In this document: piece by piece, positions 1 through 64,000 of the stretch
How positions within the stretch are numbered: the stretch's first letter is position 1
Layout: every line of letters starts with the position of its first letter
DNA from: Occallatibacter riparius
Lineage (GTDB): Bacteria > Acidobacteriota > Terriglobia > Terriglobales > Acidobacteriaceae
Length of the DNA stretch: 64,000 bases
Assembly: GCF_025264625.1 (NCBI RefSeq)
Contig: NZ_CP093313.1
Location: 5,022,001-5,086,000, forward strand
Direction: 5' to 3'
Notes under the pieces: model-generated
Databases searched by the model: none
The model's input: only the letters and a program-made list of their open reading frames with translations
What the model was told of the DNA's origin: nothing
Made by a program: the position numbers and the translations under genes

Positions 1-22
1 TCAGCCCTTCAATGAACTCAAA

Positions 23-313
23 TCAACGAGTCGCCAACTGAACTTCTGGAACCTCAACTTCCAACCACTCGACCACGTAATGGTCAACCGACTCAACCCT
101 AATCTCGCCAAAATCGAAACTCGTCGTTACAGGTAATGGCATTGGCTCACCATCTTCAGCGATTGCACTTAGGTAAAGTTCCAAGCATTCCTTCATCATC
201 GCCCGCATTTCATTCAGGTCGTCGCCTACTGAACCAGCTCCTGGTATATCCGGCGAAAAGCCGGAGTAGTTGTGCTCCAGATGCTCATAAACGACCATGA
301 ACTTCTGCTTCAT
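23..313 (-). CDS. HicB-like antitoxin-type protein
   Basis: A 96-aa protein with the N-terminal fold signature of the HicB family (a partial RNase H-like fold, here with GFSPDIPGAGSVGDDLNEMRAMMKE). HicB proteins neutralise the HicA mRNA interferase. There is no visible C-terminal ribbon-helix-helix or HTH DNA-binding extension. The gene starts 6 nt after the nuoF stop with AAGGGAAG directly upstream, so it appears to be co-transcribed with the nuo operon. No hicA lies upstream, and only 22 nt remain downstream in the window, so a partner toxin cannot be excluded. It may be an orphan HicB-like protein. Confidence 0.75.
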   Translation of the reverse strand: MKQKFMVVYEHLEHNYSGFSPDIPGAGSVGDDLNEMRAMMKECLELYLSAIAEDGEPMPLPVTTSFDFGEIRVESVDHYVVEWLEVEVPEVQLATR

Positions 314-319
314 CTTCCC

Positions 320-1630
320 TTACACCACCGCCAACTCCACATGCTTGGCAAACGGGCACGGCTTCCCGTTCAAGTGATCCTCAAACTCTTTCCTGAACTT
401 CTTCACGAATCCCAACGTCGGCATCGCCGCCGCATCACCCAGCGGGCAGAACGTCCGTCCCATCATGTTCTCCGCGATATACCGGATGTTGTCGATGTCC
501 TTCTCCGTCCCGAAACCCGCGTGAAACCGCGTCAGCGACTTCTTCAGCCAATCCGTTCCCTCGCGGCACGGAATGCACCATCCGCAGCTTTCATGCTGAT
601 AAAAGCTGATCGTCCGCAGCGCGAACTCCACAATACAAGTCTGGTCGTCGATCACTACGACGCCGCCTGAACCCAGCATCGATCCGGCCTTGCCCACCTG
701 GTCGAAATCCATTCCCAGGTTCTCAATCTCTTCCGGCAGAAGCACCGGCGTCGATGACCCGCCCGGCACCACAGCCTTCAGCTTCCGCCCGCCGCGAATG
801 CCGCCGCCCACCTCGTAAATCATCTTCTTGAGGTTGTAGCCCATTGGCAGTTCATACACGCCCGGACGCTCAACATGCCCGCTCAACCCGAACAGCCTTG
901 TCCCGCCGTTGCGTTCGGTGCCCACCGCCGCATACTCGGCCGCGCCCATCGAAATCACATGCGGAACCGTCGCAATCGTCTCGGCGTTATTGATCACCGT
1001 GGGACCGCCATATAGGCCAACCACAGCAGGGAAGGGAGGCTTGATCCGCGGCACGCCGCGCTTGCCCTCAAGCGACTCCATCAGCGCCGACTCCTCGCCC
1101 ACCTCATACGCGCCCGCGCCCGTCTGCGTAATCACATTGAACTCGAAGTCCGACCCCAAAATGTTCTTGCCCAGGATGCCCTTCGCGTACGCATCCGCAA
1201 CGGCCCGCTCCATGATCTCCAGCAGGTAGCGATACTCGCCGCGCAGGTAGATGAACCCCACCTTCGCGCCGATCGCCAGCCCCGCGATCATCGTCCCTTC
1301 AATCACCGCATGCGGATCGTGCAGGAAAATCAGGTGGTCCTTGCAGGTGCCGGGCTCGCTCTCGTCGCCGTTCACCAGCACATACTTCGGCTTCGGGCTC
1401 TGCTTCGGCACAAACGACCACTTCAGTCCCGTCGGAAACCCCGCCCCTCCGCGCCCGCGCAGATTCGAGGCTTTCATCTCGTTGATCGTCCACTCGGGCC
1501 CCTGCGCCAGGCACTTCGCCAACGCCTGGTATCCGCCCAGCTCAACGTACTTATTGATGTCCGTCGCGCCCATCCCAAACCGGCGCGTCACAATCTTCAC
1601 TTCATCGGGATGCGAAACCAGCCTCGGCAT
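320..1630 (-). CDS. nuoF: NADH-quinone oxidoreductase subunit F
   Basis: A 436-aa NADH-binding subunit of complex I. It takes electrons from NADH onto FMN and passes them to an N3-type 4Fe-4S cluster. The FMN/NADH glycine-rich segment RGRGGAGFPTGLKW is near residue 58 and the cluster ligands are in ESCGWCIPC and TFCPLGDAA near the C-terminus. The segment usually written YICGEE in this family reads YEVGEE here, so the usual Cys is Val. The start overlaps the nuoE stop by one base (TGATG), which implies translational coupling. The length is normal for NuoF. No nuoG follows in the window; a HicB-like gene comes next. Confidence 0.97.
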   Translation of the reverse strand: MPRLVSHPDEVKIVTRRFGMGATDINKYVELGGYQALAKCLAQGPEWTINEMKASNLRGRGGAGFPTGLKWSFVPKQSPKPKYVLVNGDESEPGTCKDHLIFLHDPHAVIEGTMIAGLAIGAKVGFIYLRGEYRYLLEIMERAVADAYAKGILGKNILGSDFEFNVITQTGAGAYEVGEESALMESLEGKRGVPRIKPPFPAVVGLYGGPTVINNAETIATVPHVISMGAAEYAAVGTERNGGTRLFGLSGHVERPGVYELPMGYNLKKMIYEVGGGIRGGRKLKAVVPGGSSTPVLLPEEIENLGMDFDQVGKAGSMLGSGGVVVIDDQTCIVEFALRTISFYQHESCGWCIPCREGTDWLKKSLTRFHAGFGTEKDIDNIRYIAENMMGRTFCPLGDAAAMPTLGFVKKFRKEFEDHLNGKPCPFAKHVELAVV

Positions 1631-2142
1631 CAGCGACCTCCCCTTCCGTTGGCCTGTCCGCGATATCCCGCGATGATTCCCGGCACATGATCCGGCGTCA
1701 GCTCATCGTGAAAGTCGTAGTTCACCTGGATCGCCGGAGCCCAGCAGCACGCCCCAATGCACTCCACTTCTTCCAGGCTGAACACCCCGTCCTTCGTCAC
1801 TCCCTTGTGCCCGACCCCCAGTTCCTCCTGGAACCGTTCAAAAACTTCATACGCTCCGCGTAGCATGCAGCTGATATTCGTGCACACCTGCACGTTGAAC
1901 TTGCCCGCCGGCTTGAACCGCAGCATCGAGTAGTAGCTGGCCACATTCCGCACATCCAGTTGCGTCAGCGACAGCCGCTCCGCAATCTCGGCAATCGCCG
2001 CATCGCTCAGGTAGCCGATCTCGTCCTGCGCATACAGCATCATCGGAATCAGTGCCGACCGCTTCACGGGATACTTCTCGACCAGCGCGTCGAACCGCGC
2101 CGCGAGCTGCGGCGAAAAGATGCTCATCGTCTCCGCGCTCAT
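1630..2142 (-). CDS. nuoE: NADH-quinone oxidoreductase subunit E
   Basis: A 170-aa thioredoxin-fold subunit of the NADH dehydrogenase module of complex I, carrying the N1a-type 2Fe-2S cluster. The ligands are visible as CTNISC and, about 40 residues later, ECIGACC. I chose the ATG at 2142 because it forms a 4-nt ATGA overlap with the upstream small gene. A start 21 nt further upstream (2163) is also open but overlaps more. It lies between a 106-aa gene of unknown role and nuoF in a tightly packed minus-strand operon. Confidence 0.95.
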   Translation of the reverse strand: MSAETMSIFSPQLAARFDALVEKYPVKRSALIPMMLYAQDEIGYLSDAAIAEIAERLSLTQLDVRNVASYYSMLRFKPAGKFNVQVCTNISCMLRGAYEVFERFQEELGVGHKGVTKDGVFSLEEVECIGACCWAPAIQVNYDFHDELTPDHVPGIIAGYRGQANGRGGR

Positions 2143-2459
2143 GCCATCAACTCCCGCGCCCAAGCCTCAGCCACCATATCCATCTCTTCCTCGCGTTCAC
2201 CGGTTCTCAGCTGACCGGCCTCCGTCAATTCCATCAAACCGTCGCGCCCATCTTCGCGCCGCCACCGGACCTGCGCTCCATCCCGCACCAACTCCAGCCA
2301 GGCCGCGTCATGCCGAACCGTAATCCGTTCCTCGCCCAGCTCCACCGTGGCCTGCCGATTCCCATTCAACCCATGCGCCGCGGTGTAACTGCGGAGCAGG
2401 GAAGCCAGCGAAACCCACAGCTCGACATAAACCTGATCGTCCAGTTGAGTCACTCTCAT
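2139..2459 (-). CDS. Small conserved-looking protein inside the nuo operon
   Basis: A 106-aa soluble, acidic protein rich in Glu, Arg and Trp, with no membrane segment, cysteine cluster or recognisable domain. I do not recognise a family. It begins 45 nt after nuoD and overlaps nuoE by 4 nt (ATGA), so it is very probably translated with the complex I genes. It could be an assembly or stability factor, but that is inferred from position alone. The spacer upstream carries a short GGGAGTA repeat array. Confidence 0.65.
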   Translation of the reverse strand: MRVTQLDDQVYVELWVSLASLLRSYTAAHGLNGNRQATVELGEERITVRHDAAWLELVRDGAQVRWRREDGRDGLMELTEAGQLRTGEREEEMDMVAEAWARELMA

Positions 2460-2474
2460 CCAGTCGTAGGCGCT

Positions 2475-2505
2475 TACTACTCCCTACTCCCTACTCCCTG
2501 CCTCT
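2475..2505. repeat. GGGAGTA tandem array (family G)
   Basis: Read on the minus strand, this is a run of GGGAGTA heptamer-like units in the nuoD to small-ORF spacer. Similar GGGARYA arrays occur near 30022-30070, 43827-43884 and 47643-47672, always at gene borders. Confidence 0.6.
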
Positions 2506-3731
2506 TACCGGTCAATCTCGCCCAGCACAATGTCAATCGACCCAATCACCGCCACCACATCCGCCAGCAGCCGTCCCTTGCACATCGTCTCCAGCGCCTG
2601 CAGATCCGCAAACGATGGATACCGCATGTGGCACCGATACGGCTTCGGCCCACCGTCACTCACTATGTAGTACCCAACCTGTCCGTGCCCCGACTCGATC
2701 GATTGATACACCTCGCCCGCCGGCACCGGGAACCCTTCCGTCACAATCTTGAAGTGATGGATCAACGCCTCCATCTGCGTCTTCATCTCTTCGCGATCCG
2801 GAAGCAGAATCTTCGGCGCATTCGCCTTGATCGGCCCTTCCGGCATCCCATCCAGCACCTGCTGGCAGATCTTCACGCTCTGCCGCATCTCTTCCAGGCG
2901 GCACACATACCGCGCCCACACATCGCAATCATTCGAAACCGGCACCGTGAACTGGAACTTCTCGTAGCTCGAGTACGGCATGTCCCGCCGGACATCGAAG
3001 TCAATCCCCGAAGCCCGCATTACCGGCCCCGTAACGCCCAGTGCCAGCGCGTCCGGACCTGACAAATGCCCGATCCCCTTCAGCCGGTTCACAAAAATCG
3101 GATTCCCCGTCAGCAGGTTCGAATACTCGTCAATCTTCTCCGGGAACGTGGAGATAAAATTCTGCACCCGCTCCAGCCATCCCAGCGGCGGCTCCATGCT
3201 CAGCCCGCCAATGCGGATATACGACGTCATCATCCGCTGCCCGCTCACAGCCTCAAAGATGCGCAGCAAATCCTCGCGTTCCCGGAACGTGTAAAGGAAC
3301 ACCGTCAGCGCGCCAATATCCATGGCGTGCGTGCCCAACCATATAAGGTGCGAATTGATCCGCGTCAGCTCGCTCAGCAGCACCCGCAGCCACTGCGCCT
3401 TGGCCGGAATCTCCAACTCCAGCAGCTTCTCCACCGCCAGCGAGTAGACCAGGTTGTTGTTCATCGGCCCCAGGTAGTCCACCCGGTCCGTCAGCGGAAC
3501 CACCTGCTGATAAAACTTCGCCTCGCAGGTCTTCTCGATCCCCGTATGCAGATACCCAATCTCGGGATACATCCGCACCACGATCTCGCCGTCGATCTCC
3601 AGCACCAGCCGCAGGACGCCGTGCGTCGAAGGATGCTGCGGGCCCATGTTCAGCACCATGTGCTGATCGCGCGAGCCCTCCGCTGTCGGAGCCTGCAATA
3701 TAGGAGTGCCTACTTCGGGCAGCGTCGGCAT
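2505..3731 (-). CDS. nuoD: NADH-quinone oxidoreductase subunit D
   Basis: A 408-aa, 49-kDa-type subunit of complex I, evolutionarily related to [NiFe]-hydrogenase large subunits, that helps form the quinone site. The N-terminal signature NMGPQHPSTHGVLRL, with the quinone-site HPSTHG loop, is at about residues 28-42, and GEIDR is at the C-terminus as in the family. It is separate from nuoC, unlike the nuoCD fusion of enterobacteria. Upstream lies a 103-nt spacer containing two TTTA-centred palindromes. Confidence 0.97.
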   Translation of the reverse strand: MPTLPEVGTPILQAPTAEGSRDQHMVLNMGPQHPSTHGVLRLVLEIDGEIVVRMYPEIGYLHTGIEKTCEAKFYQQVVPLTDRVDYLGPMNNNLVYSLAVEKLLELEIPAKAQWLRVLLSELTRINSHLIWLGTHAMDIGALTVFLYTFREREDLLRIFEAVSGQRMMTSYIRIGGLSMEPPLGWLERVQNFISTFPEKIDEYSNLLTGNPIFVNRLKGIGHLSGPDALALGVTGPVMRASGIDFDVRRDMPYSSYEKFQFTVPVSNDCDVWARYVCRLEEMRQSVKICQQVLDGMPEGPIKANAPKILLPDREEMKTQMEALIHHFKIVTEGFPVPAGEVYQSIESGHGQVGYYIVSDGGPKPYRCHMRYPSFADLQALETMCKGRLLADVVAVIGSIDIVLGEIDR

Positions 3732-3765
3732 TAGAGATCGGCTCCTGTGGGGTCTGTCTGGTAGG

Positions 3766-3819
3766 TCCGGGCTTTAGCCCGGACAATCTGCCGCGCGAGA
3801 GGAAGGGGCTTTAGCCCCT
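3766..3819. repeat. Paired GGGCTTTAGCCC palindromes
   Basis: Two consecutive near-perfect palindromes lie between nuoC and nuoD: TCCGGGCTTTAGCCCGGA (3766-3783) and AGGGGCTTTAGCCCCT (3804-3819). They share the CTTTAG core and differ by compensated bases in the arms, so they look like a REP-type pair forming two RNA hairpins in the nuo transcript. Confidence 0.75.
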
Positions 3820-3834
3820 GAGGAAAACTCGCCA

Positions 3835-4338
3835 TTACCGGTACCCCTCCACCGGATAATCCTTCCGTAGCGGATGCCCAACCCACTCGTCCGGCATCAT
3901 GATGCGGCGCAGGTTCGGGTGCCCCTCAAACCGGATCCCGAACAGATCGAAAACTTCGCGCTCGTAGTAGTTCGCCCCCGGCCACACCGGTGTGATCGAG
4001 TCCACCGTCGGATCCGACTCATCCACCAGCACCGTGAGCCGAATCACATGCTTGTACCTGTGCGAACACGCGTGATACACCACCCGAAACCGCGGCGTAG
4101 AAGGGAACCAGTCCACGGCCGTTACGTCCTGAAATGCGTTGTATCCGGCCGCGATCAGCGTCTCGCACGCGCCCCTGATCTGGTCCTTCGCAATCGTCAG
4201 CGTCAGCTCACCGCGATCGAATCGCGCATCCGTCAGCGCATCCGCATTCCATCCCAGCAATGCCGTAACCGCCGGATGCTCCGCCATGCTCTCCAGAACG
4301 GCCGCCTTGCCGATCAGAGTCGTCTTAGCGTCCGCCAT
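3835..4338 (-). CDS. nuoC: NADH-quinone oxidoreductase subunit C
   Basis: A 167-aa, 30-kDa-type subunit of the complex I peripheral arm. The family signature is at the C-terminus: ANYYEREVFDLFGIRFEGH, then LRRIMMPDEWVGHPLRKDYP. The ATG at 4338 shares one base with the nuoA stop (TAATG), which fixes the start and rules out the longer open frame upstream, which is only antisense/shadow sequence of nuoA. A nuoB gene would normally stand between nuoA and nuoC but is absent here. Confidence 0.96.
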   Translation of the reverse strand: MADAKTTLIGKAAVLESMAEHPAVTALLGWNADALTDARFDRGELTLTIAKDQIRGACETLIAAGYNAFQDVTAVDWFPSTPRFRVVYHACSHRYKHVIRLTVLVDESDPTVDSITPVWPGANYYEREVFDLFGIRFEGHPNLRRIMMPDEWVGHPLRKDYPVEGYR

Positions 4339-4751
4339 TAAAGATCCGCCTTGTCCAGGCTCCAGTCCAGGATGCCCTTGCGCACGATGTAGTACAGGCC
4401 CACCGCGATGAATCCGAGATACACCAACATCTCCCAGAATCCGAACAGATGCGATCCGGTGATCGCGGGAAGCTTGCGGTAGATCACCGCCCAGGGCATC
4501 ATGAACACCGCTTCCACATCGAACAGGATGAACAGCATCGCCACCATGTAGAAGCGCACGCTGAACCGCTGCCGCGCGTCGCCCACGGCCACAATTCCAC
4601 ATTCATAAGCGGCCATCTTGGTCGCACTGTTCCGGTGCCGCCCGATAAACCACGACCCGGCCACCATCGCCGCACCCATGCCGAACGCCACCAGGATTTG
4701 CAGCAGGAGCGGCACATACTGCCAGTGGTAGGGAATCGATCCGCTATTCAT
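4338..4751 (-). CDS. nuoA: NADH-quinone oxidoreductase subunit A
   Basis: A 137-aa inner-membrane subunit of complex I with three hydrophobic segments (about residues 15-37, 65-90 and 100-125). It has the family loop YECGIVAVGDARQRFSVRFY with the conserved Cys and the membrane segment FILFDVEAVFMMPWAV. I placed the start at the ATG 4751, preceded by a G-rich stretch, rather than at the upstream in-frame start at 4823. It is the first gene of the nuo operon in the window. Confidence 0.95.
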   Translation of the reverse strand: MNSGSIPYHWQYVPLLLQILVAFGMGAAMVAGSWFIGRHRNSATKMAAYECGIVAVGDARQRFSVRFYMVAMLFILFDVEAVFMMPWAVIYRKLPAITGSHLFGFWEMLVYLGFIAVGLYYIVRKGILDWSLDKADL

Positions 4752-5089
4752 CGCGTGCAGCCCCCAAAAGTGACGAATTTGCGCGGTTGGCACAGAGAGA
4801 TCGTGCTCCCTTATTAAGCACAACCGCTGGTTTGAGCTTAGGTTTTCAACCTAGCTCCGGTCAAGGACGACACCTTAACTGCAAATCATGCATCAGATGA
4901 GATAACGAGGCACTGGGAACGGTGCAATCCAGTACCTCTAAGAAACAAGCTGATCAGATCACCCCGCCAACTAGGAGTGATCCTCATCACTTCGTTTCCC
5001 AGGCAGCGAACGCATAATCTGACCATTCCTGTTGTGGACTTAGGTACCTCGGTCATCTGAATACGTCAAAGAATTGGCCGAGGAATAAC
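4752..5089. promoter_or_regulatory. Divergent intergenic region, nuoA / small ORF
   Basis: 338 nt without a gene. It must hold the nuo promoter (minus strand) and probably that of the 5090 ORF. Two hairpin-forming sequences are visible: 4834-4857 (GAGC-TAGGTT paired with AACCTAGCTC around TTC, with one bulged T) and about 4975-4990 (AGTGAT-CCTC-ATCACT). I see no convincing sigma-70 hexamer pair. Confidence 0.4.
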
Positions 5090-5410
5090 ATGAGGATCAA
5101 CTGTATGATCGGGACCGCAGCTCAGCACCTCGCTTTCTCGGGATCTGCCTCAGCCTTCCCCTCCCAGGCCGCCTGCGTTCGGCGTCGTATCACTCCTCAA
5201 GCCGGACACGCACTCGAAAAACTTGGCCATGCCATCGAGTACCTCACCGACGAATTCATGAACGAAGAAGGGCAGCCGCCCTTCCGCCGCGACGGTCGCC
5301 TCGAAGCCATCGAACTCCTCATGGCCGCCAACCGCGAGATCTACTACCACTGCCCTGAAGTGCCGAGTTTCCGCACCCGCTTTTCAGCTTTCCTGCACCG
5401 CTTCGTTTAA
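5090..5410 (+). CDS. Small protein of unknown function
   Basis: A 106-aa protein. The N-terminal 40 residues are low-information, while residues 40-100 look conserved and helical (HALEKLGHAIEYLTDEF, then AIELLMAANREIYYHCPEV). I recognise no family. The ATG is preceded by GAGGAATAAC and the gene is followed at once by a good intrinsic terminator, so it looks like a monocistronic gene read divergently from nuoA. Confidence 0.7.
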   Translation: MRINCMIGTAAQHLAFSGSASAFPSQAACVRRRITPQAGHALEKLGHAIEYLTDEFMNEEGQPPFRRDGRLEAIELLMAANREIYYHCPEVPSFRTRFSAFLHRFV

Positions 5411-5433
5411 TCCGCCACTCCTCCTCCAAAACA

Positions 5434-5468
5434 AACGGGTCCAGCCCAATGGCCGGACCCGTTCTTTC
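5434..5468 (+). terminator. Intrinsic terminator
   Basis: A stem AACGGGTCC (5434-5442) pairs with GGACCCGTT (5455-5463), extended inside by GCC-CAAT-GGC, and is followed by CTTTCT. It ends the 106-aa ORF. Confidence 0.75.
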
Positions 5469-5689
5469 TGCCGTGCTTCTGCTCGTGCTCTTGCTATTCT
5501 TGCTGCCACTCCCGGTGGGAATCTGCTGTTAGGGTGCCCGTCCCCCCGGGTTAGCGACGCGCACACCGCGTGTTCCAGCAAGGCCGCGGGACCCCCGTCC
5601 CTGTTCGCCCCGGTCACTAGTGCCTCGACCCAGAGCGAAGATCGCTTCGCTCAATACAATGAAGAGCGGCTGCAACATTAGAGGCACGT

Positions 5690-6430
5690 TTGACTACTCG
5701 CCAGAAGAAAGCCGCGCCCGGCATAAACATCTCAAGATTGCTCGACCCACGTGCGCTTGAGCGATCGGAGATCGTTGCAAACGCCTGCATGAATCGCGAA
5801 TGAAATCTATTCGGCGCGAATAGTTACGAAGCAGATCTCGGGCTTGACCCCCTGAAATTTCTGGCCGATATTCTTCAAAACCAAGGGGAAGCTGCGTGGC
5901 TCGATCTTTGTTGCGGCGCCGGACGGGCATTGCTCCAGGCGGCCGCTGCCATCGAAGGAGCTGGCCCTGCCTCCCGAATCCAGTTGCTCGGTGTGGATCT
6001 CGTCCCCATGTTCGATCCCATACCAACTGGCCTGAGTCAGATCCGTCTGATTTCTGCATCCGTGGAGACATGGCAGACACAACAGCGGTTTGATCTGATC
6101 ACGTGTGTTCACGGCCTCCATTACATCGGCGACAAGCTTGGCCTTCTTCAGCGGGCGGCCCGATGGATGAGAGGGAATGGCCTCCTCATGGCGCACTTGG
6201 ACTATCGAAATCTGAGAATCACTGGCAAACAGCAATCCGGCGCGGTGATCGGCAAGGACCTCCGTCGCGCCGGATTTGAATACATGCCGGGTCGGCATCT
6301 GCTGATTCGAAAGGGCGCCACTACTCCCGTCGTCCTTCCTTACCGTTATTTGGGCGCTGACGATAGTGCTGGGCCTAATTACACCGGACAATCGGCTGTC
6401 GAGTCCTTTTATGAGAGGGTTCAGGTCTGA
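5690..6430 (+). pseudogene. SAM-dependent methyltransferase with in-frame TGA
   Basis: One reading frame runs from a TTG at 5690 (GAGG just upstream) to a stop at 6428-6430 and is interrupted only by TGA at 5801-5803 (codon 38). Before the stop the frame reads ERSEIVANACMNRE and after it NLFGANSYEADLGLDPLKF, then the motif I WLDLCCGAGRALLQAA and the DLITCVHGLHYIGDKLGLL segment of class I methyltransferases. Family members that I recall read MNRER here, so CGA to TGA is the likely single change. A shorter product could start at the TTG at 5930, but it would lack the SAM-binding glycine motif. I therefore call it a recent pseudogene or a recoded gene. Confidence 0.7.
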
Positions 6431-6514
6431 CTACCTATTTCCGGCCTCCCCATGCCTCGCGCAGCCTAATCCGGCGAGCAAATCCCTACTCAGCGCATTC
6501 GAACTCGCTTGGTC

Positions 6515-7879
6515 TCAGTGCGAATCCGCCCGAAGCCGCACAAATACCGAGACCCCCACTGGATCAGACCCGTAGATCGGTTTCAGTGGCGCGCCCACTC
6601 CATACGTCGATACTTGCGCACCCACTGCCGATGAGATGCCCGGCACCAGGCGAATCTCACGGTCATACCCAACCGTGTAGGCCTGGACATGGGTAAGCGG
6701 CTCCTCCTTGAATCCAGATGGCAGAGGATTCTCGCCTGCAACCAGCTCGTTGGATCTGCCGGCATTCTCGAGCCGGACCCACGCGTAGTTCTTCTCCAGA
6801 AACTTCACCGTCGACTCGAACAGATAGCTGTTTTCCTTCGCCGAGTCTTCCAGCGATCTGGTTCTGCCCCACACAGCGCTGCTGGCCCAGTTCCCATGCT
6901 GGAAAGGCTTGTTGTACATCACTGAGGCCGTGGTCCTGGCCTGGTCTTCGGAGGGAAACAGCGCCTCTGGGCTCGTGATGCGGCCATAGGAAAACTGCCC
7001 GCTCCAGTTCTGGCCCGGTTGCACCGTCAAGCGCGCCGACCAGGAATCGATCTTGCCCTGGTCGATATTCCACCGGAACTCATCTGGCTCCCTCCCGTGG
7101 AAGCCGCTCATTTCCACGCGGACCATGCGATGCGTGAATCCGGCCGTAACTACGTCGTTGGCAATATGCGTCGAGTCCTGCTGATGGTGCCCCAGCGTAC
7201 CGACCGGGTTTTCTGAAGCCGATGCGCGATGTGGGTAAGCTGTAGGGCCAATCGCTGGGTCACCCACAGGTGCCGCGTAGAACGTCAGAAGGCTCCGCTC
7301 ACCAATCGGCACATCGTACAGGGCGCCCAGTTCCATGAAGAAGTCGTGCGGATGCTGGGCATCTGCCAGCGGAACCCCGTATGCTGTCTCACCCTGCTGA
7401 AACAGCAGGGGGTACCGGCGATCCGTCACGGTGGCCGGCTCAAGGCTGAACATCGCGCGAAGGTTCAGTTGTCCCGGGCCAAGGGAACGCTGCGCCATGG
7501 GCATAAACCAATTCGTCGAAAAGAACTTGTCGCCGCCGCGTGGGCTTGTCTGCTGGGTATCCAGCAAGAATGCGTTCGCATGAAACATCAGCATCCAGCC
7601 GCCCTTCATCCACATAACCATCGGAGTTGGTGTGGAATTTGGCTCCGCACTTGTCCCTGAAGCCGCATGGTGCCTGACCTCCTGGATGAAGGTCTTCGGA
7701 TGCATCTGCTCCATCAGATCTCCCATGCCGCCGTGCATCCCGTGCATAGACTTGTCCGAGGGCATTTTCATCTGATCCGCCGACTCTTTTGGCGAACTCT
7801 GCTGGCTACTTAAAACAGCAGTCGAGACTGCGAACAAGATCAAAGCAAGAATCGAGATTTGTGAAAGCCGCATTCTCAT
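6515..7879 (-). CDS. Putative outer-membrane beta-barrel protein, Met/His-rich N-terminus
   Basis: A 454-aa exported protein. A signal peptide covers residues 1 to about 25, then comes a Met/His-rich stretch (SMHGMHGGMGDLMEQMHP) that could bind copper or another soft metal. The rest alternates polar and hydrophobic residues as in a beta-barrel and ends in GVSVFVRLR. A central HPHDFFMELGALYDV block and a second His-rich loop (TLGHHQQDSTHIAND) look conserved. Proteins of this type occur in Acidobacteria, sometimes near metal-resistance genes, but no such genes are adjacent here. The function is unknown. Confidence 0.8.
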   Translation of the reverse strand: MRMRLSQISILALILFAVSTAVLSSQQSSPKESADQMKMPSDKSMHGMHGGMGDLMEQMHPKTFIQEVRHHAASGTSAEPNSTPTPMVMWMKGGWMLMFHANAFLLDTQQTSPRGGDKFFSTNWFMPMAQRSLGPGQLNLRAMFSLEPATVTDRRYPLLFQQGETAYGVPLADAQHPHDFFMELGALYDVPIGERSLLTFYAAPVGDPAIGPTAYPHRASASENPVGTLGHHQQDSTHIANDVVTAGFTHRMVRVEMSGFHGREPDEFRWNIDQGKIDSWSARLTVQPGQNWSGQFSYGRITSPEALFPSEDQARTTASVMYNKPFQHGNWASSAVWGRTRSLEDSAKENSYLFESTVKFLEKNYAWVRLENAGRSNELVAGENPLPSGFKEEPLTHVQAYTVGYDREIRLVPGISSAVGAQVSTYGVGAPLKPIYGSDPVGVSVFVRLRADSH

Positions 7880-8010
7880 TCTTTACAGATGTATTCCTCG
7901 TCCTTCAGATGCGCACGCGCCTCGAAGGGGCGCACTCCAGCATGCCAGGAAAGTCTTGCTGGCGAAGCCTCCGCACTAGTTTTGACCAAATGAATTGAAT
8001 CGGACCGGAC

Positions 8011-8982
8011 TTATTTCCCCCGCGCGCACAACCACCCGTTCGTTTCCAGCCACTCCAAAATCGCCCCCTGCCAGCGATCGCGCGGCATCAGAAAGAAGCC
8101 ATGCTGTCCCTTTTCAAACAGGCGCGCCTCAACGGGCACACCTGCGTGCCGCAATGCCTCATAAAACTGGATGGTATTGTCCACGTCCACCAGGCGATCG
8201 TCACTCGCGTGAAGAAGCAGCGTCGGCGGCGTCTCGGGCGTCACCTGCAACTCATTTGAGAACAGCCGGACAAGGTCGTCGCTCGGATTCGCGCCCAGCA
8301 GCGCTTTGCGCGAATCCATGTGGGTGATCTTGGCGTCCATGCTGATCACCGGATACACCGCGATCAGGAAGTCAGGCCGGAGGCTCACCTGATCGGGGTT
8401 GTCGACATATGCCTTGCTGAAGTGCGTGGCCAGCGTCGTGGCCACATGGCCGCCCGCCGAAAATCCGATGACGCCCACGCGCGACGGATCCACATTCCAC
8501 TCCCGCGCGTGCTGGCGCACGAAACGAATCGCCTGCTGCGCGTCCTGGAGCGGCCCAATGGATTTGTCCACCATCGTCTTATCGCTGGGCAGCCGATACT
8601 TCACCACAAACGCCGCGATCCCGTGATCGACGAAAAATGCCGCCTGCTGCGTGCCCTCAAACTCGTAGCTCAGCCCGGCGTACCCACCGCCGGGAATAAC
8701 CAGCACTCCCGCCCCGGTAGCCTTCACCTTCGCCGGCAGATACACCTCGATCTTCGGCCGCGACACCCTCTGCACCCAGCCCGTATTCGTACCCGTCTCC
8801 TCGTCGGGACCGGGCTTCGAATTGGGAATCGCCTCGTCCCCGTACAGCGGAAAGCTTTGCATCTTCGGTGGAAACGCGCTGGCCATGTCGAACGGCTGGG
8901 CCGCCGGCTTCTGCTGTGCGGTCAAAATCGTGCACAGGCTGGCGGAAAGCAAAATCAAAAATTGGATCGTCCGAGTTTTCAT
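8011..8982 (-). CDS. Exported alpha/beta-hydrolase (esterase/lipase)
   Basis: A 323-aa secreted or periplasmic hydrolase of the BD-FAE/acetylxylan-esterase-like group. A signal peptide (TIQFLILLSASLCTILTAQ) is followed by the oxyanion loop VIPGGGYAGLS, the nucleophile elbow GFSAGGHVA, an acidic residue in HASDDRLVD and the catalytic His in GQHGFFL. I chose the ATG at 8982 because the longer open frame adds a non-signal Arg-rich leader. The natural substrate is unknown; a carbohydrate ester is plausible. Confidence 0.88.
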   Translation of the reverse strand: MKTRTIQFLILLSASLCTILTAQQKPAAQPFDMASAFPPKMQSFPLYGDEAIPNSKPGPDEETGTNTGWVQRVSRPKIEVYLPAKVKATGAGVLVIPGGGYAGLSYEFEGTQQAAFFVDHGIAAFVVKYRLPSDKTMVDKSIGPLQDAQQAIRFVRQHAREWNVDPSRVGVIGFSAGGHVATTLATHFSKAYVDNPDQVSLRPDFLIAVYPVISMDAKITHMDSRKALLGANPSDDLVRLFSNELQVTPETPPTLLLHASDDRLVDVDNTIQFYEALRHAGVPVEARLFEKGQHGFFLMPRDRWQGAILEWLETNGWLCARGK

Positions 8983-9234
8983 GCGCGGGTTATGCCTTTC
9001 ACCGCCGCCGATCATAGCACCCGCCATTCGGGCGCCCCGGTCCGGCCCCTCGCCTTCGGGGACCTGAGTGGGACGCCGACCGGCCCGTCGGCCTGGGTCC
9101 CTCAAGAATCGTTGTCAAGCCCCCGTCCTGTGGAAAACAGGCCTAACCCGGTGAATCTACTCACTCCAAAATGTGGAAAACTAATTGCCGATTACTCTTC
9201 GAATTTGCTAGCCTAAATATAGGAGCAAAAACAG

Positions 9235-9270
9235 TGCCCGCCGGACCCCAATCCGGCGGGCATTTTCTTT
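9235..9270 (+). terminator. Orphan intrinsic-terminator hairpin in a 5' leader
   Basis: TGCCCGCCGGA (9235-9245) pairs with TCCGGCGGGCA (9252-9262) and is followed by TTTTCTTTT. No plus-strand gene ends upstream. The next plus-strand gene starts at 9305, so this is either an attenuator in its leader, the end of a short RNA, or a terminator read from the minus strand (CTGTTTTTGC on that side). Confidence 0.6.
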
Positions 9271-9304
9271 TGCGCCAAATCTTTCGCACTTAAAGGAAAC
9301 GCTC

Positions 9305-10006
9305 ATGCCTGTAGCCGACGAAATCACCATAAACTCTGCCGTCCAACGCTGCGTCAACGCTTGGCGCGAAGCCCTCACCCGCAAGAACTGCAAGGACCCC
9401 ATCGATCCCGGCGTCTGGGAGCGCGACTATGCCGGCAAAGCCTACCGCAAGGCCCTCCCCTGGCTCTCCACCCCTGACAACGTCGACGCCTTCATCGCCT
9501 GCGTAGCCCAGGGCCTCGCCATCGGCGCCATCGACCCGTCCCACGCCACCAAACTGCTCTATGCCGCTCAGGTCGCCATCACCTCCCGCCGCGCCCGCCT
9601 CCACGCCGAAAAAGAAGCCCGCGCCCAAACCAAGGTGGGTGCCCCCGGTCCCTCGCCCTTGGGGACCGGGGAAGGATCTCACCCAACCACCCCCTCCCCC
9701 CTAGGCAAGAAGGTCGGCGAAGCCGCAGCCGCCGCACCGCAGGTGCCCGAGGGTGCCCCACCCTTGGGGACGCCTTCATCGTCACCAAGGGTGGGAGACC
9801 ACGAACCCAAACCAGCCCCTAACGGCGCTGAAGCGCCACAGGCTCCCCCCACCCCCTCCCAGATGACATCGAGTTGGATCAACCACTTGGGGCCAGAAAT
9901 ACCGGGAAACCACGGACCTAGATCCGTAACCTCAGCACCCCCCCCACCCCTCCCCCTGGGCACTGAAAGGGCCGCAGGCGCAGTTGGCCGCACCGCAGGT
10001 GCCTGA
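9305..10006 (+). CDS. Small conserved domain with repeat-derived Pro-rich tail
   Basis: A 233-aa protein. Residues 1 to about 105 look like a real domain (NSAVQRCVNAWREAL, then DYAGKAYRKALPWLS and TKLLYAAQVAITSRRARL), of a type I associate with acidobacterial hypothetical proteins. From about residue 110 the sequence is Pro/Gly/Ala-rich and coincides with dispersed DNA repeats and inverted repeats, so the tail is probably low-complexity sequence created by repeat insertion. The ATG is preceded by AAAGGA. The function is unknown. Confidence 0.65.
   Translation: MPVADEITINSAVQRCVNAWREALTRKNCKDPIDPGVWERDYAGKAYRKALPWLSTPDNVDAFIACVAQGLAIGAIDPSHATKLLYAAQVAITSRRARLHAEKEARAQTKVGAPGPSPLGTGEGSHPTTPSPLGKKVGEAAAAAPQVPEGAPPLGTPSSSPRVGDHEPKPAPNGAEAPQAPPTPSQMTSSWINHLGPEIPGNHGPRSVTSAPPPPLPLGTERAAGAVGRTAGA
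9714..9747 (+). repeat. Dispersed repeat family A, copy 1
   Basis: A diverged copy of the family whose core is GTTGGCCGCACCGCAGGTG, preceded by GGCGAAGCCGCA. It lies inside the Pro-rich tail of the 9305 gene. Confidence 0.6.
9971..10005 (+). repeat. Dispersed repeat family A, copy 2
   Basis: Carries the exact core GTTGGCCGCACCGCAGGTG and overlaps the 3' end of the 9305 gene, supplying its last codons. Confidence 0.8.
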
Positions 10007-10190
10007 CTTGCTGCTTTTCTGACAGAAAGAGACCCCCACCCCCCCGGGCAGGGAATTAAGCGCCAACTCGCCAACCTGCCACGTCCGAAAGGACGCCAAC
10101 CCGCGAAAGAGGACCATCAAAGCGAACGCAATCGCCGCTTCACCCCACGCTCAAACGCATGAGAGGAGATCCCTGCCCAAAATGCCCCTT

Positions 10191-10228
10191 GGAGGCGAAG
10201 CCGCAGTTGGCCGCACCGCAGGTGCCTG
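10191..10228 (+). repeat. Dispersed repeat family A, copy 3
   Basis: Same exact core as copy 2, with GGAGGCGAAGCCGCA upstream. It lies just downstream of the cytochrome oxidase subunit III gene on the opposite strand. Confidence 0.8.
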
Positions 10229-10238
10229 GTCCCTCGCT

Positions 10239-11006
10239 TTACTGCCCCACCGCCAGCACCGCAAACAGAAGGATCCAGGCCGCGCCCAGCGTATGCCAGT
10301 ACCAGCCCGTCACGTCCACGGCAATCTGCCGCGACTCCACCCGCTTGAACCAGCCCAGCGCCGTCACGCACAACATCAGCGCCAGCACCCCCAGCACAAG
10401 GTGCGCCGCATGCAGCCCCGTTACGAGATAGAAGAAGTAGCTCGCCGGCGTCGATCGGCCGCCGAACTCGAATCCCTCTGCTGTCAGCTGCTTCCAGGCA
10501 ATCACCTGGCCGGTCACAAAGAGCGCGCCCATCGCCAGTGTCGCCCCCAGCCACGGCAGCGCTCGCCGGAGCGCGGGCCGCCCCAGCCCCAGCCACTCTT
10601 CCAGCACATCGATCTCTCGGAAGATGTGCCTTCGCGCAAACTCCATCGTCACGCTGCTCAAAAGAAGAATTGCAGTATTGAGATACAGAATTGGAGGCAG
10701 CTCGATCGGGTGCCAGTCGCCGATCATCTCGTGGCTCCGCGGGTCCATGTGCATCCCCGCCTGCCGCGCGAAGAACAGCACCACCAGTGCCGCGAAGAAC
10801 ATCATGTCCCCAGCTAGAGCGAAGAACACAAAGAACCGGATGCGCTGGAGCCGCTCTCGAGGCCCTTTTCGGGGACTTTGCCAATCGTCGTCGCCTCCGC
10901 CGCCCCCTCCGCCGGTGGGCCGGCGGTCAACAGGGGGCTTCCCCCCAATTCCTGGTTCTTTCCGTTCTACTTCAACGGGAGCGCGGCTGCTAAAGGCGAT
11001 GGGCAT
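10239..11006 (-). CDS. Cytochrome c oxidase subunit III family protein
   Basis: A 255-aa membrane protein with about five hydrophobic segments, of the heme-copper oxidase subunit III family, which stabilises the oxidase core. The segments FFVFFALAGDMMFFAALV, SYFFYLVTGLHAAHLVLG and GWYWHTLGAAWILLF are typical. The N-terminal 50 residues are soluble and contain a Gly run (TGGGGGGGDDD). The ATG at 11006 has GAGG upstream. No subunit I or II gene is adjacent, so the rest of the oxidase lies outside the window. Confidence 0.88.
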   Translation of the reverse strand: MPIAFSSRAPVEVERKEPGIGGKPPVDRRPTGGGGGGGDDDWQSPRKGPRERLQRIRFFVFFALAGDMMFFAALVVLFFARQAGMHMDPRSHEMIGDWHPIELPPILYLNTAILLLSSVTMEFARRHIFREIDVLEEWLGLGRPALRRALPWLGATLAMGALFVTGQVIAWKQLTAEGFEFGGRSTPASYFFYLVTGLHAAHLVLGVLALMLCVTALGWFKRVESRQIAVDVTGWYWHTLGAAWILLFAVLAVGQ

Positions 11007-11121
11007 GGGGAAGCCTCGATGTGTTCGTGAGAAATTGTTCCCACTCCATGCTTGGACGCACGGACCAGAGCATGAGATGGTCGATTTTCTACCAGAACCT
11101 CGTCTCTGCGACAGAGAAATT

Positions 11122-11718
11122 TTATTTCCGCTTTTCTTCCCTTGCCATCTCGACAAACTGACGGTGCACGCGCCTGTCCTGCGACAGCTCCGGATGAAAC
11201 GTCGCCGCCATCAACTTCCCCTGCCGAACCAGCACAGGAAATCCGTCGCGGCGCGCTAATACTTCGACGCCCGGACCAGCCTCCACGATGCGCGGTGCGC
11301 GAATAAAAACCATCTCCAGCGGATCGCCGGGAAGGGAAGACGGCGCAGTCTCGATACTCGAATCGATCTGTCGCCCGTACGCGTTCCGCTCCACCACCGC
11401 ATCCAGCGCTCCCAAACTCTTCTGCGCCGGGTGACGCACTTCCTTCGCCAGCAGAATCGCCCCCGCGCATGTGCCGAACGTCGGCCGCGCCTGCACAAAC
11501 TCTTTGAGCGCGTCGAAGAACCGCCGCCGCTCCAGGAACTTCAGCATGGTCGTCGACTCGCCCCCGGGAATGATGAGCCCATCCAGCCCATCCAGTTCTT
11601 CGGGATTGCGAACCTCTACCGCCTCGGCTCCCGCCTCCGTCAGAGCCTCGGCATGCGCCGCAAAATTCCCCTGAATCGCCAGCACCCCAATCCGCGGCCG
11701 CGTCGTGTCTCCCGTCAA
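11122..11718 (-). CDS. pdxT: Pyridoxal 5'-phosphate synthase glutaminase subunit
   Basis: A 198-aa class I glutamine amidotransferase that hydrolyses glutamine and channels ammonia to PdxS in the DXP-independent vitamin B6 pathway. Visible motifs are GVLAIQGNFAAH at the N-terminus, PGGESTT, the catalytic Cys in GTCAGAILLA and the His-Glu pair in TFHPELS. It is downstream of pdxS on the same strand, separated by 118 nt that contain an 11-bp hairpin. Confidence 0.97.
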   Translation of the reverse strand: MTGDTTRPRIGVLAIQGNFAAHAEALTEAGAEAVEVRNPEELDGLDGLIIPGGESTTMLKFLERRRFFDALKEFVQARPTFGTCAGAILLAKEVRHPAQKSLGALDAVVERNAYGRQIDSSIETAPSSLPGDPLEMVFIRAPRIVEAGPGVEVLARRDGFPVLVRQGKLMAATFHPELSQDRRVHRQFVEMAREEKRK

Positions 11719-11752
11719 CTCAGTCCCTTTCTTTTACCGATCCTAAAAGCAA

Positions 11753-11777
11753 ACCGGAGATGCATCGCATCTCCGGT
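11753..11777 (-). terminator. Strong hairpin between pdxS and pdxT
   Basis: ACCGGAGATGC pairs with GCATCTCCGGT around a 3-nt loop. On the minus strand it is followed by TTGCTTTTAGG, a weak U-tract, so it may act as a partial terminator or processing site that lowers pdxT relative to pdxS. Confidence 0.6.
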
Positions 11778-11805
11778 CCGCGTTAGCGATACTCTTGGCG
11801 TCATT

Positions 11806-11836
11806 CGCCGAAGGCAGTTGGCCCCACCGCAGGTGG
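11806..11836 (+). repeat. Dispersed repeat family A, copy 4
   Basis: A variant with GGCAGTTGGCCCCACCGCAG, lying in the pdxS-pdxT spacer and abutting the pdxS stop codon. Confidence 0.7.
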
Positions 11837-12790
11837 TTACCAGCCGCGGGTCTGCAGAAGTTCCTTCTCTTCAATCGCCGCTGCCGCCAGGCCCTTCATC
11901 GTGCCGGTCACCTGCTCGCTCACTTCGGCCAGGATCTTCGCGTCGTTGTAGTGCGTCGTAGCAACCACAATCGCCTTCGCCCGCGAAACCGCCTCCGCGC
12001 GCTCCTTCGGATCGTTCTCCACGTCCAGCGGAGTCGCCCGTTCCTTCATGAAGATGCCGGACCCAACGAAGATCGCCTCGGCGCCCAACTGCATCATCAG
12101 CGCTGCATCCGCCGGCGTAGCAATGCCGCCAGCCGAGAAGTTCGGCACCGGCAGCTTGCCCGTCTGCGCCACCATCCGGATCAGCTCATAAGGAGCCTGG
12201 TGCTCCTTGGCAGCCGCGTAGAGCTCCTGCTCGCTCAGAACGGTGAGGGCCTTCATCTCCTTGACGATCTGCCGCATGTGCTGCACGGCGTGAACCACGT
12301 CGCCTGTTCCCGCTTCGCCCTTGGTGCGGATCATCGCCGCGCCCTCGGCAATGCGCCGCAGCGCCTCGCCCAGGTTCCGCGCGCCGCACACAAATGGAGT
12401 GGTGAACGCATGCTTGTCGATATGGTGAACCTCATCGGCCGGTGTCAGCACTTCGCTCTCATCGATAAAGTCGACGCCGAGCTCCTGCAGAATCTGCGCC
12501 TCGGCAAAGTGCCCGATCCGCGCCTTGGCCATCACCGGAATGGAAACCGCGTCAATGATGCCTTTGATCAGCTTGGGACTTGCCATGCGAGCCACGCCGC
12601 CCTCGGCGCGGATCATCGCCGGCACGCGCTCCAGCGCCATCACCGAAGTGGCGCCCGCTTCCTCCGCAATCCGGGCCTGCTCCACGTTCATCACGTCCAT
12701 GATGACGCCGCCCTTCAGCATCTCAGCCAGCCCTACCTTCAGACGCAGGCTCGTTCCCGTAAAGCTCTTGTTTCCATTCAGTTCAGACAT
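11837..12790 (-). CDS. pdxS: Pyridoxal 5'-phosphate synthase lyase subunit
   Basis: A 317-aa TIM-barrel enzyme that condenses ribose 5-phosphate, glyceraldehyde 3-phosphate and ammonia to pyridoxal 5'-phosphate with PdxT. Highly conserved segments are [37 protein letters not shown] (active-site Lys), [10 protein letters not shown] and [17 protein letters not shown]. The start has GAGGAAAC upstream. Normal length. It is divergently oriented to the flagellar block. Confidence 0.98.
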
Positions 12791-12936
12791 GTCAGTTTCC
12801 TCTTCCGGGTATACGCCGCGCGCACAATCTAAGGCGTCAGCGGCAATTGGAGGTCAATATCCAGTGTATCAGTGATTTCGCTCTGCCTATCCGATGCGAA
12901 ACCCCACCTGTCGGGCGCAATTCTTAAAGCCTCCTA

Positions 12937-13338
12937 ATGAGAATGTCCTGCTTCTGGTCAACCGGCTGCATACTTCCAAGCCGCATGGCCGCCGCAGCAC
13001 ATCCCGTCACGCCGCCACCGCCGCTTCAGCCGCCGCCGGCCAGCGCCGCAGAAACCGAAACCGCCCTGGTGCAGGCCGAGACTCCAGCTCCGCTCCAGCG
13101 TTCTGAGATCGATGCCGATTCCGTAGTCGGTCGTCTGCCGGTGGAACTCGAAATCGGCGTGCCCGTTCACGACTTTCGTGTTCGCAACCTGCTGGCGCTC
13201 GAGCCAGGCGTCATCGTCGGCTCCCATTGGAGCCACGGCGACGACCTTCCGCTCCGTGCCGGGAACGTGCAGCTGGCCTGGACCGAGTTCGAGGTCGTCA
13301 TCAACAACCTGGCAGCACGCATCACCCGCATCGCCTGA
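12937..13338 (+). CDS. fliN: Flagellar motor switch protein, FliN type
   Basis: A 133-aa protein whose C-terminal 75 residues form a SpoA (surface presentation of antigens) domain: VELEIGVPVHDFRVRNLLAL, then GVIVGSHWSHGDDLPL and FEVVINNLAARITRI. FliN forms the lower ring of the flagellar C-ring. The N-terminal half is Pro/Ala-rich. The start is uncertain: 12937 has no clear Shine-Dalgarno, and an in-frame ATG at 12985 is an alternative. It opens the fliN-fliO-fliP-fliQ-fliR run. A second SpoA protein is encoded at 20645. Confidence 0.85.
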   Translation: MRMSCFWSTGCILPSRMAAAAHPVTPPPPLQPPPASAAETETALVQAETPAPLQRSEIDADSVVGRLPVELEIGVPVHDFRVRNLLALEPGVIVGSHWSHGDDLPLRAGNVQLAWTEFEVVINNLAARITRIA

Positions 13339-13360
13339 GACCGCACCGGAGAAACCTCTT

Positions 13361-13612
13361 ATGAAGACCCCAAACCCTGCGGTGCCCGGCGGACTGGCCG
13401 GTTGGATTCTCGCCCGGTGGAAGAACCGCGGCCGCGTACAACCGCGTCTCGCACTCCTTGAGCGCATCAGCCTCGCTCCGCGCCAGACGCTCTCGCTCGT
13501 TGAGGCCGAAGGCCGCCGCTTCCTCATCGCCATCTCGCCCGACGGTTCTCCGGCCTTCTTCGCGCTCGATGGGCCCGCACCTGCGAAGCGCTCCGGGAGG
13601 ATCTCGTGGTAG
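13361..13612 (+). CDS. fliO: Flagellar biosynthesis protein FliO-like
   Basis: An 83-aa protein with the FliO-type core RISLAPRQTLSLVEAEGRRFLIAISPDG, which resembles the cytoplasmic beta-domain of FliO. The usual N-terminal transmembrane helix is weak (GGLAGWILARW), so this is a short FliO. FliO assists FliP assembly in the export gate. Its stop overlaps the fliP start region by 7 nt, and its place before fliP supports the call. Confidence 0.75.
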   Translation: MKTPNPAVPGGLAGWILARWKNRGRVQPRLALLERISLAPRQTLSLVEAEGRRFLIAISPDGSPAFFALDGPAPAKRSGRISW

Positions 13613-14304
13613 TTCTCCTCGCCGCCGCGCGCAATGCTTCGGTGCCGCTGTTGCCCGATCTGAACTCGAAGCTGCACGCCTCCGACTCGACCCCCTGGAC
13701 GATCGTCTTCGTCCTCACGCTCATCACTCTGCTGCCCGCAATCCTGATGGCCATGACGCCGCTGGTGCGACTCACCGTCGTCTTCCACTTTCTGCGCCAG
13801 GCGCTCGGCACGCAGACTGCGCCCTCGAACACCACATTGCTCGGCTTGGCTCTGATGATGACGTGGTTTCTGATGACGCCGGTCCTCACCCTGGTTGATC
13901 AGCAGGCCGTCGAGCCCTTTCGCTCCGGCCAGATCACCGGCATGGAAGCCATCGACCGCGGCGCGCAGCCTGTGAAGCACTTCATGCTGCACTATGCCCG
14001 CGAGAAGGACCTGGCGCTATTCACCGCTGCCGGCCAGATCCAGCGGCCCAACTCGCCCGACGACCTGCCCATGCGCGTCGTCATTCCGGCCTACGTGCTC
14101 TCCGAGCTCAAAGCTGGGTTCGCTATCGGAGCTGTCCTCTTTCTGCCATTTCTGCTCATCGACATGGTGACCGCTTCGATCACCACATCGATCGGCATGT
14201 TCCAGTTGCCGCCCGTTGTTGTGTCCACGCCGCTCAAAATTCTGCTCTTCGTCATGGTGGATGGCTGGAACCTGCTGGCCAGCTCGCTGTTGAAGAGCTT
14301 TTAG
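13606..14304 (+). CDS. fliP: Flagellar type III export gate protein FliP
   Basis: A 232-aa membrane protein and the main subunit of the FliP5-FliQ4-FliR1 export gate. The FliP signatures MTPLVRLTVVFHFLRQALGTQ and VVIPAYVLSELKAGFAIGAVL, then FLLIDMVTASITTSIGM, are intact, with four hydrophobic segments. It overlaps fliO by 7 nt and is followed 9 nt later by fliQ. Confidence 0.97.
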   Translation: MVVLLAAARNASVPLLPDLNSKLHASDSTPWTIVFVLTLITLLPAILMAMTPLVRLTVVFHFLRQALGTQTAPSNTTLLGLALMMTWFLMTPVLTLVDQQAVEPFRSGQITGMEAIDRGAQPVKHFMLHYAREKDLALFTAAGQIQRPNSPDDLPMRVVIPAYVLSELKAGFAIGAVLFLPFLLIDMVTASITTSIGMFQLPPVVVSTPLKILLFVMVDGWNLLASSLLKSF

Positions 14305-14313
14305 GAGACTCCA

Positions 14314-14583
14314 ATGACCGCCGACATGGTTGCCGAGTTACTGCGCCAGCTCATGCGCGAAGCCATGATCCTCTCCGCGCCCGTTCTCGTCATTGCGGCT
14401 CTGCTGAGCTTCGTTCTCAGCCTGGTCCAGACCCTCACCAGCCTCCAGGATCAGTCGCTCACCACCGTTCCACGCCTGGTCGTAGTCGCCGCGGTTCTGC
14501 TCGTCGGCATGCCATGGTTCCTTGGCCGCATGACGGAGTACACGCGGGTCCTCCTCATGGACCTGCACAAGTATCTGGGATGA
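14314..14583 (+). CDS. fliQ: Flagellar export gate protein FliQ
   Basis: An 89-aa protein with two transmembrane helices (about residues 17-40 and 55-78) and the FliQ loop QTLTSLQDQSLTTVPRL. It packs around FliP in the export gate. GGAGACTCC precedes the ATG. Normal length for the family. Confidence 0.97.
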   Translation: MTADMVAELLRQLMREAMILSAPVLVIAALLSFVLSLVQTLTSLQDQSLTTVPRLVVVAAVLLVGMPWFLGRMTEYTRVLLMDLHKYLG

Positions 14584-14668
14584 GAAAGGCAGCCAGTAGC
14601 CGGTAGCCGGTAGGTGATCAGTCCACGGGCGGCCGAGGCTACAGGCTACTAGCTACGAGCTACAGGCT
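14584..14668. repeat. GTAGCC/GGCTAC repeat-rich spacer
   Basis: The 85 nt between fliQ and fliR contain direct copies of GTAGCCG and, after a central stretch, several GGCTAC/AGCTAC units. The two halves can pair imperfectly, so the spacer may form a hairpin between otherwise tightly packed genes. Confidence 0.55.
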
Positions 14669-15451
14669 ATGAACGACTGGCCCACATTCCTGAGCGCGAT
14701 GACTCTGGCCCTGATCCGGATCAGCGGCATTGTGCTCTTTGCACCGCTGTTCTCTTCCAACGCTCTCCCCGTGCGCACCAAGGCTGCCTTCGTCCTCGTC
14801 GTCGCCTATCTGCTTGCGCCGCTCGTGGCCACGCTGCCCAATGCGCATGCGGAAATCAACTTCGCCGCAATCCTCGGCGAACTGGCTGTTGGCTTGGTCT
14901 ACGGACTCACGCTCGCCCTGCTCAACGAAATGCTTCTGTTCGCCGGACAGATCATGGGCATGCAGCTCAGCTTTTCGCTGGTTAACCTGATGGACCCTTC
15001 CTCGCCCATCGAAACCCCGCTGCTCGGCACCATGTTTCAGCTCATGGGCACGCTGGTCATCATTGCCGCTGGCCTCGACCGCATTCTGATTGCCTCGATG
15101 GTGCGCAGTTTCCACGCCGTTCCGCTGGGAACCTACGCGCTCGCTCCTGTCACTGGCCTCGCCATTGTTCGTGCTGCCGGCGGAATCTTTGTAGCCGCGC
15201 TCGAACTGGCCGCCCCTGTTCTGGCCGCCACCATGCTGGTTGAGATCTCCGTCTCCCTGATGGGCAAGCTCAGCCCCCAACTGCCGGTCATGAACTTGAC
15301 GGTTCCCATTAAGACCCTCACCGGCTTCATCGTTCTGGCGGGATCGCTCGCTCTCTGGCCGCGCTTCATCGAAGGCCGCTTCAGCGCGCTGCTCGATTTT
15401 GCCGAACAACTCATCGCGGGCCACGCACAGGCCGCCGGACTGGGAGGCTGA
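14669..15451 (+). CDS. fliR: Flagellar export gate protein FliR
   Basis: A 260-aa integral membrane protein with about six hydrophobic segments. FliR-type motifs are ALIRISGIVLFAPLFSS at the N-terminus, LLFAGQIMGMQLSFSLVNLMDP in the middle and LMGKLSPQLPVMNLTVPIKTLTGF near the C-terminus. It completes the FliPQR gate. flhB starts 3 nt after its stop. Confidence 0.97.
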   Translation: MNDWPTFLSAMTLALIRISGIVLFAPLFSSNALPVRTKAAFVLVVAYLLAPLVATLPNAHAEINFAAILGELAVGLVYGLTLALLNEMLLFAGQIMGMQLSFSLVNLMDPSSPIETPLLGTMFQLMGTLVIIAAGLDRILIASMVRSFHAVPLGTYALAPVTGLAIVRAAGGIFVAALELAAPVLAATMLVEISVSLMGKLSPQLPVMNLTVPIKTLTGFIVLAGSLALWPRFIEGRFSALLDFAEQLIAGHAQAAGLGG

Positions 15452-15454
15452 TCC

Positions 15455-16624
15455 ATGCCCGGCGACCGCACCGAACAGGCAACGCCGCACCGGCGGGAAA
15501 AAGCCCGCAAAGACGGCGACATCCTGCACAGCCGCGAGCTCACCGCAGCAGCCGGCACCCTCGCCGGCGTTCTCGCCCTCGGCCTGCTCGGCAGCCGGTC
15601 GCTTCTCGCCTGGCGCAGTATCTTCGGGCAATTCCTCGACCTCGGGCACCCCGCGCATTGGGAGCCCAGCCAGATTGCACCCACCATGATCGCGCTGCGC
15701 CGCCTGTCGCTCGCGGTCTTCGGCCCAGTGGCCATCGTGATGGCGGTCGTAGCCGCTGCGGCTCTCGGCGTCGCCGTTGTCCAGACTGGCGGCCTCTCCG
15801 TTCAGGCCGGCGCAGTGGGATTCAAGCTCGACCGTATCAATCCGCTCTCGAATCTGAGGAACCTGTTCTCGCTGCGCGCCGCTGGCCGTCTCGGCAAGTC
15901 GCTGATCCCGGCCGCCATTCTCGCCGTCTTTGCCGTGCAGCGCATCGCGCACCAGTTCTCGGTGCCGCCCTTCTCCACCGCCCGCCTCGAGATGTTGGGA
16001 AACGACATCTTCGGCCTGTTGCAGGCCGCCGCATGGCTGCTCTTCGGCTGGGCGGCAATCGACTACCTCATCGAGTGGCAGAGCCGCGAGTCCCGCCTCA
16101 AGATGAGCCGCCAGGACATGCGTGACGAGTTCAAGGAGACGGAAGGCTCGCCTCAGGTCCGCAGTCGCATCAAGGGCCTGCAGCGCCAGATGCGTCGCCG
16201 CAAGGTGAAGCAGGATGTAAGCCGCGCCGCAGCCATCATCACCAACCCGACGCACTACGCCGTCGCTCTCGGCTTCGACTTCAACACCATGGAAGCGCCC
16301 AAGGTCCTCGCCAAAGGCCGCAACCTTCTGGCCGAGGAGATCAAGGCCGAAGGCCGCTGGGCCGGCGTGCCCATTGTCGAGAATCCGCCGCTGGCCCGTT
16401 CGCTCTACCGCTCGGTCGAAGTTGGCCAATCGATCCCGGTCGACCTCTACCAGGCCGTCGCGTCGATCCTCGCCTACCTGTACCGCCAGCGTGTGGAGTC
16501 CGAAGTCCGTGAGCGCCGCGCCCGCGAAGCCGCTGCCCGGAACGCTGCCCAGGCACGCGCCCGCGCTTTCCGCGGCGTCCGCCCCAATCCTCAATCACCA
16601 CCTGACTCGCGAGGCCCGCAATGA
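15455..16624 (+). CDS. flhB: Flagellar export switch protein FlhB
   Basis: A 389-aa protein with four transmembrane helices in residues 30-210 and a cytoplasmic domain with the autocleavage motif NPTH in AAIITNPTHYAVAL. Cleavage after Asn switches substrate specificity from rod/hook to filament. The N-terminus (EQATPHRREKARKDGDI) is typical. The last ~35 residues are an Arg/Ala-rich extension. The stop overlaps flhA by 4 nt (ATGA). Confidence 0.97.
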   Translation: MPGDRTEQATPHRREKARKDGDILHSRELTAAAGTLAGVLALGLLGSRSLLAWRSIFGQFLDLGHPAHWEPSQIAPTMIALRRLSLAVFGPVAIVMAVVAAAALGVAVVQTGGLSVQAGAVGFKLDRINPLSNLRNLFSLRAAGRLGKSLIPAAILAVFAVQRIAHQFSVPPFSTARLEMLGNDIFGLLQAAAWLLFGWAAIDYLIEWQSRESRLKMSRQDMRDEFKETEGSPQVRSRIKGLQRQMRRRKVKQDVSRAAAIITNPTHYAVALGFDFNTMEAPKVLAKGRNLLAEEIKAEGRWAGVPIVENPPLARSLYRSVEVGQSIPVDLYQAVASILAYLYRQRVESEVRERRAREAAARNAAQARARAFRGVRPNPQSPPDSRGPQ

Positions 16625-18732
16625 GCACCACTGCCGTCGCACCTGCACCGCCGTCCCCCGCGGCGTTTTCCTTCCTGGCTCGCTTCAAGGACTACGCGCT
16701 GCCGTTCGCCGCCATCAGCGTGATCTTCGTGATGCTGGTGCCGCTGCCTGCCGTGGCGCTCGACCTGCTGCTGGCGCTCTCGATGGCCGCCTCGATGATC
16801 GTCTTCCTGGCCTCCGTGCAGATACGTCGCGCCGTCGAGCTCAGCGTCTTCCCCACGCTGCTGCTTCTGCTCACGCTGTTCCGGCTCTCGCTCAACATCG
16901 CCTCCAGCCGCCGCATCCTCCTGCACGGCTCAGAAGGCACCTCCGCCGCCGGCAAGGTGATCGAAGCCTTCGGCCAGTTCGTCGTTGGCGGAAACTACGT
17001 CGTCGGTTTCGTTCTGTTTCTCGCTCTCATCGCGATCCAGTTCTTAGTGGTTTCTCATGGAGCGGTTCGCACCGCTGAGGTCACTGCCCGCTTCACCCTC
17101 GATGCACTGCCCGGCAAGCAGATGGCGATCGACGCCGACATGAACGCCGGCTCCATCGATGAGGCTGAAGCCCGTCGCCGTCGCCAGGCCGTTGCCCGCG
17201 AAGCCGAGTTCTACGGTGCCATGGACGGCGCGGCACGCTTCAACCAGCGCGACTCGCTGGCTACCATCCTTATTACCGCAATCAACATCATCGCCGGCCT
17301 CCTGATCGGAACGCTGCAGCAGGGTATCGGCCTAAGTGAGGCGGTCCGCACTTACACCATCCTCACCGTCGGCGACGGCCTCGTGACCATGATCCCCTCG
17401 CTGCTCGTGTCTGTTGCCGGCGGCATCACCCTCACCCGCGCCAACTCCGCCGGAATGCTGGGCGGCGAGATCCGGCAGCAACTCCTGGCCCGGCCTTCGA
17501 CACTCTACCTTGCCTCGATCGTCACCGGAGCACTGTGCCTGATCCCGGGTCTGCCCAAGTTCGCCTTCCTGCTGGTTGCGTCCGTCCTCTTCATCGCCGG
17601 CCGCCGGGTTGCCGCCGCCCCGGCCGCAGCGCCTCCGGCTGAGCTGGGGCAGATCGAGAAAAAGAAAGCCGAACAACAGGCGCAGCCAAACGAGCTGGCC
17701 AATCTGCTCCGGCTCGAAGACCTGACCCTCGAGATCGGCTTCCAGCTGATTCCGCTGGTCGATGAAAAACAGGGCGGCCAGCTTCTCACCAGGATCCGCA
17801 CGCTGCGTCGTCACCTTTCAGGTGAGCTAGGTTTCCTGGTTCCTCCGGTGCACATTTCGGACAATCTCCGCCTCAAGCCTCGCGAGTACGTCTTCTCCCT
17901 GCGCGGCCTCGAGATCGCCCGCTGGCAGACCGAAGGCCCGCAGCTTCTCGCCGTCTCGGGCGATGCGAATCGGCGCCCTCTGGCGGGCCGAGAGACCCGC
18001 GAGCCCGCATTCGGCGTGCCCGCGCTCTGGATTGCTCCTCAGCTCGAAGAGCAGGCAATCGCAGCCGGCTATTCCGTGGTCGACGCCGCCACCGTGATCA
18101 CCACTCATTTGGGTGAACTGATCCGGCAGCACGCCTGGGAGCTGCTGAATCGCGCCGAAATCAAGCGCCTGATGGAGTCGCTCAACGAATCGCACCCCAA
18201 GCTGATGGAAGAGCTTGTCCCCAAGTTGCTCACGCTCGGCGAAGTCGGCCGCGTGCTCGAGCAGCTTCTGCGCGAGCGTGTTTCCATCCGCGACTTCGGC
18301 GCCATCCTCGAAGCCCTGCTCGAGACCGCTCCGCTGAACAAAAGCACCGAGGCGCTGGTCGAGGCGGCGCGGCAGGCGATGGGCCGACGACTCGTGCAGC
18401 CGCTGCTCGACGGAGACGGCCAGCTTCCCGTACTGCTACTCGACGCCGCCATCGAGGACGAGATCCTCTCCACTGTCTCCCCAGACCCCGGCCAGCGCAT
18501 GCTTTCGGCCGCTTCGGTCCCCGGCACTCCGCTGGTGCGTCGGCTGGTGGATTCTTTGAAATCTCTTATCGCTTCCAGTTCCCCTGCGGCCTCGCCCGTG
18601 CTCCTTTGTCCGAGTCCTGCCCGTTATTACGTCCGGCGCTGGCTGGAACCGATCTTCCCGCGCCTTGCCGTGGTGGCGGCCGGGGAGATTCCTCCCGAGG
18701 TGAGGCTGCGCCCGGTAGGAACGGTTCGGTAA
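16621..18732 (+). CDS. flhA: Flagellar biosynthesis protein FlhA
   Basis: A 703-aa export-gate protein with about eight transmembrane helices in the first ~320 residues and a cytoplasmic ring domain that docks chaperone-substrate complexes. The FHIPEP signature region is LFRLSLNIASSRRILLHG (about residues 83-100), followed by GKQMAIDADMNAGSIDEAEA, the FlhA charged loop. The length is normal. Neither flhF nor flhG follows; fliA comes next. Confidence 0.97.
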   Translation: MSTTAVAPAPPSPAAFSFLARFKDYALPFAAISVIFVMLVPLPAVALDLLLALSMAASMIVFLASVQIRRAVELSVFPTLLLLLTLFRLSLNIASSRRILLHGSEGTSAAGKVIEAFGQFVVGGNYVVGFVLFLALIAIQFLVVSHGAVRTAEVTARFTLDALPGKQMAIDADMNAGSIDEAEARRRRQAVAREAEFYGAMDGAARFNQRDSLATILITAINIIAGLLIGTLQQGIGLSEAVRTYTILTVGDGLVTMIPSLLVSVAGGITLTRANSAGMLGGEIRQQLLARPSTLYLASIVTGALCLIPGLPKFAFLLVASVLFIAGRRVAAAPAAAPPAELGQIEKKKAEQQAQPNELANLLRLEDLTLEIGFQLIPLVDEKQGGQLLTRIRTLRRHLSGELGFLVPPVHISDNLRLKPREYVFSLRGLEIARWQTEGPQLLAVSGDANRRPLAGRETREPAFGVPALWIAPQLEEQAIAAGYSVVDAATVITTHLGELIRQHAWELLNRAEIKRLMESLNESHPKLMEELVPKLLTLGEVGRVLEQLLRERVSIRDFGAILEALLETAPLNKSTEALVEAARQAMGRRLVQPLLDGDGQLPVLLLDAAIEDEILSTVSPDPGQRMLSAASVPGTPLVRRLVDSLKSLIASSSPAASPVLLCPSPARYYVRRWLEPIFPRLAVVAAGEIPPEVRLRPVGTVR

Positions 18733-18785
18733 TGCAGTCCGGTGATGCGGTTCGGGACAGGTAAACAGGCCAGGGGGCGCGAGGC

Positions 18786-19652
18786 ATGGGGATGCTCGAT
18801 TCAGGGTATACGGCTGCAGTTCAAGGCCAGGCAGTTCGTCGCGGGATGCCGCTTACAGGAAGTTATCCGCCGTCCGGCAGCAATGCCGGAATGACTGCGG
18901 AGCAGGAACGAATGCTCCTCGAGCATCTGCCCGTGGTGCGTTTTCTGGCGCGCAGGATTCATGAGCGGCTGCCGCAGCACGTCGAAATCGAAGATCTTGT
19001 TTCGGCGGGTGTAGTCGGGTTGCTCGACGCCTTCGCCAAGTTCGATCCCGAAAAGAAGGTCCAGTTCCGCAGCTACGCGCAGTTCCGCATCCGCGGCGCC
19101 ATTCTCGACAGCCTGCGTACCCTCGACTGGAGCCCGCGCGAGTTGCGCCGCAAGGGCCGCGCGGTCGAAGAAGCCATTCGCGTCCTGACAGCCCGCATGG
19201 GTCGTCCGCCGCACGAGAACGAAGTCGCCCAGGAGATGGATCTGTCACTCGACGAGTATCAGCAATTGCTCGGTGACCTGAAGGGTCTCGAAATCGGCAC
19301 GCTGCACATGGAGCGTAACGAAGACTCAGGCGAAGAAGAGCTCGCCTACGTTCCTGGTAATCCCGAGGAGGATCCACTCTTCCGGTGCCTCCGCGGTGAA
19401 CTCGCAGAGCGGCTCACGGATGCCATTCAGAATCTGCCCGACCGCGAGCGGCTGGTGATGACCCTCTACTACTTCGAAGAGATGACCATGCGCGAGATCG
19501 GCCTGGCGCTCGGAGTGGTTGAGTCGCGCGTCTCACAGATTCACGCCTCGGCCGTGATCCACCTGCGTTCGGCCCTGAAGGACCTGGCGGCCAAAGGCGC
19601 GTTCGAACGCAACGGCAGGAAGCGGCTGAACAAGCGGACACTTGCAAGCTAG
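18786..19652 (+). CDS. fliA: RNA polymerase sigma-28 factor for flagellar genes
   Basis: A 288-aa FliA/WhiG-type sigma factor. Region 2 is LPVVRFLARRIHERLPQHVE with FRSYAQFRIRGAILDSLR, region 3 contains RKGRAVEEAIRVLTARMG, and region 4 is LPDRERLVMTLYYFEEMTM followed by VVESRVSQIHASAV. It directs late flagellar transcription and is held by FlgM, encoded at 27890. The N-terminal ~40 residues are longer than usual, and an internal ATG (MTAEQERM) could be an alternative start. Confidence 0.95.
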   Translation: MGMLDSGYTAAVQGQAVRRGMPLTGSYPPSGSNAGMTAEQERMLLEHLPVVRFLARRIHERLPQHVEIEDLVSAGVVGLLDAFAKFDPEKKVQFRSYAQFRIRGAILDSLRTLDWSPRELRRKGRAVEEAIRVLTARMGRPPHENEVAQEMDLSLDEYQQLLGDLKGLEIGTLHMERNEDSGEEELAYVPGNPEEDPLFRCLRGELAERLTDAIQNLPDRERLVMTLYYFEEMTMREIGLALGVVESRVSQIHASAVIHLRSALKDLAAKGAFERNGRKRLNKRTLAS

Positions 19653-19673
19653 GGGCAAGCTGAGGACTAACCC

Positions 19674-20648
19674 ATGGAAAAGATGCTGAAGCAGGACGAG
19701 ATCGATGCGCTGTTTGAGGCGGCGCGCACGCAGACGGCCGATGGAGAGCCGCACGAAGAAGTCCGCGCCCGCGTGGTGCCGTACAGCTTCGCCTCCGCCG
19801 GCCAGATCTCGACCGAACAGCTACGCGCCATCAGCATGCTCAACGACCTGTTCGCGCGCAATCTCACGCACAACCTTGCGGCTTCGCTGCGCACGCGTTT
19901 TCAGGTCAACCTGGTCTCGGCCGAGCAGATTCAGTTCAACGACTTCATCCTGCGCATCCCGGAGATCAGCTACGTGGCCTCGGTGCGTCTCGAGCCGCTG
20001 GGCGCTTTGTCGATCCTGCAGCTCGAAATGTCGCTGGCTCCTCCCATCATCGATCTGCTTCTCGGCGGCGATGGCAAGCAGGGAACCCTCCGCGAGCTGA
20101 CCGAGATCGAGGAATCCATCCTGGGCAGCGTGATGGAAATCATCTGCCGTGAGCTGACCGCGGCCTGGCAGGCAGTTGGACTCAGCTTCAGTTTCGATCG
20201 CCGCCAGATGCTCACGCAGGTGGCGCGCGTCATCAGCGTGAATGAGAAGACGCTGTGCCTCAGCTTCGAGATTCGCATGCCGCACGGCTCGGGCCTTCTG
20301 AACCTGGCGTTTCCGGCGGTTGTTGCCAATGCCATCCTGCGCCGCCTGACAGTGGACTTCGGCCGCGGCAGCCGCCATCCCTCCGAGACCCGCGCGCTTC
20401 TTGAGGAGCGCGTGAAGAGGATCCGTTTCGGTACCAGTCTGCAGCTCCCAAGCGTCCGGGTTCCTGCCAGGGCCATTGAAGAATTGGCACCGGGCTCGTT
20501 GATCCGTTTCGATCTGCCTGCCCGGGTGGCGCCACTGTGGTGCGCCGGCGGGCAGGTGCTTACAGCAGCTCAGGCGGTGCGGCAGGGCGCAATCCGCGGC
20601 GCCCGAGTTGAACGCGGAGTATCCGCCCAAGAGGGGAACAACGCATGA
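19674..20648 (+). CDS. fliM: Flagellar motor switch protein FliM
   Basis: A 324-aa C-ring protein. The N-terminal CheY-binding segment appears as LKQDEIDALFEAAR (LSQxEIDALF consensus), followed by the middle domain (ISMLNDLFARNLTHNLAASLRTRF, LLGGDGK) and a C-terminal SpoA domain. It binds phospho-CheY and sets the direction of rotation. The stop overlaps the next gene by 4 nt. Confidence 0.96.
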   Translation: MEKMLKQDEIDALFEAARTQTADGEPHEEVRARVVPYSFASAGQISTEQLRAISMLNDLFARNLTHNLAASLRTRFQVNLVSAEQIQFNDFILRIPEISYVASVRLEPLGALSILQLEMSLAPPIIDLLLGGDGKQGTLRELTEIEESILGSVMEIICRELTAAWQAVGLSFSFDRRQMLTQVARVISVNEKTLCLSFEIRMPHGSGLLNLAFPAVVANAILRRLTVDFGRGSRHPSETRALLEERVKRIRFGTSLQLPSVRVPARAIEELAPGSLIRFDLPARVAPLWCAGGQVLTAAQAVRQGAIRGARVERGVSAQEGNNA

Positions 20649-21436
20649 CCTACCTCGATTGCTGGATCTCGTCCGCTACCGCGCTGTTCTCGCAGGCCCT
20701 CGCTGGCGAGCCAGAACTGGTCGAATCGCTGCCCCGGCCCACGGGCGCCACCATTGCATTTACCGCGACTGTTTCCGGCGACCAGGAGGGCCGCTTCACT
20801 GTCATCCTGGATCGCACGGTTCTGGATACGCCGCTGCTCGGTGAAGGAGTCGACCAGGAGTCGGCCTGGTCCGAACTGCTCCGTGAGGTCGCCGATGCCG
20901 CGGTGGGCGAGTTGCTGGCCGAGACCGGCAAGAAATGCCGCGTTGATCGTTTTGAAGCCGGCAGCGGCGAAGATAAGGTCAGTCGCGCGTTTCAATTGAA
21001 ATCGGGCGAACATGCCTGGACGGTTCTGGTGCGCGATGAGGTTCGGGCCCCTAAGGCAGAGGCTCCCAAACTCGACGGGAAGAAGCCTGCCGTTTCACCG
21101 TCACCTACAGCGGCAAGATCAGCTGCAGCGGCAACCGGCGCAGTGCCGGACGGCGTCGCGGCTCTTTCGCCGGGACTCGAATTGCTGTTGGATGTCGAGC
21201 TCGACGCCACGCTCCGATTTGGGTGCCGCGAGCTTCCGCTGGGCCAGATTCTCGAGCTCGGCCCCGGCGATGTCGTCCAGCTCGACCGTATGGTCAACGA
21301 TCCCGCCGACCTCATTGTTGGCGACAAGATTGTAGCCCGCGGCGAGGTGGTCCTGATCAACGGCAACTTTGGACTACGCGTGACCGAAGTGGCCGCTCCG
21401 CGGAAGCGCCTGGAGACGATTCGATGCCTCTTCTAA
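20645..21436 (+). CDS. FliN/FliY-like protein with C-terminal SpoA domain
   Basis: A 263-aa protein. The last ~80 residues are a SpoA domain (LLLDVELDATLRFGCRELPL, then VVQLDRMVNDPADLIVGDKIVARGEV). The N-terminal ~135 residues resemble a CheC/FliY-like or other flagellar accessory domain, joined by an Ala/Pro-rich linker. It overlaps fliM (ATGA) and lies before the MshEN-type gene and cheY. With the FliN at 12937 it makes two SpoA proteins besides FliM, so this one may be the main C-ring FliN/FliY. Confidence 0.85.
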   Translation: MTYLDCWISSATALFSQALAGEPELVESLPRPTGATIAFTATVSGDQEGRFTVILDRTVLDTPLLGEGVDQESAWSELLREVADAAVGELLAETGKKCRVDRFEAGSGEDKVSRAFQLKSGEHAWTVLVRDEVRAPKAEAPKLDGKKPAVSPSPTAARSAAAATGAVPDGVAALSPGLELLLDVELDATLRFGCRELPLGQILELGPGDVVQLDRMVNDPADLIVGDKIVARGEVVLINGNFGLRVTEVAAPRKRLETIRCLF

Positions 21437-22383
21437 TCCGGCGCAGCAGCGCGCCCCTGGCTCTTCCGGCCCCGCAGCTTGAAATCGAGCGGCAGACCAC
21501 TTTGGATACGGCTTCCTGGTGGCCGCCCGAGCCTGCCTTGGTGAAATCCCGCATTCCCGGTCGCGCGCTGATACAGACCTGCGCGAATTCGGAGTGTCGT
21601 TCTGGCTGGCTGCAGGTATGGCGCAGCCGTTCGGCGCCCATCTTTGAAGGCGGGTGGAACTGCTCGCCGGAGTGTACGGCACAGCGCATGCAGGCGGCCA
21701 TCAGCCGCGAGCTGGACGCTCGTGGCTCCTCAGTGGAACGGCATCGCCATCGTGTACCGCTGGGCCTTCTGATGCTGGAGCAGGGCTGGATCACGGCCGC
21801 GCAGCTCCGCGGCGCGCTCGAACGCCAGCGCGCCAACAAGGCCGGCCGCCTTGGTCACTGGCTCATGGCGAGGGAAGGCGTGAGCGAGCAACTCGTGACG
21901 CGCGCGCTCGGCTTGCAGTGGAGCTGCCCGGTGCTGCCGCTCGAGTTTCATGATCCCGAGGGGTTGAGTCCCCTGCTGCCGCGCCTGTTTGTCGACGCCT
22001 TCGGCGCGTTACCGTTGCGGGTGGCTGCCGGCAAGCTGATCTACCTGGGATTCGAAGACCGCCTCGACCCCGCGCTCTCTCTCGCACTCGAGAGAATGTC
22101 TGGCCTGCATGTGGAGAGCGGAGTAGTGCAAGGCTCGCAATTCCATCCTGCGCACACGCGCATGCTCGAGGCGAAGTTCCCTCCGGTCGAACTCCTGGAG
22201 GCCGCCTCCGAACCGGCGCTGGTGCGGGTTCTCACCAAGGCCATCGAGCGGACAAAGCCAGTTGAATCGCGCATGGTTCGCGTGCATGACTGCCTGTGGC
22301 TGCGCATGTGGCGCCGGCCACAAACTACGGCGGTGCCGGATGTGAACTCAGTCCAGGACCTGATCTGCACGATCGCCGGCTAA
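21424..22383 (+). CDS. MshEN (T2SSE N-terminal-like) domain protein in flagellar operon
   Basis: A 319-aa soluble protein. The middle part matches the T2SSE-N/MshEN pattern: PLGLLMLEQGWITAAQLRGAL, LGHWLMAREGVSEQLVTRALG, PLLPRLFVDAFGALPLRVA. Some MshEN domains bind c-di-GMP. The N-terminus has a possible zinc site, CANSEC plus WNCSPEC (about residues 59-95). There is no Walker ATPase domain, so it is not a secretion ATPase. The ATG overlaps the end of the fliN-like gene by 13 nt and cheY follows. A role coupling c-di-GMP or assembly state to the motor is inference from position. Confidence 0.75.
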   Translation: MPLLIRRSSAPLALPAPQLEIERQTTLDTASWWPPEPALVKSRIPGRALIQTCANSECRSGWLQVWRSRSAPIFEGGWNCSPECTAQRMQAAISRELDARGSSVERHRHRVPLGLLMLEQGWITAAQLRGALERQRANKAGRLGHWLMAREGVSEQLVTRALGLQWSCPVLPLEFHDPEGLSPLLPRLFVDAFGALPLRVAAGKLIYLGFEDRLDPALSLALERMSGLHVESGVVQGSQFHPAHTRMLEAKFPPVELLEAASEPALVRVLTKAIERTKPVESRMVRVHDCLWLRMWRRPQTTAVPDVNSVQDLICTIAG

Positions 22384-22458
22384 CCCCCTTTTCTGGCTTT
22401 CTTGGAACTCATGGTCTGGAGCCGAGCGCCGATACAGCCAAAGGGAGGGAGTGACGGC

Positions 22459-22842
22459 ATGAGTGAAATACAGACATTGATCGTGGACGACTCATCGGTC
22501 ATGCGCAAGATTGTGGAACGGGCGTTGCGACAGGCGGGGCTGGACTCGATGCACGTATACGAGGCGGGAAACGGGGCCGAGGGATTGGAGATCCTGCGGT
22601 CCTCAACGGTGGACCTGATTCTGTCGGATATCAATATGCCGGCAATGGATGGGCTCGAATTTCTCAGGCAGATCAAGGATCAGAAGCTGGCCCAGGGAGT
22701 GCCGGTTGTGATGATCACTACCGAATCGAGTGAGGAACACGTCAAGCAGGCCATCGCTGCCGGGGCGCGCGGATACATTCGCAAGCCGTTCACACCCGAG
22801 CAGGTGAAAGAGCGCGTACTGCCGCTCGTGAAAGTGGCCTGA
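22459..22842 (+). CDS. cheY: Chemotaxis response regulator, CheY type
   Basis: A 127-aa single-domain receiver. The acidic pair is in LIVDDSSVMRKI, the phosphoacceptor Asp in LILSDINMPAMDG, the switch Thr in VVMITTESS and the conserved Lys in YIRKPFTPEQ. Such proteins carry the signal from CheA to FliM. I chose the ATG at 22459 because AAGGGAGGGAG stands 8-18 nt upstream; an upstream in-frame start at 22402 lacks this. It is followed by a CheX-like phosphatase gene. Confidence 0.93.
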   Translation: MSEIQTLIVDDSSVMRKIVERALRQAGLDSMHVYEAGNGAEGLEILRSSTVDLILSDINMPAMDGLEFLRQIKDQKLAQGVPVVMITTESSEEHVKQAIAAGARGYIRKPFTPEQVKERVLPLVKVA

Positions 22843-22913
22843 GTCCGATGTGGCTTTATGGAGTTCGCAATGCCTCCCGGGACCACGGGCTAGGCAGGGA
22901 AATGGAGAGGGTA

Positions 22914-23399
22914 ATGCCGTTATCGTTGCGTGAGTCACTGAGCGAGATCGCCGATCCTCGCAACCTGGATCTTACCGTCGAGGAAATATGCCAGATGATG
23001 CTGGGCATTCACTGCCGGCGCGGCGAGAGGCCGCTGGAGGAAGAGGCGGAGCGGGTGACGGCCGTGGTCGGCTTTGGCGGGCTGCTCAGCGGAGCCTGCG
23101 TGTTCCGCTCCGGCGGCGGCGCCGCGTGCGCCCTGGCTTCGCACATGACCGGCATGGAACTCACCGAGGTGGATGACACCGTCAAGGACGGCATTGGAGA
23201 AATCTGCAACATGCTCGCCGGCTCATGGAAGGGCAAGGTTCCGGAGCTGGCGGCGCACTGCGGACTGTCGGTGCCTGCGGTCATCACGGGACGCGACTAC
23301 AACCTGCACGTGCAGGCACCGGAGTTCAGGCTGGAGCACGTGTACGAATTTGAAGGCAACACATTTGAGGTGACCATCCTCTGCGACGGCCTCCAGTAG
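22914..23399 (+). CDS. CheX/CheC-like CheY-P phosphatase
   Basis: A 161-aa protein of the CheC/CheX/FliY phosphatase superfamily, which dephosphorylates CheY-P. The catalytic ExxN pattern is visible in GIGEICNMLAGSWKGKV. Its position right after cheY supports the role. Starts at 22848, 22902 and 22914 are in frame; I prefer 22914 because GGAG lies 6 nt upstream. A terminator follows the gene, ending the fli/che operon. Confidence 0.85.
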   Translation: MPLSLRESLSEIADPRNLDLTVEEICQMMLGIHCRRGERPLEEEAERVTAVVGFGGLLSGACVFRSGGGAACALASHMTGMELTEVDDTVKDGIGEICNMLAGSWKGKVPELAAHCGLSVPAVITGRDYNLHVQAPEFRLEHVYEFEGNTFEVTILCDGLQ

Positions 23400-23411
23400 C
23401 TCCTCCCCTTG

Positions 23412-23451
23412 GGCCGGCTCTCTGCTTGGGCATGAAGCCGGCCTCCGCTTT
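23412..23451 (+). terminator. Intrinsic terminator after the fli/che operon
   Basis: GGCCGGCT (23412-23419) pairs with AGCCGGCC (23436-23443) and is followed by TCCGCTTTTCC. It separates the cheX-like gene from flgF. Confidence 0.65.
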
Positions 23452-23562
23452 TCCTTCCCCACTGCCCTGATTTCGGCTGCTTTCCTTGTCTTCTTCTAAT
23501 CTTGTCCCTGTTCCGCTGGTTCTTCACCTGCATCGTTCCTCTTCGTTGCTGAGGAGCGGTGA

Positions 23563-24297
23563 ATGGACAGCGGATACTATGCGGCGATGACGGGACTGCT
23601 GGCGCGCACCCAGGCGCTGGACGCCGCGGCCGCCAACCTTGCCAATGCACAGACTCCCGGCTATCGCGCCGAGCGCGAGTACTTCCGATCGGTGCTGCTC
23701 GATTCCGCGCCGGCTTCGCAGATCGGGCAGGCGGTGAACCACTTCGGACTGCTCGGAGGCGACCGGCTGAATATGGGCCAGGGACCGATTCAGCCCACAG
23801 GCAATCCGCTCGATCTGGCGATCGAAGGCCAGGGCTTCTTCCAGATACAGACGCAGAACGGCCCGCGCTTCACGCGTGACGGCAGCTTTCACCGCTCTCA
23901 GACAGGCATGCTGGTGACGGAAAAAAGCGAACCGGTGCTTTCGAGCGGAGGTAAGCCGATCCAGATTCCGCCGGGCGAGGTGTCGGTCGGGGCCAATGGC
24001 GTGGTGTCGGTGGCAGGCGGAGCGGTAGACACAGTGGGAGTCTTCGCATTTCCGTCGACGGCTCAGCTCACGCCGGAAGGAGCCGACCGCTACGTGGTTC
24101 CGCAAGGAGTCGCACCGCAGTTATCGAAGGACGCGGTAGTTCGCGAGGGCGCTCTGGAATCGGCCAACGAGGACACCATTCAGGGCACGCTCGATCTGGT
24201 GGTCATGCAGCGCCAGGCCGAGATGATGCAAAAGGCGCTCACGGTCTTCCATACCGAGTTCAACAAGTTTGCCAGCGAGGACCTGGCCAGGGTTTAG
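23563..24297 (+). CDS. flgF: Flagellar basal-body rod protein FlgF
   Basis: A 244-aa rod protein with the conserved N-terminal helix motif of rod/hook proteins (LDAAAANLANAQTPGY), the central NPLDLAIEGQGFFQI block and a C-terminal helix for coiled-coil assembly (DLVVMQRQAEMMQKALTVFH). Its length, and its place directly before FlgG, favour proximal-rod FlgF. GAGGAGCGGTGA precedes the ATG. Confidence 0.93.
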   Translation: MDSGYYAAMTGLLARTQALDAAAANLANAQTPGYRAEREYFRSVLLDSAPASQIGQAVNHFGLLGGDRLNMGQGPIQPTGNPLDLAIEGQGFFQIQTQNGPRFTRDGSFHRSQTGMLVTEKSEPVLSSGGKPIQIPPGEVSVGANGVVSVAGGAVDTVGVFAFPSTAQLTPEGADRYVVPQGVAPQLSKDAVVREGALESANEDTIQGTLDLVVMQRQAEMMQKALTVFHTEFNKFASEDLARV

Positions 24298-24341
24298 AGG
24301 CAGGGCAGAGGGAGCCCTGACTCCTGAACAGGAGCAGCGAA

Positions 24342-25130
24342 ATGATTCGAGCCTTGTATACGGCGGCCAGCGGTATGAGCGCGCAGCAGATGAATCTGGA
24401 CACGATTGCCAACAACCTGGCGAACTCGGCGACCACCGGATTCAAGCAGCTACGGCTGCAGTTTCAGGACATGGTCTACCAGAACATGGTGACGCCGGGA
24501 GCGGCGCAGAGCCAGTCGACGGTCTCTGCCGGGTTGCAGATTGGACTCGGAACCAAATCGGCGGCGACCGAGGTGATCATGAGCCAGGGACCGCTGAACC
24601 AGACCTCGAACCCGCTGGATGTGGCCATCGAAGGATCGGGCTTCTTCCAGGTGCAGCGCCCCGACGGAACCATCGCTTACACCCGGGCGGGGCAGTTCCA
24701 CCTCAACAGCCAGGGCACGATTGTGACCACCGACGGAGATCCGTTGGTGCCGAGCATCACGATTCCTCCTAACGCGACGGCCGTAACCATCACTCAGTAC
24801 GGCGTGGTGAATGCCACGCTGCCGGGGCAGAAGAACCCTTCGCAACTGGGGCAGCTGCAGTTGGCCATGTTTCCGAATGCAGGCGGCCTCGAAAGCATGG
24901 GGTCGAACCTGCTTGCTGCAACGCTTAGCTCAGGCGATCCGGTGCTCGGGAATCCGGGTGGCACCGAAGGCCTGGGGACGCTGCAGCAGGGGTATCTCGA
25001 GAACTCGAATGTGGATGTGGTCACCGAGTTCGTGCAGATGGTGTTGGCTCAGCGCGCCTACGAGTCGAACTCGAAGGTCATCAAGGCCGCCGACGATATG
25101 TATTCGCAAGTCAACAACATGACGCGGTGA
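24342..25130 (+). CDS. flgG: Flagellar distal rod protein FlgG
   Basis: A 262-aa protein and the principal subunit of the distal rod. The N-terminal MIRALYTAASGMSAQQMNLD, with NNLANSATTGFK, and the NPLDVAIEGSGFFQVQ block are classic FlgG features, and the C-terminus AYESNSKVIKAADDMYSQVNN is also typical. Normal length. The stop overlaps the flgA-like start by 4 nt. Confidence 0.97.
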   Translation: MIRALYTAASGMSAQQMNLDTIANNLANSATTGFKQLRLQFQDMVYQNMVTPGAAQSQSTVSAGLQIGLGTKSAATEVIMSQGPLNQTSNPLDVAIEGSGFFQVQRPDGTIAYTRAGQFHLNSQGTIVTTDGDPLVPSITIPPNATAVTITQYGVVNATLPGQKNPSQLGQLQLAMFPNAGGLESMGSNLLAATLSSGDPVLGNPGGTEGLGTLQQGYLENSNVDVVTEFVQMVLAQRAYESNSKVIKAADDMYSQVNNMTR

Positions 25131-25609
25131 GGTTGAGGCTTTCGATGAGATTTATCAGGCGCATTGGATGGGTGTTGTGCTGGGTTCTTGTGGCTGGAAT
25201 GGCAATGCTGGCACAAGCGCCGGCGGCCACGCAGAAGGCGGCGGGACCTGGGGCGGTTCGCGAGATCGACGATCCTCATTTGGGCGAGCGATGGCTGCTG
25301 GTGAAAGACGCGGAACATCCCGGCGGACCGGGGCGACTGGTTCCGCTTGGTCCTGGCGTACATGGGTTGCGGACGCTGACTGGGTCAGCGGAGTTGGTCG
25401 AGGCCCCGGTGATTCATGCTGGCGATCGAATTGTAGTGGAAAAGCATACCGAGAGGTTGGACGCGGTGCTCGAAGCCGTGGCTCTGGGATCGGCGGTGGA
25501 GCAGGGTTGGTTTCATGCGCGGCTCCGGATTGGCGGTCGCGTGGTGCCGGTAGTTGCGGTTCGAGCGGGGCACGCGATGTTGCCGGCGGTTGCGGAGGCA
25601 AAGCCATGA
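25127..25609 (+). CDS. flgA: FlgA-like P-ring assembly protein (short)
   Basis: A 160-aa exported protein with a hydrophobic signal segment (IGWVLCWVLVAGMAMLAQ) and a C-terminal SAF-like domain typical of FlgA (VIHAGDRIVVEKHTERLDA, then ARLRIGGRVVPVVAVRAGHAML). FlgA is the periplasmic chaperone for FlgI P-ring assembly. It is shorter than most FlgA proteins (usually over 200 aa) because the N-terminal domain is reduced. Its place between flgG and flgH supports the call. ATGA overlaps join it to flgG and flgH. Confidence 0.8.
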   Translation: MRLRLSMRFIRRIGWVLCWVLVAGMAMLAQAPAATQKAAGPGAVREIDDPHLGERWLLVKDAEHPGGPGRLVPLGPGVHGLRTLTGSAELVEAPVIHAGDRIVVEKHTERLDAVLEAVALGSAVEQGWFHARLRIGGRVVPVVAVRAGHAMLPAVAEAKP

Positions 25610-26334
25610 ATCCTGGACGGAGGATTGCAGTTGTCCTGATTGCCGGTATTGGATGGAGCTCACTATGCAGGCCCGTCGCGGCGAAGGCGCCGAAGACGCC
25701 GGAAGGGCGCGTGGCTACGCCCCCCGAGGCCTCGCTGACCTCGTATGTGCAGCGGGTGAGGGCGCAGCAGGCAGCTGAGGTTCGGACGGCCGGTTCGATC
25801 TGGAGCCCTAACGGGCAGCTCGTACGGCTCGGTACCGATGTTAAGGCCTTTCGGCTACACGACGTAGTTTCGATTGTGGTGACGGAGAGCTTGGCGGCTT
25901 CGACCGACGGCGCAGTGAAGAATTCGAGGGCATCGAATGCTAAGTCGAGCATCACGGCGCTGTTCGGCGCGCTGAAGCCGAGCAACGCGCTGCAGAATCT
26001 GGTCAACCAGACGTCCTCGTCGGGACTGACGGCGCAGGGGCAGAGCACAACCAATTCGAGCCTGACGACGACCTTCGGCGGCGAGGTTGTGGATGTGCTG
26101 CCGAACGGGATGCTGGTGGTGCAGGCGACGCGGCAGTTGACCTTTTCGCAGCAGACGCAGCTGATCCGGCTGCGCGGGCTGGTGCGGCCGGAAGACGTGA
26201 GCGCACAGAACCAGATCCAGTCGACCGCCATGACAGACCTGGAGCTCGAGGTCACGGGCAAAGGCATCGTAAACGATTCCACGTATCGGCAGAACCCGCT
26301 GGTACGGTGGCTGGAGCGGTTCATCATTTTCTAG
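25606..26334 (+). CDS. flgH: Flagellar L-ring protein FlgH
   Basis: A 242-aa outer-membrane ring protein. Core motifs are FRLHDVVSIVVTESLAAS and LTTTFGGEVVDVLPNGMLVVQATRQL, followed by IRLRGLVRPEDVSAQNQIQST. The N-terminal signal peptide ends near SSLCRPVAA; the Cys does not sit in a canonical lipobox, although FlgH is usually a lipoprotein. The ATG at 25606 overlaps the flgA stop by 4 nt; the longer open frame to 25168 is shadow sequence. Confidence 0.95.
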   Translation: MNPGRRIAVVLIAGIGWSSLCRPVAAKAPKTPEGRVATPPEASLTSYVQRVRAQQAAEVRTAGSIWSPNGQLVRLGTDVKAFRLHDVVSIVVTESLAASTDGAVKNSRASNAKSSITALFGALKPSNALQNLVNQTSSSGLTAQGQSTTNSSLTTTFGGEVVDVLPNGMLVVQATRQLTFSQQTQLIRLRGLVRPEDVSAQNQIQSTAMTDLELEVTGKGIVNDSTYRQNPLVRWLERFIIF

Positions 26335-26367
26335 GAAACAGCAGGCATCAGGCATTCGGGATCAGGC

Positions 26368-27498
26368 ATGATTCGGGTCGATAGACATCTCGTTGTAGTA
26401 CTGGGGGCTCTCCTGAGCGCGAGTCTGATGTGCGCCGAAAGCGTGCCGCAGAGGTCGCGCCTCAAGGACGTGGCGACGATCGAGGGCATTCGCGACAACC
26501 AGCTTGTGGGCTATGGGCTGGTGGTGGGCCTCAAAGGCACGGGGGACAGTTCGCAGACTGTTTTTCCAGCGCAGACGCTGATCTCTGCTTTGCAGCGGAT
26601 GGGCATTACGGTGCCGCAGACGGGATCGAATTCCGCCAGCAACATGCAGGTGAAGAACATGGCGGCGGTGTTCGTGGTGGCTACGCTGCCTCCGTTCAGC
26701 CGGCCCGGCTACAAGATGGACGTGACGGTGTCGTCGGCGGGCGATGCGCGGTCACTCGAGGGCGGCATTCTGCTAATGACGCCAATGTACGGGCCCGACG
26801 GGCAGATATATGCCGAGGCGCAGGGCTCGCTGGTGCTGGGCGGCTACATGGCGACGGCGGGAGGCAACGCGCGCCAGATGAATCATCCGACAACAGGGCG
26901 CATTCCCGGCGGAGCGCTGGTGGAGCGGACGGTGCCTCTGGATTTGAAGCAGATGCAGTCGCTGAATGTGATTCTCAATGACGCGGATTTTCATACCGCG
27001 GAGCGGATGGCGGCAGCTATCGATGCGGCGCTGGGCTCGCCGCGGGCGCATGCGGTCGATAGCCGGCGCGTGGAGGTGACTCCGGCAGCGGATGAGGACC
27101 GGGCGGCGTTGCTGGACCGGATTGAGTCGGTCGAGGTGGAGATTTCGCCGCGCGCGCGGGTGGTGGTGAACGAGCGCACCGGCACGGTGGTGATTGGCGG
27201 GACGGTGCGGCTGCAGCCGGTGTCGATCCTGCATGGCGGTCTGACAGTGAACGTGATCTCCGAGGTGAAGGTGTCGCAGCCCAATCCAATGGCGGCCGGG
27301 AGAACCGAGGTGGTGCGGCAGACCACGCTGCAGGCCGACGACAAACCGGTGAACCGGATCGACCTTAAGGAGGGCGCTACGGTGGAAGACCTGGTGCAGG
27401 AGTTGCAGCGCACCGGGGCCGGAGCACGCGACGTGATCTCGATTCTGCAGGCCATGAAAGAGGCCGGAGCTCTCGAAGCCGACCTGGCGGTGCTGTGA
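26368..27498 (+). CDS. flgI: Flagellar P-ring protein FlgI
   Basis: A 376-aa periplasmic ring protein with a signal peptide and the family signatures RLKDVATIEGIRDNQLVGYG, LVVGLKGTGDS, RPGYKMDVTVSSAGDARSLEGG and VVIGGTVRLQPVSI. It forms the bushing around the rod in the peptidoglycan. Its stop shares bases with the flgJ-like start. Confidence 0.97.
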   Translation: MIRVDRHLVVVLGALLSASLMCAESVPQRSRLKDVATIEGIRDNQLVGYGLVVGLKGTGDSSQTVFPAQTLISALQRMGITVPQTGSNSASNMQVKNMAAVFVVATLPPFSRPGYKMDVTVSSAGDARSLEGGILLMTPMYGPDGQIYAEAQGSLVLGGYMATAGGNARQMNHPTTGRIPGGALVERTVPLDLKQMQSLNVILNDADFHTAERMAAAIDAALGSPRAHAVDSRRVEVTPAADEDRAALLDRIESVEVEISPRARVVVNERTGTVVIGGTVRLQPVSILHGGLTVNVISEVKVSQPNPMAAGRTEVVRQTTLQADDKPVNRIDLKEGATVEDLVQELQRTGAGARDVISILQAMKEAGALEADLAVL

Positions 27499-27776
27499 TG
27501 CAGATCCACGGAGCCACTGCGGCGCATGCGCAGCCAGCGACCGCCAATTCTCAGCCGCGTCTAATCCGCGCAGCGCATGAATTTGAAGGGCAAATGCTGA
27601 AGGAAATGCTAAAGCCGCTGACCGCCGGAGATGGATTGACCGGCGAGGAGGCGGATAGCTCAAAGGGGATCCTGGGCGAGTATGCCTCGGAGGCTTTGGG
27701 GAAGGCTTTGAGCGAGCAGGGCGGGTTCGGAATTGCTGACCGGATTCTGCACGATCTTTCCCGTTCCGGTAACTGA
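27498..27776 (+). CDS. flgJ: FlgJ N-terminal-type rod-capping protein
   Basis: A 92-aa protein with the rod-binding part of FlgJ only (RAAHEFEGQMLKEMLKPL, then EYASEALGKALSEQGGFGIAD). The muramidase domain of enterobacterial FlgJ is absent, so cell-wall cutting must be done by another enzyme. The ATG at 27498 overlaps the flgI stop (TGATG); a GTG 3 nt upstream is also possible. Confidence 0.9.
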   Translation: MQIHGATAAHAQPATANSQPRLIRAAHEFEGQMLKEMLKPLTAGDGLTGEEADSSKGILGEYASEALGKALSEQGGFGIADRILHDLSRSGN

Positions 27777-27834
27777 CCCGGAACGGAAGCGGTAACCGGG
27801 AAAGAGCACTTCAATACCGGTATAAGAAGGTTCA

Positions 27835-27868
27835 AATCACTAGAGTGATTAGCGGGTGCTGCCGATGA
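27835..27868 (+). promoter_or_regulatory. Candidate sigma-28 promoter and palindrome before flgM
   Basis: A -35-like TAGAGTGA (27841-27848) lies 12 nt before GCCGATGA (27861-27868), close to the sigma-28 consensus (TAAAGTTT, then GCCGATAA about 11 nt on). A perfect palindrome AATCACTAGAGTGATT (27835-27850) overlaps the -35 part and could bind a repressor or activator. Confidence 0.5.
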
Positions 27869-27889
27869 AGGCAGCGAGGAGTTCCAAAA

Positions 27890-28186
27890 ATGGACATTCG
27901 CACTGGCTTGGACGGATTGAGATCTCTGCTTGGCGTGTCGCAACCCGGCGCAACTTCAACGCCGGCGGCAAAGAGCGCCACTACGAAGGAGAACAGCCCT
28001 GTTTCTAGCGACGTAGCCACGCTGAGCAGTGCAGGCAGCGAGGTGGCGCAGTCGGCTGCCGATGGCGGCGTCCGCATGGACAAGGTGACCCAGATTCAGG
28101 CAGCGCTGGCTGCCGGTACCTACAACGTTCCGGCATCGGCCGTGGCCTCACGGATGGTGGACGCGATGCTGGCCGGGGCAAGGTAA
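27890..28186 (+). CDS. flgM: Anti-sigma-28 factor FlgM
   Basis: A 98-aa protein. The C-terminal part has the FlgM pattern VRMDKVTQIQAALAAGTYNVPASAVASRMVDAML, which binds sigma-28 until FlgM is exported through the finished hook. The N-terminal part is Ser/Thr/Ala-rich and likely disordered, as expected. The target sigma factor is encoded at 18786. A sigma-28-like promoter lies upstream. Confidence 0.93.
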   Translation: MDIRTGLDGLRSLLGVSQPGATSTPAAKSATTKENSPVSSDVATLSSAGSEVAQSAADGGVRMDKVTQIQAALAAGTYNVPASAVASRMVDAMLAGAR

Positions 28187-28221
28187 GCCTCCGGATCGGA
28201 TTGAATCGGGAAGAAGGAGCC

Positions 28222-28563
28222 ATGTACGGGTTGGGGACGCGCCGGTTCGATCCGGAGCTGAAGGAGATTGTTGCGGAGGCCTCGCAGGCACTGGCACTCC
28301 TGGACGCCGATCGGCTGGAGGAGCTGGCGCGCGCTTGCCAGGCTTTGAACCGCGATCATGCGCACCTGGCAGAAAGAGCGCGCGAGGCGCGCGATGCTGC
28401 TGGAGGCATGGCAGTGCTGGCGCGGGTGCTGGATGCGACGCGGTCGAACCTGCGGGTGATGCATCGGCTGCGGGAACTGCGGATGGGTGCTTTGGAGTAT
28501 GGCGAGACGGTGTCACAGGTATCTCGCTGGGCTCTGCCGGAGAGCTGCGATGGGAACGATTAA
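28222..28563 (+). CDS. FlgN-like flagellar export chaperone
   Basis: A 113-aa helical protein rich in Glu, Ala and Arg, with heptad-like leucines (EASQALALLDADRLEELARACQAL). Sequence similarity to FlgN is weak by eye; the call rests mainly on size, predicted helicity and position between flgM and flgK, where FlgN (chaperone for FlgK and FlgL) usually lies. AAGGAG precedes the ATG at 28222. It overlaps flgK by 14 nt. Confidence 0.7.
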   Translation: MYGLGTRRFDPELKEIVAEASQALALLDADRLEELARACQALNRDHAHLAERAREARDAAGGMAVLARVLDATRSNLRVMHRLRELRMGALEYGETVSQVSRWALPESCDGND

Positions 28564-30022
28564 CAGCGCATTCAGCATTATTGCTGGGGCTCTCAATGCG
28601 GACCAGTCGGGGCTGAGCATCATCGCCGGCAACGTGGCCAACGCCAATACGCCGGGCTACACGCGCCAGCGGCCGACGTTCCACGAAAACTCTACGGTCA
28701 CGATCAATGGACGGTCGTTTGGGACGGGAGTGCTGGAGACAGGTGCGCAGTCGATCCGGGACCGGGTGTTGATGGAGCGGCTGGACCAGCAGCAGCAGGT
28801 AGCGTCGGCATCGGGAGCACGGCTCTCGGCGCTCAATCTGCTGCAGAACCTGTTCACGCCGGCCTCGGGATCCAATGTTTCGGCGGCCGGCGATATCGGC
28901 ACGGACATCACCAGTTTTTTCAATTCGTTTGCGTCGCTCGAAGCCAATCCCGGCAACAACGCGCTGCGGCAGCAGGTGTTGTCGTCAGGGAAGATGCTGG
29001 CGGCCGACATCTCGAATACCGCGTCGAGCGTCAATGCACAGCGGGCAGCGGTGGATCGGGAGGCTGCGGGAGTCGCGAGCCAGGTGAATGCGCTGACGGC
29101 ATCGATTGCCACCCTGAACCAGCAGATCCAGTCGATGTCGGCTGGCGGCGACGCGGGAACTCTCGAGGACGAGCGGCAGCAGGATCTGAACCAGCTTTCG
29201 CAACTAATCGGGATTAACCAGATCACGACCGAGAACAACGGCCTCACGATTACGACGACGGCCGGGCAGACGCTTGTATCCGAAGGTGTGGCGACGCGGA
29301 TGACGACCGGGATTGTAGGCGGCGTGACGCACTTCTTCATCGGCGCTAACAATGACGTGACGATTGGGCTGACGGGCGGCGGAGGGCAACTGGGTGGATA
29401 CCTGACGGCGCGCGACCAGGATATTCCGCAGGTGATGGGACAGCTCGATCAACTTGCTTTCGGGATTTCGGTCGAGGTGAACGCGCAGAACGCGAAGGGC
29501 ATCGACCTGAACGGTAATGCGGGCGCGGCGATCTTTTCGCAGTCGACGACGATGGCGGGAAGCGCGATGAACATGAAGGTTGTAATGACCGATCCCAACC
29601 AGATTGCGGCGGCGGCTGTTGGACAGGGAACCGGGGACAACACGAATGCGATCGCATTGGCGCAGCTTGGGACGCAGGTCAATCCGGCGATTCTGAACGG
29701 TCTTACCTTGCCGGATGGAACGACGCTTGCGGGGGGCCAGACGCTGCTGACCGGCCAGACACCGAGCGGGTATTTTTCGGGGTTCGTGATTTCGCTGGGG
29801 TCGACGGTGGCGCAGGTGGAGACGGAGAACACGGCCGAGAACGCGTCGGTGACGCAACTACAGACCATGAACAACTCGCTCTCGCAGGTGAACCTGAACG
29901 ACGAGGCTTCGGCGTTGACCACGCTGGAGAGGAGTTACCAGGCGGCGTCAAGGGTGTTCGGGCTGCTGAACTCGATCATGTCGTCGGCGTTGAACCTGGG
30001 GCAGCAGACGGCGGTGTCGTAA
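28550..30022 (+). CDS. flgK: Flagellar hook-filament junction protein FlgK (HAP1)
   Basis: A 490-aa protein joining hook and filament. The N-terminal MGTINSAFSIIAGALNADQ with GNVANANTPGYTRQRP, and the C-terminal SLSQVNLNDEASALTTLERS, then YQAASRVFGLLNSIM, are diagnostic. The ATG at 28550 is chosen because the longer open frame is shadow sequence of the preceding gene. Substrate of the FlgN-type chaperone. Confidence 0.96.
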   Translation: MGTINSAFSIIAGALNADQSGLSIIAGNVANANTPGYTRQRPTFHENSTVTINGRSFGTGVLETGAQSIRDRVLMERLDQQQQVASASGARLSALNLLQNLFTPASGSNVSAAGDIGTDITSFFNSFASLEANPGNNALRQQVLSSGKMLAADISNTASSVNAQRAAVDREAAGVASQVNALTASIATLNQQIQSMSAGGDAGTLEDERQQDLNQLSQLIGINQITTENNGLTITTTAGQTLVSEGVATRMTTGIVGGVTHFFIGANNDVTIGLTGGGGQLGGYLTARDQDIPQVMGQLDQLAFGISVEVNAQNAKGIDLNGNAGAAIFSQSTTMAGSAMNMKVVMTDPNQIAAAAVGQGTGDNTNAIALAQLGTQVNPAILNGLTLPDGTTLAGGQTLLTGQTPSGYFSGFVISLGSTVAQVETENTAENASVTQLQTMNNSLSQVNLNDEASALTTLERSYQAASRVFGLLNSIMSSALNLGQQTAVS

Positions 30023-30072
30023 AGACAGGGAACAGGGCGTTGGGAATAGAGAACAGGGAATAGGGAGTAGAC
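30022..30072. repeat. GGGAAYA/GGGAGTA array between flgK and flgL (family G)
   Basis: Runs of GGGAACA, GGGAATA and GGGAGTA units fill the flgK-flgL spacer. The same composition is seen at 2475-2505, 43827-43884 and 47643-47672. Confidence 0.65.
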
Positions 30073-30075
30073 GCG

Positions 30076-30978
30076 ATGCGGGTGGATCCTAGCTATGTCA
30101 CGAATCTGGTGGGGGCGCTTAACCAGACGCAGTTGAATGCGCAGCAGTTGACTGCGGAGTTGTCGAGCGGCGTGCGGGTGACGTCGTTGAGCAAGGACCC
30201 GCTGGCGGCGGGGCAGAATGTTCTTCTGCTGAACCAGATGCAGCAGGATGACTCGTTCACGCTGTCGACGAACCAGGTGACGGGGCAGTTGCAGGTGGCA
30301 GATTCGGCGCTGGGTCAGGTGGTGGCGCAACTGACGCAGGCGATCGCGCTGGCAACGTCAGCGAACAACGGGACGATGAACGCGAACAACCGGATGTCGA
30401 TCGCGAATCAGATTGCGGGGATTCGGGCCGAGGTTCTGTCGCTGGCGAACACGAGCTACCAGGGACAGTTCATCTTTGCGGGCGGGAAGACAGGGAACTC
30501 GCCGTTTGCTCTGTCGACGGCGACGACGCCGGCCACGGTGACCTACTCGGGCGATGCGGATGTGAACTATCTTCAGTCGCCGAGCGGGCAGCAGATTCAG
30601 TTGAATGTTCCGGGAAGACAGATCTTTTCGGCGGGGGGCGCGAACGACGTGTTTGCGGCGCTCAACAACCTTGTGGCGGACTACCAGGCGGCCACACTGG
30701 ACACGCCGATGGCAGTGGCGGATACGACCGCGCTGAATACGGCGATGAACTGGATCTCGCAGCAGCGGGTGACCATCGATAACTCGATCACGCAACTGAG
30801 CTCGGCGGCGGCGGCGGCGAGCAGCCAGCAGACGCAGTTGACGGCGGCGCAGACGGACCTGATGCAGGCGGATGTGGGACAGATATCGACGCAGTTGGCG
30901 ATGGCGGAGACGCAGCAGACTGCGCTAATGTCCGTGATTGCGCAGCTTGGCTCGGGGAGCTTGTTCGATAAGCTCTAG
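30076..30978 (+). CDS. flgL: Flagellar hook-filament junction protein FlgL (HAP3)
   Basis: A 300-aa flagellin-superfamily protein. The N-terminus LNAQQLTAELSSGVRVTSLS and the motif NTSYQGQFIFAGGKTGNSPF are typical FlgL. The C-terminal helix is shorter and Gln/Ala-rich (MAETQQTALMSVIAQLG). It is the last gene of the flg operon and is followed by a long AT-rich spacer. Confidence 0.95.
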   Translation: MRVDPSYVTNLVGALNQTQLNAQQLTAELSSGVRVTSLSKDPLAAGQNVLLLNQMQQDDSFTLSTNQVTGQLQVADSALGQVVAQLTQAIALATSANNGTMNANNRMSIANQIAGIRAEVLSLANTSYQGQFIFAGGKTGNSPFALSTATTPATVTYSGDADVNYLQSPSGQQIQLNVPGRQIFSAGGANDVFAALNNLVADYQAATLDTPMAVADTTALNTAMNWISQQRVTIDNSITQLSSAAAAASSQQTQLTAAQTDLMQADVGQISTQLAMAETQQTALMSVIAQLGSGSLFDKL

Positions 30979-31454
30979 GGAACAGGACAGGGTCGAGGAC
31001 GGCCTAATTATATACTAAATAGTAACCTATTTACATACTAGTTATAGGAGACGCTTCGCCTTAGTTTCGCCGTTTATTTGCGATAGGGGCGAAAATAGCT
31101 GATCTGCGATTTTACCTGTAAACCAATGGAACCATTCGCTTAATTTGGTTTCTGTTTTATGCATGAATATACACTTTTTGCATTTAACTGTTATTTTTAT
31201 CGTTAACAGGTCTGAACCAACCTTGCGAGCGCAGCGGTACAGACACTCCCGTCATGCTAAGCGATTATGGTACGAGCTGAAGTGAGGTGGCTGTATCGGC
31301 GGTCACAGAAGACGGGGCGTATGGAATGGGGAGCAGGGTTGCAGAAGCAAAAGCAAATCCTCCGACTGCGCAGATGCGACAAAGCTTGCACCTTCTCCGT
31401 TCAGGATCACGGATCGGTTCGACTTGCGTGGTGTGTGTGGAATGTGGCGCCTTG
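30979..31454. other. AT-rich gene-free spacer downstream of flgL
   Basis: About 476 nt without a supported gene. One 60-nt line (31141-31200) has only 13 G or C and another (31021-31080) has 23, against about 60-65% GC in nearby genes. It includes the near-palindromic CTGTTA...TTAACAG around 31188-31210. It may hold promoters for the 31455 gene or be a foreign remnant. I see no tRNA, att-like duplication or insertion sequence ends. Confidence 0.5.
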
Positions 31455-31742
31455 ATGACGCTTGAGTTTGAGGGACGCGAACGTGGAATCGCTATACTGG
31501 ACCTAACAGGAATCACCTTGTTCGAACCGATCCGTTTTCTGTGGAATGCGACGCGTGGCTCGCGTCTGAGGCCGTGGCGCAGCGAGTATCTACGCTGGCG
31601 CATCGAGACCTATTCCGGTAAATGGGCGGAGAAGCTGACGATGCGCGAGGTGTTCGGGTTCATGTGGGCGTCGCGATGGGAGCTGCTGAGGTTTCTGGCC
31701 TGGACCGGGGATGTGCAGCGGGACGCGCGAAGGAAGCCCTGA
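31455..31742 (+). CDS. Small conserved-looking protein of unknown function
   Basis: A 95-aa soluble basic protein with a Trp/Arg-rich middle (RPWRSEYLRWRIETYSGKWAE) and a C-terminal helix (RWELLRFLAWTGDVQRDARR). Residues 1-25 (LEFEGRERGIAILDLTGITLFEP) look like a small beta element. I know of similar acidobacterial proteins without a function. I chose the ATG at 31455; the frame is open upstream to 31287, but that part is Ser/Cys-rich and unconvincing. Confidence 0.65.
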   Translation: MTLEFEGRERGIAILDLTGITLFEPIRFLWNATRGSRLRPWRSEYLRWRIETYSGKWAEKLTMREVFGFMWASRWELLRFLAWTGDVQRDARRKP

Positions 31743-31886
31743 AGGGTACTTTTGAGACCTGATTCTGCGGTAGATGACTGCGCAGTGGGAGCGCGGTATC
31801 CAGCGGAAATGCACTCGCGTCGCAGCATTATCCCCCCAGAAGATCGTAATGTTTGAGAGTAAATCGCTCGAAGCATCTAAGGTTTC

Positions 31887-33329
31887 GTGCAGACACGAAT
31901 CCTGTGCGTTGACGACGATGCGGCCGTATTGAGGTCGCTGGAGGCGGTTCTAGTGAGCAGCGGCTTCGCTGTGGATGCGGTCTCAAGCGTCAGGGAGGCG
32001 CTGGAGAGCATCAGCCGCCGGAAGTATGATGTGCTGCTGGCCGATCTTAACGTGGGCGAACCGGGCGACGGTTTCACGGTGGTAAGCGCAATGCGCCGAG
32101 TGCAGCCGGACGCAACCACGTTCATCCTTACGGGCTACCCCGATTTCGAGTCGGCGATTCGCGCGATCCGCGCGCAGGTGGATGATTACTTTCCGAAGCC
32201 CCTGAACGTGCAGGACCTGCTTGCGGCGATCAGGACATCGCGCAAGGGGAAGAGCTCTGTGAGCAAGATGCAGAGCCCCGTGAAGTTGTATGAGTACCTG
32301 CGCCGGCACAGCGATGATTTTTGCGAGCGATGGCTGCAGGAGACACTGAAAGACCCCGAGGTAGCGGCGCTGCCCCTGACGAGGGAAGAGCGGATCGACC
32401 ACGTTCCCAAGCTGCTGGAAGAACTGGCGCGCACGATGGAACTGGGTGTCGACGTGCTGAGCGACGGCATGACCGAAAGCGCGCGGAAGCATGGGCGCAC
32501 GCGCTACGAGCAGGGATACACGATTTCGCAGATTGTGACGGAATCGCGGGTGTTGCAGCAGGTGTTGAGCACGAGCATCCAGACGGACCTGCTGGCTATC
32601 GATTTGAGCGCACTGGTTCCGGACACGTTCAGGATTGGGGAGTTTGTGGAGGCGGCGCTGGAGACGTCACTTCATGCGTACCAGGCGCAGGTTCCGCGGT
32701 CGCTGCAGACATCGGTTTCGATGCTGTACAAGTCGCCGCACCTGGGGGTGGGGATTGCGGATGAAAACCGGATCACCGACGCGAATGACGCGCTGCTGAC
32801 CATGATTCAGTACACGCGCGAGCAGATGCTGGCGGGCGAGATTGACTGGCTGAAGATGACGCCGGTGGAGTTGCGCCAACGCGACATCAATGCGATGGAA
32901 CAGATTCGCGAGTACGGCGCGTGCGTTCCATTCGAGAAGGAGTTTATTCTTCCGGATGGGTCACGGCTACCGTTCCTGGTGGGAGCGGTGCGGCTGACGG
33001 CGCAGCCTCTGCAGTGGTCAGTCTACATTGTGAACCTGACGGAGCAGAGAAAACTACACGAGGCGGAGACGAAGGTTCGGGATTGGGAGTCACGGTACGC
33101 GATTATCAACCGGCTGGCGCACGAGATTAACAATCCGCTGGCGGCGCTGATGTTCGTGGTTCACCTGATGGGGACGCATCCGGATCTGTCGGGGGATTCG
33201 CGCGAGCTGGCCGTTAGTGCTGAGGAAATGCTGAAGAGGATTGCGGCGGTGGTGGCGCAGGTGCTGGAGGAGAGCCGGGTGGCCACCTGCGGTGGGGCTG
33301 ACTGCGCCTCCGGCGCCACTCCAGACTGA
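31887..33329 (+). CDS. REC-RsbRD-PAS-HisKA signalling protein lacking an ATPase domain
   Basis: 480 aa from a GTG start. Residues 1-125 are a receiver domain (CVDDDAAVLRSLEAVL, phosphoacceptor in LLADLNVG, TGYPDF, FPKPLN). Residues ~130-280 resemble the RsbRD/RsbR N-terminal domain (YLRRHSDDFCERWLQETL). Residues ~285-405 form a PAS domain (GVGIADENRITDANDALL). Residues ~410-465 hold a HisKA H-box (INRLAHEINNPLAALMFVV). No HATPase_c N, G1 or G2 boxes follow, so it cannot be a complete kinase by itself. The last 15 codons coincide with dispersed repeat family A. It could be a phosphotransfer partner or a truncated kinase. Confidence 0.8.
   Translation: MQTRILCVDDDAAVLRSLEAVLVSSGFAVDAVSSVREALESISRRKYDVLLADLNVGEPGDGFTVVSAMRRVQPDATTFILTGYPDFESAIRAIRAQVDDYFPKPLNVQDLLAAIRTSRKGKSSVSKMQSPVKLYEYLRRHSDDFCERWLQETLKDPEVAALPLTREERIDHVPKLLEELARTMELGVDVLSDGMTESARKHGRTRYEQGYTISQIVTESRVLQQVLSTSIQTDLLAIDLSALVPDTFRIGEFVEAALETSLHAYQAQVPRSLQTSVSMLYKSPHLGVGIADENRITDANDALLTMIQYTREQMLAGEIDWLKMTPVELRQRDINAMEQIREYGACVPFEKEFILPDGSRLPFLVGAVRLTAQPLQWSVYIVNLTEQRKLHEAETKVRDWESRYAIINRLAHEINNPLAALMFVVHLMGTHPDLSGDSRELAVSAEEMLKRIAAVVAQVLEESRVATCGGADCASGATPD
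33283..33313 (-). repeat. Dispersed repeat family A, copy 5 (inside coding end)
   Basis: On the minus strand this reads GGCGCAGTCAGCCCCACCGC followed by AGGTGG, a copy of the repeat seen at 9714-11836. It encodes the C-terminal ATCGGADCASG of the REC-PAS-HisKA protein. Confidence 0.65.
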
Positions 33330-33340
33330 TTTAGGGTTGT

Positions 33341-33390
33341 GGTTTTCCACCCTGTCGACAGAAAGAAGTCGACAGGATGGGGCACGGGTG
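33341..33390. repeat. Structured repeat family C, copy 1
   Basis: GGTTTTCCAC precedes the stem CCTGTCGAC (33351-33359), which pairs with GTCGACAGG (33368-33376), followed by ATGGGGCACGGG. The flanks match those at 40031-40080, while the stem bases differ but remain paired. Confidence 0.75.
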
Positions 33391-33424
33391 GTTCTGGGGT
33401 GGAACGGTCCAAAAGACGGCGGTG

Positions 33425-34255
33425 TTAGTGGATGCGGATGTCGCCGGAGCCGGTTTCGGCGCGAAGGGTGGGTCCACCGCCGCTAACCTTGCCGACGATG
33501 TGGTGCTTGTCAAACGATCCCTGGACCGACATTTCCTTATCGGTGTGGATACTGCCCGAGCCGGTGGATGCGTCGAGCGTGAAGCCGGTGCTACCGGCCC
33601 AGATCTCGATGCTGCCAGAGCCGGTGCCGAGCTTCCAGTCAGAGCTGGGTGAGCCGGTGGCCTTGATGTCGCCAGAGCCGGTTTGCGCGTGCAGGGCGCC
33701 GTGGAGATTCTTGAGCTCGATGTTGCCCGAGCCGGTCTCCGCTTTCACATCGCCGGAGCCGGATTGCTCGGCGTAGATGTTGCCGGAACCGGTGCCGACG
33801 TTGAAGCTGCCCTTGAGGCCGGTGGCGTGGATGTTTCCGGAACCGCTCTGGAGTTTCGCGGTCTGGCCTACGCCGTCATCGGTGACATTGCCGGAGCCGG
33901 AACTGGCTTCGAGGTAGGCGTCGGCTGGGGCTTCGATCTCGTAATCGATGCTGATGTTGTGGTAGTTCTCGTGGTTCTTGCCGATGCGGATGATATTGCC
34001 GGTCTGCTCGACGGGCGGATTTTTGGCGATTTCCTGGACGCGTTCTTCGCTGCCGCCCCAATTGGACTTGACGCGTCCGTGGATTTTGACCTGTGAGCCT
34101 GAGCCTTGGGTGAGATGGATGTTGCCTGAGCCGGTGCCGACGTCGAGCTGGACGTGGCCGGTGACCGAGAGCGTCCGGTCGAAGGTGGCTTCGGCGGCGA
34201 AGGCGGGAATCGCGAGGAGCGCGAGTGCCGCTGCTGCAAGTGCGATCTTCTTCAT
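33425..34255 (-). CDS. Exported DUF4097-type beta-helix protein with TGSGxI repeats
   Basis: A 276-aa protein with a clear signal peptide (KKIALAAAALALLAIPAFA). The mature part consists of about ten short repeats ending in GSGNI, GSGDV or GSGDI, spaced about 16-20 residues, as in DUF4097/putative adhesin-type beta-strand repeat proteins. In related families these form right-handed parallel beta-helices. It is likely periplasmic or surface-exposed. No catalytic residues are apparent. The gene appears monocistronic. Confidence 0.85.
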   Translation of the reverse strand: MKKIALAAAALALLAIPAFAAEATFDRTLSVTGHVQLDVGTGSGNIHLTQGSGSQVKIHGRVKSNWGGSEERVQEIAKNPPVEQTGNIIRIGKNHENYHNISIDYEIEAPADAYLEASSGSGNVTDDGVGQTAKLQSGSGNIHATGLKGSFNVGTGSGNIYAEQSGSGDVKAETGSGNIELKNLHGALHAQTGSGDIKATGSPSSDWKLGTGSGSIEIWAGSTGFTLDASTGSGSIHTDKEMSVQGSFDKHHIVGKVSGGGPTLRAETGSGDIRIH

Positions 34256-34607
34256 GATAGGTGCCTCGTGGAAAAGAGTGGTCAGTGATCAGTGGTTAGT
34301 GGTCAGGTGAGCCGGTGATCCAATTGTCTAGTGCTCACGTGATTCTTCACCAGGTACTGTGGCAAGAGTTTTGCCAAACTGGTGCTTGCGGTAAGTGGCT
34401 TTGCTGCTTCTGCTTGGGACGTCTGCGAGGTGGACTCTGCCGATGTCCGGATGTTCACTTTCGAACAGTGTTGTGCTGGTGCGAACATGCGGCCTGCAGG
34501 GTTCGTGCCTCACGTGGAGCGCGTTAAGGCAACTGCGGATCCCTCGACTGCGGCTCCGGATGAAAACTCAGTGGGGGAGCGGTCATCAAGCCCAAGCGCG
34601 ATCAGCA
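34256..34607. other. Gene-free spacer with two repeat types
   Basis: 352 nt with no convincing gene. Near 34275-34310 there is an AGTGATCAGTGGTTAGTGG direct-repeat run (family H, similar to 52150-52178 and 55632-55662). At 34499-34577 there is a copy of repeat family B. The promoter of the DUF4097 gene should lie in the first ~100 nt. Confidence 0.5.
34499..34577 (+). repeat. Dispersed repeat family B, copy 1
   Basis: Begins GGTTCGTGCCT and contains TTAAGGCAACTGCGGATCCC followed by TCGACTGCGGCTCCGGATGA. It matches copies at 39242-39320 and 53982-54058. Confidence 0.7.
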
Positions 34608-35810
34608 TTACTGCTGCAGGATGACCTGGTCGCCTTCTTTGAGGCCGCTGAGGATCTCGGTTTTGGAGCCGTCGGATAGGCCGACTTTGACCGGGACTTT
34701 GCGCTTGCCTTCTTTCTGGCTCTTGTCGGGAATCTCGACGGAAGCGTTCTTCTGGTTGTCGTACATGACGGCGTTTTCAGGAATGTTGAGGACGCCCTTG
34801 TGTTCGTCGAGAAGGATTTCGGCGTTGGCGGTCATGTTGGCTTTGAGCTCGCCGCCGGGGTTGTCGATGGAGACGCGCACCTCGAAGGTGGTGACGTTGT
34901 CCTTTTCGACGCCGAGGGGGGCGATCTTGGTGACGCGGCCGTTGAAGACGCGGTCGCGGAAGCTCTCGACCTTGATGCGGGCGGCCTGATTCATGTAGAC
35001 ATGCGCGATGTCGGCTTCATCGACTTTGCCCTGGACGTAGACCTGGGTGGTGTCGCCTTCAGTCATGACGAGGGTGGCGGTGGAGCCGAGGACAAGGATG
35101 GAGCTGACGGCGTCGCCCATTTCAACGTCGCGGGAGAGAATGACGCCATCCATGGGCGCGACGATTGTGGTGTAGCTGAACTGTTCCTGGAGCTGCTTGA
35201 GGCTTGCCTGGCTTTGGGCGACCTGCGCTTTGGCCTGCTTGAGTTTGGCTGTGTCGACGAGGATCTGCGCACGTGCGCCGTCGCGCTTGTTGAGGGCAGC
35301 GAGATAATCCTTGTTGGCGTTGTCGAGGGCCTGCTGACTGACGACGCCTTCTTTGGCCATCTGCATGTTGCGGTCGAGCGTCTGCTTGTACATGGGCAGA
35401 TCCGGGGCGGCGGCGTTGACCTTGTCCTGCTCGATGTTGGCCTCGTAAGTGCCGACGTTCGCTTCAGCGGAGGCGAGTGCGGCTTTCTGCGCTTCGACCT
35501 GGGCGGAGATCTCCTGCTGATCGAGTTCGGCGAGAGGCTGGCCTTTGCGGACGTGGCTGTTGATGTCGACGAAGAGTTTTTCGACGATGCCGGACGCTTT
35601 GGATTTGACTTCGACTTTTGTGATGGGCTGAATTTTGCCTGTGGCGATAACGGAACGGGCGACGTCTCCGCGGGTGACTTTGGCGATCTTGTTGGGGTCG
35701 ATGGAGCCGCCGGAGACCATGCGGGCTACGGCTACTCCGCCAGCGCCGATGACGACGACTACGATGGCGATGATCCAGATCCAGAGTTTCTTGCTTCTTC
35801 GCGCAGCCAC
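34608..35810 (-). CDS. RND/MacA-type efflux periplasmic adaptor (membrane fusion protein)
   Basis: A 400-aa protein anchored by one N-terminal helix (LWIWIIAIVVVVIGAGGVAVA). The biotinyl-lipoyl half-motif (KASGIVEKLFVDINSHVRKGQPLAELD), a long alpha-hairpin (about residues 95-200) and the beta-barrel (YTTIVAPMDGVILSRDVEMG) follow in MacA/HlyD order. I chose the GTG at 35810 because GGAGGT lies 5 nt upstream (35816-35821); the open frame extends 30 nt further. No ABC (MacB) or RND pump gene is adjacent within the window, so its transporter is unlinked. Confidence 0.93.
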   Translation of the reverse strand: MAARRSKKLWIWIIAIVVVVIGAGGVAVARMVSGGSIDPNKIAKVTRGDVARSVIATGKIQPITKVEVKSKASGIVEKLFVDINSHVRKGQPLAELDQQEISAQVEAQKAALASAEANVGTYEANIEQDKVNAAAPDLPMYKQTLDRNMQMAKEGVVSQQALDNANKDYLAALNKRDGARAQILVDTAKLKQAKAQVAQSQASLKQLQEQFSYTTIVAPMDGVILSRDVEMGDAVSSILVLGSTATLVMTEGDTTQVYVQGKVDEADIAHVYMNQAARIKVESFRDRVFNGRVTKIAPLGVEKDNVTTFEVRVSIDNPGGELKANMTANAEILLDEHKGVLNIPENAVMYDNQKNASVEIPDKSQKEGKRKVPVKVGLSDGSKTEILSGLKEGDQVILQQ

Positions 35811-36091
35811 TGGATACCTCCCCGCGGCGCACGGCCGCACTATCGAGGACGATGACGGTTATGAGACTCGTGCCCGGTGAAAACGTTGAGCCGGGCGCGG
35901 CGAGTAATTCAGCTTCGCTCGCCGTTATGGAGGCAGATACGCAGGTGAGGCGGGGTTGGTTCCGTTGTAAAGAGAAGCGGAGATTGTTGCTCTTGTTCAG
36001 CCGGTCAGTGTCGCTGCGCGATGTGGCGAGTCAGCCGCGACGCGGAGTTTACAGAGGTGATTGAAGTCACAAATGCTATTCTCTGAACGAG

Positions 36092-37459
36092 ATGCACGGG
36101 CCGGTGCTGCTGCAATGCGTGGCTGTTGCAATGCTGATTGTGGCCAACGGTTTTTTTGTGGCCGCAGAGTTCGCGCTTGTGTCCGTGAGGGACACGCGGA
36201 TACAGCAACTGATTGACGCGCATGTGCCCGGGGCGCGGGCTGTGCGGAAGCTGCAGCACGACCTCGATGACTTTCTTCCTGCTGTGCAACTGGGCGTGAC
36301 GCTGTGCTCGCTGGCGCTGGGGTGGATTGGCGAGCCGCTGGCTGCGGATGCGTTTCAGGCACTGTTCGCAATGCTTCCGCATCCGATGGCGCACCCGCAC
36401 CTGGTGGCGCATGCTCTGTCGCTGGTTGCGGTGGCGCTGGGATTCTGCGCGATTACTTATTTCCACGTTGTGGCCGGGGAACTGGTGCCGAAGTCGCTGG
36501 CGCTGCGGCGGGCAGAGGCCCTTGCGGTTGCGGTGGCTACGCCGATGCTGTTCTTCATGCGGATGGCGCGGCCGGCAGTGCGGCTGCTGAGCCGGTCGGC
36601 GGGGGTGGTGCTGCGCGGGTTCGATATTCCCATGACGGAGCGGGCATCAGTGCACTCGCCGGAGGAGCTGAAGCTGCTGGCGACGGCGGCGCGGCGTATG
36701 GGGGTGCTGCCCAAGTTCCAGGAGACGCTGGTGCACCGCGCACTGGAACTAAACGATGTGCCGGTGCGCGAGATCATGACCCCGCGGCAGAAGATCTTCT
36801 CGCTGCCATCGAGCATGCTGATCGAGGATGCGGCGGCGAAGGTGATTGAGCTGCTGCACTCGCGGGTGCCGGTGTATGACGAGGCGCGCGGGCCGGAACA
36901 CATTGTGGGCGTGGTGTACTCGAAGGACCTGTCGCGGCTGATGTTCTTTCGGAGGGGGGCTGCGCCATTTGTGCAACTGCGGCTGAGCCAGATTATGCGC
37001 GAGGTTTCGGTTGTGCCGGAGACGAAGTCGGCACTGGATTTGCTGCGGGAGTTCCAGAAGAAGCGGCGGCATCTTGCAATTGTGGTGGACGAGTACGGAT
37101 CGACCGTGGGGCTGGTGACGGCGGAAGACGCGATTGAACAGCTGACGGGCGAAATCGACGATGAGTTCGATGATCCCACGCGGCCGCTGCTGACGAGCGC
37201 GAAGGGCGTGTTCATGCTGGATGGGAGTGCGAATCTGCGCGACCTGGAAACGCAGATGCAATGGGATCTGCCGCGCGATGGGGGAGTGGAGACGCTGGCG
37301 GGATTCATCCTGACGCGGCTGGGGCATATTCCGGGGGTTGGCGAGTCAGTGGATTATGAGACGCGGCGGCTGACGGTGGCGGAGATGGATGGGCGGCGGA
37401 TCAGCAAGGTCAGGGTTGAGCCGCTAGCGCAGGACGCGGATACGCAAAAAAAGACTTGA
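36092..37459 (+). CDS. CNNM/CBS-domain membrane protein (HlyC/CorC family)
   Basis: A 455-aa protein. The N-terminal ~180 residues are a CNNM (DUF21) transmembrane domain (VANGFFVAAEFALVSVRDTR, then YFHVVAGELVPKSLALRRAE). Then come two CBS domains (REIMTPRQKIFSLPS ... LAIVVDEYGSTVGLVTAED) and a C-terminal CorC_HlyC domain (FMLDGSANLRDLETQMQWDLP). Such proteins are implicated in Mg/Co or Na export; a haemolysin role is only a historical label. An extended -10-like TGCTATTCT lies about 20 nt upstream of the start. Confidence 0.93.
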   Translation: MHGPVLLQCVAVAMLIVANGFFVAAEFALVSVRDTRIQQLIDAHVPGARAVRKLQHDLDDFLPAVQLGVTLCSLALGWIGEPLAADAFQALFAMLPHPMAHPHLVAHALSLVAVALGFCAITYFHVVAGELVPKSLALRRAEALAVAVATPMLFFMRMARPAVRLLSRSAGVVLRGFDIPMTERASVHSPEELKLLATAARRMGVLPKFQETLVHRALELNDVPVREIMTPRQKIFSLPSSMLIEDAAAKVIELLHSRVPVYDEARGPEHIVGVVYSKDLSRLMFFRRGAAPFVQLRLSQIMREVSVVPETKSALDLLREFQKKRRHLAIVVDEYGSTVGLVTAEDAIEQLTGEIDDEFDDPTRPLLTSAKGVFMLDGSANLRDLETQMQWDLPRDGGVETLAGFILTRLGHIPGVGESVDYETRRLTVAEMDGRRISKVRVEPLAQDADTQKKT

Positions 37460-37498
37460 GCTTAAGAACGTCATCACTCGACGAGGAAAAGGGCACCA

Positions 37499-38056
37499 AT
37501 GATTTCGCGCCGATTGATCCTTACAGGGCTACTGGGCCTTGTCGCGGAGCACCCTGGTGGTGCTTGGGCTTTTGCCGGAAGTGGGGAGGACGCATTTGCA
37601 GACATCCCGATCGAACGCCATGAACGGTCGATGCGGCAGGCGATCGCCGCTGCGCGGCTCAACCCGAGCGCGCCGTTCGGGGCCGTGATAGCTCGATTAT
37701 CGGATGGCGAGATCCTGGCGGAAGGTGTCAATTCGTCGGGACGGAATCCTATCTTGCACGGCGAGATTGCGGCCATGAATAACTACGTGCGCCGGCACGG
37801 CAACCGCGAATGGCAAACGACAATTTTGTATACGACGGCGGAGCCCTGCCCTATGTGCATGAGTGCGATTGTGTGGGCGGGGATCGGGGGAGTCGTGTTC
37901 GGTACGTCTATTGAGGGGTTGAAGCGCGCGGGATTTGATCAGATCGATATCGCGTCTGCTGCCGTGGCGGGAGCCTCGCGTTTTTGGCACGGTCAGGTAC
38001 GCGGCGGGGTACTGGCGAGCGAGACGGACAAACTCTTTATGGAGAGGACGAGGTGA
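37499..38056 (+). CDS. Nucleoside/guanine deaminase-like protein with N-terminal signal
   Basis: A 185-aa member of the cytidine/deoxycytidylate deaminase superfamily. The zinc site is HGE (in PILHGEIAAMN) plus TTAEPCPMCMSAIVWAG. Residues 1-25 (ISRRLILTGLLGLVAEHPGG) form an Arg-Arg plus hydrophobic leader resembling a Tat or Sec signal, unusual for this cytosolic family; the deaminase core begins near residue 38. It could instead have a later internal start (no good candidate seen). It converges with the next gene, leaving only 6 nt between stops. Confidence 0.85.
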   Translation: MISRRLILTGLLGLVAEHPGGAWAFAGSGEDAFADIPIERHERSMRQAIAAARLNPSAPFGAVIARLSDGEILAEGVNSSGRNPILHGEIAAMNNYVRRHGNREWQTTILYTTAEPCPMCMSAIVWAGIGGVVFGTSIEGLKRAGFDQIDIASAAVAGASRFWHGQVRGGVLASETDKLFMERTR

Positions 38057-38062
38057 GGCCGA

Positions 38063-39166
38063 TCACTCGCTAAGCGGGGTAACGTTCTTGTAGCAGATGA
38101 TGGCGTCGTAGGCGTCAGACCAGTAGATGAGGGTCGATTCGAGGGGAGTACGTTTCTCCTGCGGGATAGCGTGCAGGAATGGACGGAGCGGGCGGAGGTC
38201 GAAGACTGTCGCCGCGTACTTTGCGCGGGAAGCGAGGAGCGCAAAGGTGGGCTCGTCTGCGGTCTCGTCCATGCTGAAGGTTTCACCCATCAGGGTGGCT
38301 TTGCCACCGGCTCCGAATGCGCCGACGTTGAAGGTGGTTTCGCCGCGTGAGAGGGCGAATTCCGCGATGAAGTTTCCGAGCGTCGAAATGCCGCGCGCGT
38401 CATAGCCGCGATGGAGGTGATTGCGGCCGAAGCGAAGCAAGACTCTCGCTGGGGCGTGCGCGCGGAGATGGGCCAGGAATTGCGTCTTCATGAGCTGCTC
38501 GCGATCCTGCTGCGCGGCCATCTTGGTTGTGGGGACGGAGCGGAAGGAATCGATCTGTAAGGTGGCGAGCAGGCTCTTGTAGAGCGAGATGTCATTAATG
38601 GTTTTGTCGTGTTGGGGCGGCGCGGCTGCGAGTTGGAGCAGTTGTGCGGTCATGCTTCGCTGGTAGCCGCTCTTTGTGAGCGCGTCCATCTGCTGGAGCG
38701 AAGGATATGCGGGGTTGAGGCGAGCGAGTTCGCGGATGAGGTATTCGGGGTGGATCTCTTCCATGTCGCAGCCCCAGAGGATGTGTGAGCGTGGGCCGGC
38801 GATGGCGTGGAGATCGTCGGCCTGCCTGCGGGTCCAGAGGCCTTCGATGTGTTCGCTGGGGTTGGCGGATTCGAGTTGGTCGGCAGTCCAGGGGCTTACT
38901 TCGGCGGCGACGTAGCGATAGCCGTTGTGCCACAGATCTGGCCAGAGGGTGTGGAGGAGAGCGGGGATTTCGTTGTCACCGTGGAGTTCGCCTAGGAGGA
39001 AGTAGTTGTTCTTCTTCGCTTCCGATAAGAGGAAGATGCGGCCGTTGGTTTGGAGGTCGTAGGTGTGGGAGTCGAGGGCGATTTCGGCAGGCGTGGGCGC
39101 GTGATTTTGTGGGCGCGCGTTTAGAGGGGTGAGGAGTAGCAGGAGAGCGGGAAGGGCGGCGCGCAT
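38063..39166 (-). CDS. Exported GELHG-motif protein (EreA/ChaN-like fold, unknown function)
   Basis: A 367-aa protein with a signal peptide (RAALPALLLLLTPLNARPQ). The motif NYFLLGELHGDNEIPALL resembles the Gx(x)H metal-site start of the EreA/ChaN/TraB superfamily, and RFGRNHLHRG could provide a second metal or heme ligand. Substrate unknown. It lies downstream of the hydrogenase maturation protease gene, separated by a repeat B copy, so it is probably not part of that operon. Confidence 0.7.
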   Translation of the reverse strand: MRAALPALLLLLTPLNARPQNHAPTPAEIALDSHTYDLQTNGRIFLLSEAKKNNYFLLGELHGDNEIPALLHTLWPDLWHNGYRYVAAEVSPWTADQLESANPSEHIEGLWTRRQADDLHAIAGPRSHILWGCDMEEIHPEYLIRELARLNPAYPSLQQMDALTKSGYQRSMTAQLLQLAAAPPQHDKTINDISLYKSLLATLQIDSFRSVPTTKMAAQQDREQLMKTQFLAHLRAHAPARVLLRFGRNHLHRGYDARGISTLGNFIAEFALSRGETTFNVGAFGAGGKATLMGETFSMDETADEPTFALLASRAKYAATVFDLRPLRPFLHAIPQEKRTPLESTLIYWSDAYDAIICYKNVTPLSE

Positions 39167-39241
39167 GGGGATTCATACGCAGGGGAGGGGCATTTGTTCC
39201 GGAGGAGCGTAGATGCGGGCCTTGAGATAAGACGGAGCCCT

Positions 39242-39320
39242 GGTTCGTGCCTTCCATCGGGCGCGCTAAAGGCAACCGCAGATCCCTCGACTGCGCTCGG
39301 GATGACAACTCTGCGGCGGA
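39242..39320 (+). repeat. Dispersed repeat family B, copy 2
   Basis: GGTTCGTGCCTT, then AAAGGCAACCGCAGATCCCT followed by CGACTGCGCTCGGGATGACA. This is the clearest copy of the family. Confidence 0.8.
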
Positions 39321-39360
39321 GCGAGCGACTACGGTCGGGATGACACACCAATAACTCGGG

Positions 39361-39825
39361 CTAACTGAGGCTGCTTAGTTCTTCGAGGATGCGGCGGACG
39401 GTTTCGTCTCTGGCTTGCTCGCATTGCTCGGAGAGTTCCATCGAGATGGGCTGCTTGGGGTCGATGGAGATGGCGTAGAGGATGACGTCGCGGTTGCCGC
39501 CCTGGATGTAGAAGGCGTCGAGGAGGTCTTTGACGCCGATGTCGTGGGCGGTGAGGGTGGGGGGGTAGTCCTTTACGAATTTGGGGGTGGTGCGGGTGAC
39601 GGTGCCGTAGGGGTTTTCGTCGGCGGTGGCGTCGATAAGGAAGATGCGGTCGGCCTGCTGGAGGGGCTCGAGAAGGATGAAGCCGCCTGTGCCGCCGTCG
39701 AGGCATTCGACGTTGGGGGGGAGGGGGTGCGTCTCGATGGCGCGGACGGTGTGGACGCCGACGCCTTCGTCGCCCATGATTACATTGCCGAGACCGAGGA
39801 TGAGGGTTTTGGGTGGGGTGGACAC
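39361..39825 (-). CDS. hyaD: [NiFe]-hydrogenase maturation protease
   Basis: A 154-aa endopeptidase that removes the C-terminal tail of the large subunit after nickel insertion. The family N-terminus LILGLGNVIMGDEGVGVHTV holds the Ni-sensing Glu, LIDATADENPYGT follows, and LTAHDIGVKDLL carries the conserved His. The start is a GTG. It is 281 nt downstream of the cytochrome b gene, with a terminator-like hairpin between, so it may have its own promoter (TATAAG lies about 9 nt before the GTG). Confidence 0.94.
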   Translation of the reverse strand: MSTPPKTLILGLGNVIMGDEGVGVHTVRAIETHPLPPNVECLDGGTGGFILLEPLQQADRIFLIDATADENPYGTVTRTTPKFVKDYPPTLTAHDIGVKDLLDAFYIQGGNRDVILYAISIDPKQPISMELSEQCEQARDETVRRILEELSSLS

Positions 39826-39851
39826 TAGAGTCTTATACCTTTCGTGGAGTG

Positions 39852-39889
39852 CAAAAAGGAAGGGAGTAGAAATGAATCTCTACTCCCTT
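39852..39889 (-). terminator. Intrinsic terminator between hydrogenase cytochrome b and hyaD
   Basis: On the minus strand AAGGGAGTAGA pairs with TCTACTCCCTT (39879-39889 with 39860-39870) and is followed by CCTTTTTGC. It would end the small-large-cytochrome transcript before the protease gene. Confidence 0.75.
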
Positions 39890-40030
39890 GAGTTGGTTTG
39901 CCAATGATCAATACTCGAAAGTTCACACGAGAAAACAAATAGCAGATTCCCATGGGGAAATGACACGACAAGAAAAACAACAGCAACAAGAACCGCAGAT
40001 GCTTCGACAGGAGCGCTAGAGCCTGGTTTG

Positions 40031-40080
40031 CGGTTTCCCACCCTTGCGACAGAATGCGTCGCAAGGATGGGGCCCGGGAC
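40031..40080. repeat. Structured repeat family C, copy 2
   Basis: CGGTTTCCCAC, then stem CCTTGCGAC (40042-40050) with GTCGCAAGG (40058-40066), then ATGGGGCCCGGG. The flanks match 33341-33390; the stem sequence changes in a compensatory way. Confidence 0.8.
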
Positions 40081-40106
40081 CCGCACCGAACAGAGGGAGG
40101 GCTGCG

Positions 40107-40859
40107 TCAGTCCTTCTGGTGCGGGTCGCGTTCGAATTTCCAGCCGCCAATGATGGAGGAGATGGTGCCCCGGCCTTCGATGTAGTCGTGGTAGAAGCTC
40201 AGGTAGATGTGGACCACGATGAAGGTGACGAAGAACCACAGGAAGATGTGGTGGACCTGGCGCACGCCCATCTCGCCGCCCAGCAGGGGGACGATCCAGG
40301 TGAACATGCGCGGGATGAAGGAATTGCTCATGCTGGAGTAGAGCGCGAAGCCGGTGATGCACTGCACGCAAAACGCCAGGAAGGTCAGGAAATAGATGAA
40401 GGCGGCCAGCGAATTGTGGCCGGTCGAGATGCCGCCGTGCAGCTTGGTCTGGAGCACGTCGGTCTTCACGACATCTACGATTTCCTGCCGCTGCTTCCTG
40501 GTCAGCGGGAAGAAGTTGTTCCACTTCGCGTACTTGTTGCCCACGAAGCCCCAATAGATGCGCGCCAGGAAGTTGAACGCCCAGACATAGGCGCTCGCAA
40601 AGTGGATGAAGCGGATCCAACCGAACCAGTACTGCTGATAGGCTTCGACCGCGGCGAATGCGCGGATGGGCTTGCCGATCAGGTAGCCGGTGACGCAGAG
40701 CAACACCATGCAGATGGCGTTGATCCAGTGGTAGGCGCGGACGGGCATCTCCCAGACGTACACGCGGCGATATTCAACCGGGTGACTGCCCCATCCCTCG
40801 TGGTTGCCCCAGCCGTTGAGGCGGCCTTTGCCTTTGATTGAAGCTGATGGCGTGCTCAT
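40107..40859 (-). CDS. hyaC: [NiFe]-hydrogenase b-type cytochrome subunit
   Basis: A 250-aa membrane protein with four hydrophobic helices and His residues placed for two b-hemes (VRAYHWINAICMVLLCVTGY, WIRFIHFASAYVWAFN, VHHIFLWFFVTFIVVHIY). It carries electrons from the small subunit to the quinone pool. The ATG at 40859 is 4 nt after the large-subunit stop; the longer open frame is antisense noise of hyaB. Function in H2 uptake respiration is inferred from the operon. Confidence 0.95.
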   Translation of the reverse strand: MSTPSASIKGKGRLNGWGNHEGWGSHPVEYRRVYVWEMPVRAYHWINAICMVLLCVTGYLIGKPIRAFAAVEAYQQYWFGWIRFIHFASAYVWAFNFLARIYWGFVGNKYAKWNNFFPLTRKQRQEIVDVVKTDVLQTKLHGGISTGHNSLAAFIYFLTFLAFCVQCITGFALYSSMSNSFIPRMFTWIVPLLGGEMGVRQVHHIFLWFFVTFIVVHIYLSFYHDYIEGRGTISSIIGGWKFERDPHQKD

Positions 40860-40863
40860 AGGC

Positions 40864-42576
40864 TCACTCGAAAGAGATCTGGTGAAGGTGACGGCCCTGC
40901 GGATCGTAAAGGTGCACGGCGCAGGCGAGGCACGGGTCAAAGGAGTGGACGGTACGCAGGATTTCGACCGGCTGGTCGAGCTTGTCGATCGGGGTGCCGA
41001 TAAGCGACTCCTCGAAGGCGGACCGCTGCTGTTTGGCGTCGCGGGGCGAGCCGTTCCAGGTGGTCGGGACAACGAGCTGGTAGTTGTCGATCTTGCCGTC
41101 CTTGATCTTGATCCAGTGGGCGAGGGAGCCGCGGGGAGCTTCGCTGAGGCCGACGCCTTCGCACTCCTGCGGCCAGTTCTTCGGATCCCACTTCTCGCTG
41201 TTGAAGGTAGAGACTTCGTTGGTCTTCACGCGAGCAATGAGATCGCCGTTGAACTCTTTGAGCCAGGCCATGGTGAGGGCTGCGTCGATGCCGCGGGCGG
41301 CGGTGCGTCCGAGCGTCGAGAAGACCGCGGTGACCGGCACGTTGAGCTTGCCGAGCACCATGTTGACGAGTTCTTTCATGTCGGTGCTGCCGGAGGCAAG
41401 GCCGACGACGACGCGGGCGAGCGGGCCGACTTCCATCGCGTTGTCTTTCCAGCGCGGAGTCTTGAGGAACGAGTACTTCTCATAGCCGGCGAGGGTCTCG
41501 AAGGGAGGCTGCGGGCCGGTGTAGTTGATCTTTGTCTCGCCGACCGAGGGGTGCGCGCCCTGGGAGTTGCCGCCTTCGTAGTCGTACCAGGAGTGGGCGA
41601 TGTACTCCTTGATCTCCTGCGTGTCCTTGGCGTTGACGGGGTAGACGTGGCTGAGGTCGCGGTTGAGAACGACGCCGCGCGGGAACTTGAACGACTCGGG
41701 CTGGTTGTAGCCCTTGGTCGGGAAGTCGCCGTAGCTGAGGTAGTTCTTGAGGCCGCCGCCGTAGGCTGCCCAGTCCTTGTAGAAGCCGGCGACTGCGAGC
41801 AGGTCAGGAATGTAGACCTGGTTGACGAATTCGTCTGCCTGAGCGATGAGGCGGGAGACGAGATTGAGTCGCTCGCCATTGATGGCGGCAACTTCATTGA
41901 CGTTGATGGAGCAGGGAACGCCGCCGACGAGGTAATTCGGATGCGGATTCTTGCCGCCGAAGACCGCGTGAATTTTGACGATTTCCTTCTGCCACTCGAG
42001 GGCGTCGAGGTAGTGCGCGACGGCGATGAGGTTTACTTCGGGCGGCAGCTTGTAGGCGGAGTGCCCCCAGTAGCCGTTAGCGAAGATGCCGAGGCCGCTG
42101 GCGGCGAAGGCCTTGATCTTGTCCTGGACATCAGAGAAGTAGCCGGGCGTGTTCTTGTCCCACTTGGAGAGGGATTGTGCGAGCTCGGCGGCTTTCTTGG
42201 GATCGGCTTTGAGGGCGTTGACGATGTCGACCCAGTCGAGCGCGTGCAGGTGATAGAAGTGGATGACGTGATCCTGCACATACTGGGTTGCGGCCATGAT
42301 GTTGCGGATGATTTCCGCGGTGGGCGGCACGGAGATGCCGAGAGCGTCTTCAACGGCGCGCACGCTGGCGAGCGCATGCACGGTGGTGCAGACGCCGCAT
42401 ACGCGCTCAGTGATTGCCCATGCGTCACGCGGATCACGGCCGATGAGGACCTTCTCGAGGCCGCGCACCATGGTGCCTGCGCTGTAAGCGTCGGTGATGA
42501 CGCCGTTTTCGACCACGGCTTCAATGCGCAGGTGGCCTTCAATGCGAGTTACGGGATCAACAACAATTCGTGCCAT
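40864..42576 (-). CDS. hyaB: Uptake [NiFe]-hydrogenase large subunit
   Basis: A 570-aa catalytic subunit. The two CxxC motifs that ligate the NiFe centre are present: RVCGVCTTVHA (about residues 58-68) and DPCLACAVH near the C-terminus, followed by a tail after His that is cut by the maturation protease. The N-terminus IVVDPVTRIEGHLRIE is typical of group 1. Together with the Tat-exported small subunit and cytochrome b this is a membrane-bound respiratory H2 oxidase facing the periplasm. Confidence 0.97.
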   Translation of the reverse strand: MARIVVDPVTRIEGHLRIEAVVENGVITDAYSAGTMVRGLEKVLIGRDPRDAWAITERVCGVCTTVHALASVRAVEDALGISVPPTAEIIRNIMAATQYVQDHVIHFYHLHALDWVDIVNALKADPKKAAELAQSLSKWDKNTPGYFSDVQDKIKAFAASGLGIFANGYWGHSAYKLPPEVNLIAVAHYLDALEWQKEIVKIHAVFGGKNPHPNYLVGGVPCSINVNEVAAINGERLNLVSRLIAQADEFVNQVYIPDLLAVAGFYKDWAAYGGGLKNYLSYGDFPTKGYNQPESFKFPRGVVLNRDLSHVYPVNAKDTQEIKEYIAHSWYDYEGGNSQGAHPSVGETKINYTGPQPPFETLAGYEKYSFLKTPRWKDNAMEVGPLARVVVGLASGSTDMKELVNMVLGKLNVPVTAVFSTLGRTAARGIDAALTMAWLKEFNGDLIARVKTNEVSTFNSEKWDPKNWPQECEGVGLSEAPRGSLAHWIKIKDGKIDNYQLVVPTTWNGSPRDAKQQRSAFEESLIGTPIDKLDQPVEILRTVHSFDPCLACAVHLYDPQGRHLHQISFE

Positions 42577-42582
42577 AGTTCC

Positions 42583-43671
42583 TCACGATTCCTTCATGTC
42601 TTCTGCGTGAACTTCCGCGATGACTGCTTTCTTGCGAATGTTGGTGACGACGGCGTGGGCGGCTACTCCGGCGAGCGTGGTGAGGCCGACGGCGGTGCCG
42701 ATGGTGTCGGCAGTGTGCTCAATGCCGAAGCCGGGGAACGACGCCAGGTGCTGGTAGAACGGGCCGTTGTCCCAGAAGCCGGGCTCGCTGCAACCGATGC
42801 AGGGATGGCCTGACTTGACAGGCGAACTGGTGCCTTCGTTCCACATGGTCACGGAGCAGGCGTTGTAAGTAACGGGCCCGCGGCAGCCGACCTTATAGAG
42901 GCAATAGCCCTTCTTGGCGTTTTCGTCGTCGAAGGACTCAACGAAGAGGCCGGCGTCGTAATTCGGGCGACGATAGCAGGTGTCATGCACGCGGCGGCCG
43001 TAGAACTCCTTGGGACGACCAAGGGAGTCAAGCTCAGGAATCTGGCCGAGGACGACGACGTGCGAAATGACGGCCATCATTACATCGCCGATGGGCGGGC
43101 AGCCGGGCACGTTGATCACCGGCTTGTTGATGAGCTTGCTGATGGGATGAGCGCCCGTGGGATTGGGCTTGGCAGCCTGCACTCCGCCGAAGGAAGCGCA
43201 TGCGCCCCAGGCGACCACGGCAGCGGCATCGGCGGCTACTTCCTTGAGGATCGATTCGGCTGTCTTGCCGCGAATCATGCAGTAGACGCCGTTGTCCTTT
43301 GTGGGGACCGCGCCTTCGACGACAAGGATGTACTTGCCCTTCTGGTCGCGCATGGTGTCGGCGAGGCTTTTTTCAGCCTGGAGGCCCGAGGGCGCCATCA
43401 GTGTTTCCTGATAATTGACGTTGACGACGTCGAGAAGCGCGTCGGCCACGATGGGATGCGACGCACGGATGAATGACTCGCTGCAGCCGGTGCACTCCTG
43501 AAAATGAAGCCAGATAACGGCGGGTTTTTCCTTCTTTTCGAAGGCTGAAACCACCTGCGCCACACCGGACTTCCGGAGTCCGATGGTGGTTGCGGCGACG
43601 CCGCAGAACTGGAGGAATTGGCGGCGGCTGTATCCCTTTTCCTGCATGGATTGCCAAACGGTTTTGCCCAT
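42583..43671 (-). CDS. hyaA: Uptake [NiFe]-hydrogenase small subunit, Tat-exported
   Basis: A 362-aa protein. The Tat signal is YSRRQFLQFC, followed by a hydrophobic segment. The proximal cluster ligand motif is ECTGCSESF and the second part GACASFGGVQAAKPNPTG. The two extra Cys that give O2-tolerant group 1d enzymes a 4Fe-3S cluster are Gly here. Distal and medial cluster ligands are visible (HDTCYRRPNYD, GYCLYKVGC, NACSVTMWN, HPCIGCSEPGFWD). A C-terminal membrane anchor (GTAVGLTTLAGVAAHAVV) is present. I chose the ATG at 43671, with AGAGGTGG upstream. Confidence 0.96.
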   Translation of the reverse strand: MGKTVWQSMQEKGYSRRQFLQFCGVAATTIGLRKSGVAQVVSAFEKKEKPAVIWLHFQECTGCSESFIRASHPIVADALLDVVNVNYQETLMAPSGLQAEKSLADTMRDQKGKYILVVEGAVPTKDNGVYCMIRGKTAESILKEVAADAAAVVAWGACASFGGVQAAKPNPTGAHPISKLINKPVINVPGCPPIGDVMMAVISHVVVLGQIPELDSLGRPKEFYGRRVHDTCYRRPNYDAGLFVESFDDENAKKGYCLYKVGCRGPVTYNACSVTMWNEGTSSPVKSGHPCIGCSEPGFWDNGPFYQHLASFPGFGIEHTADTIGTAVGLTTLAGVAAHAVVTNIRKKAVIAEVHAEDMKES

Positions 43672-44027
43672 GACCACCTCTACTTTCCATCTGGCGATAC
43701 AACCATGTGATTCAGCACACATGCTCGCCAATGACACAGCGACGGTACGCGATATAAAACACAGTCGACTGTGCGCGTCGTCACAAGTGTTGGGTTAAGT
43801 TAATGCGACCGAGTTGGTCCGAAATGCAGGGAACAGGGAATAGGGAACAGGAAGTAGGGAATAGGGAGTAGGGAGACGGGGGTAGATATTCATAACTGAT
43901 GAGAGTGCAGGTAAGTCGAACGTACGAACGGGATGCAACTCGCGAATGTTGAGTGACGGATGTCACTGGGTGTGAGCGGGCTTGTCGCGGTGTTGTAAGT
44001 TTGGTGGTGGTATCTCGGGAGGGTCCT
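43672..44027. promoter_or_regulatory. Divergent region between hydrogenase operon and VWA gene
   Basis: 356 nt. A perfect 14-bp palindrome CACAGTCGACTGTG sits at 43760-43773, about 90 nt upstream of the hydrogenase small-subunit start, and is a candidate operator. A GGGAACA/GGGAATA/GGGAGTA array (family G) fills 43827-43884. The rest has no gene. No reliable sigma-54 (GG-N10-GC) element was recognised. Confidence 0.5.
43827..43884. repeat. GGGAAYA/GGGAGTA array (family G)
   Basis: The longest of the heptamer-like arrays: about seven consecutive GGGARYA-type units, upstream of the VWA gene. Confidence 0.7.
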
Positions 44028-45839
44028 ATGGGTCGAACTGTTGCGCTCTTTTCTACGTTGCTGCTTGGTTCTGCTTTTTTAGTGGCGCAAGGCGGCAAGG
44101 ATACGCCGGGGTCGGACGCGACGCTGCATATCGAGAGCCGCGCGGTGCTGGTGGATGTGATTGTCACGGATCAGCATGGGAACGCGGTGACGGGGCTGAA
44201 GCAGGATGCGTTCACCGTGACGGAGCAGGGGAAGCCGCAGGCGATCTCGTATTTTGAGGAGCACACGCCGGGGAAGGCGGCGGGGCCGGTGGAGTTTCCG
44301 AAGCTGCCGCCGAATGTGTTCACGAATCTGTCGCCGTTGCCGCAACCGCCTGCGGTGACAGTGCTGCTGCTGGACTCGCTGAACACGCGGATGGAGAACC
44401 AGAGCTATGTGCACACGCAGGCGCTGAAGTTTCTGAAGACGGCCAAGCCGGGATCGCGCATGGCGATTTTTACGATGGGGCTGGGGCTGCACTTCGTGCA
44501 GGGATTCACGGACGATCCGGCACTTCTGGTCGCAGCGCTGAGCAATAAGAAGAACAACGAGGTGGAAACCTCAGTGATGCTGAAGGGGCAGGATGAGTCG
44601 AATGCGCAGGCCAATGTGCTGGCGATGATGTCGGCGGGGCAGGGCAATGGCGCGACGGCGGCTTCGGCGGGGGCAATTGCGGCGCTTGCCAGATTCTTCC
44701 AGGAGAACGATGACTCGCGGACAGTGAATCGCGACCTGCTGACGCTGGAGAACTTCAACCGGCTGGCAACGTTTCTGAACAGCTTTCCGGGGCGCAAGAA
44801 CGTGATCTGGTTTTCCGAGGCGTTTCCGCTGGTCACCAGCGGGAGCTTCGATCCGCGGCTTGGGGACGCGGCGCGCAGGACGATGGACATGTTGGCGGCC
44901 GCGCGGGTTGCGTTGTATCCCGTGGATGCCGGCGGGGCGGCGCCGCAGCAGGTTTACATGGCGCAGACGAATATGCCCTCCACGGTTCACGATCCGGCAG
45001 CGATGCAGAATGCGCTGAACGGCTCGCGCCTGGGCGAGGACCAGGAGCGGAATGCGAACCAGGAGACCATGAAGATGGTCGCGGAGGCGACGGGCGGCAA
45101 GGCGTTCACGAACGGCAACGGGCTGGCGAAGATCATCGGGGATGTTACGGCGTCGAGCGCGAACTTCTATTCGCTGTCGTACGCGCCGACAGATACGAAG
45201 ATGGATGGGTCGTACCGTGGGATCGAAGTGAAGGTGGCGGGCGGTAAATACAAGTTGCTGTACCGGCGAGGGTATATAGCCTTGGGCGACGACCTGCCCG
45301 GGTCGGGTATGATGCAGCGCGAAAAAGCGATTCAGGATCTGGCGCAGAAGAATCCGGGGCAGGTGGATCCGCTGCTGCCGTTCATGGATCTGGGGATGCC
45401 GCAGAGCCAGCAGATTCTGTATGAGGCGAAGATTCAGCCTGTGCCGGTGGGCGATTCAAAGGCGGGGGATCCGAAGGATGCTACCAGGCGGTATGCGGTG
45501 GACTTCGCTGTGGACGCCAAGGATTTGAAGCTGCCGCAGGGGCCGGATGGGTTGAGGTCGGGGACGCTGAATATTTCTCTCATTGTGTATGACCGCTACG
45601 GCAATGTGGTCAGCCGGAAGGACCACATCGTGCAGTTGGACGTGAAGCCGGATGTGTGGGCGGTGTATCAGAACACGGGCGTGCAACTGCATGCGGATAT
45701 CGCGGTGCCGAAGGGGAACTACTGGTTGCGGACCGGGATTTTCGATAAGCAGTCGCGGAAGGTGGGAACGATGGAGGTGGCGCTGGCGGGGGTGCAGGGA
45801 ACTCAGACGGCGCAGAGCGCGAGTCCGGTGGGGAAGTGA
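44028..45839 (+). CDS. Exported VWA-domain protein, acidobacterial TIGR03436 type
   Basis: A 603-aa protein with a signal peptide (VALFSTLLLGSAFLVAQ). After a short N-terminal beta-domain (VDVIVTDQHGNAVTGLKQD, FTVTEQGKPQAISYFEEH) comes a von Willebrand A-like domain with LLLDSLNTRMENQ in place of a perfect MIDAS DxSxS, plus GRKNVIWFSEAFPL. The C-terminal part is a beta-sandwich. It matches the acidobacteria-expanded VWFA-related family of unknown function. GGGAGGG precedes the ATG at 44028; the open frame starts earlier, at 43953. Confidence 0.9.
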   Translation: MGRTVALFSTLLLGSAFLVAQGGKDTPGSDATLHIESRAVLVDVIVTDQHGNAVTGLKQDAFTVTEQGKPQAISYFEEHTPGKAAGPVEFPKLPPNVFTNLSPLPQPPAVTVLLLDSLNTRMENQSYVHTQALKFLKTAKPGSRMAIFTMGLGLHFVQGFTDDPALLVAALSNKKNNEVETSVMLKGQDESNAQANVLAMMSAGQGNGATAASAGAIAALARFFQENDDSRTVNRDLLTLENFNRLATFLNSFPGRKNVIWFSEAFPLVTSGSFDPRLGDAARRTMDMLAAARVALYPVDAGGAAPQQVYMAQTNMPSTVHDPAAMQNALNGSRLGEDQERNANQETMKMVAEATGGKAFTNGNGLAKIIGDVTASSANFYSLSYAPTDTKMDGSYRGIEVKVAGGKYKLLYRRGYIALGDDLPGSGMMQREKAIQDLAQKNPGQVDPLLPFMDLGMPQSQQILYEAKIQPVPVGDSKAGDPKDATRRYAVDFAVDAKDLKLPQGPDGLRSGTLNISLIVYDRYGNVVSRKDHIVQLDVKPDVWAVYQNTGVQLHADIAVPKGNYWLRTGIFDKQSRKVGTMEVALAGVQGTQTAQSASPVGK

Positions 45840-45868
45840 GTTGCTTCAGGGGACTAGAGGGAATGGTA

Positions 45869-45898
45869 GTGCCCCGCCTAACAGTCAGGACGGGGCAC
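45869..45898. terminator. Hairpin after the VWA gene
   Basis: GTGCCCCG (45869-45876) pairs with CGGGGCAC (45891-45898). There is no U-tract, so it may be an mRNA-stabilising hairpin between convergent genes rather than a classical terminator. Confidence 0.45.
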
Positions 45899-45958
45899 AC
45901 GGTTTGGGGCGGTCGCAGCACGCGCGAAGTCTGCACCAGATCGAATGAGATGACGATT

Positions 45959-46357
45959 TCAGCGACCAACTGAATGCGCCATAGAGACACGTTCGCTCTC
46001 AAGCGCCTGCCTGTCGAGTTTGCCTGAAATCATCGTCCCGTATTGAATTGACTGAAGAAGGTGCGTTTGCCCGACCGTATCGAAGTTCAAGGCGACCTTG
46101 CTCTCCGATGGGGATGGCGTGCCGGGACCGATCAGGCAACTGGTGTGGTACTGGGATGAGCTCTTTGCAGCCAGTGTCACGTAGTCGCGCTGGTCATCGC
46201 GAGAGAGCCAATAGTTACCGGCGGGAAAGGTTTTTCCGGCGACCTCGAAGCTGAACGGAACTTTGACGGTGATCGTTTGCGCTACCGCAGGGCTTGCGCT
46301 TAGAGCGGCAGCCACAATAACGGCTGATGCCAAGGCGATATGAAGTATGGATCGCAT
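45959..46357 (-). CDS. Small exported protein of unknown function
   Basis: A 132-aa protein with a strong signal peptide (ILHIALASAVIVAAALSASPAVA). The mature part begins TITVKVPFSFEVAGKTFPAGNYWLSRDD, a pattern I associate with a common acidobacterial exported beta-rich family. No catalytic residues are evident. AAGGAGG lies 9 nt before the ATG at 46357, which fixes that start. Confidence 0.75.
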   Translation of the reverse strand: MRSILHIALASAVIVAAALSASPAVAQTITVKVPFSFEVAGKTFPAGNYWLSRDDQRDYVTLAAKSSSQYHTSCLIGPGTPSPSESKVALNFDTVGQTHLLQSIQYGTMISGKLDRQALESERVSMAHSVGR

Positions 46358-46518
46358 GGAATTCAACCTCCTTGCAAGCTACGTTAATGAGATTCTGATC
46401 GGGTGTCGTCGAGCATCCGTCCAGAATTGATCAAATCTAGAAGGAGCAAACGACCGGGACATTACGCTAATACGCAGCGAACTCGGCTTTGACTGCGTCC
46501 GGTACCATTGAACAAGTT

Positions 46519-47643
46519 ATGTCGAGCGTGGCTCCAACGACGACTGCGGCGGCTCTGAGCGGGTTTGTGCGGGTGCTGATCCAGTTTGATGTGTGCGAAG
46601 AGATCAGGCTGGACAAGGTGCAGCAGGCGTTGAGTGCGCGGACGCTGAAGCAGCCGAGCACGAAGCAGGCGGCGCCTTCCTATGTCCGATATGAGCGGCC
46701 GCCGGTGGTGGGGCATCTGGAGGCGCTGACGCTGGAGTCGGGCGAGCGGCTCGAGGGCGAGATCAAGTATTTCGATTATGGCGTGGTGAGTGTCACGTAC
46801 CAGTTGCCGTTTGCGGGCGACTGGGACGAGCTCATCAAGCTGTCGAGCCGGTGGGTGTGGGACGTGGATTTTGCGTCGCGGATCGAGCCGATGATCCGGC
46901 GGACACTGGAGCGGTCGGAAGCGGCGTTCCTGAAGCCGTATGAGCGCTGGCTCAGCGAGGACTACTTCATTTTTCATGTGAGGGAGGTAGGAGGCGTGCC
47001 GGCGGGGGCCGGGGCTCCGATGGCTGCGGAGCTGGTGCGGTCGCATGGGCAGCAGATTGCGCAGGTGGTGCGCGGGGATCGCATTACGCTGGCGGAAAAC
47101 GAATGCCACGAGGTGCTGCAGTCGCAGGTTTCGTACTATGCGCATGACCTGGCGGTGATTGGGTGGAACGCGGCGTTTGTGTATGACTCGAGCGCCGGAG
47201 CGGAGACGGCAGTGCAACTGCTGGAGTATGCCAATTCGCAGTTGCTGGAGTTTCGGCATTATGACGAGTTGCTGAGCGATGTGCTGGGCGGCGTGTATGA
47301 CCAGCTAGCGGAGAAGCGCGGGCGCTTCGCGCGGTGGCGGATGGCAAAGCGAGCACGGAATCTTCAGCGCGTGCTGCTGGAGATTGGCGAGCTGACGGAG
47401 CATGCAGATAACGCGATCAAGTTTTTGAGCGATATGTTTGCAGCGAGACTGTATCGGCTGGCGGCGGCCAAGGTGGGCGTGCCGGATTACCAGGGTCTGG
47501 TGGCTGAGAAGCTGAAGACTGCAGAGGATCTGCACCAGGATATGACGGAGCAGTTCAATGAGAGCCGCGCGTTCTTCCTGGAGGTTGTGGTGGTGCTGAT
47601 TTTGTTGATTGAGTTGTATTACGCGTTTAAAGGCAAAGGATGA
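46519..47643 (+). CDS. RMD1/DUF155-family protein with C-terminal membrane anchor
   Basis: A 374-aa protein of the RMD1/YagE (DUF155) family; eukaryotic relatives act in mitochondria (RMD1/RMND1). The core segment SEDYFIFHVREVG leads to SYYAHDLAVIGWNAAFVYDS, then coiled-coil helices (about residues 250-340) and a final TM helix (FLEVVVVLILLIELYYAF). I chose the ATG at 46519; an in-frame TTG at 46489 is an alternative. It is monocistronic, convergent with the xylanase gene, and the shared terminator lies between them. Molecular function in bacteria is unknown. Confidence 0.85.
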   Translation: MSSVAPTTTAAALSGFVRVLIQFDVCEEIRLDKVQQALSARTLKQPSTKQAAPSYVRYERPPVVGHLEALTLESGERLEGEIKYFDYGVVSVTYQLPFAGDWDELIKLSSRWVWDVDFASRIEPMIRRTLERSEAAFLKPYERWLSEDYFIFHVREVGGVPAGAGAPMAAELVRSHGQQIAQVVRGDRITLAENECHEVLQSQVSYYAHDLAVIGWNAAFVYDSSAGAETAVQLLEYANSQLLEFRHYDELLSDVLGGVYDQLAEKRGRFARWRMAKRARNLQRVLLEIGELTEHADNAIKFLSDMFAARLYRLAAAKVGVPDYQGLVAEKLKTAEDLHQDMTEQFNESRAFFLEVVVVLILLIELYYAFKGKG

Positions 47644-47672
47644 AGACAGGGAGTAGGGAATAGGGAGTAGAA
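47643..47672. repeat. GGGAGTA/GGGAATA array (family G)
   Basis: Three to four GGGARTA units immediately after the RMD1-family stop codon. Confidence 0.6.
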
Positions 47673-47678
47673 AAGATT

Positions 47679-47711
47679 GAGGCCCGCCGGGTTTGGCGGG
47701 CCTCTTCTGTT
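47679..47711. terminator. Bidirectional intrinsic terminator
   Basis: GAGGCCCGCC (47679-47688) pairs with GGCGGGCCTC (47695-47704), followed by TTCTGTTG on the plus strand and by AATCTTTTC on the minus strand. It ends both the RMD1-family and xylanase transcripts. Confidence 0.75.
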
Positions 47712-47727
47712 GTGAAGGCGACGCGAG

Positions 47728-50676
47728 CTATGGTTTGGCGCCGCGGTTGAAGTCGATGGTTGTGGTGTAGGTGCCGTTCTCGTAGACGTTGGCTGCCCAG
47801 GGGACAGTGAGGGTCCACTTCGCGTTGGGATTGCAGCTGTTGATGCGGAGGGTGAACGTGACGGAGGCGGAGCCGTCCGCGGGCAGGTCGCCAAGGACCA
47901 TGGGGAAGCTCGGTGCCGTCATGGTCGGCGTGCACAACGGGCCCGAGGTCTGCTTGAGGGTGAGGCCGTTGAGCTGCATGCCCCAGGCCGTACCCACGCT
48001 GCCGTTGGTTGCGGTGAGCGTGATGGTGCGGGTATCGCTGGTGCCGGCGGTTACGGTGGACGAGAGCGTCATGCCGTAGCCGGGGAGCTGGGACTTGTCG
48101 ACGATGCCCCAGTAGGCTGGTTTGGCCTGGAGGGTGTGGTCGAAGGGCAATGGGTAGTCGGTGCGGTTGATGGGGAAGCTGTCGAGCCAAGTGTCGTCGT
48201 CAGCCATGCCCCAGATGGTTACGCGGTTGAGTTTGCCTGCGAGGCTCTTGAAGGCGTCGAAGGTGTCGGCGTAGAGCCAGCCTTGTTCGGCCAGGACGGA
48301 CGGCGGAATGTTACTGCCGTAGTCGTGGGTGCGATCGCCGCCGTTGTAGACGCTCTCGTCGTATTCAGTGACTTGCTGTTCGATGCCCGGGAAGTTGTCA
48401 GCGATGGTGTTGATGGCATGCACCATTGCGTTGACTGACGGGTAGTTGATGGCGTTGTGCATCTCGTGGCCGACGCCATCGACCGGAACGCCGCGCGAGC
48501 GCAGGTCGTTGACCACTTGCACGAGGCAGGCGAGGCGGTTGGTGTCGGCGGTTGAGTAGTCGTTGAGGTAGAGCTTTGTGCCCGCGGGAGCGTACTGGCG
48601 CGCTGCCTGGAAAGCGACGTCGAGATAGCTCTTGCCGAGCACCTGATAGAACGGGCCGTGCACGAGGCAGTCAGGCTGGTTGGGATCGAGCGGTTCGTTG
48701 ACCACATCCCAGAGTCCGACCTTAGTGCCGAAGTGCTGCACCTCGTTCTGGATGTGCTCCTGGATGTTGGCGATGACGGTGGCTTGATTGGTGGGCGAGT
48801 TGGTGCCGTCGCCATAGGCGTAGGACGGGGTTTGCGCGCCGGTGGCCCAGACGAGGTTGTGTCCGCGGACCAGCATGTTATTGCAGACGGCTACGTTGAC
48901 TTCGTTGTCGGCAGGGCCGAAGGTGAAGCTGCCCTTGGTGCTTTCAACGGAGCTCCACTTCATTTCGTTGCCGGGCGTGATGCTGTTGAAGTGCTTGGTG
49001 AGGAGTTGCTCATGCGCGCCGGAGAGGTCGGTTGCATCGACGGCCGCGCCGACGGGGAAGAAGGGCGACAACGTCTGGAAGATCGACGGGATGTCGGTCT
49101 GGATGGACGGGGGCGCCACGTAGGTGAGTTGGAAGTCGTCGAGGTAGAACGAAACGAGGTCGTTGCCTGAGGACACGGTCTGGAAGTAGAGGCTGGCTTG
49201 ACCCTGATCGTAGGCGCTGGCCATGTTGTAGCCCATCACGCTGACCTGGTGCCACTGACCGTCGGCCGGGATAGTTGGGCCGGGGTACGGAGTGACGCTC
49301 GGGAAGCTGGTGTTGCCGCCGATGGTGGTCTGGAGGCTGACGTTGATGGTGTGGTTGGTGCCGTCATTTGGCTGCAACATGACCCAGCCGCTGATGTTGT
49401 ACACGGAGCCGGGATACATCTTGTTGCTGATGCTGATGGAGGCGCCGTTCCAATTGGCGGTGCGGCCGGTGACGTAGAGGCTGTTGGTGCCGGTGTGCGC
49501 TACGTTGGCGGTGTTGGTGACGGTTGCAGAGCCGCGGCCGGTCCAGCCGTCGGTGCCGCCATCGTCAAAGTTGGTGCTGATGCCGGAGTTGTCCTGCTGG
49601 CTGGGATCGGGCGGCGGCGGCGCGAGCTGACTGATGACGACGTCGCTGATGTAGAAGGAGTCCGTCGCGCTGCTGGACTGGAAGTAAAGGGTGAGTCCAG
49701 TGGGCGGGCCGGGCTGATTGCTGAAGCTGAATGTGCCTTGCAGCTTGGCCCAGGTGCCGCCAGTCAGCGGGCTGGATGTGGCGAGATTGCTGTAGGTGCC
49801 GGAGGTGGCGCAGTCCGCAAGCTTGGTGGACATGGAGATGGTGGGACTGCTGGCATCAGCCTGCGCCAGCATGACATAGGCGCTGACCTGGTAGGTGGCT
49901 CCCGCCTTGAGGGTATTCAGGCTGAGCAGGTTGAGGGCGGGGCCCATGTAACCCGCGGTCCGATTGGTGGTGAGCAGGGCGTGCTGATTGCCGGCCGGAT
50001 CGGTGGCCATGGCGTTGGTCAGCGTGGGAGAGCCGAAGGGGAACCAGCCGTCGAGGCCGCCGTCGGCCCAGGTGTAAGTTGCGACGGGGGTTCCGCCGGG
50101 GGGCGGGGCGGTCTGGGTTATCACCACGTCATCGAGATAGAACGACTGCGAGGCGCCGGCACCGACGAGCTGCGCATAGAGCAGGGCACCGGTTTCAGTG
50201 GCGGAGGCATTGAAGGTACCGCCGATCTGCGCCCAGCCGGAGCTGTTTACGGGCACCTGGTAGGTGCCGATGGTGTCGTAGCAGGTTCCGCCGGAGCAGG
50301 AGGGGTCAGTGCGCGCGATGGTGAAGTTGGCATTAGTAGCGGTCTCGCCACTCGTGAGGCGCACGAATCCAGTGATGGTGTATTTTGCGCCGGGAAGCAG
50401 AACGCCGGCGAGCTGGATGGAGGGGCCCCCGGTGGCTCCAGCGCTGGTGGTGGTGAGCAGGCTGTAGTTGCCGCTCTGAGCGGCGGCGCTGGTGGACACC
50501 GGTGTGCTGGCGTTGTAGAACGAGCCCCATCCCTGGGTGCTGCCGTTCTCGAAGTCATAGGTGGCAACGACCTGCGCGTGCAGAGAGCGCGGCGCGAGGA
50601 AGAAGGCGAGGGTGAGGAGATAGGCGAAGAGTCTTATCGACCGCTGCCGATTGAAGTCACTGGCAAAGTGAAACAT
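47728..50676 (-). CDS. Secreted multi-domain GH10 endo-1,4-beta-xylanase
   Basis: A 982-aa secreted glycosidase for xylan breakdown. A signal peptide is followed by three CBM4/9/22-like carbohydrate-binding modules (about residues 35-190, 195-350 and 370-525, each ending in a YLDDxxIT- or YISDVVIS-like strand), then a GH10 barrel (about 550-880). The acid/base Glu is in WDVVNEP and the nucleophile Glu in VTEYDES. A C-terminal ~100-aa beta domain follows (GTSDTRTITLTATNGSVG). AGGAGG precedes the ATG at 50676. An extended palindrome upstream may be its operator. Confidence 0.93.
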   Translation of the reverse strand: MFHFASDFNRQRSIRLFAYLLTLAFFLAPRSLHAQVVATYDFENGSTQGWGSFYNASTPVSTSAAAQSGNYSLLTTTSAGATGGPSIQLAGVLLPGAKYTITGFVRLTSGETATNANFTIARTDPSCSGGTCYDTIGTYQVPVNSSGWAQIGGTFNASATETGALLYAQLVGAGASQSFYLDDVVITQTAPPPGGTPVATYTWADGGLDGWFPFGSPTLTNAMATDPAGNQHALLTTNRTAGYMGPALNLLSLNTLKAGATYQVSAYVMLAQADASSPTISMSTKLADCATSGTYSNLATSSPLTGGTWAKLQGTFSFSNQPGPPTGLTLYFQSSSATDSFYISDVVISQLAPPPPDPSQQDNSGISTNFDDGGTDGWTGRGSATVTNTANVAHTGTNSLYVTGRTANWNGASISISNKMYPGSVYNISGWVMLQPNDGTNHTINVSLQTTIGGNTSFPSVTPYPGPTIPADGQWHQVSVMGYNMASAYDQGQASLYFQTVSSGNDLVSFYLDDFQLTYVAPPSIQTDIPSIFQTLSPFFPVGAAVDATDLSGAHEQLLTKHFNSITPGNEMKWSSVESTKGSFTFGPADNEVNVAVCNNMLVRGHNLVWATGAQTPSYAYGDGTNSPTNQATVIANIQEHIQNEVQHFGTKVGLWDVVNEPLDPNQPDCLVHGPFYQVLGKSYLDVAFQAARQYAPAGTKLYLNDYSTADTNRLACLVQVVNDLRSRGVPVDGVGHEMHNAINYPSVNAMVHAINTIADNFPGIEQQVTEYDESVYNGGDRTHDYGSNIPPSVLAEQGWLYADTFDAFKSLAGKLNRVTIWGMADDDTWLDSFPINRTDYPLPFDHTLQAKPAYWGIVDKSQLPGYGMTLSSTVTAGTSDTRTITLTATNGSVGTAWGMQLNGLTLKQTSGPLCTPTMTAPSFPMVLGDLPADGSASVTFTLRINSCNPNAKWTLTVPWAANVYENGTYTTTIDFNRGAKP

Positions 50677-50744
50677 GGGCCCTCCTGGTACAGGCAATAG
50701 GAAAAGTGACGCCTCTTGAAGGCGAGCGAGGAGGCGAGGGAAAT

Positions 50745-50777
50745 CGCACCGAGTAATTCGATTTACTCGATCGTGCG
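50745..50777. promoter_or_regulatory. Extended palindrome upstream of the xylanase gene
   Basis: CGCACC-GAGTAA (50745-50756), spacer TTCGAT, TTACTCG-ATC-GTGCG (50763-50777). Both arms pair with a 3-nt asymmetry. It lies about 70-100 nt before the xylanase ATG and may bind a LacI- or GntR-type regulator. Confidence 0.5.
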
Positions 50778-50895
50778 GGAGTATAGACACGGCTTTGCAG
50801 GGGTGTCAAGGTGGTTTTTGGAAGGTAAGCCCGGGGCGGGGATTGCGGAGGGATCAGGTGGGGAATGAGTTGAAAAGAACGAAGGAGCGAAAGAT

Positions 50896-50914
50896 CCCCC
50901 GGTGTGGCCGGGGG
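50896..50914 (-). terminator. Hairpin after the zinc-ribbon gene
   Basis: CCCCCGG pairs with CCGGGGG around TGTGG, and on the minus strand it is followed by ATCTTTCG. It lies just past the stop of the 70-aa gene. Confidence 0.6.
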
Positions 50915-50918
50915 ACTT

Positions 50919-51131
50919 TCAGCTTTCTTTGCGGTAGAGCATGTCGCGCATGGTTTTGCGGCGGGCTTCGTTCATCTCCGCATTGTCAGTGCGGTAGTCG
51001 CCTGCCGTGGGTTTGGTGGTGTCCTCTTCAGGCTCGGAACAGACGGGGCAACGGTTGGCAAAGCCCGGTTTGCCGGGGCGCAGCTCGAACTCATCTCCAC
51101 AGACGACGCAGGTTTTGATCGGGAATGGCAT
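50919..51131 (-). CDS. Small zinc-ribbon protein
   Basis: A 70-aa protein with two CxxC pairs (KTCVVCGDEF and NRCPVCSEP), 17 residues apart, forming a likely zinc ribbon, and a charged helical C-terminus (EMNEARRKTMRDMLYRK). No known family. It lies between the xylanase and pyrD genes and is followed by a hairpin. Confidence 0.7.
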   Translation of the reverse strand: MPFPIKTCVVCGDEFELRPGKPGFANRCPVCSEPEEDTTKPTAGDYRTDNAEMNEARRKTMRDMLYRKES

Positions 51132-51215
51132 GGCTTTTTCTCTTCGTGCTTTTTGATGTTGTTTTAGCGATTGGGTTGCGGTCTGCTGTTGAAATTTCCA
51201 GTTTGTGCGGGGCCG

Positions 51216-52142
51216 CTAGGGCTTCGGAATCTCGAGGGCCTTCGTTAGGCTGGTGACGGACTCGATGTGATGGCCGCGGCACCAAGATTCGAGGCCCTTG
51301 ACGAGACGCTCGGTGGCGCGCGGATCGGCGTAGCTTGCGGTGCCGACCTGGACAGCAGTGGCTCCGGCGAGGAGGAATTCAACCGCGTCTTCTGGCGTGA
51401 TGATGCCGCCCATACCAAGGATCGGGATCTTCACGGCGCGGGCCGTTTCATAGACCATGCGCAGGGCGATGGGCTTGATGGCGGGGCCGGAGAGGCCGCC
51501 GGTGATGTTGGTGAGGCGGGGCTGGCGGGTTTCGACGTCGATGGACATGGCCATGAAGGTGTTGACGAGGCTGACGGCGTCGGCGCCGGAGCTTTCGCTG
51601 ATTTGGGCCATCTGCGCGATGGAGGTGACGTTGGGCGAGAGCTTGACGATGAGGGGGCGCTTGCTGATGGCCTTGACGCGGCCAACGAGGTATTCGAGCG
51701 AGCCGCAATCGGAACCGAAGGCCATGCCGCCGGCGTGGACATTGGGGCAGGAGACGTTGAGTTCGTAGGCGGCGATGCCTTCAGCCTGATTGAGGCGCTC
51801 GACAACGGCAACGTAGTCGCCGACGGTGTAGCCGAAGACGTTGACGATGACGTTGGCGCGCGGGTATTTCTTCAGCGCGGAAAGCTTGGTGGCGATGAAG
51901 TCTTCGACGCCGACGTTCTGGAGGCCGATGGCGTTGAGCATGCCGGCGGCGGTCTGGATGAGGCGCGGGGCTCGGTTGCCCTCCATGGGCTGGAGGGAGA
52001 TGCCCTTGGTGACGAAAGCGCCGAGGGCTTCGAGGGAGACGATCTCCTCGAATTCGATTCCGTAGCCGAAGGTGCCGCTGGCGGCGATGATGGGGTTGGC
52101 CAGGGTGATGCCGGCCAACGTGACTTGCATGTTGGGCTTCAA
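51216..52142 (-). CDS. pyrD: Dihydroorotate dehydrogenase, class 1
   Basis: A 308-aa FMN enzyme of pyrimidine synthesis. Class 1 features: NPIIAASGTFGYG near the N-terminus, NVSCPNVHAGG with the Cys base typical of class 1B, KLSPNV, and GMGGIITPEDAVEFLLAGA with GTASYADPRA at the phosphate site. Class 1B enzymes work with a PyrK electron-transfer subunit; pyrK is not seen in the window. Confidence 0.95.
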   Translation of the reverse strand: MKPNMQVTLAGITLANPIIAASGTFGYGIEFEEIVSLEALGAFVTKGISLQPMEGNRAPRLIQTAAGMLNAIGLQNVGVEDFIATKLSALKKYPRANVIVNVFGYTVGDYVAVVERLNQAEGIAAYELNVSCPNVHAGGMAFGSDCGSLEYLVGRVKAISKRPLIVKLSPNVTSIAQMAQISESSGADAVSLVNTFMAMSIDVETRQPRLTNITGGLSGPAIKPIALRMVYETARAVKIPILGMGGIITPEDAVEFLLAGATAVQVGTASYADPRATERLVKGLESWCRGHHIESVTSLTKALEIPKP

Positions 52143-52233
52143 TGAATGAGTTTCCAGTGATTAGTGGTTAGTAGCAGGCGAACACGTAGTCCGTTGGCCA
52201 CGTGATCAGCCATTTCTGCGCATTCGTCGCCTT

Positions 52234-53940
52234 CTATTTTATCGCTGCGGTGGCGGTGGGCTTGAGGGCCTCGGTGAGGACGCGGCCGACGGAGGCTGAC
52301 GGCTGATTGACGCCGGCGAGGGAGGCGAAGGTGGCGGCGAGGTCGACGGGCGCTACGCGCTCGCGGTACTCGCCGGGGGCGAAGGGCGCGCCGTAGAAGG
52401 CGAGAGGGACGTGGCGGTCGTAAGACCAGGGGCTGTAGTGGGTGGTGCCTCCGGCGCCGCTGCCCTGGATCTGGTAGGCATCGAGCATGGCCATCACGAA
52501 CCAGTTGCCGTGATCGGCGTAGCTGTGGGCGATGCGGCGGCCCCACTCGGAGGGCGGAAGCTCAGAGTGGGCGAGTTGCAGGCGCGTGTAGACAGCCTGT
52601 ACGCGGGGCGCCGGCGGGAGGCGATGCTGGAGGGGGAGTTCAGACTTGGGCTGGGGAGCGGAGGCGGCGACGGCTTCTTGCACGAGGGCGGCGACGGCGT
52701 CTTCGGCAGTCTTTTCGTCGACTTTAGCTTGCTCGAATGCCTGCTTGTTGAGGGTGATGTAGGGCAGGTCGGGATCGGGCATGAGGTACTGGGTCTCGCT
52801 GCCGGGGGAGAAGCGCTCGTTGAGTTTCGTATTGATGGCAGCATCGATTTCCGTCATGTTGACGGCGACGGCGGAGATGCCAAGCTGGGCGGCCTCGCTG
52901 GGAACGGGGGCAACGCCGTGATCGGCGCTGAGGGCTAGCCAGACGTTCTTCAGGCCGACGGTCTTGTCGAGCCAGGTGAAGAATGCGTCGAGGTCGTGGT
53001 CGAGGCCGAGGACCATCCGGTGTTCCTGAGGGGAATCGGGGCCGAAGGCGTGGCCTTCGATGTCGTTGGCTGAGAGGGAGATGGTGATCTCGTCGGTGAC
53101 TCCGTTCTGGCCGAGATGTTCATTCTGGATGAGCGCCTGCGCGAAGTCGAGCTCGTAGCTGTTGGCGGCGGGCATGCGGCCGACCTGCTCGAAGAACTGG
53201 TCAGTGCCGTCGGCGAGGGCTTCATGCGCGGCGCGCTGGCGGCGGTCGCTCGCGTTGAAGGCGTGGACCCACTCGGGGAGGTGCTCCATGTAATAGGTGG
53301 AGGTGGTGAACTGGCCGCTGGCGGGTTCGAGCCAGTAAGCGGCGTTGGCGGATTGGCCGGAAGGAAGGATGGAGGCGCGGTCTTTGAGCGAGACGCCGAA
53401 GACGCGTGCCTTGCCCTGCGTGGCGAGGCGTAGTTCGTCGCCGAGAGTGGTGGCGCGGAGGTTGCGCGGGGAGGAACCGATGAGGTACTTGAGGGCGCTC
53501 GGCTGGGCGTTGGGCAGGTTGGCGGGGATGACGTTCGATGGCACGTCTACGAGCTGATAGCGCTCGTCTTCAACGGAGCTGATTTTGTGGTGGGCGTCGC
53601 GTGAGGTGTCCCACCACTCGTTGGTTTCGATGCCGTGGCCGTCAGAGTACGCGCCTGTGCCGATGGTGGCGTGGCCGGGAGCGGTCTTGGTGTTGGCGTA
53701 GTCGTAGTAGCAGTTGGTGAACCACGCGCCTTCATCAGTGAAGAGGCGGAAGCCGCGGCCTTTGAATTCGGAGTGGAAGCGATTGAGGTAGTCGCCGCGG
53801 AACTGGTCGATGACGACGATGACGATGAGTTTGGGGTTGCCGGAGTAGACCTGCGCAGGAAGGAAGGTGGGAGAGAAGAAAAGGATCAGAAGAGCAAGGC
53901 AAGAGAAGAGGGCATAGGACCGACGCCGGGGCATGGACAT
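52234..53940 (-). CDS. Exported alkaline-phosphatase-superfamily protein (nucleotide pyrophosphatase/phosphodiesterase type)
   Basis: A 568-aa protein with a signal peptide (ALFSCLALLILFFSPTFLPAQ). Metal-site segments are LIVIVVIDQFRGDYL, the Thr nucleophile in ANTKTAPGHATIGTGA, SANDIEGHAFGPDSP, and LSADHGVAP with SYADHGNWF near the C-terminus. This order is that of PF01663-like phosphodiesterases/PhoA-superfamily enzymes. Substrate unknown; a periplasmic phosphate-scavenging role is possible. Repeat B copy 3 lies upstream of its start. Confidence 0.9.
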   Translation of the reverse strand: MSMPRRRSYALFSCLALLILFFSPTFLPAQVYSGNPKLIVIVVIDQFRGDYLNRFHSEFKGRGFRLFTDEGAWFTNCYYDYANTKTAPGHATIGTGAYSDGHGIETNEWWDTSRDAHHKISSVEDERYQLVDVPSNVIPANLPNAQPSALKYLIGSSPRNLRATTLGDELRLATQGKARVFGVSLKDRASILPSGQSANAAYWLEPASGQFTTSTYYMEHLPEWVHAFNASDRRQRAAHEALADGTDQFFEQVGRMPAANSYELDFAQALIQNEHLGQNGVTDEITISLSANDIEGHAFGPDSPQEHRMVLGLDHDLDAFFTWLDKTVGLKNVWLALSADHGVAPVPSEAAQLGISAVAVNMTEIDAAINTKLNERFSPGSETQYLMPDPDLPYITLNKQAFEQAKVDEKTAEDAVAALVQEAVAASAPQPKSELPLQHRLPPAPRVQAVYTRLQLAHSELPPSEWGRRIAHSYADHGNWFVMAMLDAYQIQGSGAGGTTHYSPWSYDRHVPLAFYGAPFAPGEYRERVAPVDLAATFASLAGVNQPSASVGRVLTEALKPTATAAIK

Positions 53941-53981
53941 AGTTCGATGATAAAGAACGGAGGGTTACAGGGTTGTTGCAG

Positions 53982-54058
53982 TATTCGTGGAGCGTGCGAA
54001 AGGCAACCGCAGATCCCTCCACTCCGCTACGCTTTGGTCGGGATGACACCTCTGTGGA
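53982..54058 (+). repeat. Dispersed repeat family B, copy 3
   Basis: ATTCGTGGAGCGTGCGAAAG, then GCAACCGCAGATCCCTCCAC and, after an insertion of about 10 nt, GGTCGGGATGACACCTCTG. Confidence 0.75.
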
Positions 54059-54121
54059 GGAGCGCGCCTTTTTCCGTTAGCTGATCTTCTTCAGGACAGA
54101 GAAAGCAGAGCAAAGCAGCAA

Positions 54122-54148
54122 AACGGGCAGCCTGAGTAGCTGCCCGTT
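54122..54148 (-). terminator. Intrinsic terminator of ilvE
   Basis: AACGGGCAGC pairs with GCTGCCCGTT around a 7-nt loop. On the minus strand it is followed by TTGCTGCTTTGC, so it probably terminates ilvE. Confidence 0.65.
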
Positions 54149-54171
54149 CTGTTGTGAGATCGAGATTGTTG

Positions 54172-55113
54172 TTAGGCGCTGACGGTTTCCTGGCTGCCGA
54201 CTTTGACTGGGGTGAGCCAGCCGAACTTGTCGGGCTTGAGGCCGTTGGCGATGCCGAAGAATTCGTCGGCAATGCGCTTGGTGATTTCGCCGGGCTTACC
54301 GTCACCGATGACAACGCGATCGATGGAGCGGATGGGCGAGACTTCCGCGGCAGTGCCGGTGAAGAAGACTTCGTCTGCGATGTAGAGCAGCTCGCGCGGA
54401 ATGGTCTGCTCGATGACCGTGAGGCCGAGGTGGCGCGAGATGGTGAGTACGGAGTCGCGCGTGATGCCGGAGAGCGCGGAGTTGGAAAGCGGCGGGGTGT
54501 AGAGGACGCCGTTACGGATGATGAAGACGTTCTCGCCGGAGCCCTCGCTGACGTACCCATTTACGTCGAGGGCAATGCCTTCGGCGTAGCCGTTGGTGTC
54601 GGCTTCCATACGGATGAGCTGCGAGTTCATGTAGTTTGCGCCGGCCTTGGCGAGAGCGGGCATGGTGTTGGGAGCAAGGCGGTTCCAGCTGGAGACGCAG
54701 ACGTCGGCCGCATCGCCGCCGGAGACGTACTTGCCCCACGGATAGTTGGCGATGTAGATGTCGATGGGCGAGCCCTTGGGGTTGACGCCGATTTCGCCGT
54801 AGCCGCGCAGGGCGATGGGCCGGATGTAGCACGGGGCTACCCCGTTGGCTTCAATGGTGTCGACCACCGCGGCGCAGAGCTCGTCAAGCGAGTAGGGCAA
54901 CGCCATGCGGTAGATCTTGGCAGAGTCAATAAGACGCTGCATGTGTTCAGGCAGACGAAACACGGCCGCACCCTGCGGCTGTGAGTAGCAGCGGATGCCC
55001 TCGAACACGCTGGAGCCGTAGTGAACCACGTGGCTCATGACGTGGATGGTCGCGCTCTCCCAGGGGATCAGGTTGCCGTTGTGCCAGATTTTTGAGGTGG
55101 GCTGGATGGGCAT
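54172..55113 (-). CDS. ilvE: Branched-chain amino acid aminotransferase
   Basis: A 313-aa PLP-dependent class IV aminotransferase for the last step of Val, Leu and Ile synthesis. The PLP Lys lies in MPALAKAGANYMNSQLIRM; other markers are HYGSSVFEGIRCY, EGIALDVNGYVSEGSGENVF and LYIADEVFFTGTAAEVSPI. I chose the ATG at 55113; the frame is open to 55173. It appears monocistronic. Confidence 0.95.
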   Translation of the reverse strand: MPIQPTSKIWHNGNLIPWESATIHVMSHVVHYGSSVFEGIRCYSQPQGAAVFRLPEHMQRLIDSAKIYRMALPYSLDELCAAVVDTIEANGVAPCYIRPIALRGYGEIGVNPKGSPIDIYIANYPWGKYVSGGDAADVCVSSWNRLAPNTMPALAKAGANYMNSQLIRMEADTNGYAEGIALDVNGYVSEGSGENVFIIRNGVLYTPPLSNSALSGITRDSVLTISRHLGLTVIEQTIPRELLYIADEVFFTGTAAEVSPIRSIDRVVIGDGKPGEITKRIADEFFGIANGLKPDKFGWLTPVKVGSQETVSA

Positions 55114-55353
55114 GAGACTCCTTGCCGCGCGAACCCCGCGCGTGTACTCAAGCCTACCGCGATCAGGGTGCACGTGTCATCCGCGCGTAAATACCCCCTC
55201 AACGTCGTTTTCGCAGGGATCACGTGCGTTGTTGAGGTGACGAGTTCTGATCGCCCAGCCCACCAGGGTGATACTGCGCTGTTGCGCAGACGCGGCACGC
55301 AAGTCTATTTGCCTGAACCTGGGACAGCTACGAATCGCGAATTGTATTTAGTT

Positions 55354-55518
55354 CTAGGTGCGGACCGAGCCCATTTCGCAGCCGGGGTGCCCGCAGGTGC
55401 AGAGGATCTCCACTTTGGTGGCGACGCCCTCGCAATGAGCGCTGCAATATTTAGCGTTGGCGGGGGGCACACAGCTACAAGCCGCATTTCCGCATTTTTT
55501 GGGGGTCTGGGCAGCCAT
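55354..55518 (-). CDS. Metallothionein-like Cys-rich peptide
   Basis: A 54-aa protein with nine Cys and His residues (KKCGNAACSCVPPANAKYCS, AHCEG, LCTCGHPGCEMG). The pattern resembles bacterial SmtA/BmtA-type metallothioneins that bind Zn or Cd. The ATG at 55518 has AGGAGGAG upstream; the frame is open to 55596, but that part looks non-coding. The neighbours do not hint at a specific metal. Confidence 0.8.
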   Translation of the reverse strand: MAAQTPKKCGNAACSCVPPANAKYCSAHCEGVATKVEILCTCGHPGCEMGSVRT

Positions 55519-55631
55519 TAGGTTCTCCTCCTTGATGTAAGAAACGGAGCCGAACTGGGGAATCACTGCCTTACAAAACAATTCCGCGAAAAGCATAGCC
55601 CAAGTGAAGCGGAATTGTCACGGCGCTGCCG

Positions 55632-55662
55632 AGTGGGTAGTGGTTAGCGAGTAGTGACCAGC
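55632..55662. repeat. GTAGTGGTTAGC-type direct repeats (family H)
   Basis: GTGGGTAGTGGTTAGCGAGT followed by AGTGACCAGCAGG. Related runs occur at 34275-34310 and 52150-52178. Confidence 0.45.
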
Positions 55663-55669
55663 AGGTGGG

Positions 55670-55894
55670 CTACTTGCGGAACTGAGAGATGATCCACAAC
55701 ACCAGGGTGAGAACGATGCTGATGAGAATGGATGTTCCCAGAGGGAAATAGACCTGCGTGTTTTTGCCGCGCCAGGCGAAGTCACCGGGTAAACGGCCGA
55801 GCGGGAGGCCGATGCGTCCGGCGAGCATGAGCACGGCGCCGATGACGACGAGGACCAGGCCGAGGCCGAGGATGAGTTTGCCCAGATCTGTCAC
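55670..55894 (-). CDS. DUF2905 small membrane protein
   Basis: A 74-aa protein with two hydrophobic helices (LGLVLVVIGAVLMLAGRIGL and TSILISIVLTLVLWIIS) separated by LPGDFAWRGKNTQVYFPLG, the DUF2905 signature. The function is unknown. It is separated from the divergent ion-channel-like gene by about 90 nt. Confidence 0.88.
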   Translation of the reverse strand: MTDLGKLILGLGLVLVVIGAVLMLAGRIGLPLGRLPGDFAWRGKNTQVYFPLGTSILISIVLTLVLWIISQFRK

Positions 55895-55982
55895 GGGACT
55901 GTGCTGCGCCTCTGATGGCTAGAATACAAGCACCGGCAGCGAATGTTTCACGCCTGCCGTGCGCATAGGAACGGAGGCAGCT

Positions 55983-57164
55983 TTGCGCATCTTCACTCTT
56001 ATCGCGGGTGTGTTTTGTGTAGTGATTGTGCTGGTGGATGCATTCCAGACCATCATTTCGCCGCGCCGTGCAGCGGGGCCGGTGCGCCTGACGCGATGGT
56101 TCTATCTCGCCACATGGCACCCATGGGCATTTCTGGCCAAGCGCATTCGCGATCCGCGCGGTCGGGAGACGGCGTTCAGTTTCTACGGGCCATTGTCGCT
56201 GATTCTGCTGCTGGCGTTCTGGGCGGCGGTGATTCTGTTCGGGTTCGGGTTGATCTACTTTTCGCTGGGCACGTCGTTCTGGGATTCGCGGGAGCGGGCG
56301 GGCCTGATGTCAGACCTGTATATGAGCGGTTCGGCGATCTTCACGCTGGGGCCTGAAGACGCCGGTCCCACCACTCCGCTGGCGCGCATGCTGGTGGTGC
56401 TCGAAGCCGGAACAGGGTTTGCATTTCTTGCTGTGGTGATGGGGTACTTTCCGGTGCTGTATGGAGCGTTTTCACGGCGCGAGGTGAGCATATCGCTGCT
56501 GGACGCCAGAGCGGGTTCTCCGCCGACCGCGGCGGAGTTGATGCGGCGGCACGCGCATGACGGGGCGGATACGGAGCTTTCGACGCTGCTGATCGAGTGG
56601 GAGCGGTGGTCGGCGGAACTGCTGGAGAGCCACATTTCGTTTCCGCTGCTGTGCTATTTCCGATCGCAGCATACGAACCAGAGCTGGATCAGCGCGCTGA
56701 CGGCAATCCTGGACACGTGCGCGCTGCTGATTGCGGGCGTGCAGGGGCACGAGGCGCGGCAGGCGCAACTGACATTCGCAATGGCGCGGCATGCGATGGT
56801 GGATTTGTCGCAGGTGGTGTCGTTGCGGCCGATTGAGGATGCGCCGGACCGGCTGACACAGGCGCGCTATGACGAGCTGTATGGGCTGCTTTGCCAAAGC
56901 GGCGTGAGCGTGTGCCGCGACACGAATAGCGAGAATCGGCTGCGCGAGATGCGGAAGCTTTACGAACCGTATGCCGAGGCGCTGAGCGCGCATTTCCAGA
57001 TGGCGTTGCCGCCGTGGATTGCCCAGAAGCCGCACAAGGACAATTGGCTGACGGTGGCGAAGGTTCGTGCGAGCGCGGAGAAGGCGAATCCGAAGACGAC
57101 GAAGGTTGCAGGCGAGAGCAGAAGTTCCGTGGATCTGCTGCTTGACGATCATCACGACTTTTAG
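55983..57164 (+). CDS. Ion-channel-like two-TM protein with degenerate selectivity filter
   Basis: A 393-aa membrane protein. TM helices lie at about residues 5-25, 70-95 and 125-150. The pore-loop region SGSAIFTLGPEDAGPTTPLA, followed by RMLVVLEAGTGFAFLAVVMG, aligns with K+ channel TVGYGD-x-x-PTTPLGR pore segments, but the filter reads TLGPED. The C-terminal ~200 residues are cytosolic and helical. I prefer the TTG at 55983, with GGAGGC upstream, over the GTG at 55959. It probably regulates ion flux or is a non-conducting relative. A SAM-methyltransferase gene follows 12 nt later. Confidence 0.75.
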   Translation: MRIFTLIAGVFCVVIVLVDAFQTIISPRRAAGPVRLTRWFYLATWHPWAFLAKRIRDPRGRETAFSFYGPLSLILLLAFWAAVILFGFGLIYFSLGTSFWDSRERAGLMSDLYMSGSAIFTLGPEDAGPTTPLARMLVVLEAGTGFAFLAVVMGYFPVLYGAFSRREVSISLLDARAGSPPTAAELMRRHAHDGADTELSTLLIEWERWSAELLESHISFPLLCYFRSQHTNQSWISALTAILDTCALLIAGVQGHEARQAQLTFAMARHAMVDLSQVVSLRPIEDAPDRLTQARYDELYGLLCQSGVSVCRDTNSENRLREMRKLYEPYAEALSAHFQMALPPWIAQKPHKDNWLTVAKVRASAEKANPKTTKVAGESRSSVDLLLDDHHDF

Positions 57165-57175
57165 CAAGAGGCGAT

Positions 57176-57925
57176 GTGAATTCTTCAGGGGAACGCAGGC
57201 GACTGCCGGGGTTGACGGTTAGAGATGGGCTTATTCCGCATCCGTTTGATGTTGAGAACGGCGTGCGCACCAGCGGGCTTGTTGCGGGGCGGCATCTCAA
57301 GTCGGGGCACGCGCATGACAGACATGCGACAGCTTATTTCGGCGTGGCGCCCTCGGTGTTTCACAAACTGATGGGGCGCTGGGAGAGGACGCGGCCTGCG
57401 GCGGAGATTAGCGAGACAACATTCATTGATGTGGGCGCGGGGATGGGGCGCGCTGTGCTGCTGGCCGCGGAGATGCCGTTCCGGCAGGTGATTGGCGTGG
57501 AACTGCATCCGGCACTGGTGCGCACGGCGCGGCGCAACGTCGCGGTGTGGCGGAAAGCGGGTCGCGTGAAAGTGCCGGTGCGCGTGGTACAGGCGGACGC
57601 GGCGGAGTTTGCGTTTCCAGCGGAGCCGACGGTGCTGTTCCTGTTCAATCCGTTTGGCGCGGTGGTGATGCGACGGCTGTTGAAGAGGCTGGCGCGCGCG
57701 TTCGCGGAGCGGCCGGGTGCGCTGGATGTGCTGTACGTGAACGATGAGCAGGCGTGGGTCTTGGAGCAGCAGAAGGGATTCGCGCGGCTGTTCTCAGGCA
57801 AGGTGCCACGGTCGCGCGCGGACAACGCGGCAGACAAGCGGATCCTCGACAATCAGCCGGACGGGGAGTATGCGTCGGCGCCGTATGAGGATTGTTCGAT
57901 CTGGCGGTGGATGGGCGTCGAATAA
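57176..57925 (+). CDS. Class I SAM-dependent methyltransferase
   Basis: A 249-aa protein starting at GTG with AAGAGG upstream. Motif I is FIDVGAGMGRAVLLAAEMPF, motif II VIGVELHPALVRTARRN, and motif IV-like LFLFNPFGAVVMRRLLKRL. The N-terminal 60 residues hold a conserved-looking VENGVRTSGLVAGRHL segment. Substrate unknown. It is probably co-transcribed with the ion-channel-like gene. Confidence 0.85.
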   Translation: MNSSGERRRLPGLTVRDGLIPHPFDVENGVRTSGLVAGRHLKSGHAHDRHATAYFGVAPSVFHKLMGRWERTRPAAEISETTFIDVGAGMGRAVLLAAEMPFRQVIGVELHPALVRTARRNVAVWRKAGRVKVPVRVVQADAAEFAFPAEPTVLFLFNPFGAVVMRRLLKRLARAFAERPGALDVLYVNDEQAWVLEQQKGFARLFSGKVPRSRADNAADKRILDNQPDGEYASAPYEDCSIWRWMGVE

Positions 57926-57929
57926 CAGA

Positions 57930-57963
57930 ATGCGCTGCGGCGCTCGAGGGAGTCGCAGCGCAT
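57930..57963. terminator. Hairpin between convergent genes
   Basis: ATGCGCTGCG (57930-57939) pairs with CGCAGCGCAT (57954-57963). No strong U-tract on either strand. Confidence 0.5.
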
Positions 57964-57974
57964 GGGTTCGTTGT

Positions 57975-58583
57975 TCAGGCTTTCGACACCGGTTCGCGCA
58001 GGATGGTCTTCAGCTTGGATGGATCGCACCGGCGCGGATCGGAGAGGTAGATTTCATGGTGCGGGCCGGAGATGCGCATGCCTTGCTTTTCCGCGAATGC
58101 CCGCATTGCATCAATGGTTTTAGATTCGTTTTCATATGGGCCGATGTGCATCGCCTGCACGCACAGACCTTCTGAGATGGCATGTAATCGGACGCGATCG
58201 GCATGATCGCCCTTGCCGCGTTTGGCGAGGGTCCGGACTGCGTCGCGGAGGTCGCCGGGGGTGACGAACTCAGGCGTGCGAATGAGTAGTTGCCAATTGG
58301 GTTCGGCGGCTGTGCCCCAGTCGGGCCAGAGAGCTTCAAGTTTGCAGACGGAGTAGTCTTCTTTGCCTGCGAATTTGCGGGTCATCTTCACAGTGAAGGC
58401 CACGCCATAGAGAGCGCCAATGGCATCCGTGAATGCGGGGCTGCCGGGCGCGCCTTGACCAGTGATGGTGAGATACACGGCGGGGCGAATCTCGACGAGG
58501 GTGGGTTTCGCAGAAGCCGCATATTCCTTCTTGTGTGCTTCATAGAGATCGAGCTTTGTGTCGGAGATCGTTGCGCTAGTCAT
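57975..58583 (-). CDS. GyrI-like small-molecule-binding protein
   Basis: A 202-aa protein of the GyrI-like/SHS2 effector-binding type (COG4832-like). Segments VEIRPAVYLTITGQGAPGSP, FTVKMTRKFAGKEDYSVCKLEALW and AMHIGPYENESKTIDAMRAF are visible. I chose the ATG at 58583, which lies 2 nt after the upstream AraC-type gene's stop; the longer frame is shadow. A free-standing effector domain next to a regulator carrying a similar domain suggests shared ligand sensing. Confidence 0.85.
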   Translation of the reverse strand: MTSATISDTKLDLYEAHKKEYAASAKPTLVEIRPAVYLTITGQGAPGSPAFTDAIGALYGVAFTVKMTRKFAGKEDYSVCKLEALWPDWGTAAEPNWQLLIRTPEFVTPGDLRDAVRTLAKRGKGDHADRVRLHAISEGLCVQAMHIGPYENESKTIDAMRAFAEKQGMRISGPHHEIYLSDPRRCDPSKLKTILREPVSKA

Positions 58584-58585
58584 AC

Positions 58586-59497
58586 TCAATCCTTTGCGGC
58601 GAGGACCGCCGCCTGCACGGGCGCGAAGATGTCGGTGAGCAATTCGTCGGGCGGTGTCGACTGCGGATCGTTGACGTAGACCTCGAAGCAGGGCAGGTTG
58701 CGCAGCTCGTGGCCGCTGCGCGGAAGCCACTGGCCGAGGAATTCGGAGTAGGTTTTTCCGACCTGGTTGTAGGGGCCTTTGTGGGTGGTGACGGCGTATT
58801 CGCCGCCTGCGATGGTTTGCACGCCGATGTCGCCCGTGGGTGAAAAGCTGTCATCGACGGCGAGGCACGCGTCGTAGCGGACTTTGTCGGGCGGTGTGAC
58901 TTCAGGGTCGTCATGGACGATGCCGAGCATCATGGGATTTCCCGCGAGGTAGCCTTCTTTGCCCATGAATGTGAGCAGGCGATCCCAGGCCTGGCCCACT
59001 TCAGAGTACGGACCGGTATGGCGGATGAAGGCGACACGCACGGGCTTCAGTTGGCGGATTTCGACTTTCATGGTTCCTCCTTTACGCAGAGTGCGAAAGC
59101 GGATGGTGACGGGTTGTCCGTAGTGGATGCCTGAGGGCGCCAGTGCCGCGCGTTGATGGTTGGCGAGGCGGAACTGTGACGGCGCGGCGCCGAATGTGGC
59201 TTTGAACGATCGAGTGAACGCTTCGTGGCTGTCGTAGCCGGCTTCGAGCGCGATGTCGATGATGGTGGCGGAGCCGAACTTGAGGCGGCTCGCGGAGCGC
59301 TCAAGGCGCAGTCGGCGCACGTACTCCTTCACGGACTCGCCCATCATGCCGTGAAACACGCGATGAAAGTGATAGGGCGAGAAGCAGGCAATGCGCGCCA
59401 GCTCATCGAGCGGCAGCGCATCGCCGAGATGCCGATCGATGTGACCGAGGACGCGCAGCATGCGCTGCTTGTAATCGTGGAGAGTGGCTGTTCTCAT
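58586..59497 (-). CDS. AraC-family regulator with GyrI-like effector domain
   Basis: A 303-aa regulator. Two helix-turn-helix motifs fill residues 1-105 (LDELARIACFSPYHFHRVFH and DIALEAGYDSHEAFTRSFKATFG), as in Rob/MarA-type proteins. Residues ~140-300 form the GyrI-like ligand domain (VRVAFIRHTGPYSEVGQAWD, YAVTTHKGPYNQVGKTY). It is translationally close to the GyrI-like gene downstream and probably regulates it and itself. Confidence 0.93.
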   Translation of the reverse strand: MRTATLHDYKQRMLRVLGHIDRHLGDALPLDELARIACFSPYHFHRVFHGMMGESVKEYVRRLRLERSASRLKFGSATIIDIALEAGYDSHEAFTRSFKATFGAAPSQFRLANHQRAALAPSGIHYGQPVTIRFRTLRKGGTMKVEIRQLKPVRVAFIRHTGPYSEVGQAWDRLLTFMGKEGYLAGNPMMLGIVHDDPEVTPPDKVRYDACLAVDDSFSPTGDIGVQTIAGGEYAVTTHKGPYNQVGKTYSEFLGQWLPRSGHELRNLPCFEVYVNDPQSTPPDELLTDIFAPVQAAVLAAKD

Positions 59498-59706
59498 AGC
59501 GCAACACCATCGTAGGCGGGATGCAGTGGGGCGTCTTGATGAAACTTGCGGAATTGTGATGCCGTGATTTGCGTCACGCGTGGAGCGCCGATTGTTGCCA
59601 GGTGAATACGGCCGGTTTTCCAGTTGACGAAGGGGGGGCGGAGGGGGAAAGCTGTCTGCTGCAGCCGGCGGAGGATGGAGCGAGACCGGCTTGAGGAGTT
59701 GCTCTG

Positions 59707-60669
59707 ATGGAACCGCATCTTGTACTGGGGATTGGCGAGTTGCTTTGGGATGTGCTGCCTTCGGGCGCCGTGCTGGGCGGTGCGCCGGCGAACTTCACCG
59801 TGATGGCCGGAAGGCTGGGCAGCCGCGCGGCGGTCTTGAGCCGCATTGGGCGCGACGACCTGGGAAGACAGGCCGTGGATGTGCTCGATCCGATGCCGGT
59901 GGATACGGAGTATCTGCAGATCGATTCGGTGCATGAGACAGGGCGCGTGACGGTGGAGTTGAAGAAGGGGCAGCCGTCGTACGTGATCCACGAACCTGCG
60001 GCGTGGGACTTCATGGAGCTTACGGACGACTGGGTTCGGCTGGCGGAGCGGGCAGATGCGATCTGTTTTGGGTCGCTGGCGCAGAGGTCGCTGGAGTCAC
60101 GGCAGACGATTCAGACGCTGGCCGCGCAGACCAGGACGGATTGCGTGCGGGTGTTCGACGTGAATTTGCGGCCGCCGTTCTACTCGAGCGAGGTGCTGCA
60201 GGAGTCGCTGGAACTGGCGATGGTGATGAAGCTGAACGATGCGGAGATGCCACTGGTTCTGGGACTTCTGGGGCTGCCTGCAGCGGAGGCGGGCGATCCG
60301 ATCGCGTTGCGCAATGGGGCGGAGAAGCTGCTGGCGGAGTTCCCCACGCTGCGCATGGTGGCGGTGACGCGTGGCGGGGAGGGCAGCCTGCTGGCGTCGC
60401 GCGAGGGAGTGCATGAGCATCCAGGTGTGACGACGAAGGTGGCCGACACGATTGGCGCCGGCGATGCGTTTACCGCTGCGATGACGCACTACCTGCTGCG
60501 CGGTGCGGGGCTGGATGCGGCCGGGTTGGCGACGCTGAATGAGGCAGGGAACCGCTGGGGAGCCTGGGTTGCGTCGCAGAAGGGCGCAATGCCGCCGCTG
60601 ACAGATGTGGTGATGGAGCGGTTGACGGGGGCGATTGAGGCGCGGATGGTGAATTCCCTCCTGCGTTAG
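59707..60669 (+). CDS. PfkB-family carbohydrate kinase (fructokinase type)
   Basis: A 320-aa sugar kinase of the ribokinase fold. Motif 1 is LGGAPANFTVMAGRLGSRAA with GRDDLGRQ, and motif 2 DTIGAGDAFTAAMTHYLL, which contains the anion hole and catalytic Asp. GELLWDVLPSG at the N-terminus is typical for fructokinases. The substrate is probably fructose or a related ketose. Monocistronic, transcribed divergently from the AraC regulator. Confidence 0.92.
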   Translation: MEPHLVLGIGELLWDVLPSGAVLGGAPANFTVMAGRLGSRAAVLSRIGRDDLGRQAVDVLDPMPVDTEYLQIDSVHETGRVTVELKKGQPSYVIHEPAAWDFMELTDDWVRLAERADAICFGSLAQRSLESRQTIQTLAAQTRTDCVRVFDVNLRPPFYSSEVLQESLELAMVMKLNDAEMPLVLGLLGLPAAEAGDPIALRNGAEKLLAEFPTLRMVAVTRGGEGSLLASREGVHEHPGVTTKVADTIGAGDAFTAAMTHYLLRGAGLDAAGLATLNEAGNRWGAWVASQKGAMPPLTDVVMERLTGAIEARMVNSLLR

Positions 60670-60670
60670 G

Positions 60671-61255
60671 CTAACTAGACGCTTTCAGTGGAGTAGCCGG
60701 TGTTCTGAGTAGAAGGACTACGAAAATGATTACAAGCACTGAGAGCGCTGCAATCAGGAAGTACTGCGCCCATAACACGCGGTTCGCTTTGAGTCTGACA
60801 ACCTCCCTTATGTCCCTAATCGCATTCGACCAATGGTCCGATTGTGCGCGGTAATAGTCGATGATGTGTTGTTGCGAGAACTCGTTGCAGTCGAGATCGG
60901 CTAGGTTTCTCGCCTCTCGGATGCGCTCTGGTGCGTCAAAGGGTTCTACAACCTCAGTGACTCTTGCTCCAAATAGAGAGAAGATAATTGCAATCAGCGC
61001 AAGAACGGGTGAAGCAATTATCAAGGTTACATATAGGCAGTTACCCCGGGCGGCTTCCGGCACCTGTCCGTCCTTCAAGAATGCAACCACCGCGGCGAGC
61101 ACGATTCCACCCACTGTGGTAATCGCAGCTGCCTTGGTGTCGATATTGACGAATGCATTGGCGTAGTCTTCGTAGTGCTTGGCCGCCCCTTCGCAGGCAT
61201 CGGTAAGCAGTTCAGCTTTCCCGCGTTCGCACATCTCATTAGCTTGTGGTGTCAT
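60671..61255 (-). CDS. Three-TM membrane protein resembling SLATT/PycTM-type effectors
   Basis: A 194-aa protein. TM helices lie at about residues 43-61, 74-96 and 163-184, with a hydrophilic helical stretch (~105-160) between TM2 and TM3. The N-terminal YEDYANAFVNIDTKAAAITT recalls the DxKAx start of membrane effectors in phage defence (SLATT and Pycsar PycTM types), and DHWSNAIRDIREVVRLKANR resembles their regulatory helix. This is a pattern match by eye only. The ATG at 61255 overlaps the stop of the upstream gene by 4 nt. G+C is about 53% over four 60-base lines I counted, against 65% in a pncB line. No cyclic-nucleotide cyclase is adjacent. Confidence 0.6.
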   Translation of the reverse strand: MTPQANEMCERGKAELLTDACEGAAKHYEDYANAFVNIDTKAAAITTVGGIVLAAVVAFLKDGQVPEAARGNCLYVTLIIASPVLALIAIIFSLFGARVTEVVEPFDAPERIREARNLADLDCNEFSQQHIIDYYRAQSDHWSNAIRDIREVVRLKANRVLWAQYFLIAALSVLVIIFVVLLLRTPATPLKASS

Positions 61256-61527
61256 CTCTTCTTGGCTGCTTTCTTCACCGCCTTTTTGGCTGCTGCCTTC
61301 TTTACGGCGGTCACGGAGGACTTCCTCATCACCACTTTGACTTTGGAAACGGAACGGTAGTTGGGACCGTGAGTTCCGCAGTAATTGCTGCCCTCTAATG
61401 CGTTCCAAGGGCACCGCTTCCCGGAGAGTGTCTTCGCAATGCAAATCTTAACCACTGCCAACCCTCGCGCAACCTGTAGATGATTTGATGACCGCATTTT
61501 TGCACGATTTCTGAAGATCGTAAACAT
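61252..61527 (-). CDS. Small Cys/His protein with Lys/Ala-rich tail
   Basis: A 91-aa protein. Residues 29-53 contain C-x9-C-x10-C-x2-H (ICIAKTLSGKRC, then SNYCGTHG), a motif seen in DUF5763-like peptides of phage and defence contexts. The C-terminal VTAVKKAAAKKAVKKAAKKR resembles histone H1-like Lys/Ala tails, so it may bind nucleic acid or membranes. AGGA lies 6 nt before the ATG; a GTG at 61455 is an alternative start. It overlaps the membrane-protein gene by 4 nt (ATGA) and lies only 23 nt from the divergent pncB start. Confidence 0.6.
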   Translation of the reverse strand: MFTIFRNRAKMRSSNHLQVARGLAVVKICIAKTLSGKRCPWNALEGSNYCGTHGPNYRSVSKVKVVMRKSSVTAVKKAAAKKAVKKAAKKR

Positions 61528-61550
61528 CTTAAGTCCTATAGAGTGGTTCT

Positions 61551-62936
61551 GTGATCATCAACATTGCACGGCGGGCGCATGACCACAATTGGGAGCTGGA
61601 CCCGATTGTGCGGTCGCTGCTGGATACCGACTTCTACAAGCTGCTGATGCTGCAGTTCATCTGGAAACACTTTCCGCGGACGCGCGCGACATTCGCGGTG
61701 CAGAACCGCAGCGTGCAGGTGCGACTGGCCGACATCATCGATCTGCATGGGCTGTGCGATCAGCTTGAGCATGCGCGTCAGCTGCGGTTCCACAAGTCAG
61801 AGATGATCTGGCTGGCGGGCAATACATTCTTCGGCAAACGGGGTATGTTCGAGCCGGCGTTTCTGGAGTGGCTGGAGAAGGATTTTCGGCTGTCGGACTA
61901 TGAGGTTGCGGTTGAGAATGGGCAGGTCTCTTTGCGGTTCGAAGGGCTGTGGACCGAGACGACGATGTGGGAGATCTATGCGCTGGCGATCATCGATGAA
62001 TTGAAGACGCGCGCTGCGCTGAAGCCACTTAGCGAGTTCGAACTGGATGTGCTGTACGCGCGGGCGAAGACGCGGCTGTGGGAGAAGATGGTGCGGCTGC
62101 GCGGCGTTCCGGGGTTGAGCCTGAGCGACTTTGGAACGCGGCGGCGGCACAGCTTCTTGTGGCAGGAGTACGTGGTGCTGGCGATGCGCGACGTGCTGGG
62201 GGAAAGCTTCACGGGCAGCTCGAATACGTATCTGGCCTACAAGCATGACCTCGAAGCGATGGGAACAAACGCGCACGAGTTGCCGATGGCCGTGGCAGCG
62301 CTGGCGAATACAGATGAGGAGCTGAAACGCGCCCAGTATCGGCTGCTGGAGTTGTGGCAGCAGACGTATGCGGGCGAGTTGCTGATTCTGCTGCCGGACA
62401 CGTTCGGCACGACCCAGTTTTTGCGCAACGCTCCGGAGTGGGTGGCGGACTGGACGGGGCAGAGGATCGACAGCAAAGATCCGTTTGTCGCCGGCGATGA
62501 GTATATTGCGTGGCTGGAGCAGAGAGGGCGCGATCCGCGGCGGAAGCGATTGATTGCCAGCGATGCGCTGGATGTGGACAAGATCCTGGCGCTGCATGCG
62601 CATTTCGCGGGCAGGATTCTGGACGGGACGGACCCGTGGGATTTCCGGACGGCGGCGGACTTCAAGGATGCGCAGAGGTGGACGCCGGAGCGGAGGATCC
62701 GGTTCAGCTCGGGGTGGGGGACGTTTCTGACGAACGACTTCAGGAACTGCAATCCGCATGGCGATAAGAGCTTCGATCCGATTAGCCTGGTGTGCAAGTT
62801 AGTGGAGGTGGATGGCAGACCGGCGGCCAAGCTCTCGGACAACTACGCCAAGTCGATGGGGCCGGCAGAAGAAGTGGAGCGCTACCGGCGGGTGTTCGGG
62901 ACGGAAGGGCAGATCAATGTGCCGGTGGAGGCCTAG
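61551..62936 (+). CDS. pncB: Nicotinate phosphoribosyltransferase
   Basis: A 461-aa NAD-salvage enzyme converting nicotinate and PRPP to nicotinate mononucleotide. Signatures: LLDTDFYKLLMLQFIW near the N-terminus, SDFGTRRRHSF, GTNAHELPMA, TFGTTQFLRNAP and IRFSSGWGTFLTND. The GTG start has a weak Shine-Dalgarno. It is followed 3 nt later by mtgA. Confidence 0.95.
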   Translation: MIINIARRAHDHNWELDPIVRSLLDTDFYKLLMLQFIWKHFPRTRATFAVQNRSVQVRLADIIDLHGLCDQLEHARQLRFHKSEMIWLAGNTFFGKRGMFEPAFLEWLEKDFRLSDYEVAVENGQVSLRFEGLWTETTMWEIYALAIIDELKTRAALKPLSEFELDVLYARAKTRLWEKMVRLRGVPGLSLSDFGTRRRHSFLWQEYVVLAMRDVLGESFTGSSNTYLAYKHDLEAMGTNAHELPMAVAALANTDEELKRAQYRLLELWQQTYAGELLILLPDTFGTTQFLRNAPEWVADWTGQRIDSKDPFVAGDEYIAWLEQRGRDPRRKRLIASDALDVDKILALHAHFAGRILDGTDPWDFRTAADFKDAQRWTPERRIRFSSGWGTFLTNDFRNCNPHGDKSFDPISLVCKLVEVDGRPAAKLSDNYAKSMGPAEEVERYRRVFGTEGQINVPVEA

Positions 62937-62939
62937 GAC

Positions 62940-63665
62940 TTGGCGGTGCGCTGGAGAGTGACTTCGAGTACATCTGCGCCCGTTAAGCCGCGATCACGGA
63001 AGCGTCTGGTTCTGGCTGTGCTGAAGTGGGCCGGGATTGGCGTTGCTTCACTGTGGTTGCTGCTGGTGCTGATGCTGGTGGTTCTGCGGTGGATCGATCC
63101 GCCGACAACCGCGGTGCACATGCAGCGGCGGGTGCAGTCCTGGTTCAGCGACAAGCCGTATCGCGAGCGGTATGAGTTTGTCCCGCTGAAACAGATATCG
63201 CTGAATTTGCAGCATGCTGTGATTGCCGCGGAAGATGCGCGGTTCTACCAGCATCACGGGTTCGACTGGAATCAGATCGAGATTGCTACGGACGAGGCCA
63301 TGGAGGGCGGCCGCAGGCGCGGTGCTTCGACTATTACGCAGCAGCTTGTGAAGAACCTCTTCTTCGGAACCGGGAGGTCGGTGCTTCGCAAGGGCGCGGA
63401 GTTCACGCTGGTTCCGGTGGCGGAACTGGTGTTGGGGAAGCAGCGCATTCTGGAGCTCTATCTCAACGTGGTGGAGTGGGGGCCGGGCGTTTACGGCGCG
63501 GACGCTGCGTGCCGCTCGTGGTATGGGACATGGGCGCGGAACATCGATGCGCAGAGGGCCGCGCGGCTGGCGGCCATTCTGCCGGCGCCGCTGAGGCGGC
63601 ATCCCGAGCGTATGAATAACTACGCGGGGATCATTCTGGAGCGCGAGCGGCAGATGGGCTGGTGA
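62940..63665 (+). CDS. mtgA: Monofunctional biosynthetic peptidoglycan transglycosylase
   Basis: A 241-aa GT51 enzyme that polymerises lipid II. A single N-terminal TM helix (SLWLLLVLMLVVLRW) is followed by VIAAEDARFYQHHGFDW (catalytic Glu) and RRRGASTITQQLVKNLFF. The C-terminal LYLNVVEWGPGVYGADAA is also conserved. There is no transpeptidase domain. The start is taken as TTG at 62940, since alternatives would shorten the N-terminus. It is translationally close to pncB. Confidence 0.93.
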   Translation: MAVRWRVTSSTSAPVKPRSRKRLVLAVLKWAGIGVASLWLLLVLMLVVLRWIDPPTTAVHMQRRVQSWFSDKPYRERYEFVPLKQISLNLQHAVIAAEDARFYQHHGFDWNQIEIATDEAMEGGRRRGASTITQQLVKNLFFGTGRSVLRKGAEFTLVPVAELVLGKQRILELYLNVVEWGPGVYGADAACRSWYGTWARNIDAQRAARLAAILPAPLRRHPERMNNYAGIILERERQMGW

Positions 63666-63710
63666 GTGCTCGCTCAACTGAGGGCAAGGGAAGTGCTCTA
63701 AACTGAAGGT

Positions 63711-64000
63711 GTGGCTTCTCCTGCTCAGCGCCGCCTACGTATAGCTGCTATTCGCTTTCTCAATCCCGCCCCACTGATGTGGGACTTCGATCATGCGCCG
63801 CACGCTGAACGACTGGCTGAGCGCTACCAGATCGACTGGATGCTTCCTTCAGAGTGTGCTGACCGCCTGGCTACGGGGGCTGCCGACATTGGCCTTGTGC
63901 CGATTGCGGCACTGGCCGTTACGCCGGGGCTGCGGATTCTGCCGGGCTGCACAATTGCGTCGAAGGATCGCGTGCGGTCGCTGCTGCTGGTGCGGCGCAC
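63711..64000 (+). CDS. mqnA: Chorismate dehydratase (menaquinone futalosine pathway), 5' part
   Basis: 96 codons from a GTG, cut by the window end. The translation reads RIAAIRFLNPAPLMWDFDH, with PSECADRLATGAADIGLVPI downstream, the MqnA pattern for periplasmic-binding-protein-fold chorismate dehydratases (MqnA/MqnD family). It would place menaquinone synthesis by the futalosine pathway in this organism, but the C-terminal part is not seen and MqnD-like paralogues share the fold. Confidence 0.75.
   Translation, partial: MASPAQRRLRIAAIRFLNPAPLMWDFDHAPHAERLAERYQIDWMLPSECADRLATGAADIGLVPIAALAVTPGLRILPGCTIASKDRVRSLLLVRR

Follow-up and report, generated by a model that had tools for sequence, protein, structure and literature searches.

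The window, that is the whole 64,000-nucleotide stretch of DNA analysed, lies at 5022001–5086000 of the single 6,794,547-base contig of the Occallatibacter riparius genome (G000:C1). At contig positions 5053887–5055329 it contains an open reading frame (ORF) of 480 residues, the end of which runs into a dispersed repeat. The features are listed here in window positions:

31887–33329, + strand: CDS of 480 aa with a GTG start, encoding a REC-RsbRD_N-PAS-DHp protein without HATPase (ORF list, Pfam, orthologues)
31899–32234, + strand: receiver domain (REC), residues 5–116, with D9, D10, D53, T82 and K104 intact (Pfam, alignment)
32286–32579, + strand: RsbRD_N domain, residues 134–231 (Pfam)
32757–32996, + strand: PAS domain (PAS_9 match), residues 291–370 (Pfam)
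33105–33281, + strand: HisKA/DHp domain, residues 407–465, with H412-E413-I-N-N416-P417 (Pfam, alignment, AlphaFold)
33282–33370, + strand: copy of a dispersed repeat that contributes the stop and the 15 codons before it; the left edge holds to within a few bases and the right edge is a minimum, as the query ended at 33370 (blast matches, copy alignment)

Response_reg (1.1e-20), RsbRD_N (1.2e-10), PAS_9 (2.5e-8) and HisKA (1.5e-8) were each matched above the Pfam cut-off, the HisKA match spanning positions 6–63 of the 66 in the profile. The Pfam scan of the protein showed no HATPase domain, which confirmed the original prediction of these four domains without an ATPase domain. When the 6.79 Mb contig was searched in six frames (E<=0.1), no HATPase_c was found between positions 4957118 and 5160902; the zone free of it extends about 97 kb upstream of the gene and 105 kb downstream. 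In this genome HATPase_c lay within 400 bp downstream of 39 of the 41 HisKA matches. One of the two exceptions was the present ORF, and the other was a 462-aa GAF-HisKA ORF (L094, G000:C1 4526396–4526539, minus strand), whose HisKA match is limited to the first 44 positions and which lacks HATPase; it is possibly a truncated kinase. The protein possesses the HisKA domain and the H-box of HisKA-type histidine kinases and is devoid of HATPase_c. Lacking an ATPase domain, it is not expected to be a kinase or to phosphorylate itself from ATP.

The AlphaFold model (mean pLDDT 84) had a pTM of 0.48, so that the relative placement of the domains is unreliable. The DHp region was predicted as a helical hairpin (helices 405–430 and 435–468), and the same hairpin was obtained when the PAS-DHp part was modelled alone. 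In the repeat-encoded end, residues 472–480 had a pLDDT below 50. Among the 50 matches listed in a structure search with the full-length model, mainly the receiver was matched; the 50 listed for the PAS-DHp model were LOV/PAS proteins, several of them histidine kinases, and no new family emerged.

The 3' end and the dispersed repeat

Three full-length homologues were found, all in Acidobacteriota records: G008 (60% identity) and G007 (56%) in a search of 60 genomes, O. riparius included, and L061 (60%), identical to the copy in G101, in a separate contig scan. The Pfam match to RsbRD_N was slightly below the cut-off in G007, and that to PAS_9 was below it in L061. No HATPase was detected by Pfam in any of the three. 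They end in ...VLAESQDGPS, ...VLVESSEEASWEVPKL and ...VLLEVQY, so that they extend 5, 11 and 2 residues, respectively, beyond the site aligned with S463. Across the four long forms the mean pairwise identity was 0.69 in REC, 0.50 in RsbRD_N, 0.66 in PAS, 0.56 in HisKA and 0.17 in the tail; by these values the HisKA domain is kept and the tail is not. Upstream of the G008 orthologue (L093, 8110–9500), an array of a different repeat holds several frames open, including that of the orthologue itself.

Within the O. riparius genome, the segment 33262–33370 was matched at 64 places (E<=1), one of them being the segment itself; the best of the others is 82% identical to it over 86 bases. The left edge of the longer copies fell at 33282–33284 and was common to six aligned copies on the same strand (five other rows, left unturned, are uninformative). 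It follows that codons 466–480 and the TGA stop are derived from the repeat, as the original prediction had noted for the last 15 or so codons and its repeat family A. The repeat was absent from the ends of the three orthologues: over the region from 150 bases upstream to 600 bases downstream of each stop, blastn gave no match or just 8-base ones due to chance (E 0.9). A known copy of the O. riparius genome, used as control, was found at 4e-6.

The same prediction had raised the possibility of a kinase cut short by insertion of this repeat. The end of the gene does lie inside the repeat, but the comparison with close homologues, which that prediction had itself named as the refuting test, refuted the idea: three orthologues free of the repeat and of HATPase_c stop at the corresponding point, the repeat end is not conserved, intact longer orthologues lacking the repeat were not found, no HATPase_c match exists within about 97 kb, and the stand-alone PAS-DHp relatives in G107 and G136 (see below) also lack HATPase. 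Truncation by the repeat is accordingly rejected as hardly credible, and the shared end point indicates a conserved design and not a broken kinase.

The repeat is best regarded as a distinct and incidental feature; it altered nothing but the tail, for which disorder is predicted. The RNA of this copy folds with ordinary stability (z -1.68; 13 of 200 shuffled sequences were as stable). In about 11 of 30 flanked copies (33282–33370 and L002–L030, in the O. riparius genome), the repeat started within 10 bases of the stop codon of a gene, and in all 11 the identical edge faced the gene; this is a simple count made with a crude ORF caller, and some copies are tandem pieces. Unlike these, the copy at 33282–33370 overlaps the end of the gene. 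It is apparently a further copy of an element associated with gene 3' ends, and it accounts for the tail only. The repeat was also seen in tandem arrays, for example at G000:C1 2739060–2739326.

The HATPase-less family and its two halves

A profile built from the four long forms was searched against 397 genomes of the order. Long forms were present in O. riparius, G008 and G101, and 122 of the 397 genomes had a match at E<=1e-40. Most of the matches listed covered the REC-RsbRD half only, in open frames usually of about 265–340 aa. The PAS-HisKA half existed alone in three other genera, as ORFs of 219 aa in G107 and 237 aa in G136, both with PAS and HisKA and without HATPase according to Pfam, and in G137 as an ORF interrupted by one in-frame TAG. 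With a PAS-HisKA profile, six rows (three long and three stand-alone) were found at E<=8.1e-71, and the next match was at 1.5e-41; from there on the matches were full kinases and PAS-only proteins. A class-wide draw of 399 genomes, overlapping with the order-level draw, returned the same six at E<=1e-45. The HATPase-less PAS-DHp family thus comprises 6 of the 397 genomes of the order, plus G007.

The seven HATPase-less rows formed one clade (support 100/100) when placed in a tree together with 18 kinases related to them, every one of which possesses HATPase_c (Pfam). The tree was limited to kinase-like rows with a fetched locus, the rows that matched in the PAS part alone (L117, L118, L120, L130, L133 and L137) being left out. 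With its root placed on the kinases, it had the four fused forms nested among the stand-alone forms with moderate support (90/86 to 94/90). In a tree of REC-RsbRD sequences, the four fused forms were one clade (100/99) among the short forms, which points to a single fusion. Two rows, L098 and L102, were dropped from this second tree because their slices had too few residues, L100 (G287) was included with a partial sequence of 206 residues, and several rows duplicate one genome (e.g., L075 and G136). It was built without the short forms L034–L046 and without the damaged or cut L077, L081, L085 and L086, among which L081 is apparently frame-shifted and L085 and L086 end early. The simplest history would be one loss of the ATPase domain followed by one fusion. 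The loss would have come first, since PAS-DHp relatives occur as proteins of their own; such a protein would then have joined a REC-RsbRD_N protein.

In the genomes G219 and G250, of the same genus, a stand-alone PAS protein (L117 and L118, respectively) is close to the PAS of this family but lacks a DHp. This suggests that the DHp is dispensable somewhere and argues against a DHp that is always needed. The PAS protein of L117 and L118 lies, by eye, between riboflavin-kinase/FAD-synthetase-like and penicillin-binding-protein-like genes.

The residues D9, D10, D53, T82 and K104, which we take to be those of receiver phosphorylation, were invariant in 26 aligned REC-RsbRD proteins. H412, E413, N416 and P417 were present in all seven HATPase-less rows, as was the motif HE[IVL]NNPL. 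The PAS domain showed similar divergence in the HATPase-less clade and in the kinases (identities of 0.54 and 0.51, respectively). The H-box reached 0.79 in the clade versus 0.88 in the kinases, the rest of the first helix 0.43 versus 0.58, the second helix 0.37 versus 0.53 and the linker 0.28 versus 0.73; the kinases, too, keep the H-box best within the DHp. In kinases the linker and the second helix contact the ATPase domain, and their drift is what is expected after the loss of this docking. We read the pattern, in few sequences, as a constraint probably retained on the phosphate chemistry and lost where the ATPase domain would dock.

Neighbouring genes and the stressosome

Upstream of the gene lie flgK, a flgL-like gene and then a 151-aa ORF without Pfam match, and downstream lies a DUF4097 gene. 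A flagellar regulator was considered, as the gene is located 909 bases downstream of the flgL-like gene, but was discarded: the neighbours of the three orthologues are unrelated (by eye), and the position therefore says little. Inspected by eye, the four long loci showed no common neighbours, and the surroundings of these and of the three stand-alone genes revealed no conserved partner kinase or regulator. An exception is G137, where a gene for a single-domain receiver (Pfam) is located 54 bases upstream of the TAG-broken PAS-DHp gene, on the same strand. This pair fits a partnership of receiver and DHp, with the reservation that the PAS-DHp gene there has a stop codon.

Among 19 loci with a short REC-RsbRD protein, the gene directly upstream was a LuxR/NarL-type regulator in three (L072, L078, L083). 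In L072 and L078 a GAF-HisKA_3-HATPase kinase gene precedes the regulator; the L083 contig begins inside the regulator gene. G107 (L148) has kinase, regulator and short REC-RsbRD in this order as well. The short proteins may thus be accessory regulators of such kinase/regulator systems. As for the other 16 loci, L080 follows a hybrid HisKA kinase, L076 follows an ordinary HisKA kinase and L084 faces away from a HisKA_3 kinase; the rest had no two-component neighbour by eye. A separate short REC-RsbRD protein was found in all three genomes with a stand-alone PAS-DHp protein, as compared with any match in 122 of 397 genomes, a co-occurrence that is suggestive only. In the REC-RsbRD tree the short copies from these three genomes were not adjacent to the fused forms.

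The gene was originally predicted to encode a phosphotransfer or scaffold protein linking the stressosome with two-component signalling. The first part stays plausible, the REC residues and the H-box being intact; the stressosome part found no support. Pfam detected no STAS domain in the protein, and no rsb genes were present among the neighbours between 28487 and 34255 (Pfam) or further out (by eye). A stressosome co-antagonist of the RsbR type was therefore rejected, as the C-terminal STAS domain and adjacent rsbS/rsbT genes are missing. The genome encodes two RsbRD_N proteins, and the second one is an RsbRD_N-STAS protein in an RsbRST-like cluster at 3.17 Mb, 1.9 Mb away. This cluster (L092, G000:C1 3165000–3181000) comprises the RsbRD_N-STAS protein, a STAS protein, an RsbT-like ORF (so named by position and size, with a HATPase_c match at 3173527–3173814) and a HATPase_c_2-SpoIIE protein, followed by two hybrid kinases: a 714-aa protein that joins an anti-sigma-type HATPase_c_2 to HisKA-HATPase and two receivers, and next to it a REC-HisKA-HATPase kinase. 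L092 is a more direct link between stressosome and two-component signalling than the 480-aa protein, for which the link is weak. A full-text literature search, with most subscription journals outside its scope, found no paper covering both acidobacteria and RsbRD.

Possible roles and known systems

We propose that the protein is a response regulator with a DHp dimer as output, which could act as an ATP-free phosphotransferase, as a response-regulator phosphatase or as both, and which would derive from a former PAS histidine kinase. We estimate the probability of this reading at about 0.45. In the model, a separate kinase would phosphorylate REC, and the RsbRD_N and PAS domains would adjust the DHp dimer. 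The four-helix bundle of the DHp could exchange phosphate with its own receiver or with that of another regulator, on the model of the Spo0B, ChpT and PhyT phosphorelays, or could remove it, on the model of the HisKA phosphatases. Several observations count against the reading: the family is small, the G219 and G250 proteins do without the DHp, the degenerate ATPase domain of ChpT and PhyT is missing altogether, the H-box is slightly less conserved than in kinases, and the G137 copy has a stop codon. Our order of preference would be phosphotransfer, with or without phosphatase activity, then a pure phosphatase, then a scaffold.

A dedicated response-regulator phosphatase, though unlikely, is the best placed of the alternatives. 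N416 of the DHp would hydrolyse the phospho-aspartate of a partner under a switch formed by REC and PAS, and H412 would not be used for transfer. No ATP is needed, and the asparagine, four residues after the histidine, is kept in 7/7 sequences; an Asn or Thr at this place is required for HisKA phosphatase activity, according to PMC3510030. The same source describes the H-box glutamate equivalent to E413 as important for kinase activity and not required for phosphatase activity (PMC3510030), and yet E413 is also kept in 7/7. In reply it may be said that kinases, too, strongly conserve the motif in its entirety, and that seven rows are few.

Less probable than the phosphatase, and doubtful in our eyes, is a scaffold in which the DHp would only pair subunits so that REC and RsbRD_N bind other proteins, no phosphate passing via H412. 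Such a role would agree with the PAS-only relatives in G219 and G250 and with the abundance of REC-RsbRD proteins without DHp (122/397 genomes with a match at E<=1e-40, mostly that half among the matches listed). A parallel is offered by the archaeal REC-PAS-HisKA proteins, for which dimerisation is among the roles suggested by Galperin et al. (PMC5847659). On the other hand, a mere dimeriser would not need the His, Glu and Asn residues, and the H-box is far better conserved than the other parts of the DHp (0.79 compared to 0.37–0.43), a tendency that kinases share.

One particular form of phosphotransfer would be a phosphorelay node in a single protein. By analogy, a Spo0F-like receiver charged by an unlinked kinase would be followed by a Spo0B-like DHp passing the phosphate to a distant regulator, gated by the two sensor domains. 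The node would need no catalytic remnant and would have arisen by the fusion of two families. So specific a version is unlikely.

Half of a split kinase, with H412 phosphorylated in trans by a separate ATPase-only protein, is improbable. The mycobacterial pair Rv0600c/Rv0601c, reportedly two incomplete kinases, would be a precedent, and the O. riparius genome contains 75 HATPase_c matches compared with 41 for HisKA. The pair is mentioned in PMC9274095 as kinases working with TcrA. However, no HATPase_c lies near the gene, and none was seen by eye in the flanks of the other three long forms. Among eight HATPase loci of the O. riparius genome without a HisKA match, one, L140, has an H-box-like stretch (by eye), and the three smallest adjoin STAS genes, like anti-sigma kinases. 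Moreover, the parts that drifted, the linker and the second helix, are those that face the ATPase domain.

We return to the preferred reading, that of a response regulator with a DHp output, and to the systems it resembles. The nearest PAS-HisKA relatives found are PAS histidine kinases of the HEINNPL type from the same bacterial family (e.g., G126 and G009), with an identical H-box; they run on into HATPase_c (18/18 compared), whereas the HATPase-less family does not. The likeness to stressosome RsbR/RsbRD proteins is in RsbRD_N, and the difference is in the lack of STAS and, among the neighbours, of rsbS/rsbT. Phosphotransferases derived from histidine kinases include ChpT (PMC3433190) and PhyT (PMC5898713), and the latter paper names Spo0B alongside ChpT among the degenerated kinases. 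With Spo0B, ChpT and PhyT the protein shares a DHp whose histidine is predicted to accept phosphate and an expected lack of autokinase activity, and a four-helix-bundle dimer is expected from the motif and the predicted structure. A degenerate ATPase-like domain persists in ChpT and PhyT, whereas the chain of the 480-aa protein stops shortly after the second DHp helix; it also unites receiver and DHp in one chain.

HATPase-less HisKA proteins have their own classes in the P2CS paper (PMC2716373), and such proteins are often misannotated as kinases, a statement made for archaea in PMC5847659. The present small family, of single origin and with a conserved H-box, shows that an ATPase-free HisKA protein can be a stable design, and it is a compact case for asking, via the two positions H412 and N416, what a DHp does without a catalytic domain. 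Archaeal REC-(PAS/GAF)n-HisKA proteins without HATPase, for instance AF_1472, are described in PMC5847659, which states that none had been studied and proposes roles in phospho-acceptance, phosphotransfer, phosphatase activity or dimerisation. The likeness is one of architecture, both having REC, PAS and HisKA with its His and no HATPase. The 480-aa protein differs in being bacterial, in containing RsbRD_N and in being a traceable fusion of two families that exist separately. The HATPase-less REC-PAS-HisKA architecture is thus already described, though unstudied, in archaea, and what is new here is RsbRD_N and the fusion that can be traced.
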